A stretch of DNA of 61,897 bases from Chloroflexota bacterium. GTDB lineage: Bacteria; Chloroflexota; Limnocylindria; Limnocylindrales; CSP1-4. The DNA is taken from the NCBI GenBank assembly GCA_021786385.1, contig JAJYNJ010000062.1, positions 1 to 61,897 on the forward strand, in the 5' to 3' direction. Below are positions 1 through 61,897 of this stretch, piece by piece (position 1 is the stretch's first letter; the number at the start of each line of letters is the position of its first letter). The notes under the pieces were generated by a model. The model ran no database searches. It was not told the origin of the DNA and saw only the letters and a list, made by a program, of their open reading frames with translations. A program made the position numbers and the translations under genes.

Positions 1-660
1 CTGGGCCACGGCCCTCGTGCGGGGCCGCCTGGGCCGCGGCGTTCGGGGACGGCCGGCTGGGCCGCACGATCGCACGTCATGTGAACGGTGGCAGTGCCCG
101 AGGCATGTTCCAGGCGAGCGCCCGGTCACGTCCGAGCACGTAGCTCAGCTCGGAACGGATGCGCACGGCCGCAAGCGAGCGAGCGCCGCGTTCCCCCAGC
201 CCCCGTTACCGCGGGTGGAGAGGCGGCGGGGTGCGGACGGACCTGCGCAGGACCACCGGTTGTTCACGTCATGTGCGATCTGGGCCGCCTGGGTCGGCCC
301 GTGACGTCGGCCACGAAGGTCGGCCCGTGACGCACGCCCGTGCGCGCGTCTCCGCCGCGAGCTGCGCGCCCGCAACCGCGAGCTGCGCGCGTGTCCGCCG
401 CGAGCTGCGCGCCCGCAACCTCCCGGCGCCAGCACAAGCGGTGTCGGAAGGGCGCTACGCTTGGCGAGTGGCATGGGCGTTGGCCGCGCGACGGGTCCGG
501 CGGCCCGGGTGGTCATTGTGACTGACGAGGATCTGGTCCGTTGGGGGCGCCTCCTGTTGTCCGCCGCGACCTGCGCGCGTGTCCGCCGCGACCTGCGCGC
601 CCGCAACCTCTCGGCGCCAGCACAAGCGGTGTCGGAATGGCGCTACGCTTGGCGAGTGGC
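1..660. other. Gene-free, repeat-rich stretch
   Basis: No convincing gene is seen. The short ORFs here are Arg/Pro/Ala-rich products of GC-rich DNA. The stretch holds a near-inverted pair around CACGTCATGTG (68-86 and 262-280), several copies of a TCCGCCGCGAGCTGCGCGC-like unit (350, 394, 560, 582), and the first copy of a 188-bp duplication that carries the promoter and start of the downstream reductase gene. Confidence 0.6.
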
Positions 661-745
661 ATGGGCGTTGGCCGCGCGAGGGGTCCGGCGGCCCGGGTGG
701 TCATTGTGACTGACGAGGATCTGGTCCGTTGGGGGCGCCTCCTGT
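391..745 (+). repeat. 188-bp tandem direct duplication
   Basis: Two copies with period 188 (about 391-557 and 579-745) are nearly identical. Each carries the hexamer TACGCT (456 and 644), an ATG (473 and 661) and the first codons of the F420-type reductase. Only the second copy continues into the full gene; in the first the frame runs into unrelated Arg-rich sequence. It looks like a recent local duplication that left a truncated decoy copy of the promoter and gene start. Confidence 0.85.
644..649 (+). promoter_or_regulatory. Putative -10 element (TACGCT) of the reductase gene
   Basis: TACGCT lies 11 nt before the ATG at 661. It matches the TANNNT hexamers found just before many starts in this window. 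The same hexamer is duplicated at 456-461. No clear -35 is seen. Confidence 0.35.
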
Positions 746-1059
746 GGCTGGAGACGCGCGGTCGGCGGACGGGTCGGTGGGTCCGGGTGACGATCGGCTT
801 CGTGTCGGAGTGGGAAGGTGCCATGCTCGTGGCGGCGTCGTCTTCCGCGCCGGACTGGGCTCTCAATCTGCGAGCCGATCCGCACTGCCGGGTCACCGTC
901 GGCGACCAGATGCTCGAGTGTCGGGCGGAGGAACTGACGGACGACGAGCACGCCCGCGCGGTCCGCGAGCTGATCCTACGCTACGGCACCCCATCGGAGC
1001 GGCTGGGCGAGGGCCCGGCGTTCCGGCTGCGGGCCATGAACACACCAAGCGAAGGCTGA
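661..1059 (+). CDS. F420-type nitroreductase family (DDN-like) protein
   Basis: This small protein (132 aa) resembles deazaflavin-dependent nitroreductases, which use reduced F420 to reduce varied substrates in the cytoplasm. The family core is visible: LLWLETRGRRTG near residues 22-33, then a beta-rich stretch ending in APDWALNLRADP and a VTVGD strand. The length fits the family (about 130-150 aa). The ATG at 661 was chosen because TACGCT lies 11 nt upstream; GTG at 706 (MTDEDLVRWG) is the main alternative. The gene's promoter and first codons are duplicated 188 bp upstream. The stop lies inside the tandem repeats that precede guaA. The family is typical of Actinobacteria and Chloroflexota. 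The substrate cannot be told from sequence. Confidence 0.7.
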   Translation: MGVGRARGPAARVVIVTDEDLVRWGRLLWLETRGRRTGRWVRVTIGFVSEWEGAMLVAASSSAPDWALNLRADPHCRVTVGDQMLECRAEELTDDEHARAVRELILRYGTPSERLGEGPAFRLRAMNTPSEG

Positions 1060-1250
1060 CGGGTCGGCCGCACCTGCTCGCGCGTGGCTGACCCGGCCGC
1101 CAGCTGTGCCCAAGAACGCGGCTGACCCGGCCGCACCTGCTCGCGCGTGGCTGACCCGGCCGCCAGCTGTGTCCAAGAACGCGGCTGACCCGGCTGCCAA
1201 CGCCCCAGGCGAGTGACCCAGCCGCCAACGCCCCAGGCGAATGACCCTGC
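1055..1250. repeat. Tandem minisatellite upstream of guaA
   Basis: A 63-66 bp unit starting GCTGACCCGGCCGCACCTGC is present at 1055 and 1121, with a partial third copy at 1184. It is followed by two copies of a unit containing GCCAACGCCCCAGGCGA. The repeat starts over the stop of the reductase gene. It fills most of the gap to guaA. Confidence 0.8.
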
Positions 1251-1311
1251 CGCGTGGCACCACCTGGTTGCCTCGCACCACCCGGTTGTACCGCCGCGTC
1301 GCGCGGCCGGG

Positions 1312-1317
1312 TAGACT
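1312..1317 (+). promoter_or_regulatory. Putative -10 element (TAGACT) of guaA
   Basis: TAGACT lies 23 nt before the proposed TTG start, with the Shine-Dalgarno GGAGG between them (1330-1334). TTGTAC at 1286 could be a -35, but the 20-nt spacing is long. Confidence 0.4.
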
Positions 1318-1340
1318 TGCGTCCAGGCTGGAGGAGGGGA

Positions 1341-3107
1341 TTGATCGAACGGGAGCGCGGCAAGACCGTCCACGGCGAAGCCGCAAATGCCGGACACCGC
1401 GTGCTCGCCCCGGACGACGCCGAGGTCGAGGCGTATCTGGAGACCGCGCTGCACGCCCCCGCGCCGGAACGCCCGACCGTCGACCGCCCCGGAGGTGCCG
1501 TCCCGCGGGGCGAGTCGAGCGGCACCCATCCCGACACCGTCGTCGTCCTCGACTTCGGCAGCCAGTACGCCCAGCTGATCGCGCGCCGCGTTCGGGAGCT
1601 CAACGTCTACAGCGAACTGCTGCCCTTCGACACGCCCTGGCCGGAGATCGCGCGCCACAACCCGCGGGCGATCATCCTTTCCGGTGGACCGAGCAGCGTC
1701 TACGACCCCGGCGCGCCCCATCCCGACCCCGAGCTGTGGGCCGGTGGCGTGCCCATCCTCGGCATCTGTTACGGCCTGCAGCTGATGGCCGAGGCGTTGG
1801 GCGGCGAGGTCGTGCCGGCCACGAAGCGCGAATACGGTCCGGCGACGATCCAGGTGGTGGAGGAAGACGGCACCGGTGAACGGCTGCGCCTCTTCCGCGG
1901 GACACCGCGCGCGCAGCCCGTCTGGATGAGCCACGGCGACTCGATTGTGCGCGTGCCGGACGGTTTCCGACCCACTGCGCAGACCACCTCCACGCCGATC
2001 GCGGGCATGGCGGACGTCGGCCGCCGCCTGTACGGGATCCAGTTCCACCCCGAAGTCGCCCACACGCCCGCCGGACGCGATCTCCTGCGCAACTTCGTCC
2101 TGGAGATTGCCGGTGCGCGGCCCACCTGGACGCCGGCCAACTTCATCGAGTCGACGGTCGCCGAGATCCGCTCGCGCGTCGACGCCCACGCCAGAGCGAC
2201 CGGGTCGGACGGCAAGGTGATCTGCGCCCTTTCCGGTGGCGTCGACTCGGCCGTGGCGGCCACGCTCGTGCACCGTGCGGTCGGCGACCGGCTGACCTGC
2301 ATCTACGTCGACCACGGGCTGATGCGCAAGAAAGAGTCCGACCTGTTGCGCGCCACGTTCGAGCGCAACCTCGGCATGCGCCTGCTGATGGTCGATGCCC
2401 GCGAGCGGTTCCTGGCGCGACTCGCCGGCGTGGTGGAGCCCGAAGAGAAGCGCCGGATCATCGGCGACGAGTTCATCCGCGTCTTCGAGGAGCAGGCGGC
2501 GCAGCTCGGCGAGATCGACTTCTTGACGCAGGGCACGCTCTACCCCGACGTGATCGAGTCGACGGCGCCCGAGACGAAGGCGGCGCAGAAGATCAAGACG
2601 CACCACAACGTGGGCGGGCTGCCGCGCGACATGCGCTTCCAGCTGATCGAGCCGCTGCGGTATCTCTTCAAGGACGAGGTACGACAGGTTGGGCTCGCGC
2701 TGGGGTTGCCCGAGGCGATGGTGCAACGGCAGCCGTTCCCCGGTCCTGGGCTTGCGATCCGTATCATCGGCGAGGTCACCGCGGAGCGGCTCGACACCCT
2801 CCGCGAGGCCGACTGGATCGTGATCGACGAGATCAAGGCCGCGGGCCTCTATCACGCGGTCTGGCAGAGCTTCGCGATCCTGACGCCGGTCCGCAGTGTC
2901 GGCGTGATGGGCGACGGCCGAACCTACGCGAACGTCGTCGCGATCCGCGCCGTCACGAGCGACGACGGCATGACGGCCGACTGGGCCAAGCTCCCGTACG
3001 ACGTGTTGGCCAAGATCAGCTCCCGGATCGTCAACGAGGTGCCCGGCGTGAACCGGGTGGTCTACGACATCAGCAGCAAACCGCCGGCGACCATCGAGTG
3101 GGAGTGA
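1341..3107 (+). CDS. guaA: GMP synthase (glutamine-hydrolysing)
   Basis: GuaA aminates XMP to GMP with ATP and glutamine in the cytoplasm, the last step of guanine nucleotide synthesis. All parts are present: a class I glutamine amidotransferase domain starting near residue 65 (VVVLDFGSQ), nucleophile Cys143 in GICYGLQ, the PP-loop SGGVDS at 298-303, and the C-terminal GMP synthase dimerisation domain ending [11 protein letters not shown] 1341 was chosen because GGAGG lies 6 nt before it; GTG 1401 also fits. Either start leaves a 45-65 residue N-terminal extension not usual in GuaA, so the true start could be further in. A zinc-ribbon gene follows 2 nt after the stop and probably shares the transcript. 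Confidence 0.95.
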
Positions 3108-3109
3108 CC

Positions 3110-3940
3110 GTGGACGAGCGCGTGCGCCCTGCGCTATCGCCAACGACGACCGGCGCCGACGCGCGCGCATCGGCTCCCGAAGGAGCCCCTGCGTCCGACT
3201 CGAGTGCTCCGGTCTCCCGATCCGCGACGTCGGACCCGATCGACCCGTCCGATCCGAGCGCGCCGGCCTTCGACGCGGCCGGCGACCCGCTGCCTGCGAA
3301 CACCTTCGCCCCGGGGATCGACGATGCCGCTCTCGGATTCTCGTCGACGGCGCGCGCGCCGCGGGGCTGCGAGTGGTGCGGCGCTCCGCTGTCCGAGCCC
3401 GACCTCGCTGTCTGTCCGTCCTGTGGCGCCGCGCTCCGCCCGGTCGCCGACCTACCTGAGATCCCGGGGGTCACGGTGGCACCGGCCGACGTGCGGCGCA
3501 TCGTGCGCGACGTCAGCCCGGAGATCCGCGCGCTCGTGACGCCGCCGGTGACCGACGAGATCGCCCGGCCGGGGGCACGGCCGGAACTCGGGCCACCGGA
3601 CTCCGCCGTCCGGCGGGCGATGCTGGAGCTGGAACTGGAGACGCTGCGCGTGGCGCGCCTGCAAGAGGCGCGCGCGGAGGCAGCGCGCGCCGCCGTGGAA
3701 TGGGCTGCCGCCCTAGCGCAGGCGACGGGCCCGCTTGTAGAGGAGGCCTCGCAGGTCGGGCTGGCCCAGGGCGGGCGATCGGCCGAGGACGGGATCTCGG
3801 CCACGAGTACGGTGCCGTCCGCTGGCGGGACCTGGGGCGCGGATCCCGCCACGGCCGCCGCCGAGACGCCCGTGACGCCCCCCACGCTGCCGGCGCCGCT
3901 CCCCACGGACGCGCCCCTCGGGGAACCGCCGGCGCAATAG
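3110..3940 (+). CDS. Zinc-ribbon protein of unknown function
   Basis: The protein (276 aa) has a long Ala/Ser/Pro-rich N-terminus, one zinc ribbon (CEWCGAPL then CPSCGAAL), and a helical segment rich in Glu, Ala and Arg (ELELETLRVARLQEARAEAA) that may form a coiled coil. The C-terminus is Pro/Thr-rich and looks disordered. GTG 3110 was chosen because GGGAG sits 5 nt upstream; GTG 3104, overlapping the guaA stop, is an alternative. No membrane segment or signal peptide is seen. The gene follows guaA directly, but nothing ties its function to purine synthesis. A second zinc-ribbon protein is encoded at 5599. Confidence 0.65.
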   Translation: MDERVRPALSPTTTGADARASAPEGAPASDSSAPVSRSATSDPIDPSDPSAPAFDAAGDPLPANTFAPGIDDAALGFSSTARAPRGCEWCGAPLSEPDLAVCPSCGAALRPVADLPEIPGVTVAPADVRRIVRDVSPEIRALVTPPVTDEIARPGARPELGPPDSAVRRAMLELELETLRVARLQEARAEAARAAVEWAAALAQATGPLVEEASQVGLAQGGRSAEDGISATSTVPSAGGTWGADPATAAAETPVTPPTLPAPLPTDAPLGEPPAQ

Positions 3941-3971
3941 CCAGCAGCTGCAGGCTTCGGCCGGGCGCGGC

Positions 3972-3977
3972 TATGCT
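3972..3977 (+). promoter_or_regulatory. Putative -10 element (TATGCT)
   Basis: TATGCT ends 9 nt before the ATG at 3987. No Shine-Dalgarno lies between, so the transcript would have almost no leader. Confidence 0.4.
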
Positions 3978-3986
3978 CGGACTGCC

Positions 3987-4463
3987 ATGCGCACCCGACT
4001 GCCCGTTCCCGGCCCGTCGTTCCTCAAGGAAGAAGCGTTGCCGCTGCCCGCGCCACCGGGCGAGACGCCGCCCCTCGTGCGGGTCGGCATGACGCAGCCC
4101 TCCACCACCGACGACGGCTGGTGGCTCGCCGTTCTTTTCGTCCACGACGACGACGGCATCGTCGAGGCCGAGGAGCTGGCCCCGCGCTCCGGCCCGCCGC
4201 CGGTGCCGCCCCTCTTCGTCATGGGCCCCGCCTTCGCAGGCGCGCTCTCCGGGTTGATCCTCGAGGATGGCGGCCGACAGCAGATTCGGCTGGCCCTGCC
4301 TCCGTCGAGTGACGAGCGGTATCTGTGGCGGCAGCCGCTGGTGCTCCGCCTGGCGGTGCGGTGGGAACCGATGCGCGCGGCCACCATGCGCCCGACGGAG
4401 CTGGCCCAGGCCGCGCTACGCGCGTTCCGACGGGCACTGCTCGCGGCTGGCAACCCGGCGTGA
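3987..4463 (+). CDS. Hypothetical protein
   Basis: I do not recognise this 158-residue protein. It has a Pro-rich N-terminal third, a hydrophobic strand-rich centre (WWLAVLFVHDDDG), and a basic helical C-terminus. It has no signal peptide and no cysteine motif. Codon use matches the neighbours and its stop overlaps the next start as GTGA, which supports a real, co-translated gene. The partner downstream is a six-segment membrane protein, so the two may act together. Confidence 0.6.
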   Translation: MRTRLPVPGPSFLKEEALPLPAPPGETPPLVRVGMTQPSTTDDGWWLAVLFVHDDDGIVEAEELAPRSGPPPVPPLFVMGPAFAGALSGLILEDGGRQQIRLALPPSSDERYLWRQPLVLRLAVRWEPMRAATMRPTELAQAALRAFRRALLAAGNPA

Positions 4464-5422
4464 CCGGCGTCCTGCGCGACGTCCTGATTTCACCGGCGGC
4501 CTGGATCGTCGGTACGGCCGGGTTCTTGGCACGGGGCGGCGCGCTGATCCTGGCGCTGCCGATCCTTTCGCTGCCCACGCCGGTCGGGGTGACGTTGCTG
4601 GTCCCTCCGCTGTCGGTGACGACCAGCGGCGTCTCGTCGGTCTTCGCGCCACAGCTGATCGCGGCCGGGGCGGTCGTCGCAGTATTGGTGATCGCGGCCC
4701 TGTTCCTCGGCGCGCTCGCCGATCTGACCGCCTATGGGCGGATCGCCGTCCGTGGCGCGTCGGACCTCGCAGGCGTTCGGTCGCCCGGTAGCTCCGCAAC
4801 CCTCGTCGTGCGGCTGATGGGCGTGGAGATCGTGGCGCTGCTGCCTGCGGCGGCGGCCGGGCTCGTGGCTGCGGTCCGGCTGGTTACCGTTGGGGAACAG
4901 GAGTACCTGCTCCCTTCGTCGCTTGCGGTGCCGTACGTGGTCCGTGTCCTCCGAGGGGCCTCGACCGAAGTGGCTGCGCTCGGGGCGTGCTTGCTCCTCG
5001 CCGACGTCGTCAACGCCCTGCTCTCGCGCCGCATCTTGCGCGCGGCGTTCACCCCAGCGGCCCACGGGACGACCTCCTCTGGACCGACGGCTGTGCGGGT
5101 GGGCCGCGGGCGGTCCGCCCTCCTCCGTGTACGGTCCGTCCTCGACCCAGGCGGCCGGATCGTGGCAACGTGGCTGGCCGCGTGGTCGATCACGCTCGCG
5201 TCGCTTGTGCCCGGCCTGTTCGCCATCGACTTGGTCTGGCCGATGGTCCACGACACGTACGCCGCAACGTCTTCGTCCGTCCCGCCCGCCCCGCCGGTCC
5301 TGCTCGGGGTGACGCTCCTCTTTGTGGCGGTCTGGCTGACGGCCGTGCTGCTGGCCGGGCTCGGATCGGCTGTCCGTGCGGCGCTCTGGAGCGGCGTCAC
5401 GCTCCCGGCGACGGGGCGGTGA
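4460..5422 (+). CDS. Polytopic membrane protein of unknown function
   Basis: The protein (320 aa) has about six hydrophobic segments: near residues 10-40, 65-90, 115-140, 170-190, 235-260 and 280-310. The loops are rich in Ala, Ser and Arg and I see no catalytic motif. The GTG at 4460 overlaps the stop of the preceding gene (GTGA), which supports the start and translational coupling. A tandem repeat follows its stop. The layout resembles uncharacterised integral membrane proteins of high-GC Gram-positive and Chloroflexota genomes, but no family can be named. Confidence 0.6.
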   Translation: MTGVLRDVLISPAAWIVGTAGFLARGGALILALPILSLPTPVGVTLLVPPLSVTTSGVSSVFAPQLIAAGAVVAVLVIAALFLGALADLTAYGRIAVRGASDLAGVRSPGSSATLVVRLMGVEIVALLPAAAAGLVAAVRLVTVGEQEYLLPSSLAVPYVVRVLRGASTEVAALGACLLLADVVNALLSRRILRAAFTPAAHGTTSSGPTAVRVGRGRSALLRVRSVLDPGGRIVATWLAAWSITLASLVPGLFAIDLVWPMVHDTYAATSSSVPPAPPVLLGVTLLFVAVWLTAVLLAGLGSAVRAALWSGVTLPATGR

Positions 5423-5441
5423 GACGCATGCGGATGCGGGC

Positions 5442-5520
5442 TCCCTGCCGCGCGGCCGACCCACCGGCGGGGGTTCCCTGCCGCGCGGCCGACCCACCCG
5501 CGGCGGTTCCCTGCCGCGGC
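5442..5520. repeat. 33-bp tandem repeat (about 2.5 copies)
   Basis: The unit begins TCCCTGCCGCGCGGCCGACC and starts at 5442, 5475 and 5508, the last copy being partial. It fills the gap between the membrane protein and the promoter of the next gene. Confidence 0.8.
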
Positions 5521-5550
5521 CGTCCCGCTGGCGTGCGAGGGGGCCTCTGC

Positions 5551-5556
5551 TACACT
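5551..5556 (+). promoter_or_regulatory. Putative -10 element (TACACT)
   Basis: TACACT lies 42 nt before the ATG at 5599. The leader carries GGGAGG (5580-5585), so this gene has a conventional leader, unlike several others with the same hexamer. Confidence 0.4.
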
Positions 5557-5598
5557 CGGGCGACTTGAGCGATCTCCCCGGGAGGCGCGAGCCGGCAG

Positions 5599-6240
5599 AT
5601 GGACCAGATCCTTTCCACGTTCGGGGGCGCGGTCAGCACCTTCCTGAACGACCCGCACGTTCAGCTCGTCGGCCGCGCGATCGCGTTCTACGCCGTGCTG
5701 CTCTGGCTCGCCAGCGCGTATTGGGCCTACCGCGACCTCCAGTCACGCACCGCGAACCCGATCGCGCCCTACCTGGCCGCGGTCGTGATCATCCTCTTCA
5801 CGCCGCTGCTCTTCCCGTTCGGCCTGCTGCTGTATCGGCTCGTGCGCCCCGGTGAGACGGTTGCGGAGGCCAACGAGCGGTCGATCGCCGAGGAGGCGAT
5901 GCTGCACGAGATCGAGGCACAGCCACACTGTGCGAACTGCGGTCGACGCGTGGAGGCCGACTGGCTCGTCTGCCCGACCTGCCGCAATCAGCTCCGGCGC
6001 ATCTGTCCGGCGTGCAGCCGTCGCGTCGATCTTGACTGGGTGGTCTGCGCCTGGTGCGGAGCCGACCTGGTCGCGCCGTCCGTGGCCAGCGCAGCACGGC
6101 CCAGCGCATCCATCCGGCGGCGGGGCGCCACCCTTGCGCCCGCTGCCGTTCCATCGGAGGCCACTCAGCCCTCGATCCCCGGCAGCGCGCTCGAGCCGGT
6201 GCTCGCTGACCCACCGCAGCGAGGCACGCCGCTGCGGTGA
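5599..6240 (+). CDS. Membrane protein with double zinc ribbon
   Basis: The protein (213 aa) has two membrane segments near residues 24-45 and 54-77, then two consecutive zinc ribbons. The first is CANCGRRV with CPTCRNQL, the second CPACSRRV with CAWCGADL. The C-terminus is Ala/Pro-rich and probably disordered. Double zinc-ribbon membrane proteins of this kind are common but uncharacterised in Chloroflexota and Actinobacteria. The stop overlaps the CPBP-protease gene as GTGA, so the two are likely co-translated. The ribbons probably face the cytoplasm and may mediate protein contacts; this is inference. Confidence 0.75.
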   Translation: MDQILSTFGGAVSTFLNDPHVQLVGRAIAFYAVLLWLASAYWAYRDLQSRTANPIAPYLAAVVIILFTPLLFPFGLLLYRLVRPGETVAEANERSIAEEAMLHEIEAQPHCANCGRRVEADWLVCPTCRNQLRRICPACSRRVDLDWVVCAWCGADLVAPSVASAARPSASIRRRGATLAPAAVPSEATQPSIPGSALEPVLADPPQRGTPLR

Positions 6241-7412
6241 ACGAGGGCCCCGGGCCGGGACCCCGCCTGGTCCCGCTTCCCGGGTCCGCAGAGGACGGCT
6301 CCGACGGGGCCGGCCCGTCGTCGGCGCCCCTGAGCGACGAGGGCCGCGAGTCGCAGGCGGACGGCACGCCTGCAGCCATTGCGCACGCCGACGAGCCGGT
6401 CAGCCTTGGTGGGCCGCCCGATGCCGCTGGGCCGCCCGGCGCCGGCATCTTCAGCCTCGAGGGTCGGCCCGCACCGGGCCTCTACGTTGCGGCCTGGCTG
6501 CTCGCGCTCGTTGGGTTTGGGTTGCTCGTCGTCGCGGGTGGCGCAGCGACGAGCGCGTCGTCCGGCGGCGGGATCGGGCTCTGGGCGGTGGGACTGCTCT
6601 TCGCCGCACTCGTGGTGTTCACGCTCGCCTTCGCCGCCGCGGCCGGGTATCAGGTGCTCGCTCGCGCGAACAGGCCGGCGCAGCGCTACCGCGGCCCGTC
6701 GCCGCTGATCCTGTTCGCGGTGGTGCTGTTCAGCGTTACCCTCGCCGTCGGGCTGCTCAGCGCGGTCGGGTGGATCGCCCCCGAGTCGCAGTCGCTAGGC
6801 GCGCTGGTGGTCGTGCTGCTCACCACGCTCGCCTACTTGGGCTCGATCTGGCTCTTCGTCGTGCGCACGGGTGTGCTCCGGTGGCCCGAGATGGGATGGC
6901 CGACGCGCTGGCGGGCGCCGCGCGGACAGCTGGCCGGTGACGCACTGGCCGGCGTCACGATGATGGTGCCTGCATACCTGGTGACGATCTTGATCGGCGC
7001 GGTCGTGGCCACCCTCCTCGGCGTCCAGCTGCCGAGCGCGTTGCCCACCCCGCGCTCGGTGCCCGATGCCCTGGCAACGGTGCTGGCGGGTGTGATCGTC
7101 GCGCCGGTCGGGGAGGAGGCGTTCTTCCGCGGGCTCTCGTTGACGGCCTGGTGGCGCGACCTGGGACTGCGCGCCGCGCTCCTGCGCGCCACCCTCTTTT
7201 TTGCGGCGGCCCACATCCTGAATGTCACCGCGTCGAACGCGAGCGAGGGGCTGCGCATGGCGCTGCTCCAGTTCGTCGTGATCCTGCCGGTAGGCCTCGC
7301 GCTCGGCTGGCTCTTCTCACAGCGGGGCATCGTCGCGTCGATCGCCGGCCACATGACGTTCAACGCGATCGCCGTGTCGTTGCTGCTCACCTCGGGCGCG
7401 ATTCGTGCGTAG
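6237..7412 (+). CDS. CPBP-family intramembrane metalloprotease
   Basis: CPBP (CAAX protease and bacteriocin-processing) proteins are glutamate/histidine metalloproteases in the membrane. The three family motifs are here: EEAFFRG, then FFAAAHIL, then HMTFNA, all in the last third. The 391-residue protein has a long Pro/Gly-rich, probably cytoplasmic N-terminus (about 75 residues) and about eight membrane segments. GTG 6237 overlaps the stop of the zinc-ribbon membrane gene, which supports the start. The substrate is unknown. The adjacent double-ribbon membrane protein is a candidate partner, which is inference from coupling only. Confidence 0.85.
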   Translation: MNEGPGPGPRLVPLPGSAEDGSDGAGPSSAPLSDEGRESQADGTPAAIAHADEPVSLGGPPDAAGPPGAGIFSLEGRPAPGLYVAAWLLALVGFGLLVVAGGAATSASSGGGIGLWAVGLLFAALVVFTLAFAAAAGYQVLARANRPAQRYRGPSPLILFAVVLFSVTLAVGLLSAVGWIAPESQSLGALVVVLLTTLAYLGSIWLFVVRTGVLRWPEMGWPTRWRAPRGQLAGDALAGVTMMVPAYLVTILIGAVVATLLGVQLPSALPTPRSVPDALATVLAGVIVAPVGEEAFFRGLSLTAWWRDLGLRAALLRATLFFAAAHILNVTASNASEGLRMALLQFVVILPVGLALGWLFSQRGIVASIAGHMTFNAIAVSLLLTSGAIRA

Positions 7413-7661
7413 CGCCGCTGGCCTGGGCGGGGGATCGGCACGGGAGGAGACGTGCCCGACCAGACGCGCGTCTTGTGCCAGCCCCGGCTGCGGGAACCCG
7501 GCGTGCGAGCGACAAGGCGCAGGCAAGCCAGCGCGAAGTCCGCGGTGAGCGCCGCGGCCTAGGATCGACGCAGCTCTCGGGTCCGGACGGCGGAGGAATC
7601 GGCGGGCTCCGTTGTCCGGGCCCGGGGGCGCCATCTCGCCGCGGAAACAGGAGGTCGCTGG
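7413..7661. other. Intergenic region before radC
   Basis: These 249 nt hold no ORF with sensible composition. A TAGGAT hexamer lies at 7560-7565 and AGGAGG near 7651 is the radC ribosome-binding site. I looked for riboswitch folds and found no matching core. Confidence 0.5.
7560..7565 (+). promoter_or_regulatory. Putative -10 element (TAGGAT) of radC
   Basis: TAGGAT lies about 96 nt before the radC ATG. It matches hexamers found before other genes in this window. Confidence 0.35.
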
Positions 7662-8438
7662 ATGAGCGCGTCGCCCGGGCCTGACGTCATCTCCGTGCCC
7701 CGTGTGCGCCGTGGCACGCCGCGCGTCGACGGGCGCCGCCCACGCCGGTTGCGCGAGATGCCGCCGGAGGAACGGCCGCGCGAGCGCCTCGCGGCCCGGG
7801 GTCCCGCGAGTCTGGCCACCGCCGAGCTCGTCGCCCTGATCTGGGGGAGCGGCACTGCGGGCCACAGCGCGGTCGAGCTGGCGGCCGAGGCGTTGGCCGC
7901 GCACGGCGGCCTCGCCGGGCTCGCGGGCGCCAGCGTGGTCGAACTCGAGGCGCTCCCCGGGATCGGTACTGCGCGGGCGGGCCAGCTCGTCGCGTCCTTC
8001 GAGTTGGGGCGCCGCTTGCTCGCCGACTGGCCCACCGGGCGTTTCACGGTGCGCACGCCGCGCGACCTGGCCGACCGGCTCGTGCTGCAGATGGGGCGGC
8101 TCGACCGCGAAGAGCTGAGGGTCGTGTTGCTCAACACGAAGAATCAGGTGCTGGGGATCCGCACTGTCTACCAGGGCAACGTCTCCACGGCGCTGGTCCG
8201 GATCGGCGAGCTGTTCCGCGATGCCGTTCGGCAGTCGGCGGCCGGCGTGATCCTCGTCCACAACCATCCGTCCGGCGACCCTACCCCGAGCCCGGACGAC
8301 CTGCACTTGACGGCGGAGGCCGTGGCGGCGGGGCGGTTGCTCGACGTACCGGTCCTCGATCACCTGGTGATCGGACACGACGCGTTCGTCAGCCTGCGGG
8401 ACCGCGGGGTGGCGTTCGAACGGTCGGGTGACCGCTGA
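7662..8438 (+). CDS. radC: RadC family JAB-domain protein
   Basis: The RadC family (258 aa here, near the usual 220-250) has an N-terminal helix-hairpin-helix region and a C-terminal JAB/MPN metalloprotease-like domain. Both are present: LPGIGTARAGQL near residue 102 and the metal-binding HNHPSGDPTPSPDD near 200. The first 30 residues are Arg/Pro-rich. AGGAGG lies just before the ATG. The role of RadC is unsettled; an early link to DNA repair was later questioned, and JAB-domain homologues are found on mobile elements. It is convergent with ftsH. Confidence 0.9.
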   Translation: MSASPGPDVISVPRVRRGTPRVDGRRPRRLREMPPEERPRERLAARGPASLATAELVALIWGSGTAGHSAVELAAEALAAHGGLAGLAGASVVELEALPGIGTARAGQLVASFELGRRLLADWPTGRFTVRTPRDLADRLVLQMGRLDREELRVVLLNTKNQVLGIRTVYQGNVSTALVRIGELFRDAVRQSAAGVILVHNHPSGDPTPSPDDLHLTAEAVAAGRLLDVPVLDHLVIGHDAFVSLRDRGVAFERSGDR

Positions 8439-8552
8439 GGTCGGCACCACGGCGGACGTCTTCTTGGGGACCGTGCCGTGCCCCGCGGCGCGCGAACGTC
8501 TCCCTGGGACGGTGTCGTGCCCGGCGCCGGCTGTTCCCTGGGAGTGCGCTCC

Positions 8553-10676
8553 TCAGCGCTTCGTCGTGTCGACGGCTGCCGCGATCGCCGCCGGGGCGGT
8601 CGGTTCTGCACCGGCCGGCGAGACTGGCGCTGCCTCCGTCCGCAGTGCCCCGGTCGCGACCAGGATCTCGTCGAGCCGCTGCGCGTTGACGGACTCGTGC
8701 GCGATCAGCTCTTCTGCGAGCGCGTCGAGCGCCGCCCGGTGGCGCGTCAGCAGGTCACGGGCCTGTGTGCGGGCCTGTTCGAGGAGCGCCCGTATCGCCG
8801 CGTCGATGCGGGCGGCCGTCGCCTCGGCGAACTCGCGAGGTGCGGCCAGCTCGCGTCCCAGGAACGGGTGCACTTCTCCGACGCCATACGAGACGGGCCC
8901 GAGCTCGTCGCTCATACCCCAGAGCCCCACCATCCGCCGCGCCAGCTCCGTGGCCGCCTTGAGGTCGCTTTCGGCCCCGGTCGTGGGCTGCCCGAAGACG
9001 ATCTCTTCGGCGGCCCGGCCGCCCAGCATCACGGCCAGGCGCGCCTCGAGATAGGCGCGCGGGTAGTTGCGGCGGTCCTCTTCGGGTCGCTGCTCGGTGA
9101 CTCCGAGCGCGCGCCCGTGGGGCACGATCGTGACCTTCTGCACCGGGTCGGCGCCGGGCGTCAAGCGAGCGACGATCGCGTGGCCGCCCTCGTGGTAGGC
9201 CACGGTGCGCCGCTCTTCGGCGTTGGCCAGCCCCGCCTGGCGCGTGCCCAGCAGCACCTTGTCGAGCGCTTCCTCGAACTGCGCAGCCCCGACCATCTCG
9301 CGACCCTCTCGGGCGGCGAGCAGGGCCGCCTCGTTTGCGAGATTGGCCAGATCGGCACCAGAGAAGCCGGCGGTGGCCCGCGACAGGGCCACCAGATCGA
9401 CGTCCGGGGCCAGGCGCAGCCCGCGTGTGTGGATGCGCAGGATCGCCTCGCGACCCGCGCGGTCGGGGTATCCAACCGTCACCTGCCGGTCGAAGCGACC
9501 AGGGCGCAAGAGGGCCGGGTCGAGCACGTCCGGGCGGTTGGTGGCGGCGATCACGATCACGTTCGTCTTGTCGTCAAACCCGTCCATCTCGACGAGCAGC
9601 TGGTTCAGTGTCTGTTCGCGCTCGTCGTTCCCACCACCGAGCCCGGCGCCACGCTGACGACCCACCGCGTCGATCTCGTCGACGAAGACGATCGAGGGGG
9701 CGGCCGCCTTGGCCTTGTTGAACAGGTCGCGCACCCGCGACGCCCCCACGCCGACGAACATCTCGACGAACTCGGAGGCCGAGATGCTGAAGAAGGGGAC
9801 GTGGGCCTCGCCGGCCACCGCGCGAGCCAGCAGCGTCTTGCCAGTTCCAGGCGGTCCGATCAGCAAGACCCCACGCGGCAGGCGGGCACCCAACCGCCGA
9901 TAGCGGTCGGGCTCCTTCAGGAAGTCGACCACCTCCATCAGCTCGAGCTTCGCCTCGTCCTCCCCGGCCACGTCGGCGAAGGTGACAGTGGGCCGCTCCG
10001 CATCGTAGAGACGGGCCCGGGAGCCGCCGAAGCCGAAGAGGCCCTGCTGGCTGCGCTGGGCCTGGCGGCCCATGTAGACGAAGAAGCCGACCAGGAGCAG
10101 CATCGGCAGCACGCTGACGAGCAAGCTCAGCAGGAAGGAGCCGCCGCTCGTCGTGTCCTTGGCCGTGATCGTGACGTTGTGCGCCTCCAGGAGCGGCAGC
10201 AGCGCTGGATCGCCGGTGGGCGGCATCACGCTCGTGAAGGCCTGATAGCTGGTTGGGCCCTGCGTGGTGCCCGGCAGGGCGAGGCCGCCGGGCGTCGCCG
10301 ACGGCGTCCCGCCCGCGGCCGCCGTCGCCTGCGGGGCCGCAGATGCGCCCGCTGTGCCCGCGGGCGGCCAGACGATCGGGTGGCGGAAGGTGCCCTGCAG
10401 GGTCTGCCCGTTGAACTGCACCTGTGCGATGTTGTCGTGCTGCGCCTGGTCCAGGAACGCGGAGTACGGCAGATCGACGGTCGGTGTTGCGGCGGGCAAC
10501 AGCGTGGCGAGGTTCCACAGGACCAGGAGGCCGAAGATCAGCCACCAGACCCAGCCCGGCAACCTCGGCTTGAGGCGCTGCTGCGCTCGCTGGCCGGGCT
10601 GGCCGGGCCGAGCGGGCTGGCCGGGCGGGGCCGATTTCACGGGCCCTCCAGCCGGGGGTGAGGGCCAGCCGCTCAT
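8553..10676 (-). CDS. ftsH: ATP-dependent zinc metalloprotease FtsH
   Basis: FtsH is a membrane-anchored AAA+ protease that degrades misassembled membrane proteins and regulators. The 707-residue protein has a Pro/Gly/Gln-rich N-terminus, a membrane segment near 41-62, an extracytoplasmic domain, a second membrane segment near 183-202, the AAA module ([21 protein letters not shown]), and the zinc site HEGGH near 494. The extracytoplasmic domain carries an Ala/Pro/Thr-rich insert (about residues 104-150) absent from typical FtsH. ATG 10676 was chosen because GGAGG lies 7-8 nt upstream. The C-terminus after the protease domain is short and Ala/Pro-rich. It is divergent from mreB. Confidence 0.95.
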
Positions 10677-10734
10677 CGCCCGCCTCCGTTCGCGAAACGC
10701 GCCGCCGCGGGCGGCACACGACCCCCTGCACCCC

Positions 10735-10740
10735 ACTGTA
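10735..10740 (-). promoter_or_regulatory. Putative -10 element (TACAGT) of ftsH
   Basis: Read on the minus strand, TACAGT lies 58 nt before the ftsH ATG, leaving a short leader that carries the Shine-Dalgarno. Confidence 0.4.
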
Positions 10741-10860
10741 CGCTCGCGCGAGCCAGACTCTGGACGCCGCTCATGGGACCGTGCTCATCTGCGTTCACTG
10801 CGCCAATCGTACGGCAGGCGCCCACGGACGGCCGATCCGCAAGATGCTCGACCCGCGGCG

Positions 10861-10915
10861 CCCGTGAGCCCGCGCCCGTGAGCCCGCGCCCGTGAGCCCG
10901 CGCCCGTGGGCGCCG
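10861..10915. repeat. 15-bp tandem repeat, four copies
   Basis: The unit CCCGTGAGCCCGCGC starts at 10861, 10876, 10891 and 10906. It lies between the divergent ftsH and mreB promoters. Confidence 0.85.
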
Positions 10916-10974
10916 CCCCGCGTCCGTCAACTGCGCGGCCGTGAGCGGTGCGCCCGTGCGCTGGGCATGGCGGG

Positions 10975-10980
10975 TATACT
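10975..10980 (+). promoter_or_regulatory. Putative -10 element (TATACT) of mreB
   Basis: TATACT is close to the consensus TATAAT and lies 93 nt before the mreB ATG. Confidence 0.45.
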
Positions 10981-11073
10981 GCGCTGGCCGCCACGCGCCC
11001 CGGGCCGACGGTACGTACGTGCCCGACCGCTGGCCGAGCACCCCGACAGCAGCAGGCAGGTTCCGCCACGAGT

Positions 11074-12126
11074 ATGCTCGACGCCTTCTTCGGCCTCTTC
11101 TCTCGCGACATCGGGATCGATCTCGGCACGGCGAACACCCTCGTCCACGTCCGAGATCGCGGGATCGTGATCAGCGAGCCGAGCGTGGTCGCGCTCGACA
11201 CCAAGACGCACAAGGTGCTGGCGATCGGGGCCGAGGCGAAGCGGATGGTGGGGCGCACACCGGCCAACATCATCGCGGTCCGGCCGCTCCGCGACGGCGT
11301 CATCAGCGACTTCGACGTCACCGAGCAGATGATCAAGCACTTTGTGAACAAGGTGCACGATCGGGTCGGGCTGATCCCGCGCCCGCGCATGCTGCTCGGC
11401 GTCCCCTCCGGCGTGACCGAAGTCGAGAAGCGCGCGGTGCGCGACGCGGCGATGAACGCGGGGGCCCGCTGGGCGCGCCTGATCGAGGAGCCGATGGCGG
11501 CGGCGATCGGCGCCGGCCTGCCCATTGGCGAACCCTCGGGCAGCATGATCGTCGATATCGGTGGCGGCACCACCGAGGTCGCGGTGATCAGCCTCGGGGG
11601 GATCGTGATCAGCCGCAGCATCCGCATCGGCGGCGACGAGATGGACATGGACATCGTCGGGTTCGGGCGCCGCGAGTACAACCTGCTGGTGGGCGAACGT
11701 ACCGCGGAGGACATCAAGATCGCCCTCGGCTCGGCGTATCAGGGCGACTGGGACGAGCTGCGGGTGACGCTGCGCGGCCGCGACCTGCTGACAGGCCTGC
11801 CCCGCGCTGTCGAGGTCACCGCCGAGCAGATCCGCGAGGCGATCGAACCGTCCGTCCAGCAGATCGTCGACATCGTCAAGGACACCATCGAAGAGACGCC
11901 GCCCGAGCTGGTGGCGGACATCATGGACCAGGGCGTCGTGCTGGCCGGCGGCGGGGCGCTGTTGCAGGGGCTCGACCGGCGCATCGCCGAGGCGACACAG
12001 ATGCCCGTCCACGTCGCCGACGATCCCCTCACCTGCGTCGCACGGGGTACCGGCAAGGCGCTGGAGGAGCTCGACACCATGGAGCGTTCGCTCGTCGCGG
12101 AAACCTACTCGCGCCCGCCTCGCTGA
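11074..12126 (+). CDS. mreB: Rod-shape determining protein MreB
   Basis: MreB is a bacterial actin that polymerises under the membrane and guides wall synthesis. The 350-residue length is normal. The phosphate-1 motif IGIDLGTANT lies near residue 12, the phosphate-2 motif VDIGGGTTE near 160, and the adenosine motif VLAGGGALLQG near 288. The ATG gives MLDAFFGLFSRDIGIDLG, the usual MreB start with a short amphipathic N-terminus. mreC follows after 12 nt, the standard order. mreD, the class B PBP and rodA, which often follow, are not in this window. Confidence 0.95.
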   Translation: MLDAFFGLFSRDIGIDLGTANTLVHVRDRGIVISEPSVVALDTKTHKVLAIGAEAKRMVGRTPANIIAVRPLRDGVISDFDVTEQMIKHFVNKVHDRVGLIPRPRMLLGVPSGVTEVEKRAVRDAAMNAGARWARLIEEPMAAAIGAGLPIGEPSGSMIVDIGGGTTEVAVISLGGIVISRSIRIGGDEMDMDIVGFGRREYNLLVGERTAEDIKIALGSAYQGDWDELRVTLRGRDLLTGLPRAVEVTAEQIREAIEPSVQQIVDIVKDTIEETPPELVADIMDQGVVLAGGGALLQGLDRRIAEATQMPVHVADDPLTCVARGTGKALEELDTMERSLVAETYSRPPR

Positions 12127-12138
12127 CGCGGTCTCGCC

Positions 12139-13101
12139 ATGTTCGCGACGCGCGCCAGCCGCCGGCGCGGGCTGCTCTACGCGATCCTGATGGCCGCGGG
12201 GCTCCTCCTCCTCGCGCTCAGCAGCACGGCCCCTATGCGCGACCTCCAGGTGCTGGTGGGCGACCTGCTCGCGCCGGCCGAAGGCGTGCTCTCCGGGGCC
12301 ACGCGCACCGTGGGCTCGCTCGTGGGCGCGCTGAGCGAGATCGACCATCTGCGGGCGCAGAACCGCGCGCTCGAGCAACAGAACCAGCAGCTCGAGGTCG
12401 AGAACCGCCAGCTGCAGGAGATCAAGATCCAGAACGATCAGCTGAGCCGTCTGCTCGGGGTCCAAGGGTCGCTCGGTTACCACACGGTGGCTGCCACGGT
12501 CGTCAGCCGTGAGGTCTCGCAATACACGCGGGTGATCACGATCGACGTCGGCACCGACCGCGGGATCGCCCTCAACGACGTGGTCGTCGCCGATGGCGGT
12601 GCCCTGGTGGGTTCCGTGTGGGAAGTCGGGACCGACTTCAGCCGCATCCTGCTGATCAGCGACACACGCTCGACAGTCATTGGGCTGATCGAGTCGAGCC
12701 GGGCGACGGGTGAGGTGATCGGGCAACTCGGTGGGGCGCTCGTGATGCAGGAGATCCCGGCCACCGAGCGGGTGAACCTGAACGACACCGTGGTGACGGC
12801 CGGGATCGATCTCGGCAACGGCATTCGATCCCCGTTCCCCAAGGGGCTCCTGATCGGCAGCATCGTCGACGTGCAGCGCGACCCGAACGCGGTGGTCCAG
12901 ACGGCGTTCATCAACCCGGCCGCGGACCTCGACAAGCTCGAGTACGTGCTGGTCATCACCGACTACCACGGGGGGCTGCCGCCGGTCCCGGCGGCGTCGA
13001 ACGCGCCGGGCGCTGCCGGCTCTTCCGGAACCGCGGCGTCGCCCGCGCCGTCGGTGACGGCGCTACCGCTCCCGGCGCCCTCGCTCGCGCCGGCCCCGTA
13101 G
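12139..13101 (+). CDS. mreC: Rod-shape determining protein MreC
   Basis: MreC is a bitopic membrane protein that links MreB to the wall-synthesis machinery. The 320 residues comprise a membrane segment near 13-30, a coiled coil near 72-105 (LRAQNRALEQQNQQLEVENR), two beta-barrel-like domains and a Pro/Ala-rich tail after about residue 275. The length and order match the family. It follows mreB by 12 nt and is convergent with the UDP-glucose dehydrogenase-like gene only 13 nt after its stop, so mreD is not in its usual place. Confidence 0.93.
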   Translation: MFATRASRRRGLLYAILMAAGLLLLALSSTAPMRDLQVLVGDLLAPAEGVLSGATRTVGSLVGALSEIDHLRAQNRALEQQNQQLEVENRQLQEIKIQNDQLSRLLGVQGSLGYHTVAATVVSREVSQYTRVITIDVGTDRGIALNDVVVADGGALVGSVWEVGTDFSRILLISDTRSTVIGLIESSRATGEVIGQLGGALVMQEIPATERVNLNDTVVTAGIDLGNGIRSPFPKGLLIGSIVDVQRDPNAVVQTAFINPAADLDKLEYVLVITDYHGGLPPVPAASNAPGAAGSSGTAASPAPSVTALPLPAPSLAPAP

Positions 13102-13114
13102 CCGGCAGCGTCCG

Positions 13115-14419
13115 TCAGACCCGGCGGCCCAGCACCTCGAGGCGCAGGCCGGCCGCCCGAACCGCCGCCACCTCGACGACATTGCGCGTGTCGTAGACGA
13201 GGTCACCCGCCAGCACCGCGCGTATCTGCGTCCAGTCGAGCGTCCGAAACGCGGGCCACTCGGTCGCGACCAGCACCGCATCTGCGTCACGTGCGGCAGT
13301 CACCGGATCGGGCGCCACCTCGAGCAGCGGATCGGCCCGACACGCTGTCTCCAGCGCGCGCGGGTCGTACCCGACCACGGTGGCCCCGCCGGCGCGCAGT
13401 TCTCGCGCCAGCGCGAGGGCCGGTGACTCGCGCACATCATCGGTCCCCGCCTTGAACGCGAGCCCGAGCAGGGCGATGCGTGCGCCGTTGAGCGGGCGAC
13501 CCAGCAGCGTTCCCAGGCGTGCCGCGACCGCCTGCTGGTGGGAGATGTTCGATCGACTCACCGCATCGATGAGCGGGGTGGGCACGCCGACACGCGCACT
13601 CAGCAGGGGCAAGGCGAGCGCCTGCTCGGGCAGGCAGGAGCCGCCGACTCCGGGGCCCGCGCTGAGGAAGGCGCTCCCGATCCGATCGTCCATCCCGACG
13701 CCCGCGGTGACGAGGTCGACGTCGGCGCCGACCGCGTCGCAGAGGCGCGCCAGCTCGTTGGCGAACGCGATCTTGGCCGCGAGGAAGACGTTGGAGGCGA
13801 GCTTGATCAGCGCGACCGAGCGCGCGTCGGCCACGAGCGTGGGGGCGTTGAGCGGCGCGTACAGGTCGGCCACCGCCTCCGCGGCAGCGCGGTCTTCCGG
13901 ACGGAGCCATCCGGTGACCACCCGGCTGGGCACGTCGAAGTCGCGTAGCCCGGCGCCCTCGCGCATGAACTCCGGGTTGGTCACCACGGCCGCGCACGGC
14001 CCCTCTGCGCGCTGCGCGTCGACGAGGCGAGCCAGTCGATCCGGGCCTTCCACCGGGAGCGTCGAACGCACCACGATCACGTGGTCGGGGGGCGCTGTCG
14101 CGAGGAGGGTCGCGACGGCCTCCTCGACCTGGCGGGTGGAGAGGGGTCCCTCCGGCCCCGTGGGCGTGCCGACGCAGACGATGGAGTAGGCCGTTCCGGC
14201 CGGCGGGGTGCCAGCGGTGGTGACGTCGAGCCGTCCCGCGGCCATCTCGGCGCGGAGTGCCTCCTCGAGCCCGGGCTCGAAGATGGGGGAGCGACCCTCG
14301 GCGAGCAGGGCGATCCGCGCGCGGTCGATGTCCGAGACGGTGACGTGGTGCCCGAGGCGGGCGAAGCCGACGGCCGTGACCAGGCCCACGGGGCCCGCGC
14401 CGACCAGAAAGAGCTGCAC
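13115..14419 (-). CDS. UDP-glucose/GDP-mannose dehydrogenase family protein
   Basis: This 434-residue protein has the family's three parts: NAD-binding Rossmann fold (FLVGAGPVGLVTA), central dimerisation helix, and C-terminal UDP-sugar domain (LGLAFKAGTDDVRESP). UDP-glucose 6-dehydrogenases make UDP-glucuronate for surface glycans. The catalytic cysteine lies in GVGGSCLPEQ. The usual motif is GGSC-x-PKD, so the lysine and aspartate are replaced by E and Q, which is odd. GTG 14419 was chosen because of the AGGAG 8-10 nt upstream. It lies 17 nt after the SDR stop and probably shares its transcript. Confidence 0.85.
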   Translation of the reverse strand: MQLFLVGAGPVGLVTAVGFARLGHHVTVSDIDRARIALLAEGRSPIFEPGLEEALRAEMAAGRLDVTTAGTPPAGTAYSIVCVGTPTGPEGPLSTRQVEEAVATLLATAPPDHVIVVRSTLPVEGPDRLARLVDAQRAEGPCAAVVTNPEFMREGAGLRDFDVPSRVVTGWLRPEDRAAAEAVADLYAPLNAPTLVADARSVALIKLASNVFLAAKIAFANELARLCDAVGADVDLVTAGVGMDDRIGSAFLSAGPGVGGSCLPEQALALPLLSARVGVPTPLIDAVSRSNISHQQAVAARLGTLLGRPLNGARIALLGLAFKAGTDDVRESPALALARELRAGGATVVGYDPRALETACRADPLLEVAPDPVTAARDADAVLVATEWPAFRTLDWTQIRAVLAGDLVYDTRNVVEVAAVRAAGLRLEVLGRRV

Positions 14420-14436
14420 AGATGACTCCTGTCGGG

Positions 14437-15336
14437 CTACAGCATCGTGCGGAGCTGCCCGCCGTCGATGGGGATCAGTGTGCCGGTCACGTAGCTCGCG
14501 CGGGCTGAAGCGAGGAATGCCACGACCGCGCCCAGCTCGGCCGGCTCCCCGTAACGGCCCAGCGGGATGGCGCGCACCTGCTCGGCCCGCACCTCTTCCT
14601 CGGTCCGCCCGCTGCGCGCCGCCGTGTCCGCGTCGAGCTGCCGGATCCGCTCGGTGTTGAGCCGGCCGGGGGCCACGGCGTTGACGAGGATGCCGTCCGG
14701 GGCGAGCTCGATCGAGAGCGTCTTCATCAGCCCGTGCACGGCCGACCGGAGCGAGTTGCTCGTGATGAGGTTCGGTACGGGCTGTTTCACGCTGCCGCTC
14801 TCGATGAACACGATGCGCCCGCCGCCGGCGTGTCGGACCCGCTCATCGCGCAAGTGGGGCAGCGCGGCGCGGACGAGGCGCACGGCGGAGAGGAAGGTCA
14901 GGTCGACCGAGGCGCGCCATTGCTCCTCGGTGATCGATTCGAACGGACCAGGGGGCGGCCCGCCGGCGTTCACCACGAGCACGTCGAGCCGCCCGAAGCG
15001 CTCCACGGTCGCCCCGACGAGCCGTTGCGCGGTATCCGGGAGCGCGACGTCACCGGCCACCCACGCGACGCGCTCGCGCGCGGATCGCCGTCCACGACCG
15101 CCGGCCAGCCAGATGTCGGCGTCGTCGGCGGTCACGGGGTCCAGCCCGCGGCCGCCCGCAGGGGTCCGCGCGACGTCCGCACCGAGCTCGTCGGCCGCCT
15201 GCCGGAGCGGCACCGGGTCGCGCGCCGCGAGCATCACCGCCGCCCCTTCCCGCAGCAGCTCGAGCGCCGCGGCTCGCCCTAGGCCGCGGCTGGCTCCGAG
15301 CACCAACGCGACCCGCCCATCCAGCCCGAGTTCCAT
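14437..15336 (-). CDS. SDR-family oxidoreductase with atypical active site
   Basis: The 299-residue protein is a short-chain dehydrogenase/reductase: cofactor motif GASRGLGRAAA near residue 14, NAGGPPPGPF in place of NAG, and a C-terminal PIDGG. The usual catalytic Tyr-x3-Lys is replaced; the aligned stretch reads SNSLRSAVHGL, giving Ser and Arg. A family of FabG-like SDRs carries this SN-x2-R pattern after a VKQP motif, which is also present here (SVKQPVPNL). There is a 35-residue insertion near residues 55-90. The ATG has GGAGGAG upstream. UGD follows in the same direction. The substrate is unknown. Confidence 0.8.
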   Translation of the reverse strand: MELGLDGRVALVLGASRGLGRAAALELLREGAAVMLAARDPVPLRQAADELGADVARTPAGGRGLDPVTADDADIWLAGGRGRRSARERVAWVAGDVALPDTAQRLVGATVERFGRLDVLVVNAGGPPPGPFESITEEQWRASVDLTFLSAVRLVRAALPHLRDERVRHAGGGRIVFIESGSVKQPVPNLITSNSLRSAVHGLMKTLSIELAPDGILVNAVAPGRLNTERIRQLDADTAARSGRTEEEVRAEQVRAIPLGRYGEPAELGAVVAFLASARASYVTGTLIPIDGGQLRTML

Positions 15337-15546
15337 GGCCACTCCTCCGTCTGTGAGCTGGCGTCCATCCTGCCACGAAGGCGACGCGGGGTCGCGGTGG
15401 TGGTGCGGCATGCGCCCGATCGGGCCATGCCGGACGGGACCATCGCGCGATGGTCCGACGGTGTTCGGCCGCGCACTCTGGGCGGACCGCCGCGCGGAGA
15501 TCCGGCCGCGACGGCGGAGCACCGCGTACACGCCAGGAGTGCCGTC

Positions 15547-17400
15547 ATGCACCACCGCCCGCTCGCCATCCTCGCCACGTCGCTCGTCGTCGCGCTCTTC
15601 GGCGCCTTGCTTGGTCCCGCAGGGATGCCGCTCGGCGTGGGAATGGTCCGCGCCGCCGGCGTGCAGCCCCCGAGGGTCGTGGTGGTCGTCGGGCCAACCC
15701 ATGGCCTGACGACGAGCAACCTGCAGTGGGGCGAGGCGATCGCGGAGCGGGCCGCCGCCCAGGGCGCCCAGGTCGTTCGCGTCTTCCATCCGCACGCGAC
15801 CTGGGCCGCGGTGTCGGCCGCGGCCGCGGGGGCGAATGTGCTGGTCTATCTCGGCCACGGCAACGGGTACCCCTCGCCGTATACGAGCACGCTGATGCCC
15901 GACCGACAGGACGGCATGGGGCTCGACCCGGTCGATGGAGCCGCCGACGACCAGGTGCAGTACTACGGCGAGCAGTACATGGCGACGCTCCATCTGGCGC
16001 CGAACGCGCTCGTGGTGCTCAACCATCTCTGCTACGCGAGCGGTAACAGCGAGCCCGGTCAACCCGAGCCGACAGCGGGGGTCGCCGTCGAACGTGTCGA
16101 CAACTTCGCCGCCGGGTTCCTCGCCGGCGGTGCCGGCGCTGTACTCGCCCTGGGGCTCCAGGACGCGGGTGACATCGTCGCCGCGCTGTTCGGGCCACCG
16201 CAGACGCTCGACCAGCTCTTCATGGCAAGCGGCGGCATCGGGGCCGCCCCGCTGACGACCGCGTCGACCCGCACGCCCGGAGCGTGGCTGCACCTGGACC
16301 CAGATTCCGCGACCGCCGGCTTCTACCGGTCGCTGGCCGGGAACCTCGACCTCCTCACGTCCCAGGTGCTGAGCGGGGCGGGCGGAGCGACTGCCCTGCC
16401 GCCGGCCGGCCTCTCTCCTGCCCCTGCGTCGACACCGGCCGTTCCGCCGACGCCGGCCGTTCCGCAGTCGCCAGCATCGGACCAGCCGCCCGTCTTGTCC
16501 GCGTTCAGCGCTCCGTCCGCCTTCACGCCCAACGGTGACGGCATCTCGGACACGCTGACCGCCTCCTACCAGATCTCTGCCCCGGGCACGCTCGAGATCT
16601 CGATCATCGCCGCGTCGGGGGCGGTGGTGCGCCACCTGGTAGTGGCGGCCACGTCCGACGCGGGCCAGGCCACCTGGGATGGCCGGGGCGACGATGGGCT
16701 CGTCGTCCCCGACGGGACGTATGCGCTGGTCGCGACGCCGCTGAGTGCGATCGGGCTGCCGGGGGCGGCCCTCACGATCCACACGCGGGTGCTCACCGCC
16801 ATCAGGGCGCCGCGCGCCACGCCTGCAGTCTTCTACCCGCTGGACCGCGGCGGCGGCTCCGACCTGACGACGCTCTCGGTCACGCTCACGCAGGCCGCCA
16901 CGGTCAGCTGGACCGTGACAGACGCATCCGGACGGGTGGTGCGGACGCTCTGGGAGCGCCGCGCGGTGCCGGCCGGCGCGTGGGTCACCTCCTGGGATGG
17001 CCGAGGCGCCGCGGGGGGCGGGAAGACCCTCGCGCCCTTGCCTGTCGGACGGTACCTCTCGGCCATCGCGGCGACGACGGCGGCCGGTACGGTCGTCATG
17101 CGCAGCGTGATCTGGCTGATGCCGTTCCGCCTGACGCTCTCGACGGCGACGGCCGCGGCGAGGCAGCTCGTGAGCGTCGCGATCGTGAGCGCCGAACCGC
17201 TGCGGGCGGCGCCGCGGTTGCTCGTGCTGCAGCCCGGGCTGCCAGCGTACGCGGTGACGGCAGCGCCGATCGGCGGGTTCGCGTATCGCGCGGTCTTCCG
17301 TCTGCGGGCTGGCCTGCCCGGCACGGTCCAGCTCCGGGCGATCGGGACGGATCGGGCCGGCAACCTCCTGTCGATGGCCGCGTCTCTGGCGCTGCGGTAG
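15547..17400 (+). CDS. Secreted caspase-fold-like protein with FlgD-type Ig domains
   Basis: The 617-residue protein starts with a signal peptide (residues 1-38). Residues 40-260 look like a clan CD (gingipain/caspase) fold: a histidine in VYLGHGNG and a cysteine in VVLNHLCYASG, each after a hydrophobic strand. A Pro/Ala/Thr linker (about 280-320) leads to FlgD-type Ig domains, marked by FTPNGDGISD, ATWDGRGDDG and DGTYAL near 325-400, and a second such unit with SWDGRGAAGG near 480. The dyad call is inference; I see no other peptidase landmark. The ATG has CCAGGAG upstream. It would be exported and surface-bound or secreted, possibly as a protease. Confidence 0.65.
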   Translation: MHHRPLAILATSLVVALFGALLGPAGMPLGVGMVRAAGVQPPRVVVVVGPTHGLTTSNLQWGEAIAERAAAQGAQVVRVFHPHATWAAVSAAAAGANVLVYLGHGNGYPSPYTSTLMPDRQDGMGLDPVDGAADDQVQYYGEQYMATLHLAPNALVVLNHLCYASGNSEPGQPEPTAGVAVERVDNFAAGFLAGGAGAVLALGLQDAGDIVAALFGPPQTLDQLFMASGGIGAAPLTTASTRTPGAWLHLDPDSATAGFYRSLAGNLDLLTSQVLSGAGGATALPPAGLSPAPASTPAVPPTPAVPQSPASDQPPVLSAFSAPSAFTPNGDGISDTLTASYQISAPGTLEISIIAASGAVVRHLVVAATSDAGQATWDGRGDDGLVVPDGTYALVATPLSAIGLPGAALTIHTRVLTAIRAPRATPAVFYPLDRGGGSDLTTLSVTLTQAATVSWTVTDASGRVVRTLWERRAVPAGAWVTSWDGRGAAGGGKTLAPLPVGRYLSAIAATTAAGTVVMRSVIWLMPFRLTLSTATAAARQLVSVAIVSAEPLRAAPRLLVLQPGLPAYAVTAAPIGGFAYRAVFRLRAGLPGTVQLRAIGTDRAGNLLSMAASLALR

Positions 17401-17429
17401 CGCCCCATCGGCGCGTGCATCCCGACGGG

Positions 17430-17471
17430 TGGGTCAGCGATGGGCCAACGGCGGTGCCGGGCGCTGACCCA
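17430..17471 (+). terminator. Inverted repeat, possible terminator
   Basis: A perfect 10-bp pair, TGGGTCAGCG and CGCTGACCCA, flanks a 22-nt GC-rich loop 30 nt after the caspase-like gene's stop. There is no T-run, so it could be a terminator of the non-classical kind or a protein site. Confidence 0.4.
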
Positions 17472-17539
17472 GAGACGTGCCGTGTCGTCTCCCCGGTGAC
17501 GTGGCCATGATGGACCCCGCCGTCCGCGCCGCATCCCAC

Positions 17540-17545
17540 TAGACT
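17540..17545 (+). promoter_or_regulatory. -10 element (TAGACT), leaderless start
   Basis: TAGACT ends 7 nt before the ATG at 17553. No Shine-Dalgarno fits between them, so the mRNA should start at or next to the start codon. Confidence 0.5.
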
Positions 17546-17552
17546 GCACGTG

Positions 17553-18452
17553 ATGGACCTGAGCGCAGCTGAGCCGCCGACGTCGTATAGGGACACGTGG
17601 GTCGTGCTGCCCACGTACAACGAGGCCGAGAACTTGCGGGGGATCGCGGCAGCGATCCTCGAGCAGTTGCCGGGGGCGACGCTCCTGGTCGTGGACGACG
17701 CCTCGCCGGATGGCACGGGCGACCTGGCCGATGCGCTGGCGGCGGCGGATCCGCGCGTCCGCGTCCTCCATCGATCCAGCAAGCAGGGGCTCGGGCGTGC
17801 CTACATCGATGGGTTCCGCGTGGCCCTCGCCGGCGGTGCCGACCGGATCGTCCAGATGGACGCGGACTGGTCGCACGATCCGGCCTGCCTGCCGGCGCTC
17901 CTCGACCCGCTGCAGCGCGGGGCGGACCTCGTGATCGGTTCCCGGTACGTGCGCGGGGGCGGTGTGACGGATTGGGGTCTCGCGCGGCGAGTCGTCTCGC
18001 GCGGCGGGTCGACTTTCGCCCGCCTGGTGCTGGGGCTCCCGGTGCACGACCTGACGGGCGGTTTCAAGGCGTGGCGCCGCGAGACGCTCGGGGCGATTCC
18101 GTGGGACGGCGTGCACGCCGGGGGCTACGTGTTCCAGATCGAGATGACGTACCTGGCCCGGCGTGTCGGGGCGCGCGTGGTCGAGATCCCGATCATCTTC
18201 CGCGATCGCCGGGTCGGCGTGAGCAAGATGTCGCGGCGGATCGTGCTCGAGGCGCTGCTGGTCGTGCTGACGCTCCGCTGGGAGGCGCTGCGCGGCGATC
18301 GCGGGGCGGCCGCGCCGGATGTGCCGGCGCGGCCTTCGGTCGCCACGACCGGCCGGCACGCGCGCACCGCCGACCCGGATACGGCTGTCGCGACCGACCG
18401 AAACGCCACACCCGCCGCCCAGCGACCGGGCGCCGAGGAGCGGCCGAGCTGA
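17553..18452 (+). CDS. Polyprenyl-phosphate mannosyltransferase-like GT2
   Basis: The 299-residue protein belongs to the GT2 group of dolichyl/polyprenyl-phosphate mannose synthases, which load mannose from GDP-mannose onto a lipid carrier at the membrane. The GT-A signatures are present: VVLPTYNEAENL near residue 15, VVDDASPDGTG near 45, and QMDADWSHDP near 100. HDLTGGFKAWRR and RDRRVGVSKMS are typical of the DPM1 class. There is no C-terminal membrane domain; the last 50 residues are Thr/Ala/Arg-rich. The ATG at 17553 follows the -10 hexamer directly. Its stop overlaps a GT4 gene as TGATG. Confidence 0.88.
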   Translation: MDLSAAEPPTSYRDTWVVLPTYNEAENLRGIAAAILEQLPGATLLVVDDASPDGTGDLADALAAADPRVRVLHRSSKQGLGRAYIDGFRVALAGGADRIVQMDADWSHDPACLPALLDPLQRGADLVIGSRYVRGGGVTDWGLARRVVSRGGSTFARLVLGLPVHDLTGGFKAWRRETLGAIPWDGVHAGGYVFQIEMTYLARRVGARVVEIPIIFRDRRVGVSKMSRRIVLEALLVVLTLRWEALRGDRGAAAPDVPARPSVATTGRHARTADPDTAVATDRNATPAAQRPGAEERPS

Positions 18453-19774
18453 TGCGCGAACTCGTCGGCGTGCCGCCGCGCTCGGAGCTGGCTCCCGCCC
18501 CCGCGCGGATCGTGATCGACCTGCGCCCGCTGCAGGAGCCGGAGCGGACGCCGATCACCGCCGGCTACCTGCGGCGATTGCTCGCCGCGTTTGCGGCCGA
18601 CCCGCTGGCGGGCGAGTCGTTCGTGCCGATCCTCCGGCTGCTGCGCCCCGATCCGACGCGCGAGCTCGAAGCGCAAGGGCTCGCCGTGGCGGGCCGCCGC
18701 CGGGTGCTGCCCACGGCGCGGTTCCTGCGCTCCGCTGGCCTGACGGTCGACGCGTTTCAGCTGCGCGGCGCCGAAATCGGCGCTGCGCGGGGGTTCGAGG
18801 CGTACGGCGCACGCGGAGCCGTCTACCACACGGCCGGCGGCGCGGTGCCGCTCGGTTCCGCGCTCCCGGTGGTCGCGACGGTGCTCGACCTGGCGCCCTG
18901 GGAGCTTCCTGCGATCTACGCCGCGAGCCCCGCCGCGCGGTTCGGCCACCGCCTCCGCGCGCGGATCCTGCGCGACGCCACGAGGCTCATCGTTTGTTCG
19001 GAGGCTAGCGCCGACGCGGCGCGCCGCCTCCTGCACGTTCGGCCTGAGCGGATCGCGGTCGTGCGGCTGGCCGCCGACGAGGCGTTCGTGCCGGACGCCG
19101 GGCGGCCCGAACGGGTCGCCGCGCTCCGGGCGCGGCTGGGCCTGCCGCAGCGATACTTCGCCTTCTCCGGCCGCTACGACGCCCGAAAGGACCTGGGCAC
19201 GCTCTTCCACGCACTCGCGGCCCTGCGCCAGGAGCAACCGGCCCCCTCGACGCGACACCGTCGCACGACGGGCTCCGCGGGAAGCGACACGGCGGCCGAG
19301 GCGGTCCCCTGGCCCCCAGTCGTCGTGCTGGCGGGCGCCCAGGGCGCCGACGAGAGCGATGCGCCAGCACTGGGACGCGCCGCGTCACGCCACGGGGTGC
19401 AGGACCTCGTCGTGCTGGCGCCGCAGCTCGACGCGCTCGATCTGGCGACGCTCGAGGCGGGCGCGGCGGCGGTGGTCTTCCCGGCGATCAGCGAAGGGAC
19501 GGGACTCGCCGTCCTGGAGGCGCTCGCGGTCGGTGTCCCGGTCGTCGCGTCGCGAGTGGGGCCACTGCCGGAGTTGGTGGGTGCGGCGGGGATCATCGTC
19601 GAGCCGAGAGACCCCGCGCGCCTCGCGGCGGCGCTGCGGGCGGGGTGGTCCGGGCACATCCACGACCAGCTGCGCCGCGCCGCCCGCCAGCGCGCGCTCG
19701 CCGGGCGGCGCACGTGGGCCGATGTGGCCCGCGAGACGCGCGCGGTCTACGCGGCGGCGCTCGGGCCGGAGTGA
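18452..19774 (+). CDS. GT4 glycosyltransferase
   Basis: The 440-residue protein has the GT-B layout of GT4 enzymes. The N-terminal half carries ATVLDLAPWELP and IVCSEASADAARR; the C-terminal half has the acceptor/donor region FSGRYDARKDLGTL and the nucleotide-sugar motif EGTGLAVLEALAVGVPVVAS with GIIVEPRDP after it. The start overlaps the stop of the DPM-like gene, so the two are co-translated and probably act in one glycan route. An Arg/Thr-rich insert lies near residue 265. Donor and acceptor are unknown. It is convergent with the DUF3048 gene. Confidence 0.85.
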   Translation: MRELVGVPPRSELAPAPARIVIDLRPLQEPERTPITAGYLRRLLAAFAADPLAGESFVPILRLLRPDPTRELEAQGLAVAGRRRVLPTARFLRSAGLTVDAFQLRGAEIGAARGFEAYGARGAVYHTAGGAVPLGSALPVVATVLDLAPWELPAIYAASPAARFGHRLRARILRDATRLIVCSEASADAARRLLHVRPERIAVVRLAADEAFVPDAGRPERVAALRARLGLPQRYFAFSGRYDARKDLGTLFHALAALRQEQPAPSTRHRRTTGSAGSDTAAEAVPWPPVVVLAGAQGADESDAPALGRAASRHGVQDLVVLAPQLDALDLATLEAGAAAVVFPAISEGTGLAVLEALAVGVPVVASRVGPLPELVGAAGIIVEPRDPARLAAALRAGWSGHIHDQLRRAARQRALAGRRTWADVARETRAVYAAALGPE

Positions 19775-19789
19775 CGACCGGTCGCGACT

Positions 19790-19827
19790 GGCCGCGCCGA
19801 CGACGGGGCCGGGTGACCGGCGCGGTC
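19790..19827. terminator. Possible bidirectional terminator
   Basis: GGCCGCGCCG (19790-19799) pairs with CGGCGCGGTC (19818-19827) around an 18-nt loop, with one G-T pair. It lies between two convergent genes, 15 nt from one stop and 3 nt from the other. No T-run is present. Confidence 0.45.
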
Positions 19828-19829
19828 CG

Positions 19830-21116
19830 TCAGTCCGGCGGCGCGCCGAAGCGCGACGTCGGAGCCGCGCTCGCCGGTGGCCCGAGCGTGACCGCCGTCC
19901 CCTCCGGCACCACTTGGATCGCGACCTGGCCGCGCACCAAGGTGGCCGGCGCGCCTGCGCCCGGCCCGTCCGCCACCGTCAGCAACAGCGGCGCCGCATC
20001 CGACGCCTTGCTCCACTGCGCGTCGATCACCGCCCCGTCCCGCAGCACCAGCGCCCGGCCGCGGCCGATGTAGCCGACCTCGAGGCGGCCCTTCTCCTCG
20101 TTCGTCGCCTGGCCAGGCGCGTTCGCGAGCGGGCCCACCGCGACGAAGAGCACCAGCACGTCGTACGGGGCGACCCGTGTGCCCGTCCCGGCGTCGACCT
20201 CCGGCGACCCGTCGACCGAGCGCAGGTACCGGTCGCTCGCGCGGTCGTAGGTGTACGAGATCACGCCGGCCGGGTATGGCACGACCAGCGAGCCGCCGGT
20301 CGGGCGTGCGGCCAGCGGTGCGGGATCGACGAACGACCACGCCGCCGGCGGGGCAGCGGGGGTGCCGAGCCGGGCGGCGAGCGCGTCGAGCTGGCGGGTG
20401 CTCGAGTAGACGTTGTGCGGGGCGATGCGCGTCGCGATGCGCGGCATGTACGCCGCCCAGGTGAACTCGTCGGCGTTCCAGATCAGCCGCCCGTCCATGT
20501 CCTGCAACGCGGCCAGCGCGTTCGGTGCGCCGCCCACGTGCGCGTACAGCGGACGCCACGCGGCGGCCCAGCCCACGAAGTAGCGGCGGCTGCTGCGGAT
20601 CGGCCCGATCTCGGGAGCGGCCTGAGTCTGGTAGAGGGCCATATAGCGGGGGATTCCGCCTTCCGCCGGGGCCTGGATCAGGACGTCCGCGTCGGCCAGC
20701 CCCGACTGTGGCCGCGCGGCCGGCGCGTCGTCGATCATCACTGCGAGCACCGGTCGCGCGGCAGCAGCCGCGCTCTCGAGCATCCCGTCGGTCGGCGCCG
20801 CGACGAGCGGTACTGGGCTCCGGGAAGGCGCCGTGGACGGCGCCGCCGCACTGGCCGGGGCGACCTGGTTCGCGGGGGTGCTGCCCCCGACGGGCGCCGA
20901 GGACGCGCCAGTGATGGGCGTCGGGGCCGTCCGTATGCCCGAGCAACTGTTGAGGAGCGGGACCGCCATGAGGAGCGCGGCGAGCGCAGCCACGAGCTGG
21001 GCGCGTGCCGCCGGAGAACGCCGCAGACGCCGGGCGACGGGGGCGAGCCCACGGCCCAGTCCGGCGACCCGCAGGTGGAGACGGCGGGAAGCGAACTCCC
21101 CCGTCGGCGCGGCCAT
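19830..21116 (-). CDS. DUF3048 (YerB-like) lipoprotein
   Basis: The 428-residue protein has an Arg-rich N-terminus, a hydrophobic segment (about 40-55) and a lipobox-like LLNSC, so it is probably a lipoprotein. After a Thr/Ala/Pro-rich linker it carries the DUF3048 landmarks: LAVMIDDAPAARPQSGL, QAPAEGGIPRYMALYQ, IGPIRSSRRYFV near residues 130-185, and a later VLVLFVAV with GRALVLRDG and the final PPDW-like end replaced by GAPPD. The family is found in Firmicutes, Actinobacteria and Chloroflexota; its function is unknown. ATG 21116 follows a TAGGAT hexamer by 8 nt on the minus strand, consistent with a leaderless mRNA. Confidence 0.88.
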   Translation of the reverse strand: MAAPTGEFASRRLHLRVAGLGRGLAPVARRLRRSPAARAQLVAALAALLMAVPLLNSCSGIRTAPTPITGASSAPVGGSTPANQVAPASAAAPSTAPSRSPVPLVAAPTDGMLESAAAAARPVLAVMIDDAPAARPQSGLADADVLIQAPAEGGIPRYMALYQTQAAPEIGPIRSSRRYFVGWAAAWRPLYAHVGGAPNALAALQDMDGRLIWNADEFTWAAYMPRIATRIAPHNVYSSTRQLDALAARLGTPAAPPAAWSFVDPAPLAARPTGGSLVVPYPAGVISYTYDRASDRYLRSVDGSPEVDAGTGTRVAPYDVLVLFVAVGPLANAPGQATNEEKGRLEVGYIGRGRALVLRDGAVIDAQWSKASDAAPLLLTVADGPGAGAPATLVRGQVAIQVVPEGTAVTLGPPASAAPTSRFGAPPD

Positions 21117-21124
21117 CGCGGCAG

Positions 21125-21130
21125 ATCCTA
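21125..21130 (-). promoter_or_regulatory. -10 element (TAGGAT), leaderless start of the DUF3048 gene
   Basis: On the minus strand TAGGAT ends 8 nt before the ATG at 21116, with no Shine-Dalgarno between. Confidence 0.5.
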
Positions 21131-21212
21131 CCAGCCGCCGCGAGATGGGCCCGCCCGGGCGATCCTAATCCGCCGCCGGGACGCGAGCCGGCGCCCTGGG
21201 CGGCAGCGGGCG

Positions 21213-21908
21213 TCAGCCGTGGACCAGCGCGGCCGCCCCGGCCGGGGCTGGCGCTGGCGCGACACGCCCGCCATCCGCACGGTCCGGTCCCGCGGTCGCC
21301 GACCCTGGGCCTGGCGCCGGCAGTGCTGCGGCACACCGGCCGCAGATCCCGTAGAAGTCGAGCACGTGCGAGACGACCGTGAAGCCGTCGATGGCCGGCT
21401 CGCTCCCGATCAGGCAGGGCCGGATCGGGAGTAGCTCCCCACAGTGCAGGCAGATCGCGTGCTCGTGGTGCCCGGTCGGGCAATAGGCGTACCCGACGGC
21501 CCCCGAGGCCAACGTGGCCCGTTTGATCCGGCCGGCGGCGTCCAATCGTTCGAGGGTGCGGTAGACCGTCGCGAGACTCGTCGCCGGAGCGCGCGTACGA
21601 GCCTCGCGCACGAGCTCCTCAGGCGTCTGCAGCCGGTTACCCGCCAGCATCGCCTCGACGATCGCCCGCCGGGGCGCGGTCACGGCCGGGCCGAGCGCCG
21701 TGAGTGCGTCCTGCAGCTCTGCCTGCCCGATCGCCGTCGCCTCGCGAGCGTCGGGAGCGGAGTCGGCGGTGGCGCCCGGGCGAAGCACCCCCGGCGCGCC
21801 AACCGCACCCGTGGGCCGCGCACCGGCCATGGGCGCCGCGCCCCGCCGGCGGGCCGCAGCCTGTTCGACGGCCGTGTAGGGGGTCCGCGAGGGACGCGAG
21901 GCGCTCAT
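21213..21908 (-). CDS. Fur-family metal-dependent regulator
   Basis: Fur-family proteins repress metal-uptake or efflux genes when bound to Fe, Zn, Ni or Mn. The DNA-binding half (residues about 60-125) has TAPRRAIVEAML and ATSLATVYRTLERL, the recognition helix. The metal half has GHHEHAICLHCGELL and CGRC, giving the CxxC pairs that bind structural zinc. The first 55 and last 30 residues are Ala/Pro/Gly-rich extensions; a start at the internal Met near residue 27 is possible. The ATG overlaps the transporter stop as ATGA. A Fur-box-like palindrome at 22869-22889 sits before this operon, so it probably regulates itself and the transporter. Confidence 0.88.
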   Translation of the reverse strand: MSASRPSRTPYTAVEQAAARRRGAAPMAGARPTGAVGAPGVLRPGATADSAPDAREATAIGQAELQDALTALGPAVTAPRRAIVEAMLAGNRLQTPEELVREARTRAPATSLATVYRTLERLDAAGRIKRATLASGAVGYAYCPTGHHEHAICLHCGELLPIRPCLIGSEPAIDGFTVVSHVLDFYGICGRCAAALPAPGPGSATAGPDRADGGRVAPAPAPAGAAALVHG

Positions 21909-22852
21909 CGGCGTTGCATCTCCGCCCGTGCCGGCACCTCCGCCCGCGCCGGAACCTGTACCCGTCGCACGGCGCGGACGAAGCTCCCGGTCGCGACCAC
22001 CAGCACGATCAGCGCCACCAGGATCAGCCCGGCGTTGATGCTGTCGAGGTTCGGGATGCCGAGACCGGTCGGCAGGCCGCGGTCGATCGGCTCCGCCAGC
22101 GCCGGAAAGAGCAGTGCGAAGAGGCCCCAGACGCTGAAGAGGAGCCCGCCGTAGAGCAGCGTGTTACCGGCCACGGCCCGCGAGACATAGTTCATCGCCG
22201 CCTCGCCCAGGCCGCGCGTCCGCATCCAGGCACCGATCGCCGCGCCCGCCAACGCCTGGACCAGCATGGTCCCCACACCGAACAGGAGCCCGGGGAGGAA
22301 CGCCATCGCCGCGTTGGGCATGGCGGGGGCGAGCACCGTGTAGATGATGATGGCGAAGGCGCCGGTGCCCCAGCCCGCCACGAAGCCGTGCAGCAGCGTC
22401 ATGCGCAGGGGGATCGGCCGCCCGGCATCTCGGACGATGCCGTTCGTCCCGTCCTGCGTGCCGAGGTGGAAGAGCCGGTGCAGGAACTGCTCGAACCCTT
22501 CGGTCAGGTGCAGTTCGCGTCCGAGCCGCAGGATGTACGCGCCGGAGACCGCCATCACCACCCCGACCAGCAGATCGATCGCCGCGTTGAGCGAACCGCT
22601 CGCCAGGATCGGTGCGAGCGCGAGGTACGCTAGCTCGGAGGCGACCGCGCGCTGGAAGGTGAAGGCGGCGGAGAAGAGGAGCCCGGCCTCCAGCCCACGC
22701 CGCCCGGACGCCGCACCGATCGCATAGCTCACGGTGATCGGCCAGGTGTGCTCGTCCGGCGTCACGCCATGCAGCACGCCGAGCAGGAAGGCGCTCAGCA
22801 GCACGGCGGCGACGCCGGCCCCGGCGTGGGTGGTCAGCGGATCGAACGGCAT
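21905..22852 (-). CDS. Integral membrane metal-transporter-like protein (NicO/UreH-like)
   Basis: The 315-residue protein has about seven membrane segments. The motif LLGVLHGVTPDEHTWPI near residue 20 places His, Asp and Glu in the first helix, as in nickel/cobalt and UreH-type transporters (HAxDxDH pattern). The central loop holds LHLTEGFEQFLHRLFHLG, also His-rich. ATG 22852 starts 16 nt after the palindromic Fur box and the Fur-family gene overlaps its stop. This makes a metal-linked transport role likely. Which metal, and whether import or efflux, cannot be told. The C-terminus repeats VPARAEVPARAEM. Confidence 0.7.
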   Translation of the reverse strand: MPFDPLTTHAGAGVAAVLLSAFLLGVLHGVTPDEHTWPITVSYAIGAASGRRGLEAGLLFSAAFTFQRAVASELAYLALAPILASGSLNAAIDLLVGVVMAVSGAYILRLGRELHLTEGFEQFLHRLFHLGTQDGTNGIVRDAGRPIPLRMTLLHGFVAGWGTGAFAIIIYTVLAPAMPNAAMAFLPGLLFGVGTMLVQALAGAAIGAWMRTRGLGEAAMNYVSRAVAGNTLLYGGLLFSVWGLFALLFPALAEPIDRGLPTGLGIPNLDSINAGLILVALIVLVVATGSFVRAVRRVQVPARAEVPARAEMQRR

Positions 22853-22868
22853 GATGGCAAGTCCTTGT

Positions 22869-22889
22869 TGAGAATGAGTCGCATTTGCA
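22869..22889. promoter_or_regulatory. Fur-box-like palindrome
   Basis: The 21-bp site has the imperfect palindrome TG-x2-AATG-x-G-x-C-x-CATT-x2-CA, centred 27 nt before the transporter start. AT content is much higher than around it. Fur, Zur and Nur boxes share this layout, and a Fur-family gene lies in the operon it precedes. Confidence 0.65.
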
Positions 22890-22990
22890 GCCATCATGGC
22901 ACGATGCCCGCGGGCTGTCAATCGGCGCATGCGATAGGGTGCCACGTGCCCGTCATCTGAGGGCCGTCCGGCACGCCGTGTCGGGTCCTC

Positions 22991-23026
22991 TTGGCGCCGC
23001 CCGGTCGATTGGCGCCGCCCGGTCAA
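22991..23026. repeat. 18-bp tandem repeat, two copies
   Basis: TTGGCGCCGCCCGGTCGA occurs at 22991 and 23009 (two mismatches at the end of the second). It lies between the divergent transporter and WbpD-like genes. Confidence 0.75.
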
Positions 23027-23129
23027 CCGGTCGCCCGCCCCTGCCGTTCGGGCGCGCTGGATGGGCCCCGATCCACCCGGCCCACGGGCTCCTGCCGTCC
23101 GGCAGAGCCGGCAGTCGCCCGCCATCCGG

Positions 23130-23135
23130 TACACT
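23130..23135 (+). promoter_or_regulatory. -10 element (TACACT) of the mannuronate operon
   Basis: TACACT ends 7 nt before the GTG at 23143, so the five-gene operon mRNA is probably leaderless. Confidence 0.55.
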
Positions 23136-23142
23136 CCCGGCC

Positions 23143-23757
23143 GTGATCCATCCCTCTGCCGACGTCTCGGCCGACGCGCAGGTCGGCGCGCGCACCAGGA
23201 TCTGGAACCGTGCCCAGGTCCGCGAGGGGGCGGTCATCGGCGACGACTGCATCGTGGGCAAGGACGCCTACATCGATTTCGGGGTCCGTATCGGCGATCG
23301 CTGCAAGATTCAGAACGGCGCGCTCGTCTACCACGGCGTCACGGTCGAGACGGGCGTCTTCATCGGCCCCGGGGCCATCCTGACCAACGACCGCTTCCCG
23401 CGCAGCATCACCCCGGACGGGGCGCTGGCCGGTGCCGAGGACTGGACCGTCAGCACGATTACGCTGCGCTACGGCTGCTCGATCGGTGCGGGGGCGGTCG
23501 TCGTCGCCGGCAACGACGTGGGACGTTTCGCGACAGTCGGCGCGGGCGCCGTCGTGACCCGCCCGGTCCCGGATCATGCGCTGGTCGCGGGCAACCCGGC
23601 ACGCCGCCTCGGCTGGGTCTGCGCCTGCGGGCAGCGGCTGGCAGATGCCGCGGGCCGCGCCTTCCCGGCGGACGCGCAGGGCCGCGCGACATGTCCCGCC
23701 TGCGCCCGCAGCTACATGATCGAGCAGGACGTCTGTACGGAGGTCCGCTCCAGGTGA
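23143..23757 (+). CDS. wbpD: WbpD-like N-acetyltransferase (left-handed beta helix)
   Basis: WbpD acetylates the 3-amino group of UDP-GlcNAc(3NH2)A with acetyl-CoA. The 204-residue protein is a hexapeptide-repeat enzyme: IHPSADVSADAQVGARTRIW, then IGDDCIVGKDAYIDFGVRIG and IGAGAVVVAGN, ending VAGNPARRLGW. The tail carries CACG and CPAC motifs, a cysteine tail seen in WbpD homologues. GTG 23143 directly follows the -10 element and gives VIHPSADV, the normal start. It opens a five-gene operon with the other enzymes of the same pathway. This context, rather than this sequence alone, decides the call. Confidence 0.85.
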   Translation: MIHPSADVSADAQVGARTRIWNRAQVREGAVIGDDCIVGKDAYIDFGVRIGDRCKIQNGALVYHGVTVETGVFIGPGAILTNDRFPRSITPDGALAGAEDWTVSTITLRYGCSIGAGAVVVAGNDVGRFATVGAGAVVTRPVPDHALVAGNPARRLGWVCACGQRLADAAGRAFPADAQGRATCPACARSYMIEQDVCTEVRSR

Positions 23758-23803
23758 GGGCGGCACCGTTCGGACCGGCGCCCCGCATGCAGGAGGCCCG
23801 CCC

Positions 23804-24961
23804 ATGATCCCCATCTCGAAGCCGGACATCGGAGCCGCGGAGGAGCAGGCGGTCCTCGACGTGCTGCGCTCGGGGATGCTCGCGATGGGCCCGCGCACCG
23901 CGGAGTTCGAAGCGGCGTGGGCCGCCTACTGCGGCGTGCGGCATGCGGTGATGATGGCGAACGGTACCGTCACCACCGAAGCGATCCTGCGCGGCCTCGA
24001 CATCGGGCCGGGCGATGAGGTCGTCACCGTCAGCTTCAGCTTCAACGCCACGGTCAGTGCGATCCTGCAGGTCGGTGCCCGCCCCGTCTTCGTCGATGTG
24101 CGCGAGTCGGACTTCACGATGGACCCCGAGCTCGTCGAGGCGGCCATCACGCCGCGCACGAAGGCGATCATGCCGGTCCACCTGTACGGCCTGATGGCGG
24201 AGATGGACCCCCTCGTGGCGATCGCCCGGCGCCATGGCCTGCACCTCATCGAGGATGCCGCCCAGGCCCACGGCGCGACGTATCACGGACGCCGGGCCGG
24301 ATCGTTCGGGCCGGCCATGTTCAGTCTGTACGCGACCAAGAACCTGATGACCGGCGAGGGCGGGATCGCCACCACCGACGACGACGAGCTGGCCGAGCGT
24401 CTGCGGCTCTACCGCAACCACGGCATGCGGCGGCGCTACTACCACGACGCACTCGGCACGAACTTCAAGCCGACCGACCTGGCGGCCGCCCTCGGCCTGG
24501 CCCAGCTGGGACGGCTGGAAGAACGGACCGCCCGCCGGCGGCAGAACGCCGCACGGCTGACCGAGGGCCTCGCCGGCTACCTGACGCCCCGTGTCCCTGC
24601 CGGGCGGGAGCATGTCTGGCACCAATACACGATGCGATTTCCCGGTGAGCGTGATCGTGTGGCCGAGCGCCTGGCCGAGCGGGGCGTCGGCACGCTGATC
24701 TACTACCCGCTGCCGATCCATCGCCAGGCCTACCTGCAGCGGTATCTGCCCGGCGCCGCCGACCTGGACCTTCCGATCACGAACCGCTTGGCCGACGAGG
24801 TCCTCTCGATCCCGGTGCATCCGCGGCTCAGCGACGATGACCTGGCGACGATCATCGGCGCGATACGCGAGGTCGCGACGCCGGTGGATCTGCTCGCGGG
24901 GGCGGGCGCCGCGGGCCGGGAGCGCGGCGGCGCGGAGCGCTTCGGCAGCGGCGCGCCGTGA
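23804..24961 (+). CDS. wbpE: DegT/DnrJ/EryC1 aminotransferase, WbpE-like
   Basis: The 385-residue protein is a PLP-dependent sugar aminotransferase. The WbpE type transfers an amino group from glutamate to UDP-3-keto-GlcNAcA at C3. The start IPISKPDIGAAEEQAVLDVL, MANGTVTTEAIL for phosphate binding, and the PLP lysine in YATKNLMTGEGG near residue 190 are all intact. AGGAGG lies before the ATG. The stop overlaps the WbpB-like gene as GTGA. WbpB and WbpE act in series, the dehydrogenase's product being aminated here, so the coupling makes sense. Confidence 0.88.
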   Translation: MIPISKPDIGAAEEQAVLDVLRSGMLAMGPRTAEFEAAWAAYCGVRHAVMMANGTVTTEAILRGLDIGPGDEVVTVSFSFNATVSAILQVGARPVFVDVRESDFTMDPELVEAAITPRTKAIMPVHLYGLMAEMDPLVAIARRHGLHLIEDAAQAHGATYHGRRAGSFGPAMFSLYATKNLMTGEGGIATTDDDELAERLRLYRNHGMRRRYYHDALGTNFKPTDLAAALGLAQLGRLEERTARRRQNAARLTEGLAGYLTPRVPAGREHVWHQYTMRFPGERDRVAERLAERGVGTLIYYPLPIHRQAYLQRYLPGAADLDLPITNRLADEVLSIPVHPRLSDDDLATIIGAIREVATPVDLLAGAGAAGRERGGAERFGSGAP

Positions 24962-25995
24962 GCGAGATCTTGCACGCCGCCCGGCTGCGGGTCGGCCTCG
25001 CCGGCCTGGGCTCGATGGGCCGCAATCATCTCCGGAACCTCGCCGCGCGCGACGACGTGGTCCTTACCGCCGTCGCCGACCCGAACGAAGAGGCCCTGGT
25101 GCCGGCCACGAACCAGCTCGGGGCCCGGCCGTACGCCGATCCGCTCGACATGCTCGACGCGGAACGTCTCGACGCGCTGATCGTCGCCGCGCCCACCACG
25201 TTTCACCACCGGATCGCGCTCGGCGCGCTCGAGCGGGGGGTCCCCGTCCTGGTCGAGAAGCCGCTCGCCACGACCGTGGCCGAGGGGCGCGAGCTGGTCG
25301 AGGAGGCCGAGCGGCGGGGCGTGCTCCTGCAGGCCGGGCACATCGAACGCTTCAATCCGGCCGTGCTGGCGCTCGGGGAGCGGCTCCGCAGCGGCGCTCT
25401 CAGTCGCGTCTTCAGCATCAAGACGCTGCGTGCGGGTCCCTTCCCGGCGCGCATCCGGGACGTGGGCGTCGCCGTCGACCTCGCCACCCACGACGTCGAC
25501 ATCATGTGCCACCTGGCGGGCGCGCGGCCTGATCGCGTCTACGCCGAGACCACCCAGCACATCCACACCTCCCATGAAGACCTGGTCTTCGGGCTGCTCC
25601 ATTTCCCGGGCGGCGTGGTGGGGCTGCTCGACGTGAACTGGCTGACGCCGGAAAAGCAGCGCCGCATCACGGTCCTGGGCGAGGAAGGGATGTTCCAGGT
25701 CGATTACCTGAGCCAGACCCTCACCTTCACGCGCGGCACCGCGGAGCTGAGTCCCACCTACCTCGATGGGTACGCGCCCACCTTCGCCGGCGAAACCGTG
25801 CGGCTGCCCGTCACGCCGGCTGAGCCGCTGCGCCGGGAGCTCGACGCGTTCTTCGACGCGATCCGCAGCGGCGGGCCCGCCGCCATCCCGGGCTCCGACG
25901 GCCTCTGGGCCGTCGCGCTCGCCAACCTGCTGCTCGAAGCCGCGGCGGCCCACCGTCCAATCGCCGTGCGCCCACCGGAGGTCGCCCACGCATGA
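24958..25995 (+). CDS. wbpB: Gfo/Idh/MocA oxidoreductase, WbpB-like
   Basis: The 345-residue protein has an N-terminal Rossmann fold (VGLAGLGSMGRNHLRNL) and the Gfo/Idh motif VLVEKPLA near residue 98. WbpB oxidises UDP-GlcNAcA at C3 with NAD+, giving the ketone that WbpE aminates. HIERFNPAV near residue 123 fits this group. GTG 24958 overlaps the WbpE stop and ATGA joins it to the WbpA gene. In P. aeruginosa the pair works as a coupled system with 2-oxoglutarate to recycle NADH. Whether this holds here is unknown. Confidence 0.87.
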   Translation: MSEILHAARLRVGLAGLGSMGRNHLRNLAARDDVVLTAVADPNEEALVPATNQLGARPYADPLDMLDAERLDALIVAAPTTFHHRIALGALERGVPVLVEKPLATTVAEGRELVEEAERRGVLLQAGHIERFNPAVLALGERLRSGALSRVFSIKTLRAGPFPARIRDVGVAVDLATHDVDIMCHLAGARPDRVYAETTQHIHTSHEDLVFGLLHFPGGVVGLLDVNWLTPEKQRRITVLGEEGMFQVDYLSQTLTFTRGTAELSPTYLDGYAPTFAGETVRLPVTPAEPLRRELDAFFDAIRSGGPAAIPGSDGLWAVALANLLLEAAAAHRPIAVRPPEVAHA

Positions 25996-27374
25996 CCCAG
26001 TTCGTCCGCCCCTGGCGGGGTGAGCCCGAGACGGTCGGGACCGTCGCCGTCGTCGGGATGGGAAAGATCGGGCTCCCGCTCGCCGCCCAGTACGCTGGCC
26101 ACGGGTGGCACGTCATCGGCGTCGACATCCAGCCGTGGGTCGTCGAGCGGCTCAACCAGGGGCGGGTCCACTTCGCCGAGGAGCCCACGCTCGCCGAACG
26201 GATCGCCGAGGCGCACGCCGCCGGCCGCTTCCGCGCTACCACGTCGCATGCCGAGGCGACCGGCGAGGCCGACGTCGTCGTGATCATCGTGCCCGTGATG
26301 CTGTCGGACGCCAGGGAGCCGGATTATCGCTTCATCGATCCGGCCAGCGAGGCGGTTGCCGCGGGGCTCCATCCGGGCGTCCTCGTGCTCTACGAGACCA
26401 CGCTGCCGGTCGGCGACACGCGCGATCGCTTCGGGCCGTTACTGGAGCGCGCGAGCGGGCTGACGGTGGGCGACCCGGACGCCGGCTTCCTGCTCGCGTT
26501 CAGCCCGGAACGCGTCTACAGCGGGCGCGTCTTCCACGACCTCGAGACGTACCCGAAGCTGGTCGGCGGCGTGGATGCCGTCAGCGGTGCGCGTGCCGCC
26601 GCCTTCTACCGGAGCGTCCTGCCCGCGGAGGTCTGGCAGCTCTCGACGGCCGAGGCCGCGGAGTTCGCGAAACTCGCCGAGACCACCTACCGCGACGTCA
26701 ACATCGCGCTCGCCAACCAGTTCGCGGCGTATGCGGAGCGGATGGGCGTGGATATCCACGAAGTCATCCGGGGCTCGAACAGCCAGCCCTTCAGCCACAT
26801 CCACCAGCCGGGGATCGGCGTGGGCGGTCACTGCATCCCGGTCTACCCGCACTTCCTGATCAGTCGTGCGCCCGAGCTGACGCTCCCGGCGCTGGCGCGG
26901 CAGGTCAACGACGGGCAGGTCGGCCTCGCCGTCCAGGCGGTGGAGCGCGAGCTCGGTCCGCTGGAGGGCGTGCCGGTATTGGTGCTCGGGCTCACCTACC
27001 GCGAGGACGTCCGGGAGCTCGCCTACACGCGGGCGATCCCGCTGATCGAGCGGCTCGCGTTCCACGGCGCCGAGGTGTGGGCCTACGACCCGCTGCTGGC
27101 CGACGAGGAAGTCGTGCGCACCGGCGCACATCCGTGGCACTGGGGCGAGCGCGGACCGTTCCGCGCGATCGTCGTGCAGACGGGGTCGCAGCAGTTTCGG
27201 GCCCTCGACCCGGCCTGGTTCCCGGATCTCGCGCTCCTGTACGACGGACGCAACACGCTGCGCAACCTCGCCTTGCCGGAGGGCGTGACCTATGTCGGGG
27301 TCGGTGTCCCTGACCCGCGAGCCGTGCGCCGCGTGCGGCGCACGGCGGGGGCGGGGAGCGCCGGCAGGCGCTGA
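25992..27374 (+). CDS. wbpA: UDP-N-acetylglucosamine 6-dehydrogenase, WbpA-like
   Basis: The 460-residue protein is a nucleotide-sugar dehydrogenase: cofactor motif VAVVGMGKIGLPLAAQ near residue 16, FSPERVYSG, central FAKLAETTYRDVNIALANQF and the catalytic cysteine in GVGGHCIPVYP near 280. The GGHCIPV form marks the WbpA/WecC branch (N-acetylhexosamine substrates) and is unlike the GGSC of the enzyme at 13115. WbpA makes UDP-GlcNAcA in the first step. It overlaps WbpB as ATGA. WecC (UDP-ManNAc to UDP-ManNAcA) is the alternative, but the WbpB-D-E genes around it favour WbpA. Confidence 0.87.
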   Translation: MTQFVRPWRGEPETVGTVAVVGMGKIGLPLAAQYAGHGWHVIGVDIQPWVVERLNQGRVHFAEEPTLAERIAEAHAAGRFRATTSHAEATGEADVVVIIVPVMLSDAREPDYRFIDPASEAVAAGLHPGVLVLYETTLPVGDTRDRFGPLLERASGLTVGDPDAGFLLAFSPERVYSGRVFHDLETYPKLVGGVDAVSGARAAAFYRSVLPAEVWQLSTAEAAEFAKLAETTYRDVNIALANQFAAYAERMGVDIHEVIRGSNSQPFSHIHQPGIGVGGHCIPVYPHFLISRAPELTLPALARQVNDGQVGLAVQAVERELGPLEGVPVLVLGLTYREDVRELAYTRAIPLIERLAFHGAEVWAYDPLLADEEVVRTGAHPWHWGERGPFRAIVVQTGSQQFRALDPAWFPDLALLYDGRNTLRNLALPEGVTYVGVGVPDPRAVRRVRRTAGAGSAGRR

Positions 27375-27458
27375 GGCCGGGATGCCTGCCCGCGCCAGGA
27401 TCCTCGTGCGCGCCTCGGCCGCGCCGCCGGTGCAGGCCGTTACCCAGCGGTGGGTGGC

Positions 27459-28619
27459 ATGAAGCTCGCCTGCGTCGTGGGGACGCGGCCTCAGATCATC
27501 AAGGCCGCCGCGGTCTGGCCTGCGCTGCACCGCGATCACCGCGTCAGCCTGATCGACACCGGCCAGCACTACGACGACGAGATGGCGGGCCACTTCTTCG
27601 GGGAACTGCACCTGCCGCCGCCGGCGCACCAGCTCGGCGTGGGCAGCGGCAGCCATGCGCGCCAGGTGGCGGCCATGATCGACCGGCTCGAGCCGATCAT
27701 CCTCGACGACGAACCGGACGCCGTGCTGGTCTTCGGCGACACGAACTCCACGCTCGCCGGCGCCCTCGTGGCGGCCAAGCTCGACCTGCCGCTCGCGCAC
27801 GTCGAGGCCGGGCTGCGCTCGTTCGACCGCCGTATGCCCGAAGAGGTCAACCGGGTCGTCGTGGACCATCTCGCCGAGCTCCTCTTCGCCCCGCACGAAC
27901 ATGCGGCGGCGAACCTGCGGGCCGAGGGGATCGGGAATGGGCTGAGCGGCTCGGGCGTGGGCGGACCCGCCGGCAACGTCGTCCGCGTGGCGGTGGTGGG
28001 CGATCTGATGCAGGACCTCTGCGCGGCGATGCTGGAGGCGGTGCGCGATCCCTCGACGATCGCCGACGCGGCGCCCGAGCCGGTCGCTGCGCTCGCGCTG
28101 GCACCCGGCCGTTATCTCTTCGCGACCGTCCACCGCAGCGAGAACCGCACGGCCGCGGCGCTGCGCGAGTGGCTCCTGCTGCTGGGCGGGCTCGAGCGGC
28201 CGGTGGTGCTGGCGTTGCATCCTGGGACGCGCCGCGTGCTCGACGAGTACGAGTGCGTGGTCCCCGCGAACGTGCACGTGGTGCCCCCGCAAGGCTACCG
28301 GACTACGCTCGCGCTGCAGCTGCACGCGGCGGCGGTGGTGACCGATTCGGGCGGGATCCAGCGCGAGGCGGCCTGGTTGGGCACGCCGGCGCTCGTGCTG
28401 CGTGAGAGCACGGAATGGCCCGAGACGCTCGAGGGACGCGGCGGACGCGGCGCGCTGGTCGGTCGGGACCTTCCCCGGGCTCTGGCCGCGCTCGCTCGTC
28501 TCGCCCCGGCAGCCTCTGCGCCGGACGATGCCGCCCGCCGCGCACGCGTTGCCCGCGTCGAGCCGTCCGGCGCGGCGGAGGCGATCTCGGCCCTGCTGGG
28601 GGAGTGGCTCGCGGCCTGA
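27459..28619 (+). CDS. wbpI: UDP-GlcNAc 2-epimerase family, WbpI-like
   Basis: The 386-residue protein is a non-hydrolysing UDP-sugar 2-epimerase: VVGTRPQIIKAAAVWPAL at the start, HVEAGLRSFDRRMPEEVNR near residue 115, and TDSGGIQREAAWLGTPAL near 290. WbpI converts UDP-GlcNAc3NAcA to UDP-ManNAc3NAcA, the final step of the set. ATG 27459 (MKLACVVGTRP) was preferred over GTG 27450. It lies 84 nt after the WbpA-like stop, the largest gap in the operon. WecB is the alternative. Together the five genes give a full pathway. Confidence 0.87.
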   Translation: MKLACVVGTRPQIIKAAAVWPALHRDHRVSLIDTGQHYDDEMAGHFFGELHLPPPAHQLGVGSGSHARQVAAMIDRLEPIILDDEPDAVLVFGDTNSTLAGALVAAKLDLPLAHVEAGLRSFDRRMPEEVNRVVVDHLAELLFAPHEHAAANLRAEGIGNGLSGSGVGGPAGNVVRVAVVGDLMQDLCAAMLEAVRDPSTIADAAPEPVAALALAPGRYLFATVHRSENRTAAALREWLLLLGGLERPVVLALHPGTRRVLDEYECVVPANVHVVPPQGYRTTLALQLHAAAVVTDSGGIQREAAWLGTPALVLRESTEWPETLEGRGGRGALVGRDLPRALAALARLAPAASAPDDAARRARVARVEPSGAAEAISALLGEWLAA

Positions 28620-28884
28620 ACGCTGGCCCGCGCCGGGGGCCGAGGCCGAACGTTGGCCGGCGGGCCGGACGGGTTCGTGCGGCACCAACGCTGGCGCGTG
28701 TGCCGAGCGGCCCCCGCAGATTGCGCCGTTGGTCCTTGGTGGACGGGGATTCCAGACCTCATCGCGCCGCGCTGCTTCTCATACCGTGGCGCTATGGATT
28801 TGGAGCTCACCCGCTAGACCAAGCACCGTGTGCGCGACCAACCCGGCCGGCCCCGGCATCGGCATCCGCCGAGGGAGGAACACC
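28620..28884. other. Intergenic region before the DoxX gene
   Basis: These 265 nt show an imperfect GC-rich repeat (CGCTGGCCCGCGCCGGGG, then AACGTTGGCCGGCGGGCC, then AACGCTGGCGCG) and then drop in GC near 28770-28810, where a promoter for the DoxX gene may lie. No clear hexamer stands out. Confidence 0.4.
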
Positions 28885-29469
28885 ATGGCATCGACGCCAA
28901 CCACCTTCAACTCAACCGAGATCCCCGAACCAGCGCTCGCCCGTTTCCTCTTCTCGGATACACGGGCCGCGTGGCTCTGGCTCATCGTCCGCCTCTACCT
29001 CGGCTACGAGTGGATCAGCGCCGGGCTCGAGAAGATCGGCTCGCCGGTCTGGACCGGCTCCAAGGCTGGCGTGGCCCTTGCGGGCTTCGTGCACGGCGCC
29101 ATCAAGCAGACCGCCGGTGCGCATCCCAACGTGCAGGGCTGGTACGCCGACTTCCTGAAGAGCGTCGTGCTCCCGAACGCGAGCGGGTTCTCCTACCTCG
29201 TCTCGTTCGGCGAGACGCTGGTGGGGCTGGCGCTGATCTTCGGCGCGCTGACCGGCATCGCCGCGTTCTTCGGCATCTTCATGAACGCGAACTACCTGCT
29301 GGCGGGCGCCGTCAGCACGAACCCGATCCTGGCGTTCCTCGCGATCTTCATCGTGCTGGCCTGGCGGAACGCCGGCTGGATCGGTCTCGATCGCTGGCTG
29401 CTGCCGATCCTCGGGACGCCATGGCAGCCGGGCAAGCTGTTCGCGGGCCGCAGCGAGGCGGCCAGCTGA
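28885..29469 (+). CDS. DoxX-like membrane protein
   Basis: The 194-residue protein has four membrane segments, the first preceded by a cytoplasmic stretch. The landmarks RLYLGYEWISAGLEKI near residue 35, SYLVSFGETLVGLALIFG near 105 and NANYLLAGAVSTNP near 135 fit the DoxX/DoxD group, linked to thiosulfate:quinone oxidoreductase or to redox control in different bacteria. The ATG has GAGGGAGGAA upstream, the strongest ribosome site nearby. It is monocistronic, with a strong hairpin at 29520-29555. The function in this lineage is unknown. Confidence 0.85.
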   Translation: MASTPTTFNSTEIPEPALARFLFSDTRAAWLWLIVRLYLGYEWISAGLEKIGSPVWTGSKAGVALAGFVHGAIKQTAGAHPNVQGWYADFLKSVVLPNASGFSYLVSFGETLVGLALIFGALTGIAAFFGIFMNANYLLAGAVSTNPILAFLAIFIVLAWRNAGWIGLDRWLLPILGTPWQPGKLFAGRSEAAS

Positions 29470-29519
29470 CCTGATCCGTCCCGGGACCCATCCGGGGCGT
29501 AGGACACCGCACCACGCGG

Positions 29520-29555
29520 AACGCACGACCGGGCGAACGCGCCCGGTCGTGCGTT
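29520..29555 (+). terminator. Strong hairpin terminator after the DoxX gene
   Basis: A perfect 16-bp stem, ACGCACGACCGGGCG with its complement, closes a 4-nt loop (29536-29539). A short T-containing stretch follows. It lies 50 nt after the DoxX stop and just before the next promoter. Confidence 0.75.
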
Positions 29556-29561
29556 GCTGTC

Positions 29562-29567
29562 TACACT
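29562..29567 (+). promoter_or_regulatory. -10 element (TACACT) of the GT4 array
   Basis: TACACT ends 10 nt before the ATG at 29578. It lies directly after the terminator hairpin and starts the three-gene GT4 operon. Confidence 0.45.
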
Positions 29568-29577
29568 CTGTGACTGC

Positions 29578-30990
29578 ATGTCCTCGTCCCTCCCGCCACG
29601 CGACCCGTCGGCAACCGGGCGGTCGCTCCGCGTCGCGATCGTCGCCGCGAACGCGTTCGAGCACGACTCCCGGCTGCTCCGCACCGCGCGGGCGCTGGCC
29701 GGCGATGGGCACCGCGTGACCGTGACCGCATTCACCGGTCCCGGGCTCCCCGCACACGAGGCGCTCGGGGAAGGCCTGGACGTGCGGCGCCTGGACGTCG
29801 ATCGGCGCATCAGTAGTGCCTTCCGGCCGCTGTCGCCACGGATGCGCCGGGGCCTCGCCCGACTCCTCGGGTTTGCGCCAGGCGCCATGTCCCTGCCGCC
29901 GTCGCTGCCGCGCGGCCCCGACCGCCTGCGCGCCCCATTGCGCCGCCTGGCTGAGATCCTCGCGCACCAACGGCGTGTCGGGCCGTGGCGCGACGCCGTC
30001 CTCGCGGCCGTCCCCGACGCCGACGTCTACCACTGCAAGGCGCTCGTCGCGCTCCCCGTGGTGGCGGAGGCGGCCCGGCGCACGGGCGCGCGCTTCGCGT
30101 ACGACCTGGCCGATCTCCACACGGAAGCCGCCCGCCTGGCACGCATGCCCGCCGTCGTGCGTGAGCTGGTGCGCCGCCGGGAAGCATCGTGGGTGCGGCG
30201 AGCCTCGCTGCTGACCGCGGTCAGCGCTGGGGTAGCCGACGAGGCCGCCCGCCGCTTCCGGGTGGCGCGGCCGGTCGTGGTGCTCAACTGCCCTCCGGCC
30301 TGGCGGCCCGACGAACCAGAGCTGCCCGCCTCAGACCTCCTCCGGCGAGCCACCGGCATTGCCGCGGACCGGCCGATCCTGCTCTACCAGGGCGGTTTCA
30401 GCGTGGACCGCGGGATCGAGGAGCTGATCGCGGCGCTCGACGAGGAGCCGCTGCGGGCGCTCGGCGTGGCGGTCGTGCTGTTGGGCTACGGCCGGCTGCG
30501 CGAGCACCTCGCCGCGGCCGCCGCCCACCGCCCAGGCCGCCTCTTCGTCCTCGACGCGGTGCCGCCCGGCGAGCTGCTCGCCTGGACGGCGTCGGCGGAC
30601 CTGGGGTACGTCGGACAGCCGCCGCGCACGCTCAACCAGCGCCTGAACCTCGCCAACAAGCTCTTCGAGAGCATCATGGCGGGTGTGCCGGTGCTGGTCG
30701 CCGAGGACACGGAACACTGCCGGCTGGTGCAAGCGGACGGGTTGGGGGTGTGCAGCGCGATCGAGCCGGCCGCGATCGCGCGGGTCGCCGCAGGGGTGCT
30801 GGACCGTCCGACGGAGGAGCGGGTCGCGCTGCGCCGGCACTGTCGGTCGGTCGCGTTGGAACGCTACACGTGGGAGCGGCAGCAAGCGGGGCTGGTCGCG
30901 GCGTACCGGGCGCTCGCGGACGACGTCGCGCGGCGTGCCGTCCCTCGGCCGTGGCCGGGTCTCACGCCGCAAACGGAGTCGGTGCCGTGA
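29578..30990 (+). CDS. GT4-like glycosyltransferase (array gene 1)
   Basis: The 470-residue protein has a GT-B fold: VAIVAANAFEHDSRLLRTARAL at the start, then LYQGGFSVDRGIEELI near 265 and NLANKLFESIMAGVPVLV near 360. A conserved NCPPAW stretch lies between the halves. The order is that of GT4, which transfers sugars from nucleotide donors on the cytoplasmic side. It is the first of three tandem paralogues with GTGA overlaps (29578, 30987, 32417); a related one lies at 41006. Donor and acceptor are unknown. ATG 29578 lies 10 nt after the -10 element. Confidence 0.8.
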   Translation: MSSSLPPRDPSATGRSLRVAIVAANAFEHDSRLLRTARALAGDGHRVTVTAFTGPGLPAHEALGEGLDVRRLDVDRRISSAFRPLSPRMRRGLARLLGFAPGAMSLPPSLPRGPDRLRAPLRRLAEILAHQRRVGPWRDAVLAAVPDADVYHCKALVALPVVAEAARRTGARFAYDLADLHTEAARLARMPAVVRELVRRREASWVRRASLLTAVSAGVADEAARRFRVARPVVVLNCPPAWRPDEPELPASDLLRRATGIAADRPILLYQGGFSVDRGIEELIAALDEEPLRALGVAVVLLGYGRLREHLAAAAAHRPGRLFVLDAVPPGELLAWTASADLGYVGQPPRTLNQRLNLANKLFESIMAGVPVLVAEDTEHCRLVQADGLGVCSAIEPAAIARVAAGVLDRPTEERVALRRHCRSVALERYTWERQQAGLVAAYRALADDVARRAVPRPWPGLTPQTESVP

Positions 30991-32420
30991 GCCGCATCGT
31001 GATGTTCGTCTTCAACGACTGCACCACCGACGCGCGTGTCCTGCGCGAGGCCGCGAGTCTGGTGGAGGCTGGCCACGAGGTCACGGTCATGGCGCGACCG
31101 CGGGACGTCGCGTCGACGGCGGTCGAGCGGGAACGGCGCGACGGGTTCGAGATCGTACGGATCCCCCTGCCGCAGGGTTGGAAGCGCTGGTACGTGCTCG
31201 GACGGTACCCCTGGCGGGCCCGCGGGTGGATCCGCTTCCGCTTCGTCTACGACGCGAAGCGCGGTCCGAAGGGCTGGGCCGAGGCGGTGGCAATCACCCC
31301 GATTGCGCTCGCCTGGATCGGTTGGATGCTCCTCCGGGCGCCCCTCTACCTCGCGTTCAAGGCGCTCCGCCGGGGCCGCGTGCAGCCGGGGGGTGACACG
31401 CTCGACTGGCTGACACGCTGGCAATACTCGATCGTCGGCTGGGCGCGCGCCGCCGCTCTCGCGGCCCCCGAAGCCGATGCCTACCATGGCCACGATCTCT
31501 CGGGGCTCCCCGGTGCGGTTGCCGCCGCGACGCGGCACGGCCGGACGGGGCCGGGCAGCCGTCCCGCGCTCGTCTACGACAGCCACGAGATCTACGTGGA
31601 GTCCGGCCGGATCGCGAAGCTGCCGGGCTGGGTGCGGGGGCTGCTGGCTCGCCAGGAGCAGCGCTGGGTCGATCAGGTCGACGCGCTGGTCACGGTCAAC
31701 CAGTCGCTGGCCGAGGACCTAGGACGCCGCTACCACCCACGGCGTGTCGTCGTCGTCCGCAACTGCCCCGCCCGCTGGGAGTCACCTGAGCCACGCCCGG
31801 ACCTCCTGCGGCGCGCGGCCGGGATCCCCGATGGTGCGCCCATTGCGCTCTACCACGGCGGCTTCTCCGCCCACCGGGGCATCGAGGAGCTGGCCGAGGC
31901 GCTGCTCGAACCGGGCATGGAACGGGTGCACGCTGTCTTCCTCGGGTACGGCAGCGAGCGGCAGAGCCTGGACCGGCGCGCGGCCGACCCGCGCTACACC
32001 GGGCGATTGCACGTGCTCGACGCCGTCGCTCCGCACGAGCTGCCGCCCTGGGTGGCCTCCGCGGACGTGGGCGTGATGCCGATCCAGCACTCGACGCTCA
32101 ACCACTATCTCTCGACGCCGAACAAGCTCTTCGAGTGCCTGGCGGCGGGCGTGCCGGTGGTGGCCAGCGACTTCCCCGAGATGCACAGGATCGTGCTCGA
32201 CGACCCCGATGGACCGCTGGGTGCGGTCTGCGACCCGGCTGACCCGGCGAGTGTGGCTCGCGCGATCCGGGCGGTGCTCGACTTGCCGCCGGGCGCCATG
32301 GCCGACCTGCGACGGCGCTGTCTGCACGCGGCGCACGAACGCTACAACTGGGAGACGGAGGTCTCACGGCTGGTGGGGCTCTACCGCGATCTGCTCGGCA
32401 CAGGGGTGCCACGGGCGTGA
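30987..32420 (+). CDS. GT4-like glycosyltransferase (array gene 2)
   Basis: The 477-residue protein opens MFVFNDCTTDARVLREAASL. It has VYDSHEIYVESGRIAKLP near 195, NCPARW, then LYHGGFSAHRGIEELAEAL and STPNKLFECLAAGVPVVASD. The middle (about residues 75-145) holds an added hydrophobic, Arg-rich stretch (IALAWIGWMLL) that could bind the membrane. Its start and stop overlap the neighbouring paralogues as GTGA, so all three are likely co-translated. The substrate is unknown. Confidence 0.8.
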   Translation: MSRIVMFVFNDCTTDARVLREAASLVEAGHEVTVMARPRDVASTAVERERRDGFEIVRIPLPQGWKRWYVLGRYPWRARGWIRFRFVYDAKRGPKGWAEAVAITPIALAWIGWMLLRAPLYLAFKALRRGRVQPGGDTLDWLTRWQYSIVGWARAAALAAPEADAYHGHDLSGLPGAVAAATRHGRTGPGSRPALVYDSHEIYVESGRIAKLPGWVRGLLARQEQRWVDQVDALVTVNQSLAEDLGRRYHPRRVVVVRNCPARWESPEPRPDLLRRAAGIPDGAPIALYHGGFSAHRGIEELAEALLEPGMERVHAVFLGYGSERQSLDRRAADPRYTGRLHVLDAVAPHELPPWVASADVGVMPIQHSTLNHYLSTPNKLFECLAAGVPVVASDFPEMHRIVLDDPDGPLGAVCDPADPASVARAIRAVLDLPPGAMADLRRRCLHAAHERYNWETEVSRLVGLYRDLLGTGVPRA

Positions 32421-33733
32421 ACGCCGGCCGAGACGGCGAGCACCGGCCACGGGTGGTGCTGCTCTTCGGCAACAGCGCCGAGCACGACTCCCGGGCCGTC
32501 CGGATGACCCGCACCCTGCTCGGCGCGGGCTGCGCAGTGACGTGGATCGGGCGCGCGGCCCCCGGTCTGGCCGAGCGCGAGGAGCGCCCCGGCTATCAGC
32601 TGCTCCGCGTCCCCGTTCCGACCGGCCCGCGTTGGCTTCCCGCTCCGCGGCTTCCGGATGAGGGCGAACCCGGGCCCCGACACGGCGCGCTCGCGCGCTT
32701 CCTCCGCGAGGGACCGGGGCGGCTCCTCCAAGCCCTGCGCTACCAGTGGGTGGCGCGCCGCTGGGCCGCGGCGGTCGAACAGGTGGCGCCTCCCGCCGAT
32801 CTCTGGCAGGCCGATGGCCTGGTGATGCTGCCGGTGGCGCTGCGGTTGCGCGCGCGCCACGGCGGGCGGGTCCTCTATGACTCGCTGGAGATCCACGTCG
32901 AGAGCGGCCGCTTCGCGCGCCTGCCCAGACCGTGGAAGTGGTTGCTGGCCCGTCAGGAGCGCCGCTGGGCGCGTACGGTCGACGCGGTCGTGACGGTGAG
33001 CCGGCCGTACGCGGACGTGCTCGAGCGGCGCCTGGGCGTGCGGCCCGCGATCGTCATGAACTGCCCGCCCGCGCCACCAGATCCCGCGCCCGGCGAGCCC
33101 GGCGGTCCGCCCCGTCCTCGCCGCTTCCATGACGTGCTGGGGCTGCCGCCCGAGGCCCCCGTCGTGCTGTATCACGGGTATCTCTTTCCGCACCGGGGGA
33201 TCGAGCGCCTCTTCGAGGCGATCGCGTCCGTGCCGGGCGCGCATCTCGTCGTGATGGGCTTCGGGCCGCGCTTCGGCGCGTATCAGGGGCGGGTCGCCGC
33301 GCTCCCGTATGCCGGGCGCGTCCACGTCGTGCCGGGCGTGCCACCGGAGGAGCTGCTCGACTGGGTCGCCTCCGCCGACGTCGCGGCGATGCCGATCGAG
33401 GGAAACACCCTGAACCACCGCCTCACCACGCCGAACAAGCTCTTCGAAGCGTTGGCGGCGGGTGTTCCGGTCGTGGCGAGCGACCTGCCGGGGATGGCGG
33501 CGATCCTGCGCGAGACGGGCGCGGGCCTCACCTGCGACGCGAACGACCCGGCCGACATCGCCCGCGCGATCCGCTCCATCCTCGAGGCCACCGAGGGGGA
33601 GCGCGCCGCCTACCGCGATCGCGCCCTCGCCGCCGCCCGCACCACGTACAACTGGGAGCGCCAGGCGGAGGCGTACTTGGGGGTGGTGCGCTCGCTCGGC
33701 GTGGCGCGCTCGCTCGGTGTGACGGGCCGTTGA
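32417..33733 (+). CDS. GT4-like glycosyltransferase (array gene 3)
   Basis: The 438-residue protein is a third paralogue: VVLLFGNSAEHDSRAVRMTRTLL at the start, VLYDSLEIHVESGRFARLP near 155, VMNCPPAP, LYHGYLFPHRGIERLF, and TTPNKLFEALAAGVPVVASD near 338. Motif order matches the two upstream genes, suggesting gene amplification and divergence. GTG 32417 overlaps the previous stop. The C-terminus repeats SLGVARSLGV. It ends 40 nt from a convergent GNAT-like gene. Confidence 0.8.
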   Translation: MNAGRDGEHRPRVVLLFGNSAEHDSRAVRMTRTLLGAGCAVTWIGRAAPGLAEREERPGYQLLRVPVPTGPRWLPAPRLPDEGEPGPRHGALARFLREGPGRLLQALRYQWVARRWAAAVEQVAPPADLWQADGLVMLPVALRLRARHGGRVLYDSLEIHVESGRFARLPRPWKWLLARQERRWARTVDAVVTVSRPYADVLERRLGVRPAIVMNCPPAPPDPAPGEPGGPPRPRRFHDVLGLPPEAPVVLYHGYLFPHRGIERLFEAIASVPGAHLVVMGFGPRFGAYQGRVAALPYAGRVHVVPGVPPEELLDWVASADVAAMPIEGNTLNHRLTTPNKLFEALAAGVPVVASDLPGMAAILRETGAGLTCDANDPADIARAIRSILEATEGERAAYRDRALAAARTTYNWERQAEAYLGVVRSLGVARSLGVTGR

Positions 33734-33773
33734 CGCGCCGACGCCTGGGTTGTGGCTTCGCCGCGCGTTCCCC

Positions 33774-34673
33774 TCAGCTGCGGGCGATCAACCTGCCCAT
33801 GCGGTGCGCGATCCGCCGCAGGGTCGGCGCGCCCATGCTCGGCCTGCCCGACGCCGCTCCCTGCACCCCGGCGCGGAGCGTCTCCTCGATCGCCCGGGCA
33901 CGTGCCGCCTGGCGCTCCTCGTCCGTCCCGTCGCCCATCACCCAGGTCACGCGGTAGGGGTGGAAGCCCATCTGCTCCTTGAAGAAGCGCAGCCCGTCCG
34001 TGCCAGACGCGTGCAGGTTGTACATCGCGTAGCGCAGCCCCGCGGTCGCCATCAGGTCGCGCACCGCCTCGACGATCAGGAGCGACATGATCCCCGACTT
34101 CATCTGTTCGCCGTGTCCAAGGATGGTCGAGAAGAGGCACATCTCGCCGATCACGTAGACCCACGCGTAGGCGTAGAGGTGCCCCTCCCGAAGGACGCCG
34201 TACTGCCGGAGCGCGTGCCGAGGGCAGGGGAAGTCGGGAAGCGGGCCCTGCGGCGCCGGTCGCTGCTGGTACGCGTCGCCCATCGGGCGCCCCTGGCGCT
34301 CCGGCAGCGACGTGTTGATCGCGTAGATATCGTCGAGGTAGTCGTCGCGCTCGATCGGCGCGAAGACGAAGCCGTCGCGGCCGGCCCGGCGCACCTTCTG
34401 CCGCATCCAGTAGGACGCCGGCGAGCCCCAATACGCCTCGAAGGTGGGCGGCGTCACCAGGATCGAGCAGCCGTCCTCGTACGCGCCGATGCGCGGGTCG
34501 CGCCGGCTCGGTGCGGTGAACTTCGCGTAGAACCGATCCGGGTACTCGACGCAGTGGGGATCCGGCGTGTCGCCGCGGAGGAAACTGATCGTCAGGGGCG
34601 GGTACGCGGGCGGCGCCGTGGCGGGTGCGGGCGCAGTCGCCACGGCCACAGCGGTGGCCGGCGAGACGGTCAT
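33774..34673 (-). CDS. GNAT-like protein of unknown function
   Basis: I do not recognise a named family. The 299-residue protein has DDIYAINTSLPERQGRPM near residue 105, CPRHALRQYGVLREG near 145, and a C-terminal GNAT-like close (RYAMYNLHASGTDGLRFF, then KEQMGFHPYRV). This fits an acyltransferase fold, but the acetyl-CoA loop is not clear. The start is uncertain: ATG 34673 is used; GTG 34706 and TTG 34718 also fit. It is divergent from a NodB-like deacetylase and next to the GT4 array, so a glycan-modifying role is plausible. No signal peptide is seen. Confidence 0.6.
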   Translation of the reverse strand: MTVSPATAVAVATAPAPATAPPAYPPLTISFLRGDTPDPHCVEYPDRFYAKFTAPSRRDPRIGAYEDGCSILVTPPTFEAYWGSPASYWMRQKVRRAGRDGFVFAPIERDDYLDDIYAINTSLPERQGRPMGDAYQQRPAPQGPLPDFPCPRHALRQYGVLREGHLYAYAWVYVIGEMCLFSTILGHGEQMKSGIMSLLIVEAVRDLMATAGLRYAMYNLHASGTDGLRFFKEQMGFHPYRVTWVMGDGTDEERQAARARAIEETLRAGVQGAASGRPSMGAPTLRRIAHRMGRLIARS

Positions 34674-34850
34674 CGGCGCGCCCCCGGTGCGGTCGTCGCG
34701 GGTCACCGGGCGCTCCAAATCGGGCGCGTTCCCATGGCCGTCGGGCTCGCCTCCACCATGCGATCTCGTCCTCCAGGGCCCGGCCGGGACGTCGTCGGCC
34801 AGGTCATGCTAGCGTACGCCGGCTCCACGATCGCCCGCAGGAGGACGCCG

Positions 34851-35783
34851 GTGACGAAGGTCCGCGCCATGGTCCGCGCGGTACGGACCCGTATCGCCCG
34901 GGAACGCCGCACCGACGGCATCCGCCGGGCCGTGCTCGAGGACCGGCGGCGGGTCCTGGCGCGGCGCCGCGCTTTCGGTTCCGCGGACCTGGAGGCGCTG
35001 GACGGCATTCTGCGCCAGGCCGAGGCTGTGATCCCGGTGCGCGAGCTGGTCGCGCTGTCACCCGAGCGGCGTTCGCCGCGGCTCGTGGTGCTCCGCCACG
35101 ATACCGACAACGACATCGAGAACGCCGTCCGCTTCGCCGAGTGGGAGGCCGAACGCGGGTACCGGGCCAGCTACTACGTGCTGCACACCGACTGGTACTA
35201 CCGCGACGGCTTCGCCGGTCCGCCGACGCGCTACGTCCTCCGCGCGCTCGAGCGGATCCAGCGACTCGGCCACGAGATCGGCCTGCACAACAACGCGCTC
35301 ACGGTTGCCCTGCGGACGGGGCGTGATCCTGCCGACGTGTTGGCGACGGAGCTCGCGTACCTGCGCCGGCACGGCTTCGAGGTGGTGGGGACCGCGGCCC
35401 ACGGGGACGCCCTCTGCCGCGCCTGCGGCTACAACAATGGTGAAGTCTTCGTGGAGACGCCGCGCCCCGAGCACGGCCCCGCGAGACGCACCATCGTCTG
35501 CCGCGATCCGGGCTCCGGACGGGACCTCCGCGTCGAGCTGGCCCCGGTCCCCATGGCCTCGCTGGGGCTGACGTACGAAGCCAACTTCATCGAGAACCGC
35601 TACTACTTGACCGACTCGCATGGGCGCTGGAACCGGCCGCTCGAGGTGGCCGCCGCCGAGTTCGAACGGCGCGATGCCTTCCTCAAGTTCCTCATTCACC
35701 CGTCGTGGTGGGCGTTCCAGGGCGAGCCGCTGCTGGCACGCCAGGAGTCCGTGCCGGCCTCGGAGGGCCAGCCGGTCTCCTGA
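34851..35783 (+). CDS. Polysaccharide deacetylase-like (NodB-fold) protein
   Basis: The 310-residue protein has NodB-like landmarks: RHDTDNDIENAVRFAEWE near residue 82 (the Asp-Asp metal region) and GHEIGLHNN near 142 (the His site). NodB-type enzymes remove N- or O-acetyl groups from glycans. There is no signal peptide, so it may act in the cytoplasm on lipid- or nucleotide-linked sugars. GTG 34851 has AGGAGG 6 nt upstream. WWAFQGEP near the end is typical of cytoplasmic members. It lies between the GT4 array and the ABC exporter and is divergent from the GNAT-like gene. Confidence 0.75.
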   Translation: MTKVRAMVRAVRTRIARERRTDGIRRAVLEDRRRVLARRRAFGSADLEALDGILRQAEAVIPVRELVALSPERRSPRLVVLRHDTDNDIENAVRFAEWEAERGYRASYYVLHTDWYYRDGFAGPPTRYVLRALERIQRLGHEIGLHNNALTVALRTGRDPADVLATELAYLRRHGFEVVGTAAHGDALCRACGYNNGEVFVETPRPEHGPARRTIVCRDPGSGRDLRVELAPVPMASLGLTYEANFIENRYYLTDSHGRWNRPLEVAAAEFERRDAFLKFLIHPSWWAFQGEPLLARQESVPASEGQPVS

Positions 35784-35903
35784 GCATCGGCCGAAGGCGC
35801 CCGGGCGAGGGCTGGCCGCGGCGAGCCCACGTCGTCCGGGCTACATCGGCGCTGGCATTCGTTGGACGCCGATCACGCGGGCATGCTACCGTTCGGCCTG
35901 CCA

Positions 35904-36758
35904 ATGACGACTCGTGTCCGGGCGGTCACCGTTGCCCGCCCTGTTCCCGCTGCGCGACGGCTCGGCTTCGTCGGCCTGATCATCCAGGGGGTCCTCGATC
36001 TCAAGACTCGGGGCCGCCTGATCCAGCATCTGGTCAGCACGGACCTCAAGCGCACACACGCGGACACCGTGATCGGTCAGCTCTGGTGGCTCATCGACCC
36101 GTTCTTCCAGATGGCCATCTACTCGATCCTGGTCACCGTGATCTTTCACAAGAAGATCGAGGATGCGCCGCTCTTCCTGTTCGCGGCGATCTTGCCGTGG
36201 AAGTGGTTCCAGTCGACGGTCAGCGAGGCGACGACCTCGGTGACCGGGCGAGGCAATCTGATCCGCCAGCTTCAGTTCCCCAAGATCGTCCTGCCGGCCG
36301 CCGCCACGCTGGCTGGCTCGGTCAGCTTCTTCTTCGGGCTCTTTTCGCTCGCGCTCCTGTACGTCTTCTACCCGCACCACTTGAGCCACTGGCTGCTGAC
36401 GATCCCCATCATCGCCGCCGTACAGTTTGTCTTCACACTGGCGCTCTCGATCCTGTTCTCGGCGGTCAACACCTTCTACCGCGACGTGCAGAACCTCCTG
36501 CGCCACGTCATGCGGATCTGGTTCTACATGTCGCCGGCGCTCTACTCGCTTGCCGACCTCCAGGGCAGCGGGTTCCGCTATGTCCTCGCGTTCAATCCCT
36601 TCACCTACATCCTGGAGTCCTACCGGAACGTGGCCTATTACCACGCCGCGCCCGAGTGGGGCGCCCTCGCCGGTGTCCTCGCCCTCTCGCTCGTACTGCT
36701 CGCTTTCTCGATCTGGGTCTTCAAGCGGGTTGAGACGGGCTTCGCGAAGATCCTGTAA
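35904..36758 (+). CDS. wzm: ABC-2 type polysaccharide exporter permease (Wzm-like)
   Basis: Wzm-type permeases pair with a Wzt ATPase to move lipid-linked glycans across the membrane. The 284-residue protein has six membrane segments and the family's RTHADTVIGQLWWLIDP near residue 48, FPKIVLPAAATLAGS near 130, and NTFYRDVQNLLRHVMRIWFYMSP near 190. The length is normal. ATG 35904 was used; ATG 35883 would add seven residues. A TACCGT hexamer lies 11 nt upstream of the start. It overlaps the ATPase gene (TAATG). Confidence 0.9.
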   Translation: MTTRVRAVTVARPVPAARRLGFVGLIIQGVLDLKTRGRLIQHLVSTDLKRTHADTVIGQLWWLIDPFFQMAIYSILVTVIFHKKIEDAPLFLFAAILPWKWFQSTVSEATTSVTGRGNLIRQLQFPKIVLPAAATLAGSVSFFFGLFSLALLYVFYPHHLSHWLLTIPIIAAVQFVFTLALSILFSAVNTFYRDVQNLLRHVMRIWFYMSPALYSLADLQGSGFRYVLAFNPFTYILESYRNVAYYHAAPEWGALAGVLALSLVLLAFSIWVFKRVETGFAKIL

Positions 36759-37588
36759 TGCCCGATTCCGCGTACGCCGTCGACGTCCAGGATCTGGGAA
36801 TTCGCTACAACCTCCGCCTGACGAGGCGCACCACGCTGAAGGGCTCGCTGGCCGAGTTGGTCGGCCGCAAGCAGCAGGTGGAGAGTCATTTCTGGGCCTT
36901 GCGGCACATCAACTTCAAGATCGGCCACGGGGAATCGCTGGGGATCGTGGGGCCGAACGGCGCCGGCAAGAGCACGCTCCTGCTGGCCCTGGCCGGCATC
37001 CTGGCCCCCAACGAGGGCTCCATCACCCTGAACGGTCGGGTGTCGACGCTGCTGACGCTGGGCGCGGGGTTCGAGATGGAGGTCTCCGGCCGGGACAACA
37101 TCGGGCTGATCGGTGCCTTCATGGGAATCCGGCACAAGACGATGCAACAGCTGACGCCGTCGATCATCGAGTTCGCCGACATCGGGCCGTTCATCGACGC
37201 CCCGGTGCGGACCTACTCGACCGGCATGCGCGCCCGGCTGGGGTTCGCCATCGCCACTGCGGTCGCGCCGGACATCCTGCTGCTCGACGAGGTGCTCGGC
37301 ACGGGCGACGAAGAGTTCCGCGGGCGCAGCCAGCAGCGGATCCGCGACCTGGTGGCGAGGGCGAAGGCGATCGTGCTCGTGTCGCACGATCTCACCTACA
37401 TCACCGAGTTCTGCGACCGTGCCATCCTGATGGACATGGGGCAGATCCTCTACGAGGGCTCCCCCGCGGAGACGGTCGAGTTCTACAAGGAGCGGGTCCG
37501 GCAGCGCAAGCGGATGCTCGAGGAGGAGGCGCATCGCTTCACGATGCCGCTGCCCAAGCCGGTCACGCTGGACCGGCAGGCGTCGTAG
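36758..37588 (+). CDS. wzt: ABC-type polysaccharide exporter ATPase (Wzt-like, no CBD)
   Basis: The 276-residue ATPase partners the permease upstream. Walker A GPNGAGKST lies at residues 65-73, the signature as YSTGMRARLGFA near 148, Walker B as ILLLDEVLGTGDE near 171, and the switch histidine in VSHDL. This is the TagH/Wzt subfamily of glycan exporters. The protein ends shortly after the ATPase domain with a basic, charged tail; the carbohydrate-binding domain of some Wzt proteins is missing. This suggests export without a chain-end signal read by Wzt. The start overlaps the permease stop. Confidence 0.92.
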   Translation: MPDSAYAVDVQDLGIRYNLRLTRRTTLKGSLAELVGRKQQVESHFWALRHINFKIGHGESLGIVGPNGAGKSTLLLALAGILAPNEGSITLNGRVSTLLTLGAGFEMEVSGRDNIGLIGAFMGIRHKTMQQLTPSIIEFADIGPFIDAPVRTYSTGMRARLGFAIATAVAPDILLLDEVLGTGDEEFRGRSQQRIRDLVARAKAIVLVSHDLTYITEFCDRAILMDMGQILYEGSPAETVEFYKERVRQRKRMLEEEAHRFTMPLPKPVTLDRQAS

Positions 37589-37692
37589 CGAGGGCCCCGA
37601 CCGGCCGGTCGACCGGACGGCCGGCGATCCGGCCATCGGTTCGGCCACGCCGGCGGCTTCCCGTGGACCCGGCTCGCCACCCCCGTGCGCGG

Positions 37693-37698
37693 TAGGAT
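37693..37698 (+). promoter_or_regulatory. -10 element (TAGGAT), leaderless start
   Basis: TAGGAT ends 7 nt before the GTG at 37706, with no Shine-Dalgarno between. Confidence 0.55.
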
Positions 37699-37705
37699 CG
37701 CGACC

Positions 37706-38914
37706 GTGACCGCCGCCCGCAGCACGCCCCGCGTCCTGATCGTCACGCACTCCTACTACGAGGAGGACCCGCGGGTGCGGCGCCAGGCGGAGGCGCTGGT
37801 CGCCGCAGGGCTGCAGGTTGACGTGCTGGGCCTGCGGCAGCCCGGGGCGGCAGTCCAGGAGCGGATCGCTGGCGTCGAGGTCTACCGCCTGCCGGTGCAC
37901 CGCCACCAGGGCGCCGGGATCGGCACGTACCTCGCCGAATACGCCGCCTTCTTTGCGCGGGCCGCGGTCGCCGCGGTCCGGCTGCACGCCCATCGACGGT
38001 ACGCGCTGGTCCAGGTGGCGACCCTGCCGGACCCGCTCGTCTTCGCCCTGGCGCCGCTCAGGCTGGACGGCCTGCCGCTCCTGCTCGACCTGCACGAGGC
38101 GATGCCCGAGTTCTTCCGCAGCCGCTTCCCGGCCGCCGCGCACGGGCCCGTGCGGCTCGGGCTACTGGCCGCGGAACGTGCCTCGATCGCGTTCGCCACG
38201 CATCTCCTGACGGTGAACGACGCGCTCGGCGAGCGCCTGGTCGGGCTCGGGGCGGCGCGGTCGCGGATCACCGTGATCCTGAACAGCCCCCGCAGCGACC
38301 GCTTCGACCCGGCGGCCCACCCCGCACGCCCCTTCATGACCGACGGCTCCCTGCGCCTCGTCTACGCGGGGGCGCTGACGCCGCTCTACCAGCTCGACGT
38401 TGCGATCCGGGCGCTGGCACGGCTCGTGCACGGAGACGATGGCGCGCCGCTCGACGTCGTACTCGATCTGTACGGGCGCGGCGACGCCGAGCCGCTGCTG
38501 CGACAGCTCGCAGACGCGCACGGCGTCGGCGAGAGGGTCAGGTTCCACGGGCGGATCCCCGTGGAGGATGTGGCAGCGAGGATCGCCGAGGCGGATGTGG
38601 GACTGGCACCCACGCGCCGCGATCCGTTCACGGACCTCAGCCTCTCGACCAAGATCTTCGAGTACGCCGCGATGGGCAAGCCCGTCGTCGCGTCGCGGCT
38701 CCCGACCGTCGAGCGGTACTTCGGGCCGGACGCGCTCTGTTACTTCGAGCCGGGCGACCCCATCTCACTCGCCCGGACCCTGCGACGGCTCGTCGACGAG
38801 CCGGAACGGCGCGCCGCCGCGGTGATTGCGGCGGGCCGGCGGGTCCGCGAGCTCTCGTGGGAGCGCGAAGCGGCGCGGTACGTGGCGCTCGTCCGGGAGC
38901 TGGCGCAGGCTTGA
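37706..38914 (+). CDS. GT4-like glycosyltransferase
   Basis: The 402-residue protein opens VLIVTHSYYEEDPRVRRQAEAL and has LRLVYAGALTPLYQLD near 215, VRFHGRIPVEDVAARI near 280 and STKIFEYAAMGKPVVASRLP near 320, all in GT4 order. HEAMPEFFRSRFP near 135 is common in GT4 enzymes that act on lipid-linked acceptors. It has its own leaderless promoter and is convergent with the next glycosyltransferase, with a 13-nt gap. Donor and acceptor are unknown. Confidence 0.82.
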   Translation: MTAARSTPRVLIVTHSYYEEDPRVRRQAEALVAAGLQVDVLGLRQPGAAVQERIAGVEVYRLPVHRHQGAGIGTYLAEYAAFFARAAVAAVRLHAHRRYALVQVATLPDPLVFALAPLRLDGLPLLLDLHEAMPEFFRSRFPAAAHGPVRLGLLAAERASIAFATHLLTVNDALGERLVGLGAARSRITVILNSPRSDRFDPAAHPARPFMTDGSLRLVYAGALTPLYQLDVAIRALARLVHGDDGAPLDVVLDLYGRGDAEPLLRQLADAHGVGERVRFHGRIPVEDVAARIAEADVGLAPTRRDPFTDLSLSTKIFEYAAMGKPVVASRLPTVERYFGPDALCYFEPGDPISLARTLRRLVDEPERRAAAVIAAGRRVRELSWEREAARYVALVRELAQA

Positions 38915-38927
38915 TCGGGGCCGTGCA

Positions 38928-40844
38928 TCACGTGACGGTACCGGCCGCCCAGCGGTCCGCCAACCAGCGGATGCCGCCCGGGGCGAGCCGTGCCACGCCG
39001 GAATCGATCGCGGGCCCGGCGGCCAGCACGTCGTACCCGTCGATGCAGAGCAGGTCGGGGATGCCCGTCGCGGCCCGCGCCTCTTCCGCCACACGCAGCC
39101 GAGCGGTTTCGAGCCGGTAGCGGGGGCGGTTGGCGTGGACGGCCGCGATGCGGTCCGAGGCGCCGGGGTCGCGGGCGAAACGGATGGCGCGGCCGAGCAG
39201 CCCCTTTGGCGGTTGCGCCGGCCGTGCCGCCCGCAGCGCCGCCTGGTATCCGGCGTCGAGGTCGGCGGCGACCACACGGCCGATCCCGTCGGGCAGCGGC
39301 TGGTTGCCGGGATCTTCGGCCGTCACGACCGTCAGCCGCGCACGCAGCGCGGACGGCAGAGTCCCCAGGAGCCGCTCGGCCTGGACGCGGTTGAACGCGA
39401 CGATGATCGGCAGCGCAGATGGCGCCTGGGGCGCCACGGTCGGCGCGGGCGCGACGGCGGCAGGGCGCGGCCCCGCGGGCGCGACCCCGGCGTCTTGCGT
39501 CGCAGGCTCGCCGGCCGCTCGGCCCGCTGCCGAGTCGGCCACGGCGTGGTAGATGCCGAGCAAACGCTGGGCGACGGCCACGGCCCCGAACCGTTCAGTG
39601 ACCGCCGCCCGCAACCGCGCCGGGTCGAAGCCCTCGCGCCGCGCCAGCGTCTCCAGGATCGCGCCGGCCAGGGCTCGAGCGTCGTCGACCGGCACGAGCG
39701 CTCCCAGTGCCGACGGGTCGGAGCCCAAGATCGCTGCGACCCCGCCCGAGCGGGTCGCGACCACCGGCAGCCCGGAGGCCAGCGCCTCGACCGCCACGAC
39801 GCCGAACGTCTCGTAGCGGCTCGGATGCACGAAGAGGTCCGCTCGCGCCATCGCCTCGGCCACGCCTGCCCGGTCGGCGGGCGGATCGAACGCCACCGCC
39901 TCGGCCACGCCCAGGTCGGCCGCCCGCGCGCGCCAGGCGGCCTCCTCCTCGGGGGTGGGGGAGCGGCCAATAAGGCGCAAGGTCAGGTCGGGACGCCTCG
40001 TCTGCGCCAGAGCGAAGGCCTCCAGGAGCGTGGCGATCCCCTTGTCCGCCTTGCGAGCGCCGACGAAGAGTAGCTCGCCGCGCCGGCGCTCGGCGGTGGG
40101 CGGCGCTCGGAACAACTCGACCGGAACCGCGTTCGGCACGACCTCCAGACGTTCGGTGAGGACGTCTGTGAGGTCCGGGAGGGCGGCGCGCAGCTCCGCG
40201 GCGAGAGCTTCCGAGACCACGATGAGCCGCGCGGCGCCCCGGACCACGGACGCGTAGCGGTGGCGCACCTCGGGATCGGCGAGCAGCTCGCGGGTGAGCG
40301 ACGAGTGTTCCGTGACGATGTAGGGGATGCCGAACCGGCGGGCAGCCGCGGCGGCGAGTTCGCCGTCCGGGAAGCCGGTGTGCGCATGCAGCAGGTCGAA
40401 CGGCGGCGTCGGAGCCGCCGACTGCCCCGTCGCGGGCGACGCGGCCCGTTCCAGGAGCCCCTCGACGAACGGCAGAAACGCCGCCAGATGTTCGTCGCCC
40501 TCCCGTGCCGGCGGATCCTCGGGGCCGGATGCGACGGGGAGGCGCGCGACCGGCACGTTCGCCAGGTGTCGCCATGTTCCGACCGCCGCGGGCCAACCTC
40601 CCGGGGTCGCCGCGTCGAGGCGTTCCCGCAGCGCCGTGCGGAACCGCAGATGGATCGCGTTGCGCTCGGGCTCGCGCCGTTCCGGCACGCGGTTCAGCCG
40701 CACGAACTCGAACGAGGTCACCGCCGGCTCCACCTGCCCGCTCGCCACGAGGGCGTCGATCTGATCGGCGACGAAGGACCCGCGCACGGCATCGTCCACG
40801 GCGGGGTACCAGCGCGCGACGATGAGCACGCGGAGGGGCGGCAT
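38928..40844 (-). CDS. GT4 glycosyltransferase with unknown C-terminal domain
   Basis: The 638-residue protein is about 200 residues longer than typical GT4. The N-terminal 430 residues are a clear GT4: VLIVARWYPAVDDAVRGSFV, HAHTGFPDGELA near 158, LLFVGARKADKGIATLLEAF near 255, and SRYETFGVVAVEALASGLPVVAT near 333. After an Ala/Pro linker (about 435-475) comes a compact domain: IIVAFNRVQAERLL, VTAEDPGNQPLP, and DLLCIDGYDVLAAGP with IRWLADRWAAG at the end. I do not recognise it. The ATG follows TACACT by 7 nt on the minus strand. It is divergent from another GT4 gene. Confidence 0.82.
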   Translation of the reverse strand: MPPLRVLIVARWYPAVDDAVRGSFVADQIDALVASGQVEPAVTSFEFVRLNRVPERREPERNAIHLRFRTALRERLDAATPGGWPAAVGTWRHLANVPVARLPVASGPEDPPAREGDEHLAAFLPFVEGLLERAASPATGQSAAPTPPFDLLHAHTGFPDGELAAAAARRFGIPYIVTEHSSLTRELLADPEVRHRYASVVRGAARLIVVSEALAAELRAALPDLTDVLTERLEVVPNAVPVELFRAPPTAERRRGELLFVGARKADKGIATLLEAFALAQTRRPDLTLRLIGRSPTPEEEAAWRARAADLGVAEAVAFDPPADRAGVAEAMARADLFVHPSRYETFGVVAVEALASGLPVVATRSGGVAAILGSDPSALGALVPVDDARALAGAILETLARREGFDPARLRAAVTERFGAVAVAQRLLGIYHAVADSAAGRAAGEPATQDAGVAPAGPRPAAVAPAPTVAPQAPSALPIIVAFNRVQAERLLGTLPSALRARLTVVTAEDPGNQPLPDGIGRVVAADLDAGYQAALRAARPAQPPKGLLGRAIRFARDPGASDRIAAVHANRPRYRLETARLRVAEEARAATGIPDLLCIDGYDVLAAGPAIDSGVARLAPGGIRWLADRWAAGTVT

Positions 40845-40851
40845 GGCGGGG

Positions 40852-40857
40852 AGTGTA
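40852..40857 (-). promoter_or_regulatory. -10 element (TACACT), leaderless start
   Basis: On the minus strand TACACT ends 7 nt before the ATG at 40844. It forms one side of a divergent promoter region with the element at 40994. Confidence 0.55.
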
Positions 40858-40993
40858 CGGCGGACGCGCCCCCCTCCGCCCTCCGCGCCGCTCGGCCCGT
40901 GCGTGCCCCACCGCCCGGGCGTGCCCGCCCCCGGCCGACCGCAGTGGCAGAGCCGCTCGCGGGGCGGCTCCCTCGTTCGCGTCGCTGCGCCAC

Positions 40994-40999
40994 TACACT
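40994..40999 (+). promoter_or_regulatory. -10 element (TACACT), leaderless start
   Basis: TACACT ends 6 nt before the GTG at 41006. It shares a 136-nt divergent region with the element at 40852-40857. Confidence 0.55.
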
Positions 41000-41005
41000 G
41001 CCGCC

Positions 41006-42445
41006 GTGACTGCCCGACGCCGGGCCATCGTGCTGGTGCACAACCCGGTGGCCCCCTACTCCCGTGCGCTCCGCGTCGCCCGCTCGCTCGAGGCCGAGGG
41101 CTGGGAGGTCCTGATCGCCGGGACGACGCGCCCCGATCTTCCGGACGAGGCGCTCGACGGGACGATCCGCATCATCCGGGCCCACCCGGCCGGCCCGCTG
41201 GCCCGTTTCGTCGAGCCTGCCCGCGGTCGCCCGGCCACCCTGGTCGCAGCCTCCGACGCCGCGATCGGCGCCGCTGGGCGTCTGCTCTCACGGATTCCGG
41301 GCCTGGGCCCGCTCCGCGCGGCCCGCACCCCGACGCCGCGTCGCGTGCTGGGCGTCCTGTGTTGGCCGCTCCCCGCGCGGGCGTGGGCCTCAGGACTCCG
41401 TCGCGTGCTGCCGCCTGCGGACCTGTACCACGCCTGCGGGATCGCGGCGCTGGTGGCCGCGGAAGCGCTCGCCCGCGACGCGCAGGGGCACCGGTCGCAG
41501 CGGGAGGCGCTGCGCGGGAGGCACGGGCTGCGCGGGCGCGCGGCCCCAGAGCGTCGCGCCGGGCGCGTCGTCTACGACGTCATCGACCTGTTCCTCGAGG
41601 GGAACGCCTACGCGACCATGCCCCGTGCGGTGAAGCGTCTCTACGGGCGCCGCGAGCTGGGGCTGGTGCGCGCCGCAGACGGGATCGTGACCGTGAACGA
41701 GGCCCTGGCGGGCGAGCTGCGCCGCCGCTGGGCGCTCGCCGAGGAACCCGCTGTCGTCCGCAACTGCCCGCCCTGGGAGCCGCCGCCCGCGACCCCGCCA
41801 GACGTGCTGCACCGCGCCGCCGGGCTGCCCGCCACGACCCGCATCGTCCTCTTCCTGGGGATCCTGGGTGCCGACCGCGGGCTCCTCGAGTCGGGCGAGG
41901 CTGTCCGGCGCATCCCCGACGCCGCCTTCGTTGCGCTCGGTTTCGGGCCCTGGTACGAGCGGCTCCGGGCGCGCGACGCGGATCCGCGCTTCGTGGGCCG
42001 CCACGTCACGCTGCCAGCGGTGCACCCCGACGAGGTCCCCCGTTGGGCCGCGGGCGCGGACGCGGTGCTGATCGCGGTGCCCGGCGATTCGCTCAACCAG
42101 CGTCTCTCGACGCCCAACAAGTTCTGGGAGGGGTTGGCGGCCGGCGTGCCGCTGGTGGTGGGCCGGGACCTGCTCGTGATGCGCCGGATCGTCGAGGTGC
42201 ACGATCTCGGTGCGGTCGCCGATCCGGCCGATCCGGACGACCTGGCGCGTGCACTGCGGGAGGTGCTCGACGCGCCTCCGGATCTGCGCGCGGCCCGTCG
42301 GGAGCGCGCTCTCGCGCTGCATCGGGACCGTTACCGGTGGGAGATCCAGGTGCGGCCGCTGCTCGCACTGGCGGACCGGCTGGTGCCGGAGCCCCGACGC
42401 GATGCGCTAGACTACGGCGTCCGACCGCCGGCGGGGCCATCCTGA
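41006..42445 (+). CDS. GT4-like glycosyltransferase
   Basis: The 479-residue protein resembles the array genes at 29578-33733: IVLVHNPVAPYSRALRVARSL at the start, VVYDVIDLFLEGNAY near 190, VRNCPPWEPPP near 250, and STPNKFWEGLAAGVPLVVG near 370. Its donor-side glycine loop reads FLGILGADRGLLE instead of LYHGGFSAHRG, a visible divergence. GTG 41006 follows the -10 element by 6 nt. The paralogue pattern suggests it belongs to the same glycan system. An Arg-rich insert lies near residues 158-185. Confidence 0.8.
   Translation: MTARRRAIVLVHNPVAPYSRALRVARSLEAEGWEVLIAGTTRPDLPDEALDGTIRIIRAHPAGPLARFVEPARGRPATLVAASDAAIGAAGRLLSRIPGLGPLRAARTPTPRRVLGVLCWPLPARAWASGLRRVLPPADLYHACGIAALVAAEALARDAQGHRSQREALRGRHGLRGRAAPERRAGRVVYDVIDLFLEGNAYATMPRAVKRLYGRRELGLVRAADGIVTVNEALAGELRRRWALAEEPAVVRNCPPWEPPPATPPDVLHRAAGLPATTRIVLFLGILGADRGLLESGEAVRRIPDAAFVALGFGPWYERLRARDADPRFVGRHVTLPAVHPDEVPRWAAGADAVLIAVPGDSLNQRLSTPNKFWEGLAAGVPLVVGRDLLVMRRIVEVHDLGAVADPADPDDLARALREVLDAPPDLRAARRERALALHRDRYRWEIQVRPLLALADRLVPEPRRDALDYGVRPPAGPS
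42408..42413 (+). promoter_or_regulatory. Putative -10 element (TAGACT)
   Basis: TAGACT lies 93 nt before the PrsA-type gene's ATG and inside the 3' end of the upstream glycosyltransferase. It is the best promoter candidate for the prsA-mazG-rph-rdgB unit. Confidence 0.35.
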
Positions 42446-42506
42446 CGGCTCCGGAGGAGGCGGCGCGCTCGCCAGCCGGGCTGGACCAGGGAGCATTCCT
42501 CTCGAC

Positions 42507-44522
42507 ATGACCTTTAGGGCTCAGCCCGTCTCGCGGCGCAACCGCCGTCCCCCGCGCCACGACGATCAGCGGCAGCAGCGGCTCGTCACGCTCGGCTTCA
42601 TCGCCGTCATCGCCGTCGCGGTGCTGATGGTGGGCGGCGTCCTCGCCGCGAGCTACTACGCAGATCACCTGGCGGCCGTGGCCACCGTGGATGGGACCGC
42701 CATCTCCCGGGACCAGTGGAACGCGCAGCAGAAGGTCGACGCGTACCGCTACACGCTCCTGGAGCAGCGGATCAACAGCGCTCTGTCCGCCGGCCAGCTG
42801 GACCAGGCCACGGCGCAGCAGGAACTGCAGTACGTGCAACAGGAGATCAACGCGATCCCCTCCAACGCGCTGGAGGAGCTGATCGATCGAGTGCTGCAGG
42901 AGAAGCTGGCGGCGCAGCTGGGGATCACGGTCAGCCACGCCGAAGTCGACGCGCAGCTGGCCAAAGCCGCCACGACGCCCGAGCAGCGCAAGGTGCTGGC
43001 GATCTTCGTGACTCCCGGGCAGAGCCCCGCGGCCAGCGCCGCCCCGAGCCCGACACCGAGCGGCAGCGGGAGCCCGGCCGCGACCGCCTCGCCGTCGCCC
43101 ACCCACTCGCCCGCGGCCACCCGCCGGCCGACGGCGACCGCCCCACCCACAACGACACACCGGCCCGCCGGGACGCCGAAGCCCACGCCGAGCAGCTCCC
43201 CGAGCGGGACACCCACCCCCAGCCCGTCGCCGGCCGCGGCGGCGCCTTCTCCCGGGGCCAGCCCCGCTTCTCCCGGGGCCAGCCCCGCCGGGCCGAGCGA
43301 GGCGCAGCGGGCCGCCGCCAGGACCGCTGCCGAGGAGGCGCTCGCGGCACTGCAGGCAGGGCGGCCTTTTGACCAGGTCGCGAGGCAGTACTCGACCGAC
43401 GCCAGCGCCATCGACGGCGGCAACTATGGCTACATCACCGCCAGCGACACGGTGGACCCCGCCTGGGTCAAGGCCGTCTTCGCGCTGCCGCTCGACGGCA
43501 CCACCGACGTGATCGAAGGCGCCGACGGCACGTATCGCATCGGGCGGGTCGTCGAGATCGTGCCTGCGAAGACCGACCCGCACTACCAGCAAAGGATCGT
43601 GCAGGCCGGCGTGAGCTTGGCCGCCTACCGCGATGCCGTCCGTGGTGACCTGTATCGCCAGAAGCTCTCCGCCAAGATCCTCGCCGAGGCGACCACCGGC
43701 AACGTGGATCAGGTGCACGCTTGGGAGATCAAGATCAACGACGCCGACGCGACCAAGGGCGCCGCGATCACGGGACCCGAAGTGCACGCCTCGCAGATCC
43801 TCTACAGCCCCAACGGCGACCCGTCGAAGGCGTCCTCGCTCCCGGCCTCCGATCCCTCGTGGGCGGCGGCCCAGCAGAAGGCCCAGGCCACGGCCGACAA
43901 GCTCCGCGCGATCGCCGATCCGGCGCAGCGGGCGGCCGCGTTCGCCGCCATCGCCAAGGCCGAGAGCAACGACACGGCATCGGGCGCCCACGGCGGCGAT
44001 CTCGGCTGGTTCACGCGGGCGGCGATGGTCAAGGAGTTCTCGGACGCCGTCTTCAACGGGACGCACACGGCGGACGAGATCATCGGACCCGTCAAGACAC
44101 AGTACGGCTACCACGTGATCTTGTTCGTGGCCGAACGCCCGGCGCCGACCGATCGGGTCAAGGCGATCGAGCAAGCGCTGGCACAGCCGGGTGCCGACTT
44201 CGCGACGATCGCCAAAGCCAACTCCGATGCCAGCGACGCCCCCCAGGGCGGCGACATGGGCTGGATCGCCCGCTTACAGCTCGACCCAACGGTCGAGGAC
44301 GTGCTCTTCAGTCTGCGGGTTGGCCAGGTGAGCCAGCCGATCAAGCGCGCCGACGGCATCTACATCTACCGGGTCAGCGAGCGGGCGCAGCGCCCGGTGG
44401 ACGCAACGCAGAACGCGGCGCTGCAGTCGAGCGCGTTCGCGCATTGGTATCAGCAGCAGAAGTCCCGGGCGAGCATCTGGCGGGCGCCGAACGTGCCTGC
44501 CCCGTCGCCGAGCGGGCCGTGA
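42507..44522 (+). CDS. PrsA/SurA-like foldase with three parvulin-like regions
   Basis: The 671-residue protein has a basic N-terminus, one membrane segment (about 28-50), and a SurA-type N-domain (ATVDGTAISRDQW; ALEELIDRVLQEKLAAQLGI). Three parvulin-like (PpiC) regions follow, recognised by repeated GGDLGW or GGDMGW, GGNYGYI, and FALPLDG. The first is split by a long Pro/Ser/Thr-rich insert (about residues 170-265) holding two copies of SPGASPA. It likely faces outside and helps exported proteins fold. Start ATG 42507. It is coupled to mazG by a GTGA overlap. Confidence 0.85.
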   Translation: MTFRAQPVSRRNRRPPRHDDQRQQRLVTLGFIAVIAVAVLMVGGVLAASYYADHLAAVATVDGTAISRDQWNAQQKVDAYRYTLLEQRINSALSAGQLDQATAQQELQYVQQEINAIPSNALEELIDRVLQEKLAAQLGITVSHAEVDAQLAKAATTPEQRKVLAIFVTPGQSPAASAAPSPTPSGSGSPAATASPSPTHSPAATRRPTATAPPTTTHRPAGTPKPTPSSSPSGTPTPSPSPAAAAPSPGASPASPGASPAGPSEAQRAAARTAAEEALAALQAGRPFDQVARQYSTDASAIDGGNYGYITASDTVDPAWVKAVFALPLDGTTDVIEGADGTYRIGRVVEIVPAKTDPHYQQRIVQAGVSLAAYRDAVRGDLYRQKLSAKILAEATTGNVDQVHAWEIKINDADATKGAAITGPEVHASQILYSPNGDPSKASSLPASDPSWAAAQQKAQATADKLRAIADPAQRAAAFAAIAKAESNDTASGAHGGDLGWFTRAAMVKEFSDAVFNGTHTADEIIGPVKTQYGYHVILFVAERPAPTDRVKAIEQALAQPGADFATIAKANSDASDAPQGGDMGWIARLQLDPTVEDVLFSLRVGQVSQPIKRADGIYIYRVSERAQRPVDATQNAALQSSAFAHWYQQQKSRASIWRAPNVPAPSPSGP

Positions 44523-45814
44523 CCATGCCCACTGACCAGCAAGCGGAGGCCGCCCTCCGCGAGATGATCGGGACGATCCTGACGGAGGCGACGGAGCGGC
44601 ACGGGCTGCGCCTGGCGGACGGCCTGCAGGTGGTCGGTGCCGCAGCGCTCGCGCGCCTTGCGTTCGATCCGTCCTGGCCGCTGCTGGTGCTGCCGGACGC
44701 GGACGCGCCCCGCGCCGGTGACGTTCTGCCCGATCTGGCCGGCGCCCCTGCAGGCGAGCCGCGTGGTGCGGGCGCGACTGTGACTGCCGCCGGGGATCTG
44801 CCGTTCGCACCCGCCGTGCTGCCCGGCCGTGCCGCACACGGCTCCGCCCCGCTCGCGGTGCTCGGCGCCCTCTATCCGGCGGCCCATCCGGCGTTCGGAC
44901 TCGGCGGCGCCCCTGACGCGACCGTCGGCACGCTCGATGCGGCCACGCTGGCGACGGGCGCCCACCTGCTGCCGGCGCTCGACCCGCTGGCGAACCTGGC
45001 GAGCCCGCATGGTCTCCCCTGGATCGCTGCGCGCCTGCGGGCGCCCGGCGGCTGCCCCTGGGACCGCGAGCAGGACCACCGCTCACTGCGCCCGTTCCTC
45101 CTCGAGGAGGCGTACGAGGTCTACGACGCACTGGAGCACGGCGCGACGGCCGATCTCGCCGAGGAACTCGGCGATCTGCTGCTGCAGATCGTGCTGCACG
45201 CGCAGCTCGGCGCCGAGGAGGGGCTCTTCGACCTGGCGGACGTTTATCGCCAGATCGGTGCCAAGATCGTGCGGCGCCACCCGCACGTCTTCGCCGACAC
45301 GTCGGCCGCCACGGCGGGCGAGGTGGTCCAGAACTGGGAGCGCATCAAGGCTGCCGAGCGCGCGTCCCGCGGCGGCGAGCCGCGTGCCAGCGACGCGCTC
45401 CCGGCGGCCTTCGCCGGGCTCGCTCGCTCGCTCCCCGCCCTCGCCTACGCGCAGGAGATGCAGGCCCGCGCGTCGGCGCTCGGCTACGACTGGCCCGACA
45501 TCGAGGGGGTCATCGAGAAGCTCGAGGAAGAAGCCGTCGAGCTGCTCGAGGCACGGACGGACGCGCAGCGGACCGAGGAGTTCGGCGACCTGCTGATCGT
45601 GCTGGTGAACCTCGCGCGTAAGCTCGGCATCGACGCCGAGTCGGCGCTGCGGGCCGGCAACGCGAAGTTCGCCCGCCGCTTCGCCTCTGTCGAGCGCTTC
45701 GCGCAAGCGCGCGGTCGGACACTCGACAGCATGACATTCGAGGAGCTCGACGAGCTCTGGCAGCAGGCGAAGGCCGCCGAGCGGGGCTCCGGCGGCGAGG
45801 AGGATCGTGCATGA
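44519..45814 (+). CDS. mazG: MazG-family nucleotide pyrophosphohydrolase with N-terminal remnant
   Basis: The 431-residue protein has two MazG domains in the last 270 residues: [27 protein letters not shown] with [14 protein letters not shown], then [18 protein letters not shown] with [18 protein letters not shown]. MazG hydrolyses NTPs to NMP and PPi. The first 160 residues contain [14 protein letters not shown] and [12 protein letters not shown], which resemble the C-terminal part of the tetrapyrrole-methylase domain fused to MazG in YabN. The catalytic half of that domain is absent, so it is a likely degenerate remnant. GTG 44519 overlaps the foldase stop; ATG 44525 is the alternative. Confidence 0.88.
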
Positions 45815-46542
45815 GCATCGGTGCCGCGCCCTATCGCCACGACGGCCGGCTGCCGGGCCAACTGCGGCCGGTCAGGCTCGAACTCGGCGTCCAGAAGTGG
45901 GCCGAGGGGTCGTGCCTCATCCGGGTCGGCGACACGCACGTGCTGTGCGCCGCGACGCTCGAGGACCGCACCGCCCCGCACCTGCGTGGCAAAGGGCTCG
46001 GCTGGGTCACGGCGGAGTACGCGATGCTTCCCCGCGCCACCGCCGAGCGAACCCCGCGCGAAGCGGTCAAGGGCCGGCAGGGCGGCCGCACGCAGGAGAT
46101 CCAGCGGCTCATCGGCCGGTCGCTGCGCGGCGTGGTCGACCTCGCGAAGCTCGGCGAACGGAGCGTCTCGATCGACTGCGACGTGCTGCAGGCGGACGGC
46201 GGCACGCGCACCGCGTCGATCACGGGCGGCTACGTGGCGCTCGTCCTGGCGCTGCGCAGCCGCGGCCTCGAGGCGGCACTCACCGGGCGCGTGGCGGCGG
46301 TGAGCGTCGGTGTCGTCGACGGGCGCGCGGTGCTCGACCTCGACTACGAGGAGGACTCGCACGCGGAGGTCGACTTCAACGTAGTGGGCACGGACGCCGG
46401 CACGTACGTCGAGGTGCAGGGCACGGCGGAGGGTAGGCCCTTCGACCGAACCGCGATGGCGACGTTGCTCGCGCTCGCGGACGAGGGCCTGGGGACGCTC
46501 TTCGCGGCGCAGGCGGAGGCGCTCGCGCAGGCCGGGCGCTGA
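45811..46542 (+). CDS. rph: Ribonuclease PH
   Basis: RNase PH trims tRNA 3' ends using phosphate. The 243-residue protein has normal length. The signatures [20 protein letters not shown] near residue 75 (arginine-rich active loop), RSLRGVVDL, and [19 protein letters not shown] near 128 are all present. The ATG overlaps the mazG stop (ATGA). rdgB follows by 1 nt, an order common in bacteria. Confidence 0.96.
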
Positions 46543-46543
46543 C

Positions 46544-47260
46544 GTGAGCAGGGCGGCGACCGGTGGCGCGTCGGGCGCGGGCCGGGCGGTGGCGGGCGAA
46601 GGCGGGGAGGCGCGGGGCGAGCGCATCCTCGTCGTCGCTACCCGGTCGGTCCACAAACTCGCCGAGCTGCGACAGCTCCTGCACCTGCCCGCCACCCGGC
46701 TCGTCTCGCTCGACGAGGTGGGGGTCGCCGACGAGGCTCCCGAGGATGGCGGGACGTTCGAGGAGAACGCGGTCTTCAAGGCACGCTTCTACGCGGAGCG
46801 CACGGGCCTGCCGACGCTGGCCGACGACTCCGGGTTGGAGGTCGACGCGCTGGGGGGTAGGCCCGGCGTACGAACACGTCGTTACGCCGGCGAGCGGGCA
46901 ACGGACGAGGAGAACAACGTCAAGCTCCTGGAGGCTCTGCGGGGGCTCCCACCGGAACGGCGGGGCGCGCGGTATCGCTGCGTCCTGGCGCTGGCGGAGC
47001 CGGGCCGCGCTGGAGCCGGGCGGCGGGGCGGTGCGTCGGCGCCGGCTGTCGTCATCCGCCGTGGCGCGTTCGAAGGTCGCATCGCGAGCGAACCGCGGGG
47101 CAGCGGTGGGTTTGGCTACGACCCGATCTTCGAGCCGGCCTGGGAGCCTCCGGGAGGTCGCACGGTGGGGCAGTACACGGCCGCGGAGAAGAACCGGGTC
47201 TCGCATCGCGCGGCCGCCGCTCGCGCCATGCGCCGGGTGCTGCGGGCCCGTGGCTACTGA
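46544..47260 (+). CDS. rdgB: dITP/XTP pyrophosphatase (RdgB/HAM1)
   Basis: RdgB removes deaminated purine nucleotides (dITP, XTP). The 238-residue protein has a 27-residue Gly/Ala extension before ILVVATRSVHKLAELR, then EDGGTFEENAVFKA near 66, the catalytic DDSGLEVDALGG near 93 and GGFGYDPIFEP near 187. The GTG lies 1 nt after the rph stop. A short Ala-rich insert lies near residue 150. Together with mazG it suggests a nucleotide-pool sanitising operon. Confidence 0.93.
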   Translation: MSRAATGGASGAGRAVAGEGGEARGERILVVATRSVHKLAELRQLLHLPATRLVSLDEVGVADEAPEDGGTFEENAVFKARFYAERTGLPTLADDSGLEVDALGGRPGVRTRRYAGERATDEENNVKLLEALRGLPPERRGARYRCVLALAEPGRAGAGRRGGASAPAVVIRRGAFEGRIASEPRGSGGFGYDPIFEPAWEPPGGRTVGQYTAAEKNRVSHRAAAARAMRRVLRARGY

Positions 47261-47332
47261 TCGGCGGTCGGCACCGTCGCGGGAGCGGGCGGGGCAGTCG
47301 CCGATTCGCCTGTCGCGGGACGGGCGCATCCG

Positions 47333-48058
47333 GTGAACCTGCCCGAGCTCCTCCTGGTGGCCGGCGCGTCGTTCGTCGCCGCGACCCTTGCGGCGGTCGC
47401 TGGCTTCGGCGGCGCGGCCGTGCTGTTGCCGGTGCTGGTCGCGGCGTTCGGCGTGCGCGACGCGATCCCGATCTTGACCGTCGCCCAGCTGATCGGCAAC
47501 GGCAGCCGGGCCTGGTTCAATCGGGGCGCGCTGGAGCCGCGGGTCGTCGGCTGGTTCGCGCTGGGGGCTGTGCCGTTCGCGTTCCTCGGCGGGCTCCTCT
47601 TCGCCTCCGCGCCACTCTCGCCGCTGACGCGTCTACTGGGGGCGTTCCTGCTGGTGACGGTGCTCTGGCGCCATCTGCGTCCCGGTCCACCGCGCCGTCC
47701 GCCGCTGCACGGGTTCGTGCTCATCGGCGCGCTCTTCAGCTTCCTCTCGGCGCTACTGGGCAGCGTGGGGCCGGTGATGGCGCCGTTCTTCCTTGCCTAC
47801 GGCCTGGTGAAGGGCGCGTACATCGGCACCGAGGCGCTCTGCACGGTGGTGATGCACGTGACGAAACTCGTCGCGTACCGGGAGACCTCCATCTTGACGG
47901 TTTCGTCGCTCGGGATCGGGCTGGCTCTGGGGCCGCTGATGGTCGCTGGCTCCGCGGTGGGCAAGCGCATCGTCGATCGGTTGCCCGAGCGAGTGTTCGT
48001 GGCGTTGATCGAGGCCGTGCTGGTGGTCGCCGGGCTCGGGTTCCTGCTCGGCGGGTAG
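47333..48058 (+). CDS. TauE/SafE-family membrane permease
   Basis: The 241-residue protein has seven to eight hydrophobic segments and the two-fold symmetric TauE/SafE pattern: AAVAGFGGAAVLLPVLV near residue 20 and SALLGSVGPVMAPFFLAYG near 145, each with the family's G-x-G-G stretch. Members export or import sulfite, sulfoacetate or other organic anions. GTG 47333 was chosen to give MNLPELLLVAG. It follows rdgB after 72 nt. The substrate is unknown. Confidence 0.82.
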   Translation: MNLPELLLVAGASFVAATLAAVAGFGGAAVLLPVLVAAFGVRDAIPILTVAQLIGNGSRAWFNRGALEPRVVGWFALGAVPFAFLGGLLFASAPLSPLTRLLGAFLLVTVLWRHLRPGPPRRPPLHGFVLIGALFSFLSALLGSVGPVMAPFFLAYGLVKGAYIGTEALCTVVMHVTKLVAYRETSILTVSSLGIGLALGPLMVAGSAVGKRIVDRLPERVFVALIEAVLVVAGLGFLLGG

Positions 48059-48145
48059 CCCGACGGCTGGCGTGTGGGCGACCGACCCCGCGCGTGACCG
48101 GGCGACCCGGCGCGTGCGCGGCCGACGGGACACGAGGATCGGCGC

Positions 48146-48250
48146 GCAGCCTCCGGGCGGGGCTGGCCGGGCTGGCCGGGCTGGTCGGTGCGGGCCGGGC
48201 TGGTCGGTGCGGGCCAGGCTGGCCGGGCCGGGGCGGGCTGGCCGGGGTTG
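48146..48250. repeat. GC-rich tandem repeats before the cold-shock gene
   Basis: Two exact copies of a 19-bp unit GGGCTGGTCGGTGCGGGCC start at 48178 and 48197. They are flanked by variants of GGGCTGGCC. They lie 50-110 nt before the cold-shock gene. Confidence 0.75.
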
Positions 48251-48411
48251 GCCGTCCACAGCGGGGGTCGGGCTGGCCATTGCGGGATCGCGCCGGAGAG
48301 AGTACCGTGAGTGAGCTGCCCGACAGTTTGGCGGCGCTCCGCGTGGTCGACCCCTTCTCGAACGGGCCGTGCGTCAGTCACCTCGTTCGGGAAGAGACAG
48401 GGTCGTATCCC

Positions 48412-48615
48412 GTGAACACCGGTACCATCGCCAAGGTCATCGCCGACCGGGGCTTCGGCTTCATCGCCGCCGATGACGGCAAGCAGTACTTCTTCCATCG
48501 TGACGGCCTCGCGCCGACGCTCGTCTTCGACGCGCTGTCGGGCGGCGAGCGCGTCTCGTTCGAGATCGAGGCCAACGCGAAGGGACCCCGCGCCGTGCAG
48601 GTCCGTAAGGCGTAA
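48412..48615 (+). CDS. Cold-shock domain protein
   Basis: The 67-residue protein is a single cold-shock domain, normal for CspA-like RNA chaperones. RNP1 reads RGFGFIAAD (classical KGFGFI with K to R) and RNP2 reads YFFHRD for VFVHFS. GTG 48412 gives the canonical size. An in-frame GTG at 48307 with GGAGAG 6 nt upstream would add 35 residues (SELPDSLAALRVVDPF...), so the start is open. If 48412 is right, the 105-nt stretch is a long leader, as in many csp mRNAs. Confidence 0.82.
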   Translation: MNTGTIAKVIADRGFGFIAADDGKQYFFHRDGLAPTLVFDALSGGERVSFEIEANAKGPRAVQVRKA

Positions 48616-48623
48616 GGTCCGCC

Positions 48624-48830
48624 GTGTCGACGGCAGACGTTGGGGTGGCGGAGGTCCGCCCCAACGTCCTTCATGACCTGACGCTGCCCAACACACTGCG
48701 CGGCCTGACCCCCGCCACGGTGTCTCCCGGGGGTCGGCGCGGCGGACGCGCCATGGTCGTGCTCGCTATGGCGATCCTCGCGATCGCGGTGACCGTGCTT
48801 GCTCTCCTCGGAGGCGGCTCCGGACGCTGA
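48624..48830 (+). CDS. Small single-pass membrane protein
   Basis: The 68-residue ORF starts 8 nt after the cold-shock gene's stop (GTG). It has a soluble N-terminus with LPNTLRGLTPATVSPGG and a C-terminal hydrophobic segment (about 44-62), so it could be tail-anchored. It has no recognised domain. Spacing and codon use suggest a real gene co-transcribed with csp, but this is uncertain. Confidence 0.45.
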   Translation: MSTADVGVAEVRPNVLHDLTLPNTLRGLTPATVSPGGRRGGRAMVVLAMAILAIAVTVLALLGGGSGR

Positions 48831-48921
48831 CGCGGCGGCCGGCAGCGGCGCTCCCGGGAGATCCCCGAGCCCGGCGCCCGGGTCTTCGCCTCCTTGAGCT
48901 TGGTACGAGAGGAGCGCCTCG

Positions 48922-50094
48922 TTGACCGTGCGCACCGCCATCGTCGGCACCTATCCGCCGCGCCACTGCGGCATCGCCTCCTTCACCCACGACCTCGCCC
49001 GGGCCACCGGCAGCGCCTGCATCGTCGCCCTGCATCCGCCCGGCACGCCGGCCCTTTACCCGCTCGAAGTGAGCCATCGCATCCGGCGCGACGTCGCCCG
49101 CGACTACCGACGCACCGCGGACGCGCTCGCGGCCGAGGGGATCGAGCTCGTGTCGGTCCAGCACGAATACGGCATTTGGGGCGACGAGGACGGCGCGCGG
49201 GTGCTCGACTTCGTCCGTGCCCTGCGCCTGCCGGTGGTGGCCACGTTGCACACCGTCCGCCGCACGCCCACGGTGTCGCAGCGCCGCATCCTCGTCGAGC
49301 TTTGCGCCGCGGTCGACGTGGTGGTCGTGATGTCGCAGGCGGCCGGCGATCTCCTCGCCCGCGTCTACGGGGTCAGTCCCGCGCGCACCACGGTCATCCC
49401 GCATGGCGTGCCCGACCTTCCCCGCGTCGACGCGGAGACGGTGAAGCCGATCCTCGGGCTGCGCGGCCGCGCCGTCATCCTGAGCTTCGGACTGATCGGA
49501 CCGGGCAAGGGCTACGAGCTCGCCATCGCGGCGCTGCCCGACGTGGTGGCGGCGATCCCGAGCGCCTGCTACGTGATCCTCGGCGCGACGCACCCCGACC
49601 TGCTGCGGCGCGAGGGTGAGGCCTACCGGGAGGGCCTGGTCGCACGTGCAGCCTCGTTCGGGGTGACCGATCACGTGCACTTCGTCGATCGCTTCGTCGG
49701 CCCGGCCGAGCTCGGGCGCTGGCTGCAGGCCGCGGATGTGTTCGTGACGCCGTACCCGGATCTCGAGCAGATCGTCTCCGGCACGCTGTCGTACGCGATC
49801 GGCGCCGGCAAGGCCGTCGTCTCGACGCCATACGAGTACGCCGTCGAGCTGCTGGCGGACGAACGGGGCATCCTGGTGCCGCCGGCTTCGGCGTCGGCGC
49901 TGGCCGCCGCGTGCGTCGATCTGCTTGCCCATCCGGTGCGCCGTGAGGCGATGGGCGCGCGAGCGCATCGCTTCGGGCGGCGCATGGTCTGGTCCGAGGT
50001 CGGTGCCGCCTACCGCGCCCTGTTTGAGCGGGTCGCGCGGCCCCATCCGCAGGCGCAGATGCGGGCCCTGCCCGCCGCGGTGCTCGATGCCTGA
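48922..50094 (+). CDS. GT4 glycosyltransferase
   Basis: The 390-residue protein has VGTYPPRHCGIASFTHDLA at the start, VSVQHEYGIWGDEDG near 73, VIPHGVPDLP near 160, FGLIGPGKGYELAI near 190 and GTLSYAIGAGKAVVSTPYEYA near 290. PPRHCGIASFT is a hallmark of a GT4 group often paired with a glycosidase-like gene. The TTG at 48922 has GAGAGGAG 7 nt upstream. The next gene starts 8 nt before its stop. Its products are unknown. Confidence 0.83.
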   Translation: MTVRTAIVGTYPPRHCGIASFTHDLARATGSACIVALHPPGTPALYPLEVSHRIRRDVARDYRRTADALAAEGIELVSVQHEYGIWGDEDGARVLDFVRALRLPVVATLHTVRRTPTVSQRRILVELCAAVDVVVVMSQAAGDLLARVYGVSPARTTVIPHGVPDLPRVDAETVKPILGLRGRAVILSFGLIGPGKGYELAIAALPDVVAAIPSACYVILGATHPDLLRREGEAYREGLVARAASFGVTDHVHFVDRFVGPAELGRWLQAADVFVTPYPDLEQIVSGTLSYAIGAGKAVVSTPYEYAVELLADERGILVPPASASALAAACVDLLAHPVRREAMGARAHRFGRRMVWSEVGAAYRALFERVARPHPQAQMRALPAAVLDA

Positions 50095-51223
50095 GCCGGC
50101 TCCCATCTTCCCGGTGCGTCGCGCGCACCTGGAGGCGTTGACCGGCGATCTCGGTATCCTGCAGCACGCCGCCGGCACGGTCCCCGATCTCGCGCACGGG
50201 TACTGCACCGACGACGTCGCACGGGCCCTGCTGGTGGATCTGCTGCACGCCCGCGTCGTGGGCTGGGAGCCGATCGCGGCGAGCGCGGGTCGTTCCCTGC
50301 AGTTCCTGCTGGAAGCGCTTGACGTGGGAGAGGGGCGGTTCCGCAACCTGCGACGCGCCGACGGCTCCTGGGTGGACGGGTCCGGGTCGGAGGACGCGCA
50401 CGGAAGGGCGATGCACGCGCTGGGCGAGACGATCCGGAGGACGCCCGACGCCGCGGCGCGCGAACGGGCCGCCCGGGCGTTCACGCGGGCCCTCCCCGCC
50501 GGGCTCGCGCTGACGGCGATCCGCGCCCGAGCTGCAGCGATGCTGGGCTGCGACGCGGCCCTGCGCGGGGGTGGCGTCGGGAGCGCGCTGCCGGCCGCGT
50601 ACCGGCGCCTGAGCGGCAGCCTGCGCCGGACGTTCGAAGCGCGGGGTTACGTGCGCGAGTGGCCCTGGCCGGAGGAGGCGCTGACCTACGAGAACGGGCT
50701 GCCCGCGCAGGCGCTGATCATGGCCGGCTCGCGGCTCGGCGATGCCGACGCGGCACGCACGGGGTTGCGGGTGCTCGACTGGCTGCTGGCTGTCCAGACG
50801 CTGCCCGACGGGCGCCTCTCGCCGGTGGGGTGCCACGGCTGGTGGCCGCGTGGCGGCGCGCGCGCCCGCTTCGACCAGCAGCCGATCGAGGCGACCGCGC
50901 TGCTCTTGGCCGCGGACGCCGCGTATCGGACGACGGGCCGTGAGCGCTACCGAGCTGCCGCCGAGCACGCCTACGCCTGGTTCCTCGGGGCCAACGATGT
51001 CGGGGCGTGTGTCGCCGACCCCGACCGCGGCGGCTGTCACGATGGCCTGACGCCGCACGGCGTGAACGCGAACCAAGGGGCGGAATCGACCCTGATGTGG
51101 TTGCTCGCCCTCGAGCGGATGCGCGCGCTGCGGGCCATCGGGTCGCACGCGGCCCCGCACGCGGCGCCGAGCGATGGGGGTCCGCCGCGCCCTCACCACG
51201 TATCGGTCAAGCGGCTGGCGTGA
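50087..51223 (+). CDS. Six-hairpin glycosidase-like protein
   Basis: The 378-residue protein has repeated helix pairs as in alpha/alpha-barrel enzymes. LTGDLGILQHA, PDLAHGYCTDDVARALL near residue 40 and EEALTYENGLPAQALIMAG near 205 are the most conserved-looking parts; FDQQPIEATALLLAAD near 260 and GVNANQGAESTLMWL near 335 follow. Such proteins regularly accompany the GT4 group encoded just upstream. The start overlaps the GT4 stop by 8 nt. Whether it is a hydrolase, phosphorylase or sugar-binding protein is unclear. No signal peptide. Confidence 0.7.
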   Translation: MPEPAPIFPVRRAHLEALTGDLGILQHAAGTVPDLAHGYCTDDVARALLVDLLHARVVGWEPIAASAGRSLQFLLEALDVGEGRFRNLRRADGSWVDGSGSEDAHGRAMHALGETIRRTPDAAARERAARAFTRALPAGLALTAIRARAAAMLGCDAALRGGGVGSALPAAYRRLSGSLRRTFEARGYVREWPWPEEALTYENGLPAQALIMAGSRLGDADAARTGLRVLDWLLAVQTLPDGRLSPVGCHGWWPRGGARARFDQQPIEATALLLAADAAYRTTGRERYRAAAEHAYAWFLGANDVGACVADPDRGGCHDGLTPHGVNANQGAESTLMWLLALERMRALRAIGSHAAPHAAPSDGGPPRPHHVSVKRLA

Positions 51224-51317
51224 TGCCGATCGGGCCACCGCGCGGGCTGTAAGGCCGCGCCGGGTGTCGCGCGCCGGGCTTCACCTGTGGCCGCACGGGG
51301 CCACCGTCGCGCAGCGC

Positions 51318-51323
51318 TAATAT
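51318..51323 (+). promoter_or_regulatory. -10 element (TAATAT) of the tRNA gene
   Basis: TAATAT lies 24 nt before the tRNA and is close to the consensus TATAAT. It is the most AT-rich hexamer nearby. No -35 at normal spacing. Confidence 0.45.
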
Positions 51324-51347
51324 GGGGCCCGCGAGGGAGCCCTGTGT

Positions 51348-51422
51348 CGGGGTGTGGCGCAACGGTAGCGCACGTGCTTTGGGAGCACGAGGTTGCGGGT
51401 TCGAGTCCCGCCGCCCCGACCA
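51348..51422 (+). tRNA. tRNA-Pro (anticodon TGG), CCA encoded
   Basis: A full cloverleaf can be drawn. The acceptor CGGGGTG pairs with CGCCCCG, with one G-T. The anticodon stem CGTGC/GCACG closes the loop TTTGGGA, with anticodon TGG, which reads CCA (Pro). The T-arm GCGGG-TTCGAGT-CCCGC is standard. The discriminator base is A (51419), and CCA is encoded (51420-51422). Confidence 0.95.
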
Positions 51423-51485
51423 ATTCCGCCCCCCTGGTGGCCGCGCGTCCATCCCTTCGGGCGATTCCGAGAATCACTTCGCCTC

Positions 51486-51988
51486 GGTGCGCGGGTCTGC
51501 CTGGCTCGGCGGGCAGGGATCGCCGTCCCTGAAACCAGGTTGATGACGTTCGCTGGCCCCTACCGTACGTTCATGGCGCAGCGATTCGATCGGGAGGGAA
51601 CAGGTCGCCGCCTCTTCGCATCGGCCAGGACCTGGCCGAGATCTTCCGACGGCTGGTGTTCGACGTGCTCACCGGGCATCGGGACGACCATCTGCGCAAC
51701 CACGGGTTTGTCAGGTCAACCGATGGTTGGCGCCTCGCGCCGGCCTTCGACCTCAACCCGATGCCCGACAGCGCCGAGCACGAGTTGGCCATCGGCCTCG
51801 ACACGCACGCTCCGCACCTCGAGCTCGCGGTGGCGCAAACGGCGCCATTCTGTCGTCTGTCAGCCGCCGCATCGCGCCGGTTCGTCGAGGAGGTGCGTGG
51901 CGCTGTGGTCGGCTGGCGGGAGGTCGCCGCCGAGGCCAGCCTCTCTGCCGACGAGATCGAGCTGATGGACAGCACCATCGCGCCGTAG
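51486..51988 (+). pseudogene. hipA: Degenerate hipA (kinase toxin) fragment
   Basis: HipA is a serine kinase toxin of HipBA modules. Two pieces in different frames recall HipA: first LARRAGIAVPETRL with FMAQRFDREG and FASA (51498-51635), then DLAEIFRRLVFDVLTGHRDDHLRNHGF with GWRLAPAFDLNP (51630-51988). The pieces are joined by an apparent deletion of about 30-35 codons plus a frameshift near 51630. The N-terminal half and any hipB are missing. The catalytic-loop HRDDHLRNHG replaces the usual NTDDHLRNHG. It lies 64 nt after the tRNA-Pro gene, so it may be the remnant of an insertion. Confidence 0.75.
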
Positions 51989-52175
51989 AGCCAGGCTCAG
52001 CCCTGGGCTGACCACGGGGCCTGGGAGAGGCGCACCGATGTTGTCCCGGGAGCGCTCCCGGAACGGACCCGCTCGGGCCGCTCGCGTCGGTGTCCACCCT
52101 GGCGACGCGCCTTCGTCGACGAGGGCCGCCAGCCCAGAGGGCGGCCAGCGCAAACGGCCGCCGCGCGTCAGACGC

Positions 52176-52667
52176 TCAGCGCGTCCCCCACTGATACGTC
52201 TCTTTCACGATGCGCAGGTAGACGAACGCTTCCGTCTCGCGCACGCCATCGACGTGGCGGAGCCGGTCCACGAGGAACGAGAGAAGCGCCTCGTTGTCCT
52301 CGCAGACCGTCTCGACCAGGATGTCGTAGTGGCCGGCGGTGATGACCGCGTACGAGACCTCGGGCAGCGCGGCGATCTGCTCGGCCGCGGAGATCAGCTT
52401 CTCCCCGTCGCAACGGACGCCGATCATCGCCATCTGGTGGAACCCCACCTTGAGCGGATCGGTGACGCCGACGATCTGGAGGATCCCGCGCTCGACGAGG
52501 CGGTTCACGCGGGCGCGCACCGCCGCCTCGCTCACGCCAATATCGGCCGCGATCTGGGTGTACGGACGGCGCCCGTCCTGCTGCAGGTGCTCGATGATGC
52601 GCTTGTCGAGGGGCGAGAGCTCGTCGCCCACCCGGTCGGTCAGGGCGCGCGAACGGATCGGTTCCAT
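52176..52667 (-). CDS. Lrp/AsnC-family transcriptional regulator
   Basis: The 163-residue protein has an N-terminal helix-turn-helix (LSPLDKRIIEHLQQDGRRPY; QIAADIGVSEAAVRARVNRL near residues 17-60) and a C-terminal RAM ligand domain (GHYDILVETVCEDNEALLSFL near 115). Lrp/AsnC proteins sense amino acids and often control a divergent gene. Here the divergent gene is a PLP trans-sulfuration enzyme, 121 nt away, so control by methionine, cysteine or related amino acids is a reasonable guess. Start ATG 52667. Confidence 0.92.
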   Translation of the reverse strand: MEPIRSRALTDRVGDELSPLDKRIIEHLQQDGRRPYTQIAADIGVSEAAVRARVNRLVERGILQIVGVTDPLKVGFHQMAMIGVRCDGEKLISAAEQIAALPEVSYAVITAGHYDILVETVCEDNEALLSFLVDRLRHVDGVRETEAFVYLRIVKETYQWGTR

Positions 52668-52774
52668 CGGCGCGGACAGTAGCAGGTCCGGCCCCGCCGG
52701 TCCAACGGAATTCGCAGGCAGGACGGGGCAAAGGGCGTGGGTTCGCAGCGCGGAGGATCGGGCGCGAGCCGGTG

Positions 52775-52780
52775 TACGAT
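52775..52780 (+). promoter_or_regulatory. -10 element (TACGAT), leaderless start
   Basis: TACGAT ends 8 nt before the ATG at 52789 and lies in the Lrp/trans-sulfuration divergent region. Confidence 0.5.
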
Positions 52781-52788
52781 GCCCCGCG

Positions 52789-53997
52789 ATGCAGCACGAC
52801 GCCGCGCAGGGCGGCTTCTCCACTCGGGCGATCCGAGCCGCCGGCCGCTCCCCCCGCCTCGACCAGGAGTCGACGGCTGTCCCGATCTACCAGACGGCGA
52901 CCTTTCGTGCGGCCGACTCCACCGAGCTGGCGGACGTCCTGACGAATCGCCGTCCCGGCTACGCCTATTCGCGGATCGACAACCCGACCGCCGCCGCGCT
53001 GGCCGCGGCGGTCGCCGAACTCGAAGGTGCGGCGGAGGGGTTCGCGTTCGGTACCGGGATGGGCGCGATCTTCGCCGCGCTGGCCTCGCAGCTCTCGGCC
53101 GGGGACGAGGTGGTGGCCTCGAACGCGCTGTACGGCAGCACGCGCTCGCTGATCGAGCACGAGCTGCGCCGGTTCGGCGTGACGGCGCGGTACGTGGACG
53201 CGACCGACCACGCCGCCGTGGAGGCCGCGCTCACGCCCGCGACGCGCGTCCTGTACGTGGAGACGATCTCGAACCCGACGATCGTGGTGGCCGACCTCGC
53301 GCGCCTCGCGGCGATCGCCCGTCGCCACGACGCTGCGCTCATCGTCGACAACACGTTCGCCTCGCCCTACCTCTGCCGGCCAATCGAGTTCGGCGCCGAC
53401 CTCGTCGTCGAGTCCGCGACGAAGTGGATCGCCGGCCACTCCGACGTGCTGGCCGGCATCGTGTGCGGGGATCGCGAGCGGATGGCCGCCGTACGCGCCC
53501 TGCAGGTCGACACTGGCGGGATCGTCGCCCCGTTCAGCGCCTTCCTGGTGCTGCGCGGGCTCACCACGCTGGCCGTGCGGATGGAGCGGCACGCCGCGAC
53601 CGCGCTGGCGCTCGCGCAGTACCTCGAGGCGCGACGCGACGTGGTGGTGCGTGTCTACTACCCCGGGCTGGCGAGCCATCCGCAGGTGGAGGTGGCCAGG
53701 CGCCAACTGCGCACGGGCGGCGGGATGCTCGCGTTCGACCTCGGCGGCCGCGAGGCCGGGAGGGCCTTCCTCGATGCGCTGGAGCTCGGAGAGCGCACCG
53801 CCTCACTGGGCAGCGTGCACACGATTGCCGTGCATCCGCCGTCGACTACACACCGCCAGCTCGACGCGGCGGCGCTCGAGCGGGCGGGGATCGCCCCCGG
53901 ATTGGTCCGCATGTCGGTGGGGCTCGAAGACACGGACGATCTGCTCGCCGATCTCTCCCGTGCGCTGGACGCGGCCCGCGCTGCCGCACGACCGTGA
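52789..53997 (+). CDS. PLP-dependent trans-sulfuration enzyme (cystathionine gamma-synthase/lyase family)
   Basis: The 402-residue protein has the fold and motifs of the Met/Cys metabolism PLP family: IYQTATFRA near 33, YSRIDNPTAAALA near 60, YGSTRSLIEHEL near 117, VDNTFASPY near 185 and the PLP lysine in ESATKWIAGHSD near 207. The family includes cystathionine gamma-synthase, cystathionine beta- and gamma-lyase, and methionine gamma-lyase, which cannot be separated by eye. ATG 52789 follows TACGAT by 8 nt. It is divergent from an Lrp regulator. Confidence 0.9.
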   Translation: MQHDAAQGGFSTRAIRAAGRSPRLDQESTAVPIYQTATFRAADSTELADVLTNRRPGYAYSRIDNPTAAALAAAVAELEGAAEGFAFGTGMGAIFAALASQLSAGDEVVASNALYGSTRSLIEHELRRFGVTARYVDATDHAAVEAALTPATRVLYVETISNPTIVVADLARLAAIARRHDAALIVDNTFASPYLCRPIEFGADLVVESATKWIAGHSDVLAGIVCGDRERMAAVRALQVDTGGIVAPFSAFLVLRGLTTLAVRMERHAATALALAQYLEARRDVVVRVYYPGLASHPQVEVARRQLRTGGGMLAFDLGGREAGRAFLDALELGERTASLGSVHTIAVHPPSTTHRQLDAAALERAGIAPGLVRMSVGLEDTDDLLADLSRALDAARAAARP

Positions 53998-54109
53998 CGG
54001 CGGCGTGCGCGCGACGGCGGCGTGCGCGTGGGAGACAGCCCGCATCTGCCTCTGCCCGTGCCCGCGCCCGTGGCTCTCTTCCGCCCATGACCGCGCCGCG
54101 CACCTGACG

Positions 54110-55534
54110 ATGGCCACCGCGTCCCTGGTACGAGCCCGCTCAGCACGGCCCTCCGACCTGCTCGCGGGGCTCGGCTTCGCCGCCTGGCGCCTGCTCACGA
54201 GCGTGCGCTTCGCGGTGCTCCAGATCATCGCGATCGCCGTCGCCGCCGTCTTCGGCGCCCTGCTGCCGCAGATGCCCGCCTCGGCGCTGCAGGACCCCTC
54301 CCAGTACGCCCGGCAGATGGCCGGGATCCACGCCCAGTACGACGGGCTCTCGATCTTGGGGGTCGTCATCGGGCCGACCTTTGTCGACCTGCTCGAACGG
54401 CTCGGCCTGCTGCACGTCTTCAGCGTCTGGTGGTTCACGACGCTGCTCACGCTGCTCGCCGTGAGCATCGTGGTCTGCACGGCGGATCGGACGCCGCGGC
54501 TGTGGCGCAGTGTGCGCGAGGTCCGCGTCGCCCAGCCGGAGGGCTTCTTCGATCTGCGCTTGCCGAACCGCACCGCGATCGAGGGGCCGCTGGCGGAGGA
54601 ACGCGCCGCGGAGGTGCTGCGGCGGCACCGCTTCGTCGTGCGAAGTGCCGAGGGCATCGTGTACGGCGACCGCAACCAGTACTTCCGGCTGGCCACGCTC
54701 CTCACCCACGCCGGCCTCGTGCTCTTCCTGGCGGCCGCGGCGATCACCGGGGCGTTCGGCTTCCAGACGGTGCTTGTCCTCGGCGATGGCCAGACGGCCC
54801 CGGTGCAACCGGTGGGGACGCCAGGGAATCTGATCGTCAAGAACGTCGAATTCTCCGCGCCCACCCGACCGGACGGTTCGTTCCTCGACTTCATGACGAA
54901 CGTCGCCGTCTACCAGGACGGGCGCCTGATCGCGCAGAAGACGATCCACGTGAACGACCCGCTCGTGGTCGACGGGTACGTGATTCACCAGAACACGTTC
55001 GGCCCGGCCGCCAACCTGGAGATCCACGATCCTTCCGGGCGTCTCGTCTGGACGGGACCCGTCCTGCTCGCCGGCACGCTGGTGGGGCTGCCGCAGGGGT
55101 TCCTGACGATTCCGGGCTCCAACCTCGGGCTGCTGCTGGTCCTGGACCGCAGTGCCGCGGGCGCGCCCCGACTCACCCTGCAGGGGCTCGTCGCCGACCG
55201 GGCGGGCGGCAGTACCCAGACGGTCTTCATGGAATCGCTGGGCGTCGGTCAGACGAGCGACACGGGGGTCACCGGTGGGTACGCGATCCGCTGGGTCGAG
55301 ACGTCGGCGTTCACCGGGCTCGTGGTGCGGCGCGACCCGGGCGAAGCGTTGGTCTGGATCGCATTCCTCCTGATGCTCGGGGGCCTGGTGCTGACGTTCT
55401 ACTTCCCGCGACGACGCATCTGGATCCGGACACTGCCGCAGCGAGCAGAGGTGGCGATGCTCGCGGACCGCTATGTGGACGTGCCGCGCGAGCTGCGCGA
55501 GGTGGTCCGGGAGTTGCGGAGCGCCGCCGGCTGA
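54110..55534 (+). CDS. resB: ResB-like cytochrome c biogenesis protein
   Basis: ResB (Ccs1) works with ResC (CcsA) to ligate haem to c-type cytochromes on the outer face of the membrane. The 474-residue protein has membrane segments near 25-45, 75-100, 190-215 and 425-445, and a large external domain rich in beta strands: ILGVVIGPTFVDLLERLGLLHVF near 85, FSAPTRPDGSFLDFMTN near 245, and YVIHQNTFGPAANLEI near 285. ATG 54110 gives a plausible N-terminus. No resC/ccsA lies in the window, so the partner must be elsewhere or absent. Confidence 0.85.
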   Translation: MATASLVRARSARPSDLLAGLGFAAWRLLTSVRFAVLQIIAIAVAAVFGALLPQMPASALQDPSQYARQMAGIHAQYDGLSILGVVIGPTFVDLLERLGLLHVFSVWWFTTLLTLLAVSIVVCTADRTPRLWRSVREVRVAQPEGFFDLRLPNRTAIEGPLAEERAAEVLRRHRFVVRSAEGIVYGDRNQYFRLATLLTHAGLVLFLAAAAITGAFGFQTVLVLGDGQTAPVQPVGTPGNLIVKNVEFSAPTRPDGSFLDFMTNVAVYQDGRLIAQKTIHVNDPLVVDGYVIHQNTFGPAANLEIHDPSGRLVWTGPVLLAGTLVGLPQGFLTIPGSNLGLLLVLDRSAAGAPRLTLQGLVADRAGGSTQTVFMESLGVGQTSDTGVTGGYAIRWVETSAFTGLVVRRDPGEALVWIAFLLMLGGLVLTFYFPRRRIWIRTLPQRAEVAMLADRYVDVPRELREVVRELRSAAG

Positions 55535-55567
55535 CGGCGCGCGGCGCTCGCGTGAGACCATGGCGCA

Positions 55568-57199
55568 GTGCCGACACTGACCCAGATCTGGCGCGACGTC
55601 GTGCCCACCGCAACCTGGCTTTCGCCCGCAGGCGCCGGGGCTGGGGGCCCCGTACCGGATCCCGAGATCGCCTGGATTCGCGTGCTGCGTGCCCGCGTCC
55701 CCGCCCTCGAGGGGCTCGAGCCTGGCGACCTCGCCATCGTGCCCGAACCGGTCCTCTCGGCGCTCGACGCCGGTCTGGCGGACCCGTCGGCCATCGTCGC
55801 CGAACTGACGCGCGCCGGCGTGGCAGGGTTGCTCCTGGTGGGCGACGGCCCGCCGGCGCCCGCGGCGGCTGGGCTCGTCGACGCCGCCCGAGCGCGCGCG
55901 CTTGCCGTCCTCCGGCTCACCGGAGGCGACCCGGGCGCGCTCGAGCGCTCGCTGGTCGGCTATCTGGTGAACCGCCGCGCGGAGCTCGACCGCCAGGCCG
56001 CCCAGGTGGACGCGGCGCTCGAGCGTCTGGCGCTCGAGGGGTACGGCCTCGAGGCGCTGGCGGGCGCGGTCGGCGCGGCGCTCGGCCGCGCTGTGGCGAT
56101 CGAGGACGAGCGCGGGGCCGCCGTTACCGTGCACGCCCCCGACGGTGTCGCGGAGGCGGCGGCAGCAGCAGCGCGCTACCTGGCACAGCCGCGACAGGCG
56201 GCCCTGCGGGTCGCGCTGCCCGGTGTCGGCACGCTCGCCCTGCTCGGTCCCTTGCCGGCCAGCGACCTGGATCGGGCCGTTGCCGACCGCGTGGCGCCGC
56301 TGCTCGCGCTCGAGATGGGAGGCGCAACTGCGGCACGGCGGACGCGCGTCGCGGGGCCGCTCGAGTCGCTGCCCGCCGATGGCCCGCCCTGGGCGGTGGT
56401 GGTGGCCCGACAGATCGTGCCGGGCGAGGAGGTTTCCGCGGAGGAACGGGCGCGCCGCCGCGATCGCCTCCTCCGCCTCGCCCCGGCGCGTCGCCTGCTC
56501 CTCAGGGGCGATGTGACCAGCGTGGACTACCGCATGGTGGTCGCGTTGGGCCGGGACGACCCGCGTGGCCTCGCGATCGCATCTCGCATCGCCGCCACCA
56601 TCGGACGGGATGTCGCCGCGTCTCGGCCGTTCAGTCGGCCGGAGGATCGGTCGGCTGCGGAGGCCGAGGCGCGGTCGACGCTGGAGGCGGCCGAGGCCAT
56701 CCCCACCGCGGAGGCTATCTCCGAGGCCGAGGCCAGTCCCGAGGTCGGCGCGCTCCCGGAGCCATCGACTGCGGCCGAGGGGTCAGAGAAGCCGGCGGGC
56801 ACCCGCTCCGTGGTCGCCGAGGGCGCCCGCACCGGCTCTCTCCGCCCTGGGCCGCGGGTCCTGCAGGCCGAACGCCTGCCCGCCTACCGTCTGCTCGGCG
56901 AACTGCACAACCTGCCGAACGGCGCCCGACTGGCAGGCGCCCTGCTCGCGCCCCTCCTCGTGGGGTCGGTGAAGAGCCGACGCCGGCGTGTGGCGACCCT
57001 GCGCGCGGTCCTCGAACATCCGGGGGCGGCCGGGGCCGCCGAAGCGCTCGGGATCCACCGCAACACGCTGCTCTACCGGATCGCCCGCATCGAGGCGCTC
57101 ACGGGCTGGCGGCTCGATGACCCCGACCTGCGGCTGGCCCTGGCAGTCGCAGTCAGACTTGTGCAGAATGCCCAATCCGGCGAGTCGGTCGCGGGCTGA
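55568..57199 (+). CDS. PucR-type transcriptional regulator
   Basis: The 543-residue protein has a PucR-like N-terminal domain (WLSPAGAGAGGP; LEPGDLAIVPE; ELTRAGVAGLLLVGDG near 80), a central GAF-like region (ALEMGGATAARR near 255) and a C-terminal helix-turn-helix (AEALGIHRNTLLYRIARIEAL near 495) of the PucR/CdaR type. A Glu/Ala/Ser-rich linker (about 350-420) holds AEA-type repeats. PucR proteins control purine, amino acid or nitrogen genes. glnA lies 109 nt downstream in the same direction, so a role in nitrogen control is likely. GTG 55568 start. Confidence 0.8.
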   Translation: MPTLTQIWRDVVPTATWLSPAGAGAGGPVPDPEIAWIRVLRARVPALEGLEPGDLAIVPEPVLSALDAGLADPSAIVAELTRAGVAGLLLVGDGPPAPAAAGLVDAARARALAVLRLTGGDPGALERSLVGYLVNRRAELDRQAAQVDAALERLALEGYGLEALAGAVGAALGRAVAIEDERGAAVTVHAPDGVAEAAAAAARYLAQPRQAALRVALPGVGTLALLGPLPASDLDRAVADRVAPLLALEMGGATAARRTRVAGPLESLPADGPPWAVVVARQIVPGEEVSAEERARRRDRLLRLAPARRLLLRGDVTSVDYRMVVALGRDDPRGLAIASRIAATIGRDVAASRPFSRPEDRSAAEAEARSTLEAAEAIPTAEAISEAEASPEVGALPEPSTAAEGSEKPAGTRSVVAEGARTGSLRPGPRVLQAERLPAYRLLGELHNLPNGARLAGALLAPLLVGSVKSRRRRVATLRAVLEHPGAAGAAEALGIHRNTLLYRIARIEALTGWRLDDPDLRLALAVAVRLVQNAQSGESVAG

Positions 57200-57229
57200 C
57201 GGGCCGGCATGTGGCGGCCGTGGGTCGGT

Positions 57230-57235
57230 TAGACT
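57230..57235 (+). promoter_or_regulatory. Putative -10 element (TAGACT) of glnA
   Basis: TAGACT lies 73 nt before the glnA ATG, in a leader of moderate length that carries GGAGG. Confidence 0.45.
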
Positions 57236-57308
57236 GAGCCCCGTTGTGCAGGGTGCCTAAGCTGCAGGCGCGGTAGCGGAGCCATGGCAGGTGGAGGACA
57301 GGGACGCG

Positions 57309-58691
57309 ATGACGATCGAGGTTCGGAACGGCGATCCGGGGGCGGCGATCACGGCCGCGCAGGAGCGGGGGATCCGCTTCGTGCAGCTGCAGTTCTCGGA
57401 CATCATCGGCGCGGTCAAGAGCGTGACGATCCCGCTCCACCAGCTGGCCGAGTCGATCGAGCACGGGACCTGGTTCGACGGCAGCTCCATCGAAGGGTTC
57501 ACGCGGATTGCCGAGAGCGACCAGTACCTGAAACCGGACCTCAGCACGTTCGCGGAAATTCCCTGGCAGCCCGGCCATGGCGATGGCGGCCCACTCGGTG
57601 GCCGCGGGACCGCGCGCATCATCTGCGACGTCTACACCCCGAAGGGCGAGCCGTTCGTGGGCGACCCACGCTACGTGCTGCGCCGCCAGCTCGCGCGTGC
57701 CGAGCGCCTCGGATATCGCTTCAACACCGGCCCGGAGCTCGAGTTCTTCCTCTTCCGGCGAGACGAGCAGGGCAATATCCAGCCGTTGCCGCACGACCAG
57801 GCCGGGTACTTCGACTTCAGCACGGACCTGGCGCAGGAAGTGCGGCAGGACATGGTCAACGCGCTCGAGGCGTTCGGGATCATCGTCGAGGCGGCCCACC
57901 ACGAGGTGGCGCCGGGGCAGCACGAGATCGACTTCGAGTACTCCGATGCGCTGCGCACGGCCGACAATGCGGTGACGTTCCGGTTCACGCTGAAGGCGGT
58001 CGCGCAGATGCACGGCCTGTACGCCACGTTCATGCCGAAGCCGATCTTCGGGATCAACGGCTCAGGGATGCACACGCACCAGAGCCTCTACGACCTGAAG
58101 GCGGGAAGGAACGCCTTCGCCGACCCGTCGAACAAGTACGGGCTCTCCGATCTGGCACGCGCCTACATGGCCGGCATCCTGGCCCACGCGCGCGGCATGA
58201 TCGCAGTGTTGGCGCCTCTCGTGAACTCGTACAAGCGGCTGGTCCCCGGCTACGAGGCGCCCACGTACCTGACCTGGGGCCGCGTCAACCGCTCGGCGCT
58301 GATCCGTGTGCCGATGGTCTCGCCGGGCCGCAGCATCGAGGCGACGCGGATCGAGCTGCGCTGCCCCGACCCGTCCGCGAACCCGTACCTGGCCTTCGCC
58401 GTGATGCTTGCGGCGGGGCTCGACGGGGTCGAGAAGGGGATGGAGCTGGCTGAGCCGGTCGAGGAGAGCCTCTACGAGATGGACGCTGCACGGATCGCGG
58501 AGCGCGGGATCCGGCAGCTGCCCGCGACGCTCGGGGAGGCGATCGACGAGCTGGAGGCCGACCCGGTGATCTGCGAGGCGCTGGGGGACCACGTCCTCAG
58601 CCACTTCGTCGAGGCGAAGCGCGCCGAGTGGCAGGAGTATCGCGCCCAGGTCACGAGCTGGGAGCTCGACCGCTACCTCGAGCAGTTCTGA
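57309..58691 (+). CDS. glnA: Glutamine synthetase type I
   Basis: GlnA makes glutamine from glutamate, ammonia and ATP. The 460-residue protein has a complete set: WFDGSSIEGFTRIAESDQYLKPD near 55, GPELEFFLFRRD near 140, the ATP/glutamate region HHEVAPGQHEIDFEYSDAL near 200, and NGSGMHTHQSLYDL near 248 (active-site His). RIPMVSPG-like RVPMVSPGRSIEATRIELRCPDPSANPYL near 335 completes the site. The short form without the adenylylation-type tail and with FDGSSIEGF fits GSI-alpha. GGAGGACAGGG precedes ATG 57309; GTG 57291 is less likely. Confidence 0.96.
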   Translation: MTIEVRNGDPGAAITAAQERGIRFVQLQFSDIIGAVKSVTIPLHQLAESIEHGTWFDGSSIEGFTRIAESDQYLKPDLSTFAEIPWQPGHGDGGPLGGRGTARIICDVYTPKGEPFVGDPRYVLRRQLARAERLGYRFNTGPELEFFLFRRDEQGNIQPLPHDQAGYFDFSTDLAQEVRQDMVNALEAFGIIVEAAHHEVAPGQHEIDFEYSDALRTADNAVTFRFTLKAVAQMHGLYATFMPKPIFGINGSGMHTHQSLYDLKAGRNAFADPSNKYGLSDLARAYMAGILAHARGMIAVLAPLVNSYKRLVPGYEAPTYLTWGRVNRSALIRVPMVSPGRSIEATRIELRCPDPSANPYLAFAVMLAAGLDGVEKGMELAEPVEESLYEMDAARIAERGIRQLPATLGEAIDELEADPVICEALGDHVLSHFVEAKRAEWQEYRAQVTSWELDRYLEQF

Positions 58692-58713
58692 GCCGGAGCA
58701 CACGGGCTCCTGG

Positions 58714-58758
58714 CCCTGCGAGCCTCGACCCTGCGAGCCTCGACCCTGCGAGCCGCCC
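58714..58758. repeat. 15-bp tandem repeat, three copies
   Basis: CCCTGCGAGCCTCGA starts at 58714, 58729 and 58744. It lies between convergent glnA and the acyltransferase gene. Confidence 0.85.
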
Positions 58759-58816
58759 CCTTTCCGCTTCGCCCGGGGGACGGCTCGCCTCTCTTGGCCG
58801 AAGCGGCCGCGGTGCC

Positions 58817-59539
58817 CTAGCCGAAGCGGCCGCGGTACTCCGGCGGCAGCAGCGCCGCGATGCGTCGCATCAGGTCCTCGCTGGCGGCGTCGAGCACGGC
58901 ATGGCGTTCGGCCTGCGCCGGGCGGCGGCCGATGTCGATCGCGTCGGCCTCCGGTTCCGGCGGGGCCACGATCCGGTATGGCGCACCGAACCGGATGTGC
59001 ACCGTCTTGCCAGGTCGCGGTAACGGCGCACCAACTGGCCAGAGCTCCTCGGTGCCCCAGATCGCCGCAGGTACCACTTCCGCGCCGCTGCGGACCGCAA
59101 GCAAGGCGACCCCGGGCTTTGGCTCTCCGAGCACCCCGGTCCGGCTGCGGGTGCCTTCGGGTGCGAGGCCGAGCCAGTCGCCACCCACCAGCACCTCGCG
59201 CGCCATCCGATACGCCTCCCGGTCGGGCCGGCCGCGGCGGACCGCGAACCCGCCGTAGTCGCGCAGCAGGACGCCGAAGATCGGAAGCGCCACCGCTTCG
59301 GCCTTGGCCATGTGCCGCACGCGTCGCCCCACCGCGCGATGCACGACCATCGCCAGCAGCACCGGGTCGGCCAACGACAAGTGGTTGCTCGCCAGGATCA
59401 CGCTGGGCCGGTCCGGGAGCAGGTCGAGCCCTTCGACCTCGAGCCGAACTCGTCCAAGTGCCATCAGGACGCGTACGGACGCGTTGACGAGTCGAAAGGT
59501 CGACGAGACCGGTGGCGGGGGCGGCGCAGGCGTCGTCAC
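58817..59539 (-). CDS. plsC: 1-acyl-sn-glycerol-3-phosphate acyltransferase (PlsC-like)
   Basis: The 240-residue protein has the PlsC/LPLAT motifs in order: NHLSLADP near residue 51 (H-x4-D), GFAVRRGRPDREAY near 96 and APEGTRSRTG near 126. The function would be acylation of lysophosphatidate or a related lipid in phospholipid synthesis. There is a hydrophobic N-terminal stretch but no clear membrane helix. The GTG overlaps the SDR/enoyl-reductase stop as GTGA, so the two are co-translated. A link to fatty acid and membrane lipid synthesis follows from the pair. Confidence 0.88.
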   Translation of the reverse strand: MTTPAPPPPPVSSTFRLVNASVRVLMALGRVRLEVEGLDLLPDRPSVILASNHLSLADPVLLAMVVHRAVGRRVRHMAKAEAVALPIFGVLLRDYGGFAVRRGRPDREAYRMAREVLVGGDWLGLAPEGTRSRTGVLGEPKPGVALLAVRSGAEVVPAAIWGTEELWPVGAPLPRPGKTVHIRFGAPYRIVAPPEPEADAIDIGRRPAQAERHAVLDAASEDLMRRIAALLPPEYRGRFG

Positions 59540-60396
59540 CCCTCTGCCTGCTTCGAACCCATCAGCTCCCCGCCGTCGACCCCGATCGTGTTGCCGGTCA
59601 CCCAGTAGAGGCGCGGCGACGCGAGCGCCACGATCGCCTCCGCGACGTCCTCGGGCGTCGTCATGCGCCCGGCCGGGTTGCGCTCGCGGACATACCGGAA
59701 CAGTTCCTCGTGGCCGGGGATCGCCCGCGACGCACGCGTATCGGCGACGCCCGCGCGGATCGCGTTGACGGTGATGCCGTGCGGGATCAGCTCCAGCGCG
59801 AGCTGACGGCAGTGCGACTCGAGCGCCGCCTTCGCCGCGCTGACCGGACCGTAGGTCGGGACGACCTTGACCGCGCCCTCACTGGTCATCGCGAAGAGGC
59901 GGCTCCCGCGTGCGATGAGGCCGGCGTGGAAGAGGTCGCGCGTCCAGTAGACCATCGAGTGGGCCATCACATCCGCGGTCATCTCCAGCTGCCGTTGCGA
60001 GACCTCTTTGCGTGCCGGATCGGTCGAGATGTACGAGAGCGTGACGCCGAAGGCGAGGGAGTGCAGGAAGACGGCGATATACGGCTCGACACCTGCGGCG
60101 CGCCGTTCGGCGAACCGGCGCGCGATGTCCTCGATGACCGCGTGCCGCTTCTCCTCGTCCGCCGCGTTGACGTTGTGGAAGACGACCGGCACACCGGTGG
60201 CCTCGATCGTGCGTCGCACCTCGTCTGCCGCGGCGAGGCTGCCGCGCAGGTCGAGGTGGACACCGACGATCGGGTAGCCGTCGCGGGCGAGCGCGATCGC
60301 CGTCGCGGCTCCGAACCCGCTGCTGGCCCCCAGGATCAGCGCCCAACGTTCCCGTCGGTCCGTCTCGACCATCCGTCCCTCCGTGTCGCGGCCCAT
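59536..60396 (-). CDS. Enoyl-ACP reductase-like SDR (FabL-type)
   Basis: The 286-residue protein is a short-chain dehydrogenase with the nucleotide motif GASSGFGAATAIAL near 21. The catalytic pair reads YGPVSAAKAALE, a Tyr-x6-Lys spacing as in enoyl-ACP reductases (FabI/FabL) and not the classical Tyr-x3-Lys. AVFLHSLAFG replaces the NNAG motif. It is close to FabL (B. subtilis enoyl-ACP reductase III). ATG 60396 follows TACACT by 9 nt on the minus strand; ATG 60378 with GGAGGG upstream is the alternative. The co-translated acyltransferase supports a lipid role. Confidence 0.82.
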   Translation of the reverse strand: MGRDTEGRMVETDRRERWALILGASSGFGAATAIALARDGYPIVGVHLDLRGSLAAADEVRRTIEATGVPVVFHNVNAADEEKRHAVIEDIARRFAERRAAGVEPYIAVFLHSLAFGVTLSYISTDPARKEVSQRQLEMTADVMAHSMVYWTRDLFHAGLIARGSRLFAMTSEGAVKVVPTYGPVSAAKAALESHCRQLALELIPHGITVNAIRAGVADTRASRAIPGHEELFRYVRERNPAGRMTTPEDVAEAIVALASPRLYWVTGNTIGVDGGELMGSKQAEG

Positions 60397-60405
60397 CCGG
60401 GCGAG

Positions 60406-60411
60406 AGTGTA
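60406..60411 (-). promoter_or_regulatory. -10 element (TACACT) of the enoyl-reductase gene
   Basis: On the minus strand TACACT ends 9 nt before ATG 60396. It belongs to a divergent region with the TAGGAT at 60584. Confidence 0.45.
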
Positions 60412-60476
60412 GCGGGCTCCTTCGGGTGTCGATGCGGCGAGCGGCGCGCTATCCGCGGCCGACCCGATCGATGTGG

Positions 60477-60507
60477 CGGCCGACGGGCCCCCCACGGCCG
60501 ACGGGCC
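60477..60507. repeat. 18-bp tandem repeat, two copies
   Basis: CGGCCGACGGGCC is repeated at 60477 and 60495. It lies in the divergent region between two genes. Confidence 0.65.
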
Positions 60508-60583
60508 ACCTGTGGCGGGCAGCGTCCCACGCCATGCCGCCGTCAGCCACGGCTCCCGCGATGCGCTGCACGGTTCGAGCGCG

Positions 60584-60589
60584 TAGGAT
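60584..60589 (+). promoter_or_regulatory. -10 element (TAGGAT), leaderless start
   Basis: TAGGAT ends 6 nt before the ATG at 60596, the tightest spacing seen here. Confidence 0.55.
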
Positions 60590-60595
60590 CCGGCC

Positions 60596-61600
60596 ATGTC
60601 GCGCCTCCGCCTACCGCGCCCGCCTCTCAGTCAGGGCGTTGTCGCCGCCGCCACCGTCATCGTCGTCCTCGTGGTCGCCGTCGGGGTCGCGGTCGCTGTG
60701 TCACCGGCCGGGCACCCTGGGGCACTGCCGACCTCGACCCCCGTCCCGTCCTCACCGTCGGTGGCGCAGCACTCCCCGCTGCCCGGCGCCGTCGACCAAT
60801 CCGCCGGCGGAGTCGGCACGGTAGGAACGGGCGTCGTCAAAGCGATCCCGGCGCCCGGCTGCGCCCCTGCGGCAAGCGCCGCGTCCCCGGCCGTCGCCTG
60901 GCGCAACCTGGGGCTCGTCGAACACGTGCCGGTCCTGATGTACCACCGCGTCGTGCCGCTCTCAGAGGCGGGCGACTCGCTGCGCAGTCTGATCGTCTCC
61001 CCGCAGCTCTTTGCCGCGCAGATGGCCGCCCTCCATGCTGCCCGCTGGCGCTCGATCACGTTCCGCCAGCTCGCGGCCGACTTGGCCGCCGGGCGTAGCG
61101 AGCCGGCGCGCACGCTGGTCATCACCTTTGATGACGGCTACCGCGACGGCTACCGCTACGTCTTCCCCGTCTTCCGACGCTACGGGTTCGTGGGGACCTT
61201 CTTCATCATCACCGGCCGGGTCGGCATGGCGGCGTACTTCACGCCGTCCGAACTCTGCGCGATGACCCGGGCTGGCGACGAGATCGCCAACCACACGGTG
61301 CATCACGTGGGGCTCGGGATCGTCTCGCCGGCGACGGCAGCTACGGAAATTGCGCAGGCAGGCCGCATGATCGCCAAGTGGACCGGCGTCCCGCCGGTCA
61401 CGTTGGCCTATCCGTTCGGTAACTGGAGCCCAACGGTTGTCGGCATCCTGCGGCGCGACGGGTACCGGCTAGCGGCGACGACTGTCCCGGGAGCGCTCGA
61501 GTCGTACGCGGACCGGCTGCTGGTTCCGCGGGTGCGGGTCGGGCCGGCAACGACGCCAGCGGCGCTGGTCGCGACGGTCAGCGGGTACGACGGTCATTAG
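60596..61600 (+). CDS. Membrane-anchored or secreted polysaccharide deacetylase
   Basis: The 334-residue protein has a membrane segment near 15-38 and a Pro/Ser/Thr-rich linker, then a NodB-type deacetylase domain: VPVLMYHRVV near 112, TFDDGYRDGY near 178 (metal Asp-Asp), FIITGRVGMA near 200, NHTVHHVGLG near 228 (His-x3-His metal site) and LAYPFGNW near 268. All metal and catalytic motifs are present. It would act outside the membrane on peptidoglycan or exported glycans. ATG 60596 follows the -10 element by 6 nt. Confidence 0.9.
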   Translation: MSRLRLPRPPLSQGVVAAATVIVVLVVAVGVAVAVSPAGHPGALPTSTPVPSSPSVAQHSPLPGAVDQSAGGVGTVGTGVVKAIPAPGCAPAASAASPAVAWRNLGLVEHVPVLMYHRVVPLSEAGDSLRSLIVSPQLFAAQMAALHAARWRSITFRQLAADLAAGRSEPARTLVITFDDGYRDGYRYVFPVFRRYGFVGTFFIITGRVGMAAYFTPSELCAMTRAGDEIANHTVHHVGLGIVSPATAATEIAQAGRMIAKWTGVPPVTLAYPFGNWSPTVVGILRRDGYRLAATTVPGALESYADRLLVPRVRVGPATTPAALVATVSGYDGH

Positions 61601-61622
61601 GCGGCCTCTCCGCCGCATCGGG

Positions 61623-61634
61623 TAGCGTTAGACC
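61623..61634 (+). promoter_or_regulatory. Putative promoter region (TAGCGT/TAGACC)
   Basis: Two overlapping TANNNT-like hexamers lie 42-53 nt before the ATG at 61676, at the only AT-richer point in this gap. Confidence 0.3.
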
Positions 61635-61675
61635 TGAGCGTCCGCGAGAGAGGGAACCTGATGTGAGGTGTCGCG

Positions 61676-61897
61676 ATGAGCATGCGGTCGGAGTTGGGGG
61701 AAGGGCCCGAGATCGTCGAGCGGCTGCTCGACGGGGCGACGGAACAGGTCGCGGCCGTCGCGCGGGCGGTGCGCGAGCGCACCATCGACATCATGCTGAT
61801 CGCCGCACGAGGCACGTCGGACCACGCCGCGATCTACGCGCAGTATGTGCTCGGCGCCCGCAACCGACTCGCGGTGGCCCTGGCGGCCCCCTCGCTC
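61676..61897 (+). CDS. SIS-domain protein, 3' end missing (window edge)
   Basis: The reading frame starts at ATG 61676 and runs off the window after 74 codons. It reads MSMRSELGEGPEIVERLL near the start and LIAARGTSDHAAIYAQYVLG near residue 43, a typical SIS sugar-phosphate isomerase motif. Such starts belong to GlmS-like or AgaS-like aldose-ketose isomerases and deaminases; no glutaminase domain precedes it. It was found by translating the window end. A substrate cannot be assigned from the visible part. Confidence 0.75.
   Translation, partial: MSMRSELGEGPEIVERLLDGATEQVAAVARAVRERTIDIMLIAARGTSDHAAIYAQYVLGARNRLAVALAAPSL

Follow-up and report, generated by a model that had tools for sequence, protein, structure and literature searches.

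Bacterial proteases with a caspase fold have been discussed mainly in connection with cell death, defence and virulence. PorU is a C25-type peptidase, and the solved relatives among the CHAT proteases are intracellular effectors. The clan CD peptidases share an alpha/beta fold in which the catalytic His ends strand 3 and the Cys ends strand 4, and the gingipain RgpB has in addition an N-terminal subdomain and a large inhibitory prodomain, as described in PMC4357240. Caspase-like domains are also reported as release peptidases in polymorphic toxins (PMC3482391), and in one species, Alcanivorax borkumensis, a metacaspase gene is described as lying in an operon with mreBCD and maf-1 (PMC3501461). 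The gene described here, called X, has points in common with each of the C25, CHAT and Alcanivorax proteins. Pfam places it in none of the families C25, CHAT or C14, and it forms a clan CD family of its own.

The window, the 61,897-nucleotide stretch of DNA analysed here, corresponds to contig C88 in a genome of 2.68 Mb and 100 contigs; its lineage, CSP1-4, is placed under Ca. Limnocylindria in PMC10608941. X (positions 15547-17400, + strand) encodes a putative exported clan CD-fold peptidase of 617 amino acids within a longer open reading frame (15397-17400, +). Its ATG is preceded at a distance of 7 bases by a Shine-Dalgarno-like AGGAG (15535-15539, +), and near relatives share the start site (MHRRP, MHRRS, MNRRS). 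Compared with its relative L032 over 610 codons, X has a dN of 0.23 and a dS of 0.91, and with the resulting dN/dS of about 0.25 it behaves as a real gene. The earlier note proposed a signal peptide, and residues 1-37 (15547-15657, +), judged by eye, do resemble one for Sec export, with VRAA at its end; this start is conserved in the relatives. The same note remarked that a sorting system, often needed by exported enzymes of the C25 type, is not seen here. That remark is probably moot, since a profile search found no Omp85 in this genome (the control was found in 7 of 14 genomes), so that a Sec signal may suffice for X to reach the surface; the host cell is apparently bounded by one membrane (monoderm), and type IX sorting is apparently not needed for X. 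X was also considered as cargo of the type IX system (T9SS) and rejected, the CHU_C match to its tail being below threshold (24.1 bits, cut-off 27) and overlapping the FlgD_ig match; the T9SS C-terminal signals TIGR04131 (15.7, cut-off 35) and TIGR04183 (11.8, cut-off 23) also fall short on X.

Residues 38-285 of X are covered by no Pfam family, Pfam and NCBIfam searches with the whole protein name the FlgD tail alone, and PDB sequence searches gave no relative of the N-domain. An AlphaFold2 (AF2) model of this domain was built from an alignment, A2, of the window X and 79 relatives (79 of the 80 named loci, one being too short at its start), and it has a mean pLDDT of 94.1 and a pTM of 0.92. 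The catalytic domain, as delimited by profile match, this model and VIA-align, occupies positions 15664-16374 (+). Its predicted order is strand-helix-strand-helix-strand, His, strand, Cys, helix, strand, and the putative catalytic residues His104 (in GHGNG; 15856-15858, +) and Cys162 (in HLCYASG; 16030-16032, +) sit two and three residues past core strands 3 and 4, respectively, so that in the model the His follows strand 3 and the Cys strand 4 as in clan CD. Judged by title, the 50 VIA-align rows listed (Z 13.9-10.3) are clan CD, CHAT or separase proteins, apart from DdvA and GSU0716, whose titles carry none of these labels. The best rows are SAVED-CHAT 8tl0 (Z 13.9), DdvA (Z 13.2) and gingipain RgpB 4ief (Z 12.9; 183 residues, 4.3 Å), and further rows include legumain (Z 11.4), caspase-7 (Z 11.2), Kgp and peptide asparaginyl ligases. 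Foldseek alone is ambiguous, giving one PDB match with E ≤ 0.001 (8tl0, E 2.3e-4) with flavodoxins next, and, against a viral library, two matches below 0.001 and scattered caspases. Comparison of the predicted structure with known folds, made at the level of element order and fold matches, thus bears out the caspase/gingipain-like fold that had been proposed from the sequence, and on this model the N-domain is a clan CD fold.

The relation of X to C25 is one of likeness in the active site. Pfam Peptidase_C25 (PF01364) has no match in the host genome and touches 5 of 26 N-domains of the family below threshold (best E 0.028), and the X domain has about 240 residues against 374 positions in the C25 model. 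An RgpB-type N-terminal subdomain and large inhibitory prodomain are absent from X, whose domain starts at about residue 40, after the signal peptide. Of 151 genomes sampled, 22 have genuine C25 genes, and the family to which the window belongs (f1) is not represented among these. Pfam CHAT (PF12770) has no match in X or in its genome, its one hit among 26 members being weak (E 0.014), and C14 (PF00656) has none in the genome. When the X profile was compared by hhalign with C25, CHAT and C14 proteins from other Chloroflexota, the scores were 38.0 for C25 (probability 51.5%), 38.3 for CHAT (61.6%) and 17.8 for C14; nine controls scored 8.6-23.4 (three reversed profiles at most 17.8, six unrelated families 8.6-23.4), a range that includes the C14 score. 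These sets used 27 of 30 C25, 23 of 30 CHAT and 17 of 28 C14 loci, after exclusion of short, cut and redundant entries and of two wrong-strand readings. In the C25 alignment GHG of X pairs with GHA and LCY with SCY, which we take to be the C25 catalytic residues, so the His and Cys align there with a catalytic pair; in the CHAT alignment the Cys is off by one column. The sub-threshold HMMER hits to C25 and CHAT agree in direction with this comparison. The earlier description of X as C25-like therefore stands for the alignment of the pair and falls for membership of the family as Pfam defines it.

In an alignment of 117 rows, where certain genes appear twice because they came from two sources, eleven columns are invariant, among them G103-H104-G105, C162, G166 and R183. 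The candidate His/Cys dyad lies where it had been described and is unchanged in 117 of 117 rows, so it is not a chance motif. Eighty of the loci were fetched by peptide patterns around the dyad motifs, which biases their rows, and the rows from whole-genome searches were chosen independently of the motifs. X is in all likelihood a protease. In the tree of X homologues the main family is accompanied by a sister group, which comes from family f3, and by a more distant one from f16 and f40. A separate branch holds short paralogues (L047, L049, L066, L070, L075, L078, L079, L085, L086, L097, L107 and L109) that stop just after the catalytic domain, have no anchor tail and have no mreC nearby; they are probably a free secreted form. 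L041 and L069, whose titles name Thermomicrobiales and Anaerolinea, sit well inside the X family, and these assemblies are probably mislabelled.

The A2 profile matches 43 of 400 Chloroflexota genomes. Counted by group, with the non-matching genomes taken from those listed by kinship, the catalytic domain is present in 31 of 33 f1 and all 7 listed f3 genomes, in none of the f2 (0/5), f4 (0/9) and f5 (0/1) genomes, and in 5 of the remaining 345; X is thus nearly universal in its own family, and few other Chloroflexota have it. MreC is wider than X (37 of 41 genomes). The f2 genomes G025-G040, of about 1.1 Mb, have no X catalytic domain and keep MreC in 14 of 16, and a strict co-presence of X and MreC was rejected on this account.

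The gene order in the window is mreB (10948-12126, +; Pfam MreB_Mbl, 4e-144), mreC (12139-13101, +; Pfam MreC, 5e-33), two Pfam-assigned genes on the opposite strand, X, and then two glycosyltransferase genes, GT2 (17550-18452, +) and GT4 (18449-19774, +), also assigned by Pfam and conserved 3' of X. The opposite-strand genes encode a UDP-glucose/GDP-mannose dehydrogenase (13115-14419, -), found between mreC and X in this genus, and a short-chain dehydrogenase divergent from X (14437-15357, -). An FtsH protease gene (8553-10736, -; TIGR01241, E 9.8e-229) is also present in the window, and MreD of this genome is on contig C17, with a match below cut-off. Among the 80 named loci mreC is upstream of X in 42, always on the same strand. 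There are 66 long forms of X; 41 of them have at least 6 kb upstream, with mreC in 29 and absent in 12, and the short tailless forms with that much upstream sequence have it in 0 of 7. Of eight f3 regions, four (L214, L216, L219 and L221) have the order mreB-mreC-X-GH18, L220 has mreB-mreC-X up to the contig end, and L215, L217 and L218 lack this arrangement. The mreB-mreC-X order is thus found in both f1 and f3 and therefore predates their split, unless it was gained twice. Genes of the dTDP-rhamnose type lie upstream of X in L081 and L101. We note that a DUF3048 protein (PF11258, PF17479) with a lipoprotein-like start, encoded in the window at 19830-21116 (-), is near X in 13 of 80 loci and may belong to the same surface locus.

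The C-terminal half of X carries two FlgD-type Ig domains, found by Pfam (FlgD_ig in two stretches, E 5.6e-14) and in the AF2 model, at 16492-16791 (+) and 16801-17121 (+). The earlier note had recognized both and given their order in reverse, for the TWDGRG turn (residue 376) is in the first and SWDGRG (residue 482) in the second; beyond what it described, a third all-beta domain follows at about residues 527-617 (17125-17397, +; AF2 pLDDT 93.5). The C-terminal model has generic multi-Ig matches alone (SiiE, complement) and so is silent on what the tail binds. FlgD_ig is found in the host genome in X and in a GH18 protein, and in nothing else. The gene for the latter is on contig C13, beside an acyltransferase gene and away from the X contig; where a long form has 1 kb or more of downstream sequence (57 loci), a GH18 gene follows X on the same strand in 26. 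Among solved structures the GH18 domain is closest to YdhD (E 2.6e-16), a putative sporulation-specific glycosylase.

A Pfam scan of 64 X tails found FlgD_ig in 34, CWB2 in 7 and SH3_3 in 2, counts that exclude typing by regular expression, which missed several CWB2 tails. Repeats of an LDTR type, about 130 residues long and unnamed by Pfam, are seen in L214 (positions 8911-11214 of that locus) and in the tails of L096 and L067, and form the tail of both X and GH18 in several lineages. Both genes were complete in 26 of the 34 loci with a GH18 match, the window X being paired with the GH18 of contig C13. In these 26 pairs the X tail scores a mean of 210.7 bits against the tail of its own GH18, and random pairing gives a mean of 60.5 bits (sd 15.5, maximum 126.4 in 10,000 pairings, uncorrected for genome relatedness); the low-scoring pair L039 is interrupted by unknown bases. 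Every X tail (26/26) is closer to its own GH18 tail than to the median of the others, and the own partner ranks first in only 10 of 26 because close relatives share tails. The matched types are FlgD, CWB2 (L063 in f1, L216 in f3), LDTR (a branch of f1, L214 in f3), an SH3-like tail recognized by eye (L219, L221) and another type (L053, L093). With the same tail types in both genes across lineages, joint exchange appears to have occurred several times, and the fact that CWB2 and LDTR pairs recur in f1 as well as in f3 is a stronger argument than the uncorrected pairing test. CWB2 is a named cell-wall-binding domain that is present on other open reading frames of the CWB2-tailed genomes as well, so an anchor is the best reading of the X tail, and in the lineage of the window the FlgD module would take the place of CWB2.

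The matched tails suggest that X and GH18 work together on the cell wall. The explanation that we favour, by a little over even chances, is that X is an exported, wall-anchored cysteine peptidase that works with the GH18 protein in wall growth or surface maturation. X would cross the single membrane by Sec and be held at the surface by its C-terminal anchor module, the two FlgD-type Ig domains and the third beta domain; the GH18 protein bearing the same module would act with it, cutting glycan while X trims or processes a wall or surface protein at the same site. A pair of anchored enzymes acting on peptide bonds and on glycan, with genes at mreBC or close to it, would fit wall growth or surface maturation. 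The fold, the position and invariance of the dyad, the distribution of the family, the gene order and the matched tails are computed results; from them we infer the catalytic activity, the anchoring by the FlgD module, the GH18 partnership and the role in wall growth. Alternatively, X could be a C25-type digestive endopeptidase, secreted and kept at the surface, with which the cell feeds on protein and whose proximity to mreBC is an inherited order without function. Such an enzyme would share the C25-like alignment of the dyad, has RgpB and Kgp as precedents among the fold matches and could claim that RgpB likewise has an Ig-like domain after its catalytic domain (described in PMC4357240). We consider it unlikely, given that f1 and f3 share the mreBC order and that the X tail changes in step with a GH18 of the wall type, for which a free feeding enzyme has no need. 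A cell-death or toxin role was set aside because X looks exported and its gene lies among housekeeping surface genes; Pfam names no toxin domain in X.

The module common to X and GH18 could also be a substrate. X might be a PorU-like maturation protease or a sortase-like ligase. It would then recognize the module at the C-terminus of GH18 and of further proteins, and either cut it off or attach it to a surface sugar that the adjacent glycosyltransferase and rhamnose genes produce; in agreement with this, the locus has rml, GT2 and GT4 genes and the fold neighbours include peptide asparaginyl ligases. Two module-bearing proteins in the whole genome are few for a sorting system, however, and in the CWB2 lineages the common tail is an ordinary anchor, present on other open reading frames, so we regard this role as possible, dispreferred and very improbable. 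A bolder version, in which X founds a clan CD family of MreBC-coupled surface maturation proteases or ligases of a monoderm lineage, which would recognize the lineage's module on GH18 and fix or release it at new wall, so that a PorU-like principle was reached independently without an outer membrane and the module was swapped in step in both proteins, is a speculation to which we give slightly less credence still. Lastly, X could be a pseudo-enzyme in which the caspase fold does no more than bind wall components or serve as a scaffold for them, and no acid of an S1 pocket was identified in it; but His and Cys are invariant throughout the alignment together with their flanking Gly residues and Arg183, where drift would be expected without catalysis, and this explanation seems to us highly improbable.

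If our favoured explanation is right, an exported and anchored X beside mreBC and GH18 would give the caspase fold a role in wall growth. For each lineage the matched tails point to the anchor and to the partner, which makes pull-down and co-localisation studies straightforward to design, and X provides a function candidate for a domain that Pfam does not cover, in a class of which little has been cultured. We found no description of the X family, its link to mreC, its lineage or its tails in the open-access literature searched. It is a clan CD family outside Pfam whose location and partner are unusual.

Like the C25 gingipains RgpB and Kgp, X looks exported, has the clan CD fold with a His and Cys that align by profile, and has an Ig-like domain after its catalytic domain. 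Unlike them, it occurs in an apparently monoderm host without a Pfam C25 match and carries FlgD, CWB2 or LDTR tails in place of a T9SS tail, and it is too short at its N-terminus to include the subdomain and long prodomain that RgpB has there. The CHAT proteases (SAVED-CHAT, TPR-CHAT) supply its best fold match and a profile score of 38.3, but X differs from them in being exported, and Pfam CHAT weakly matches a single member. The GH18 domain of its partner is like the YdhD-type glycosylase of B. subtilis, its closest solved relative, although X itself is unrelated to that enzyme and the partner carries lineage-specific tails. The nearest precedent for X is the metacaspase of Alcanivorax borkumensis, also a caspase-fold gene found with mre genes; X differs from it in that it is not C14 by profile and is exported, and its mre linkage spans two families of the class.
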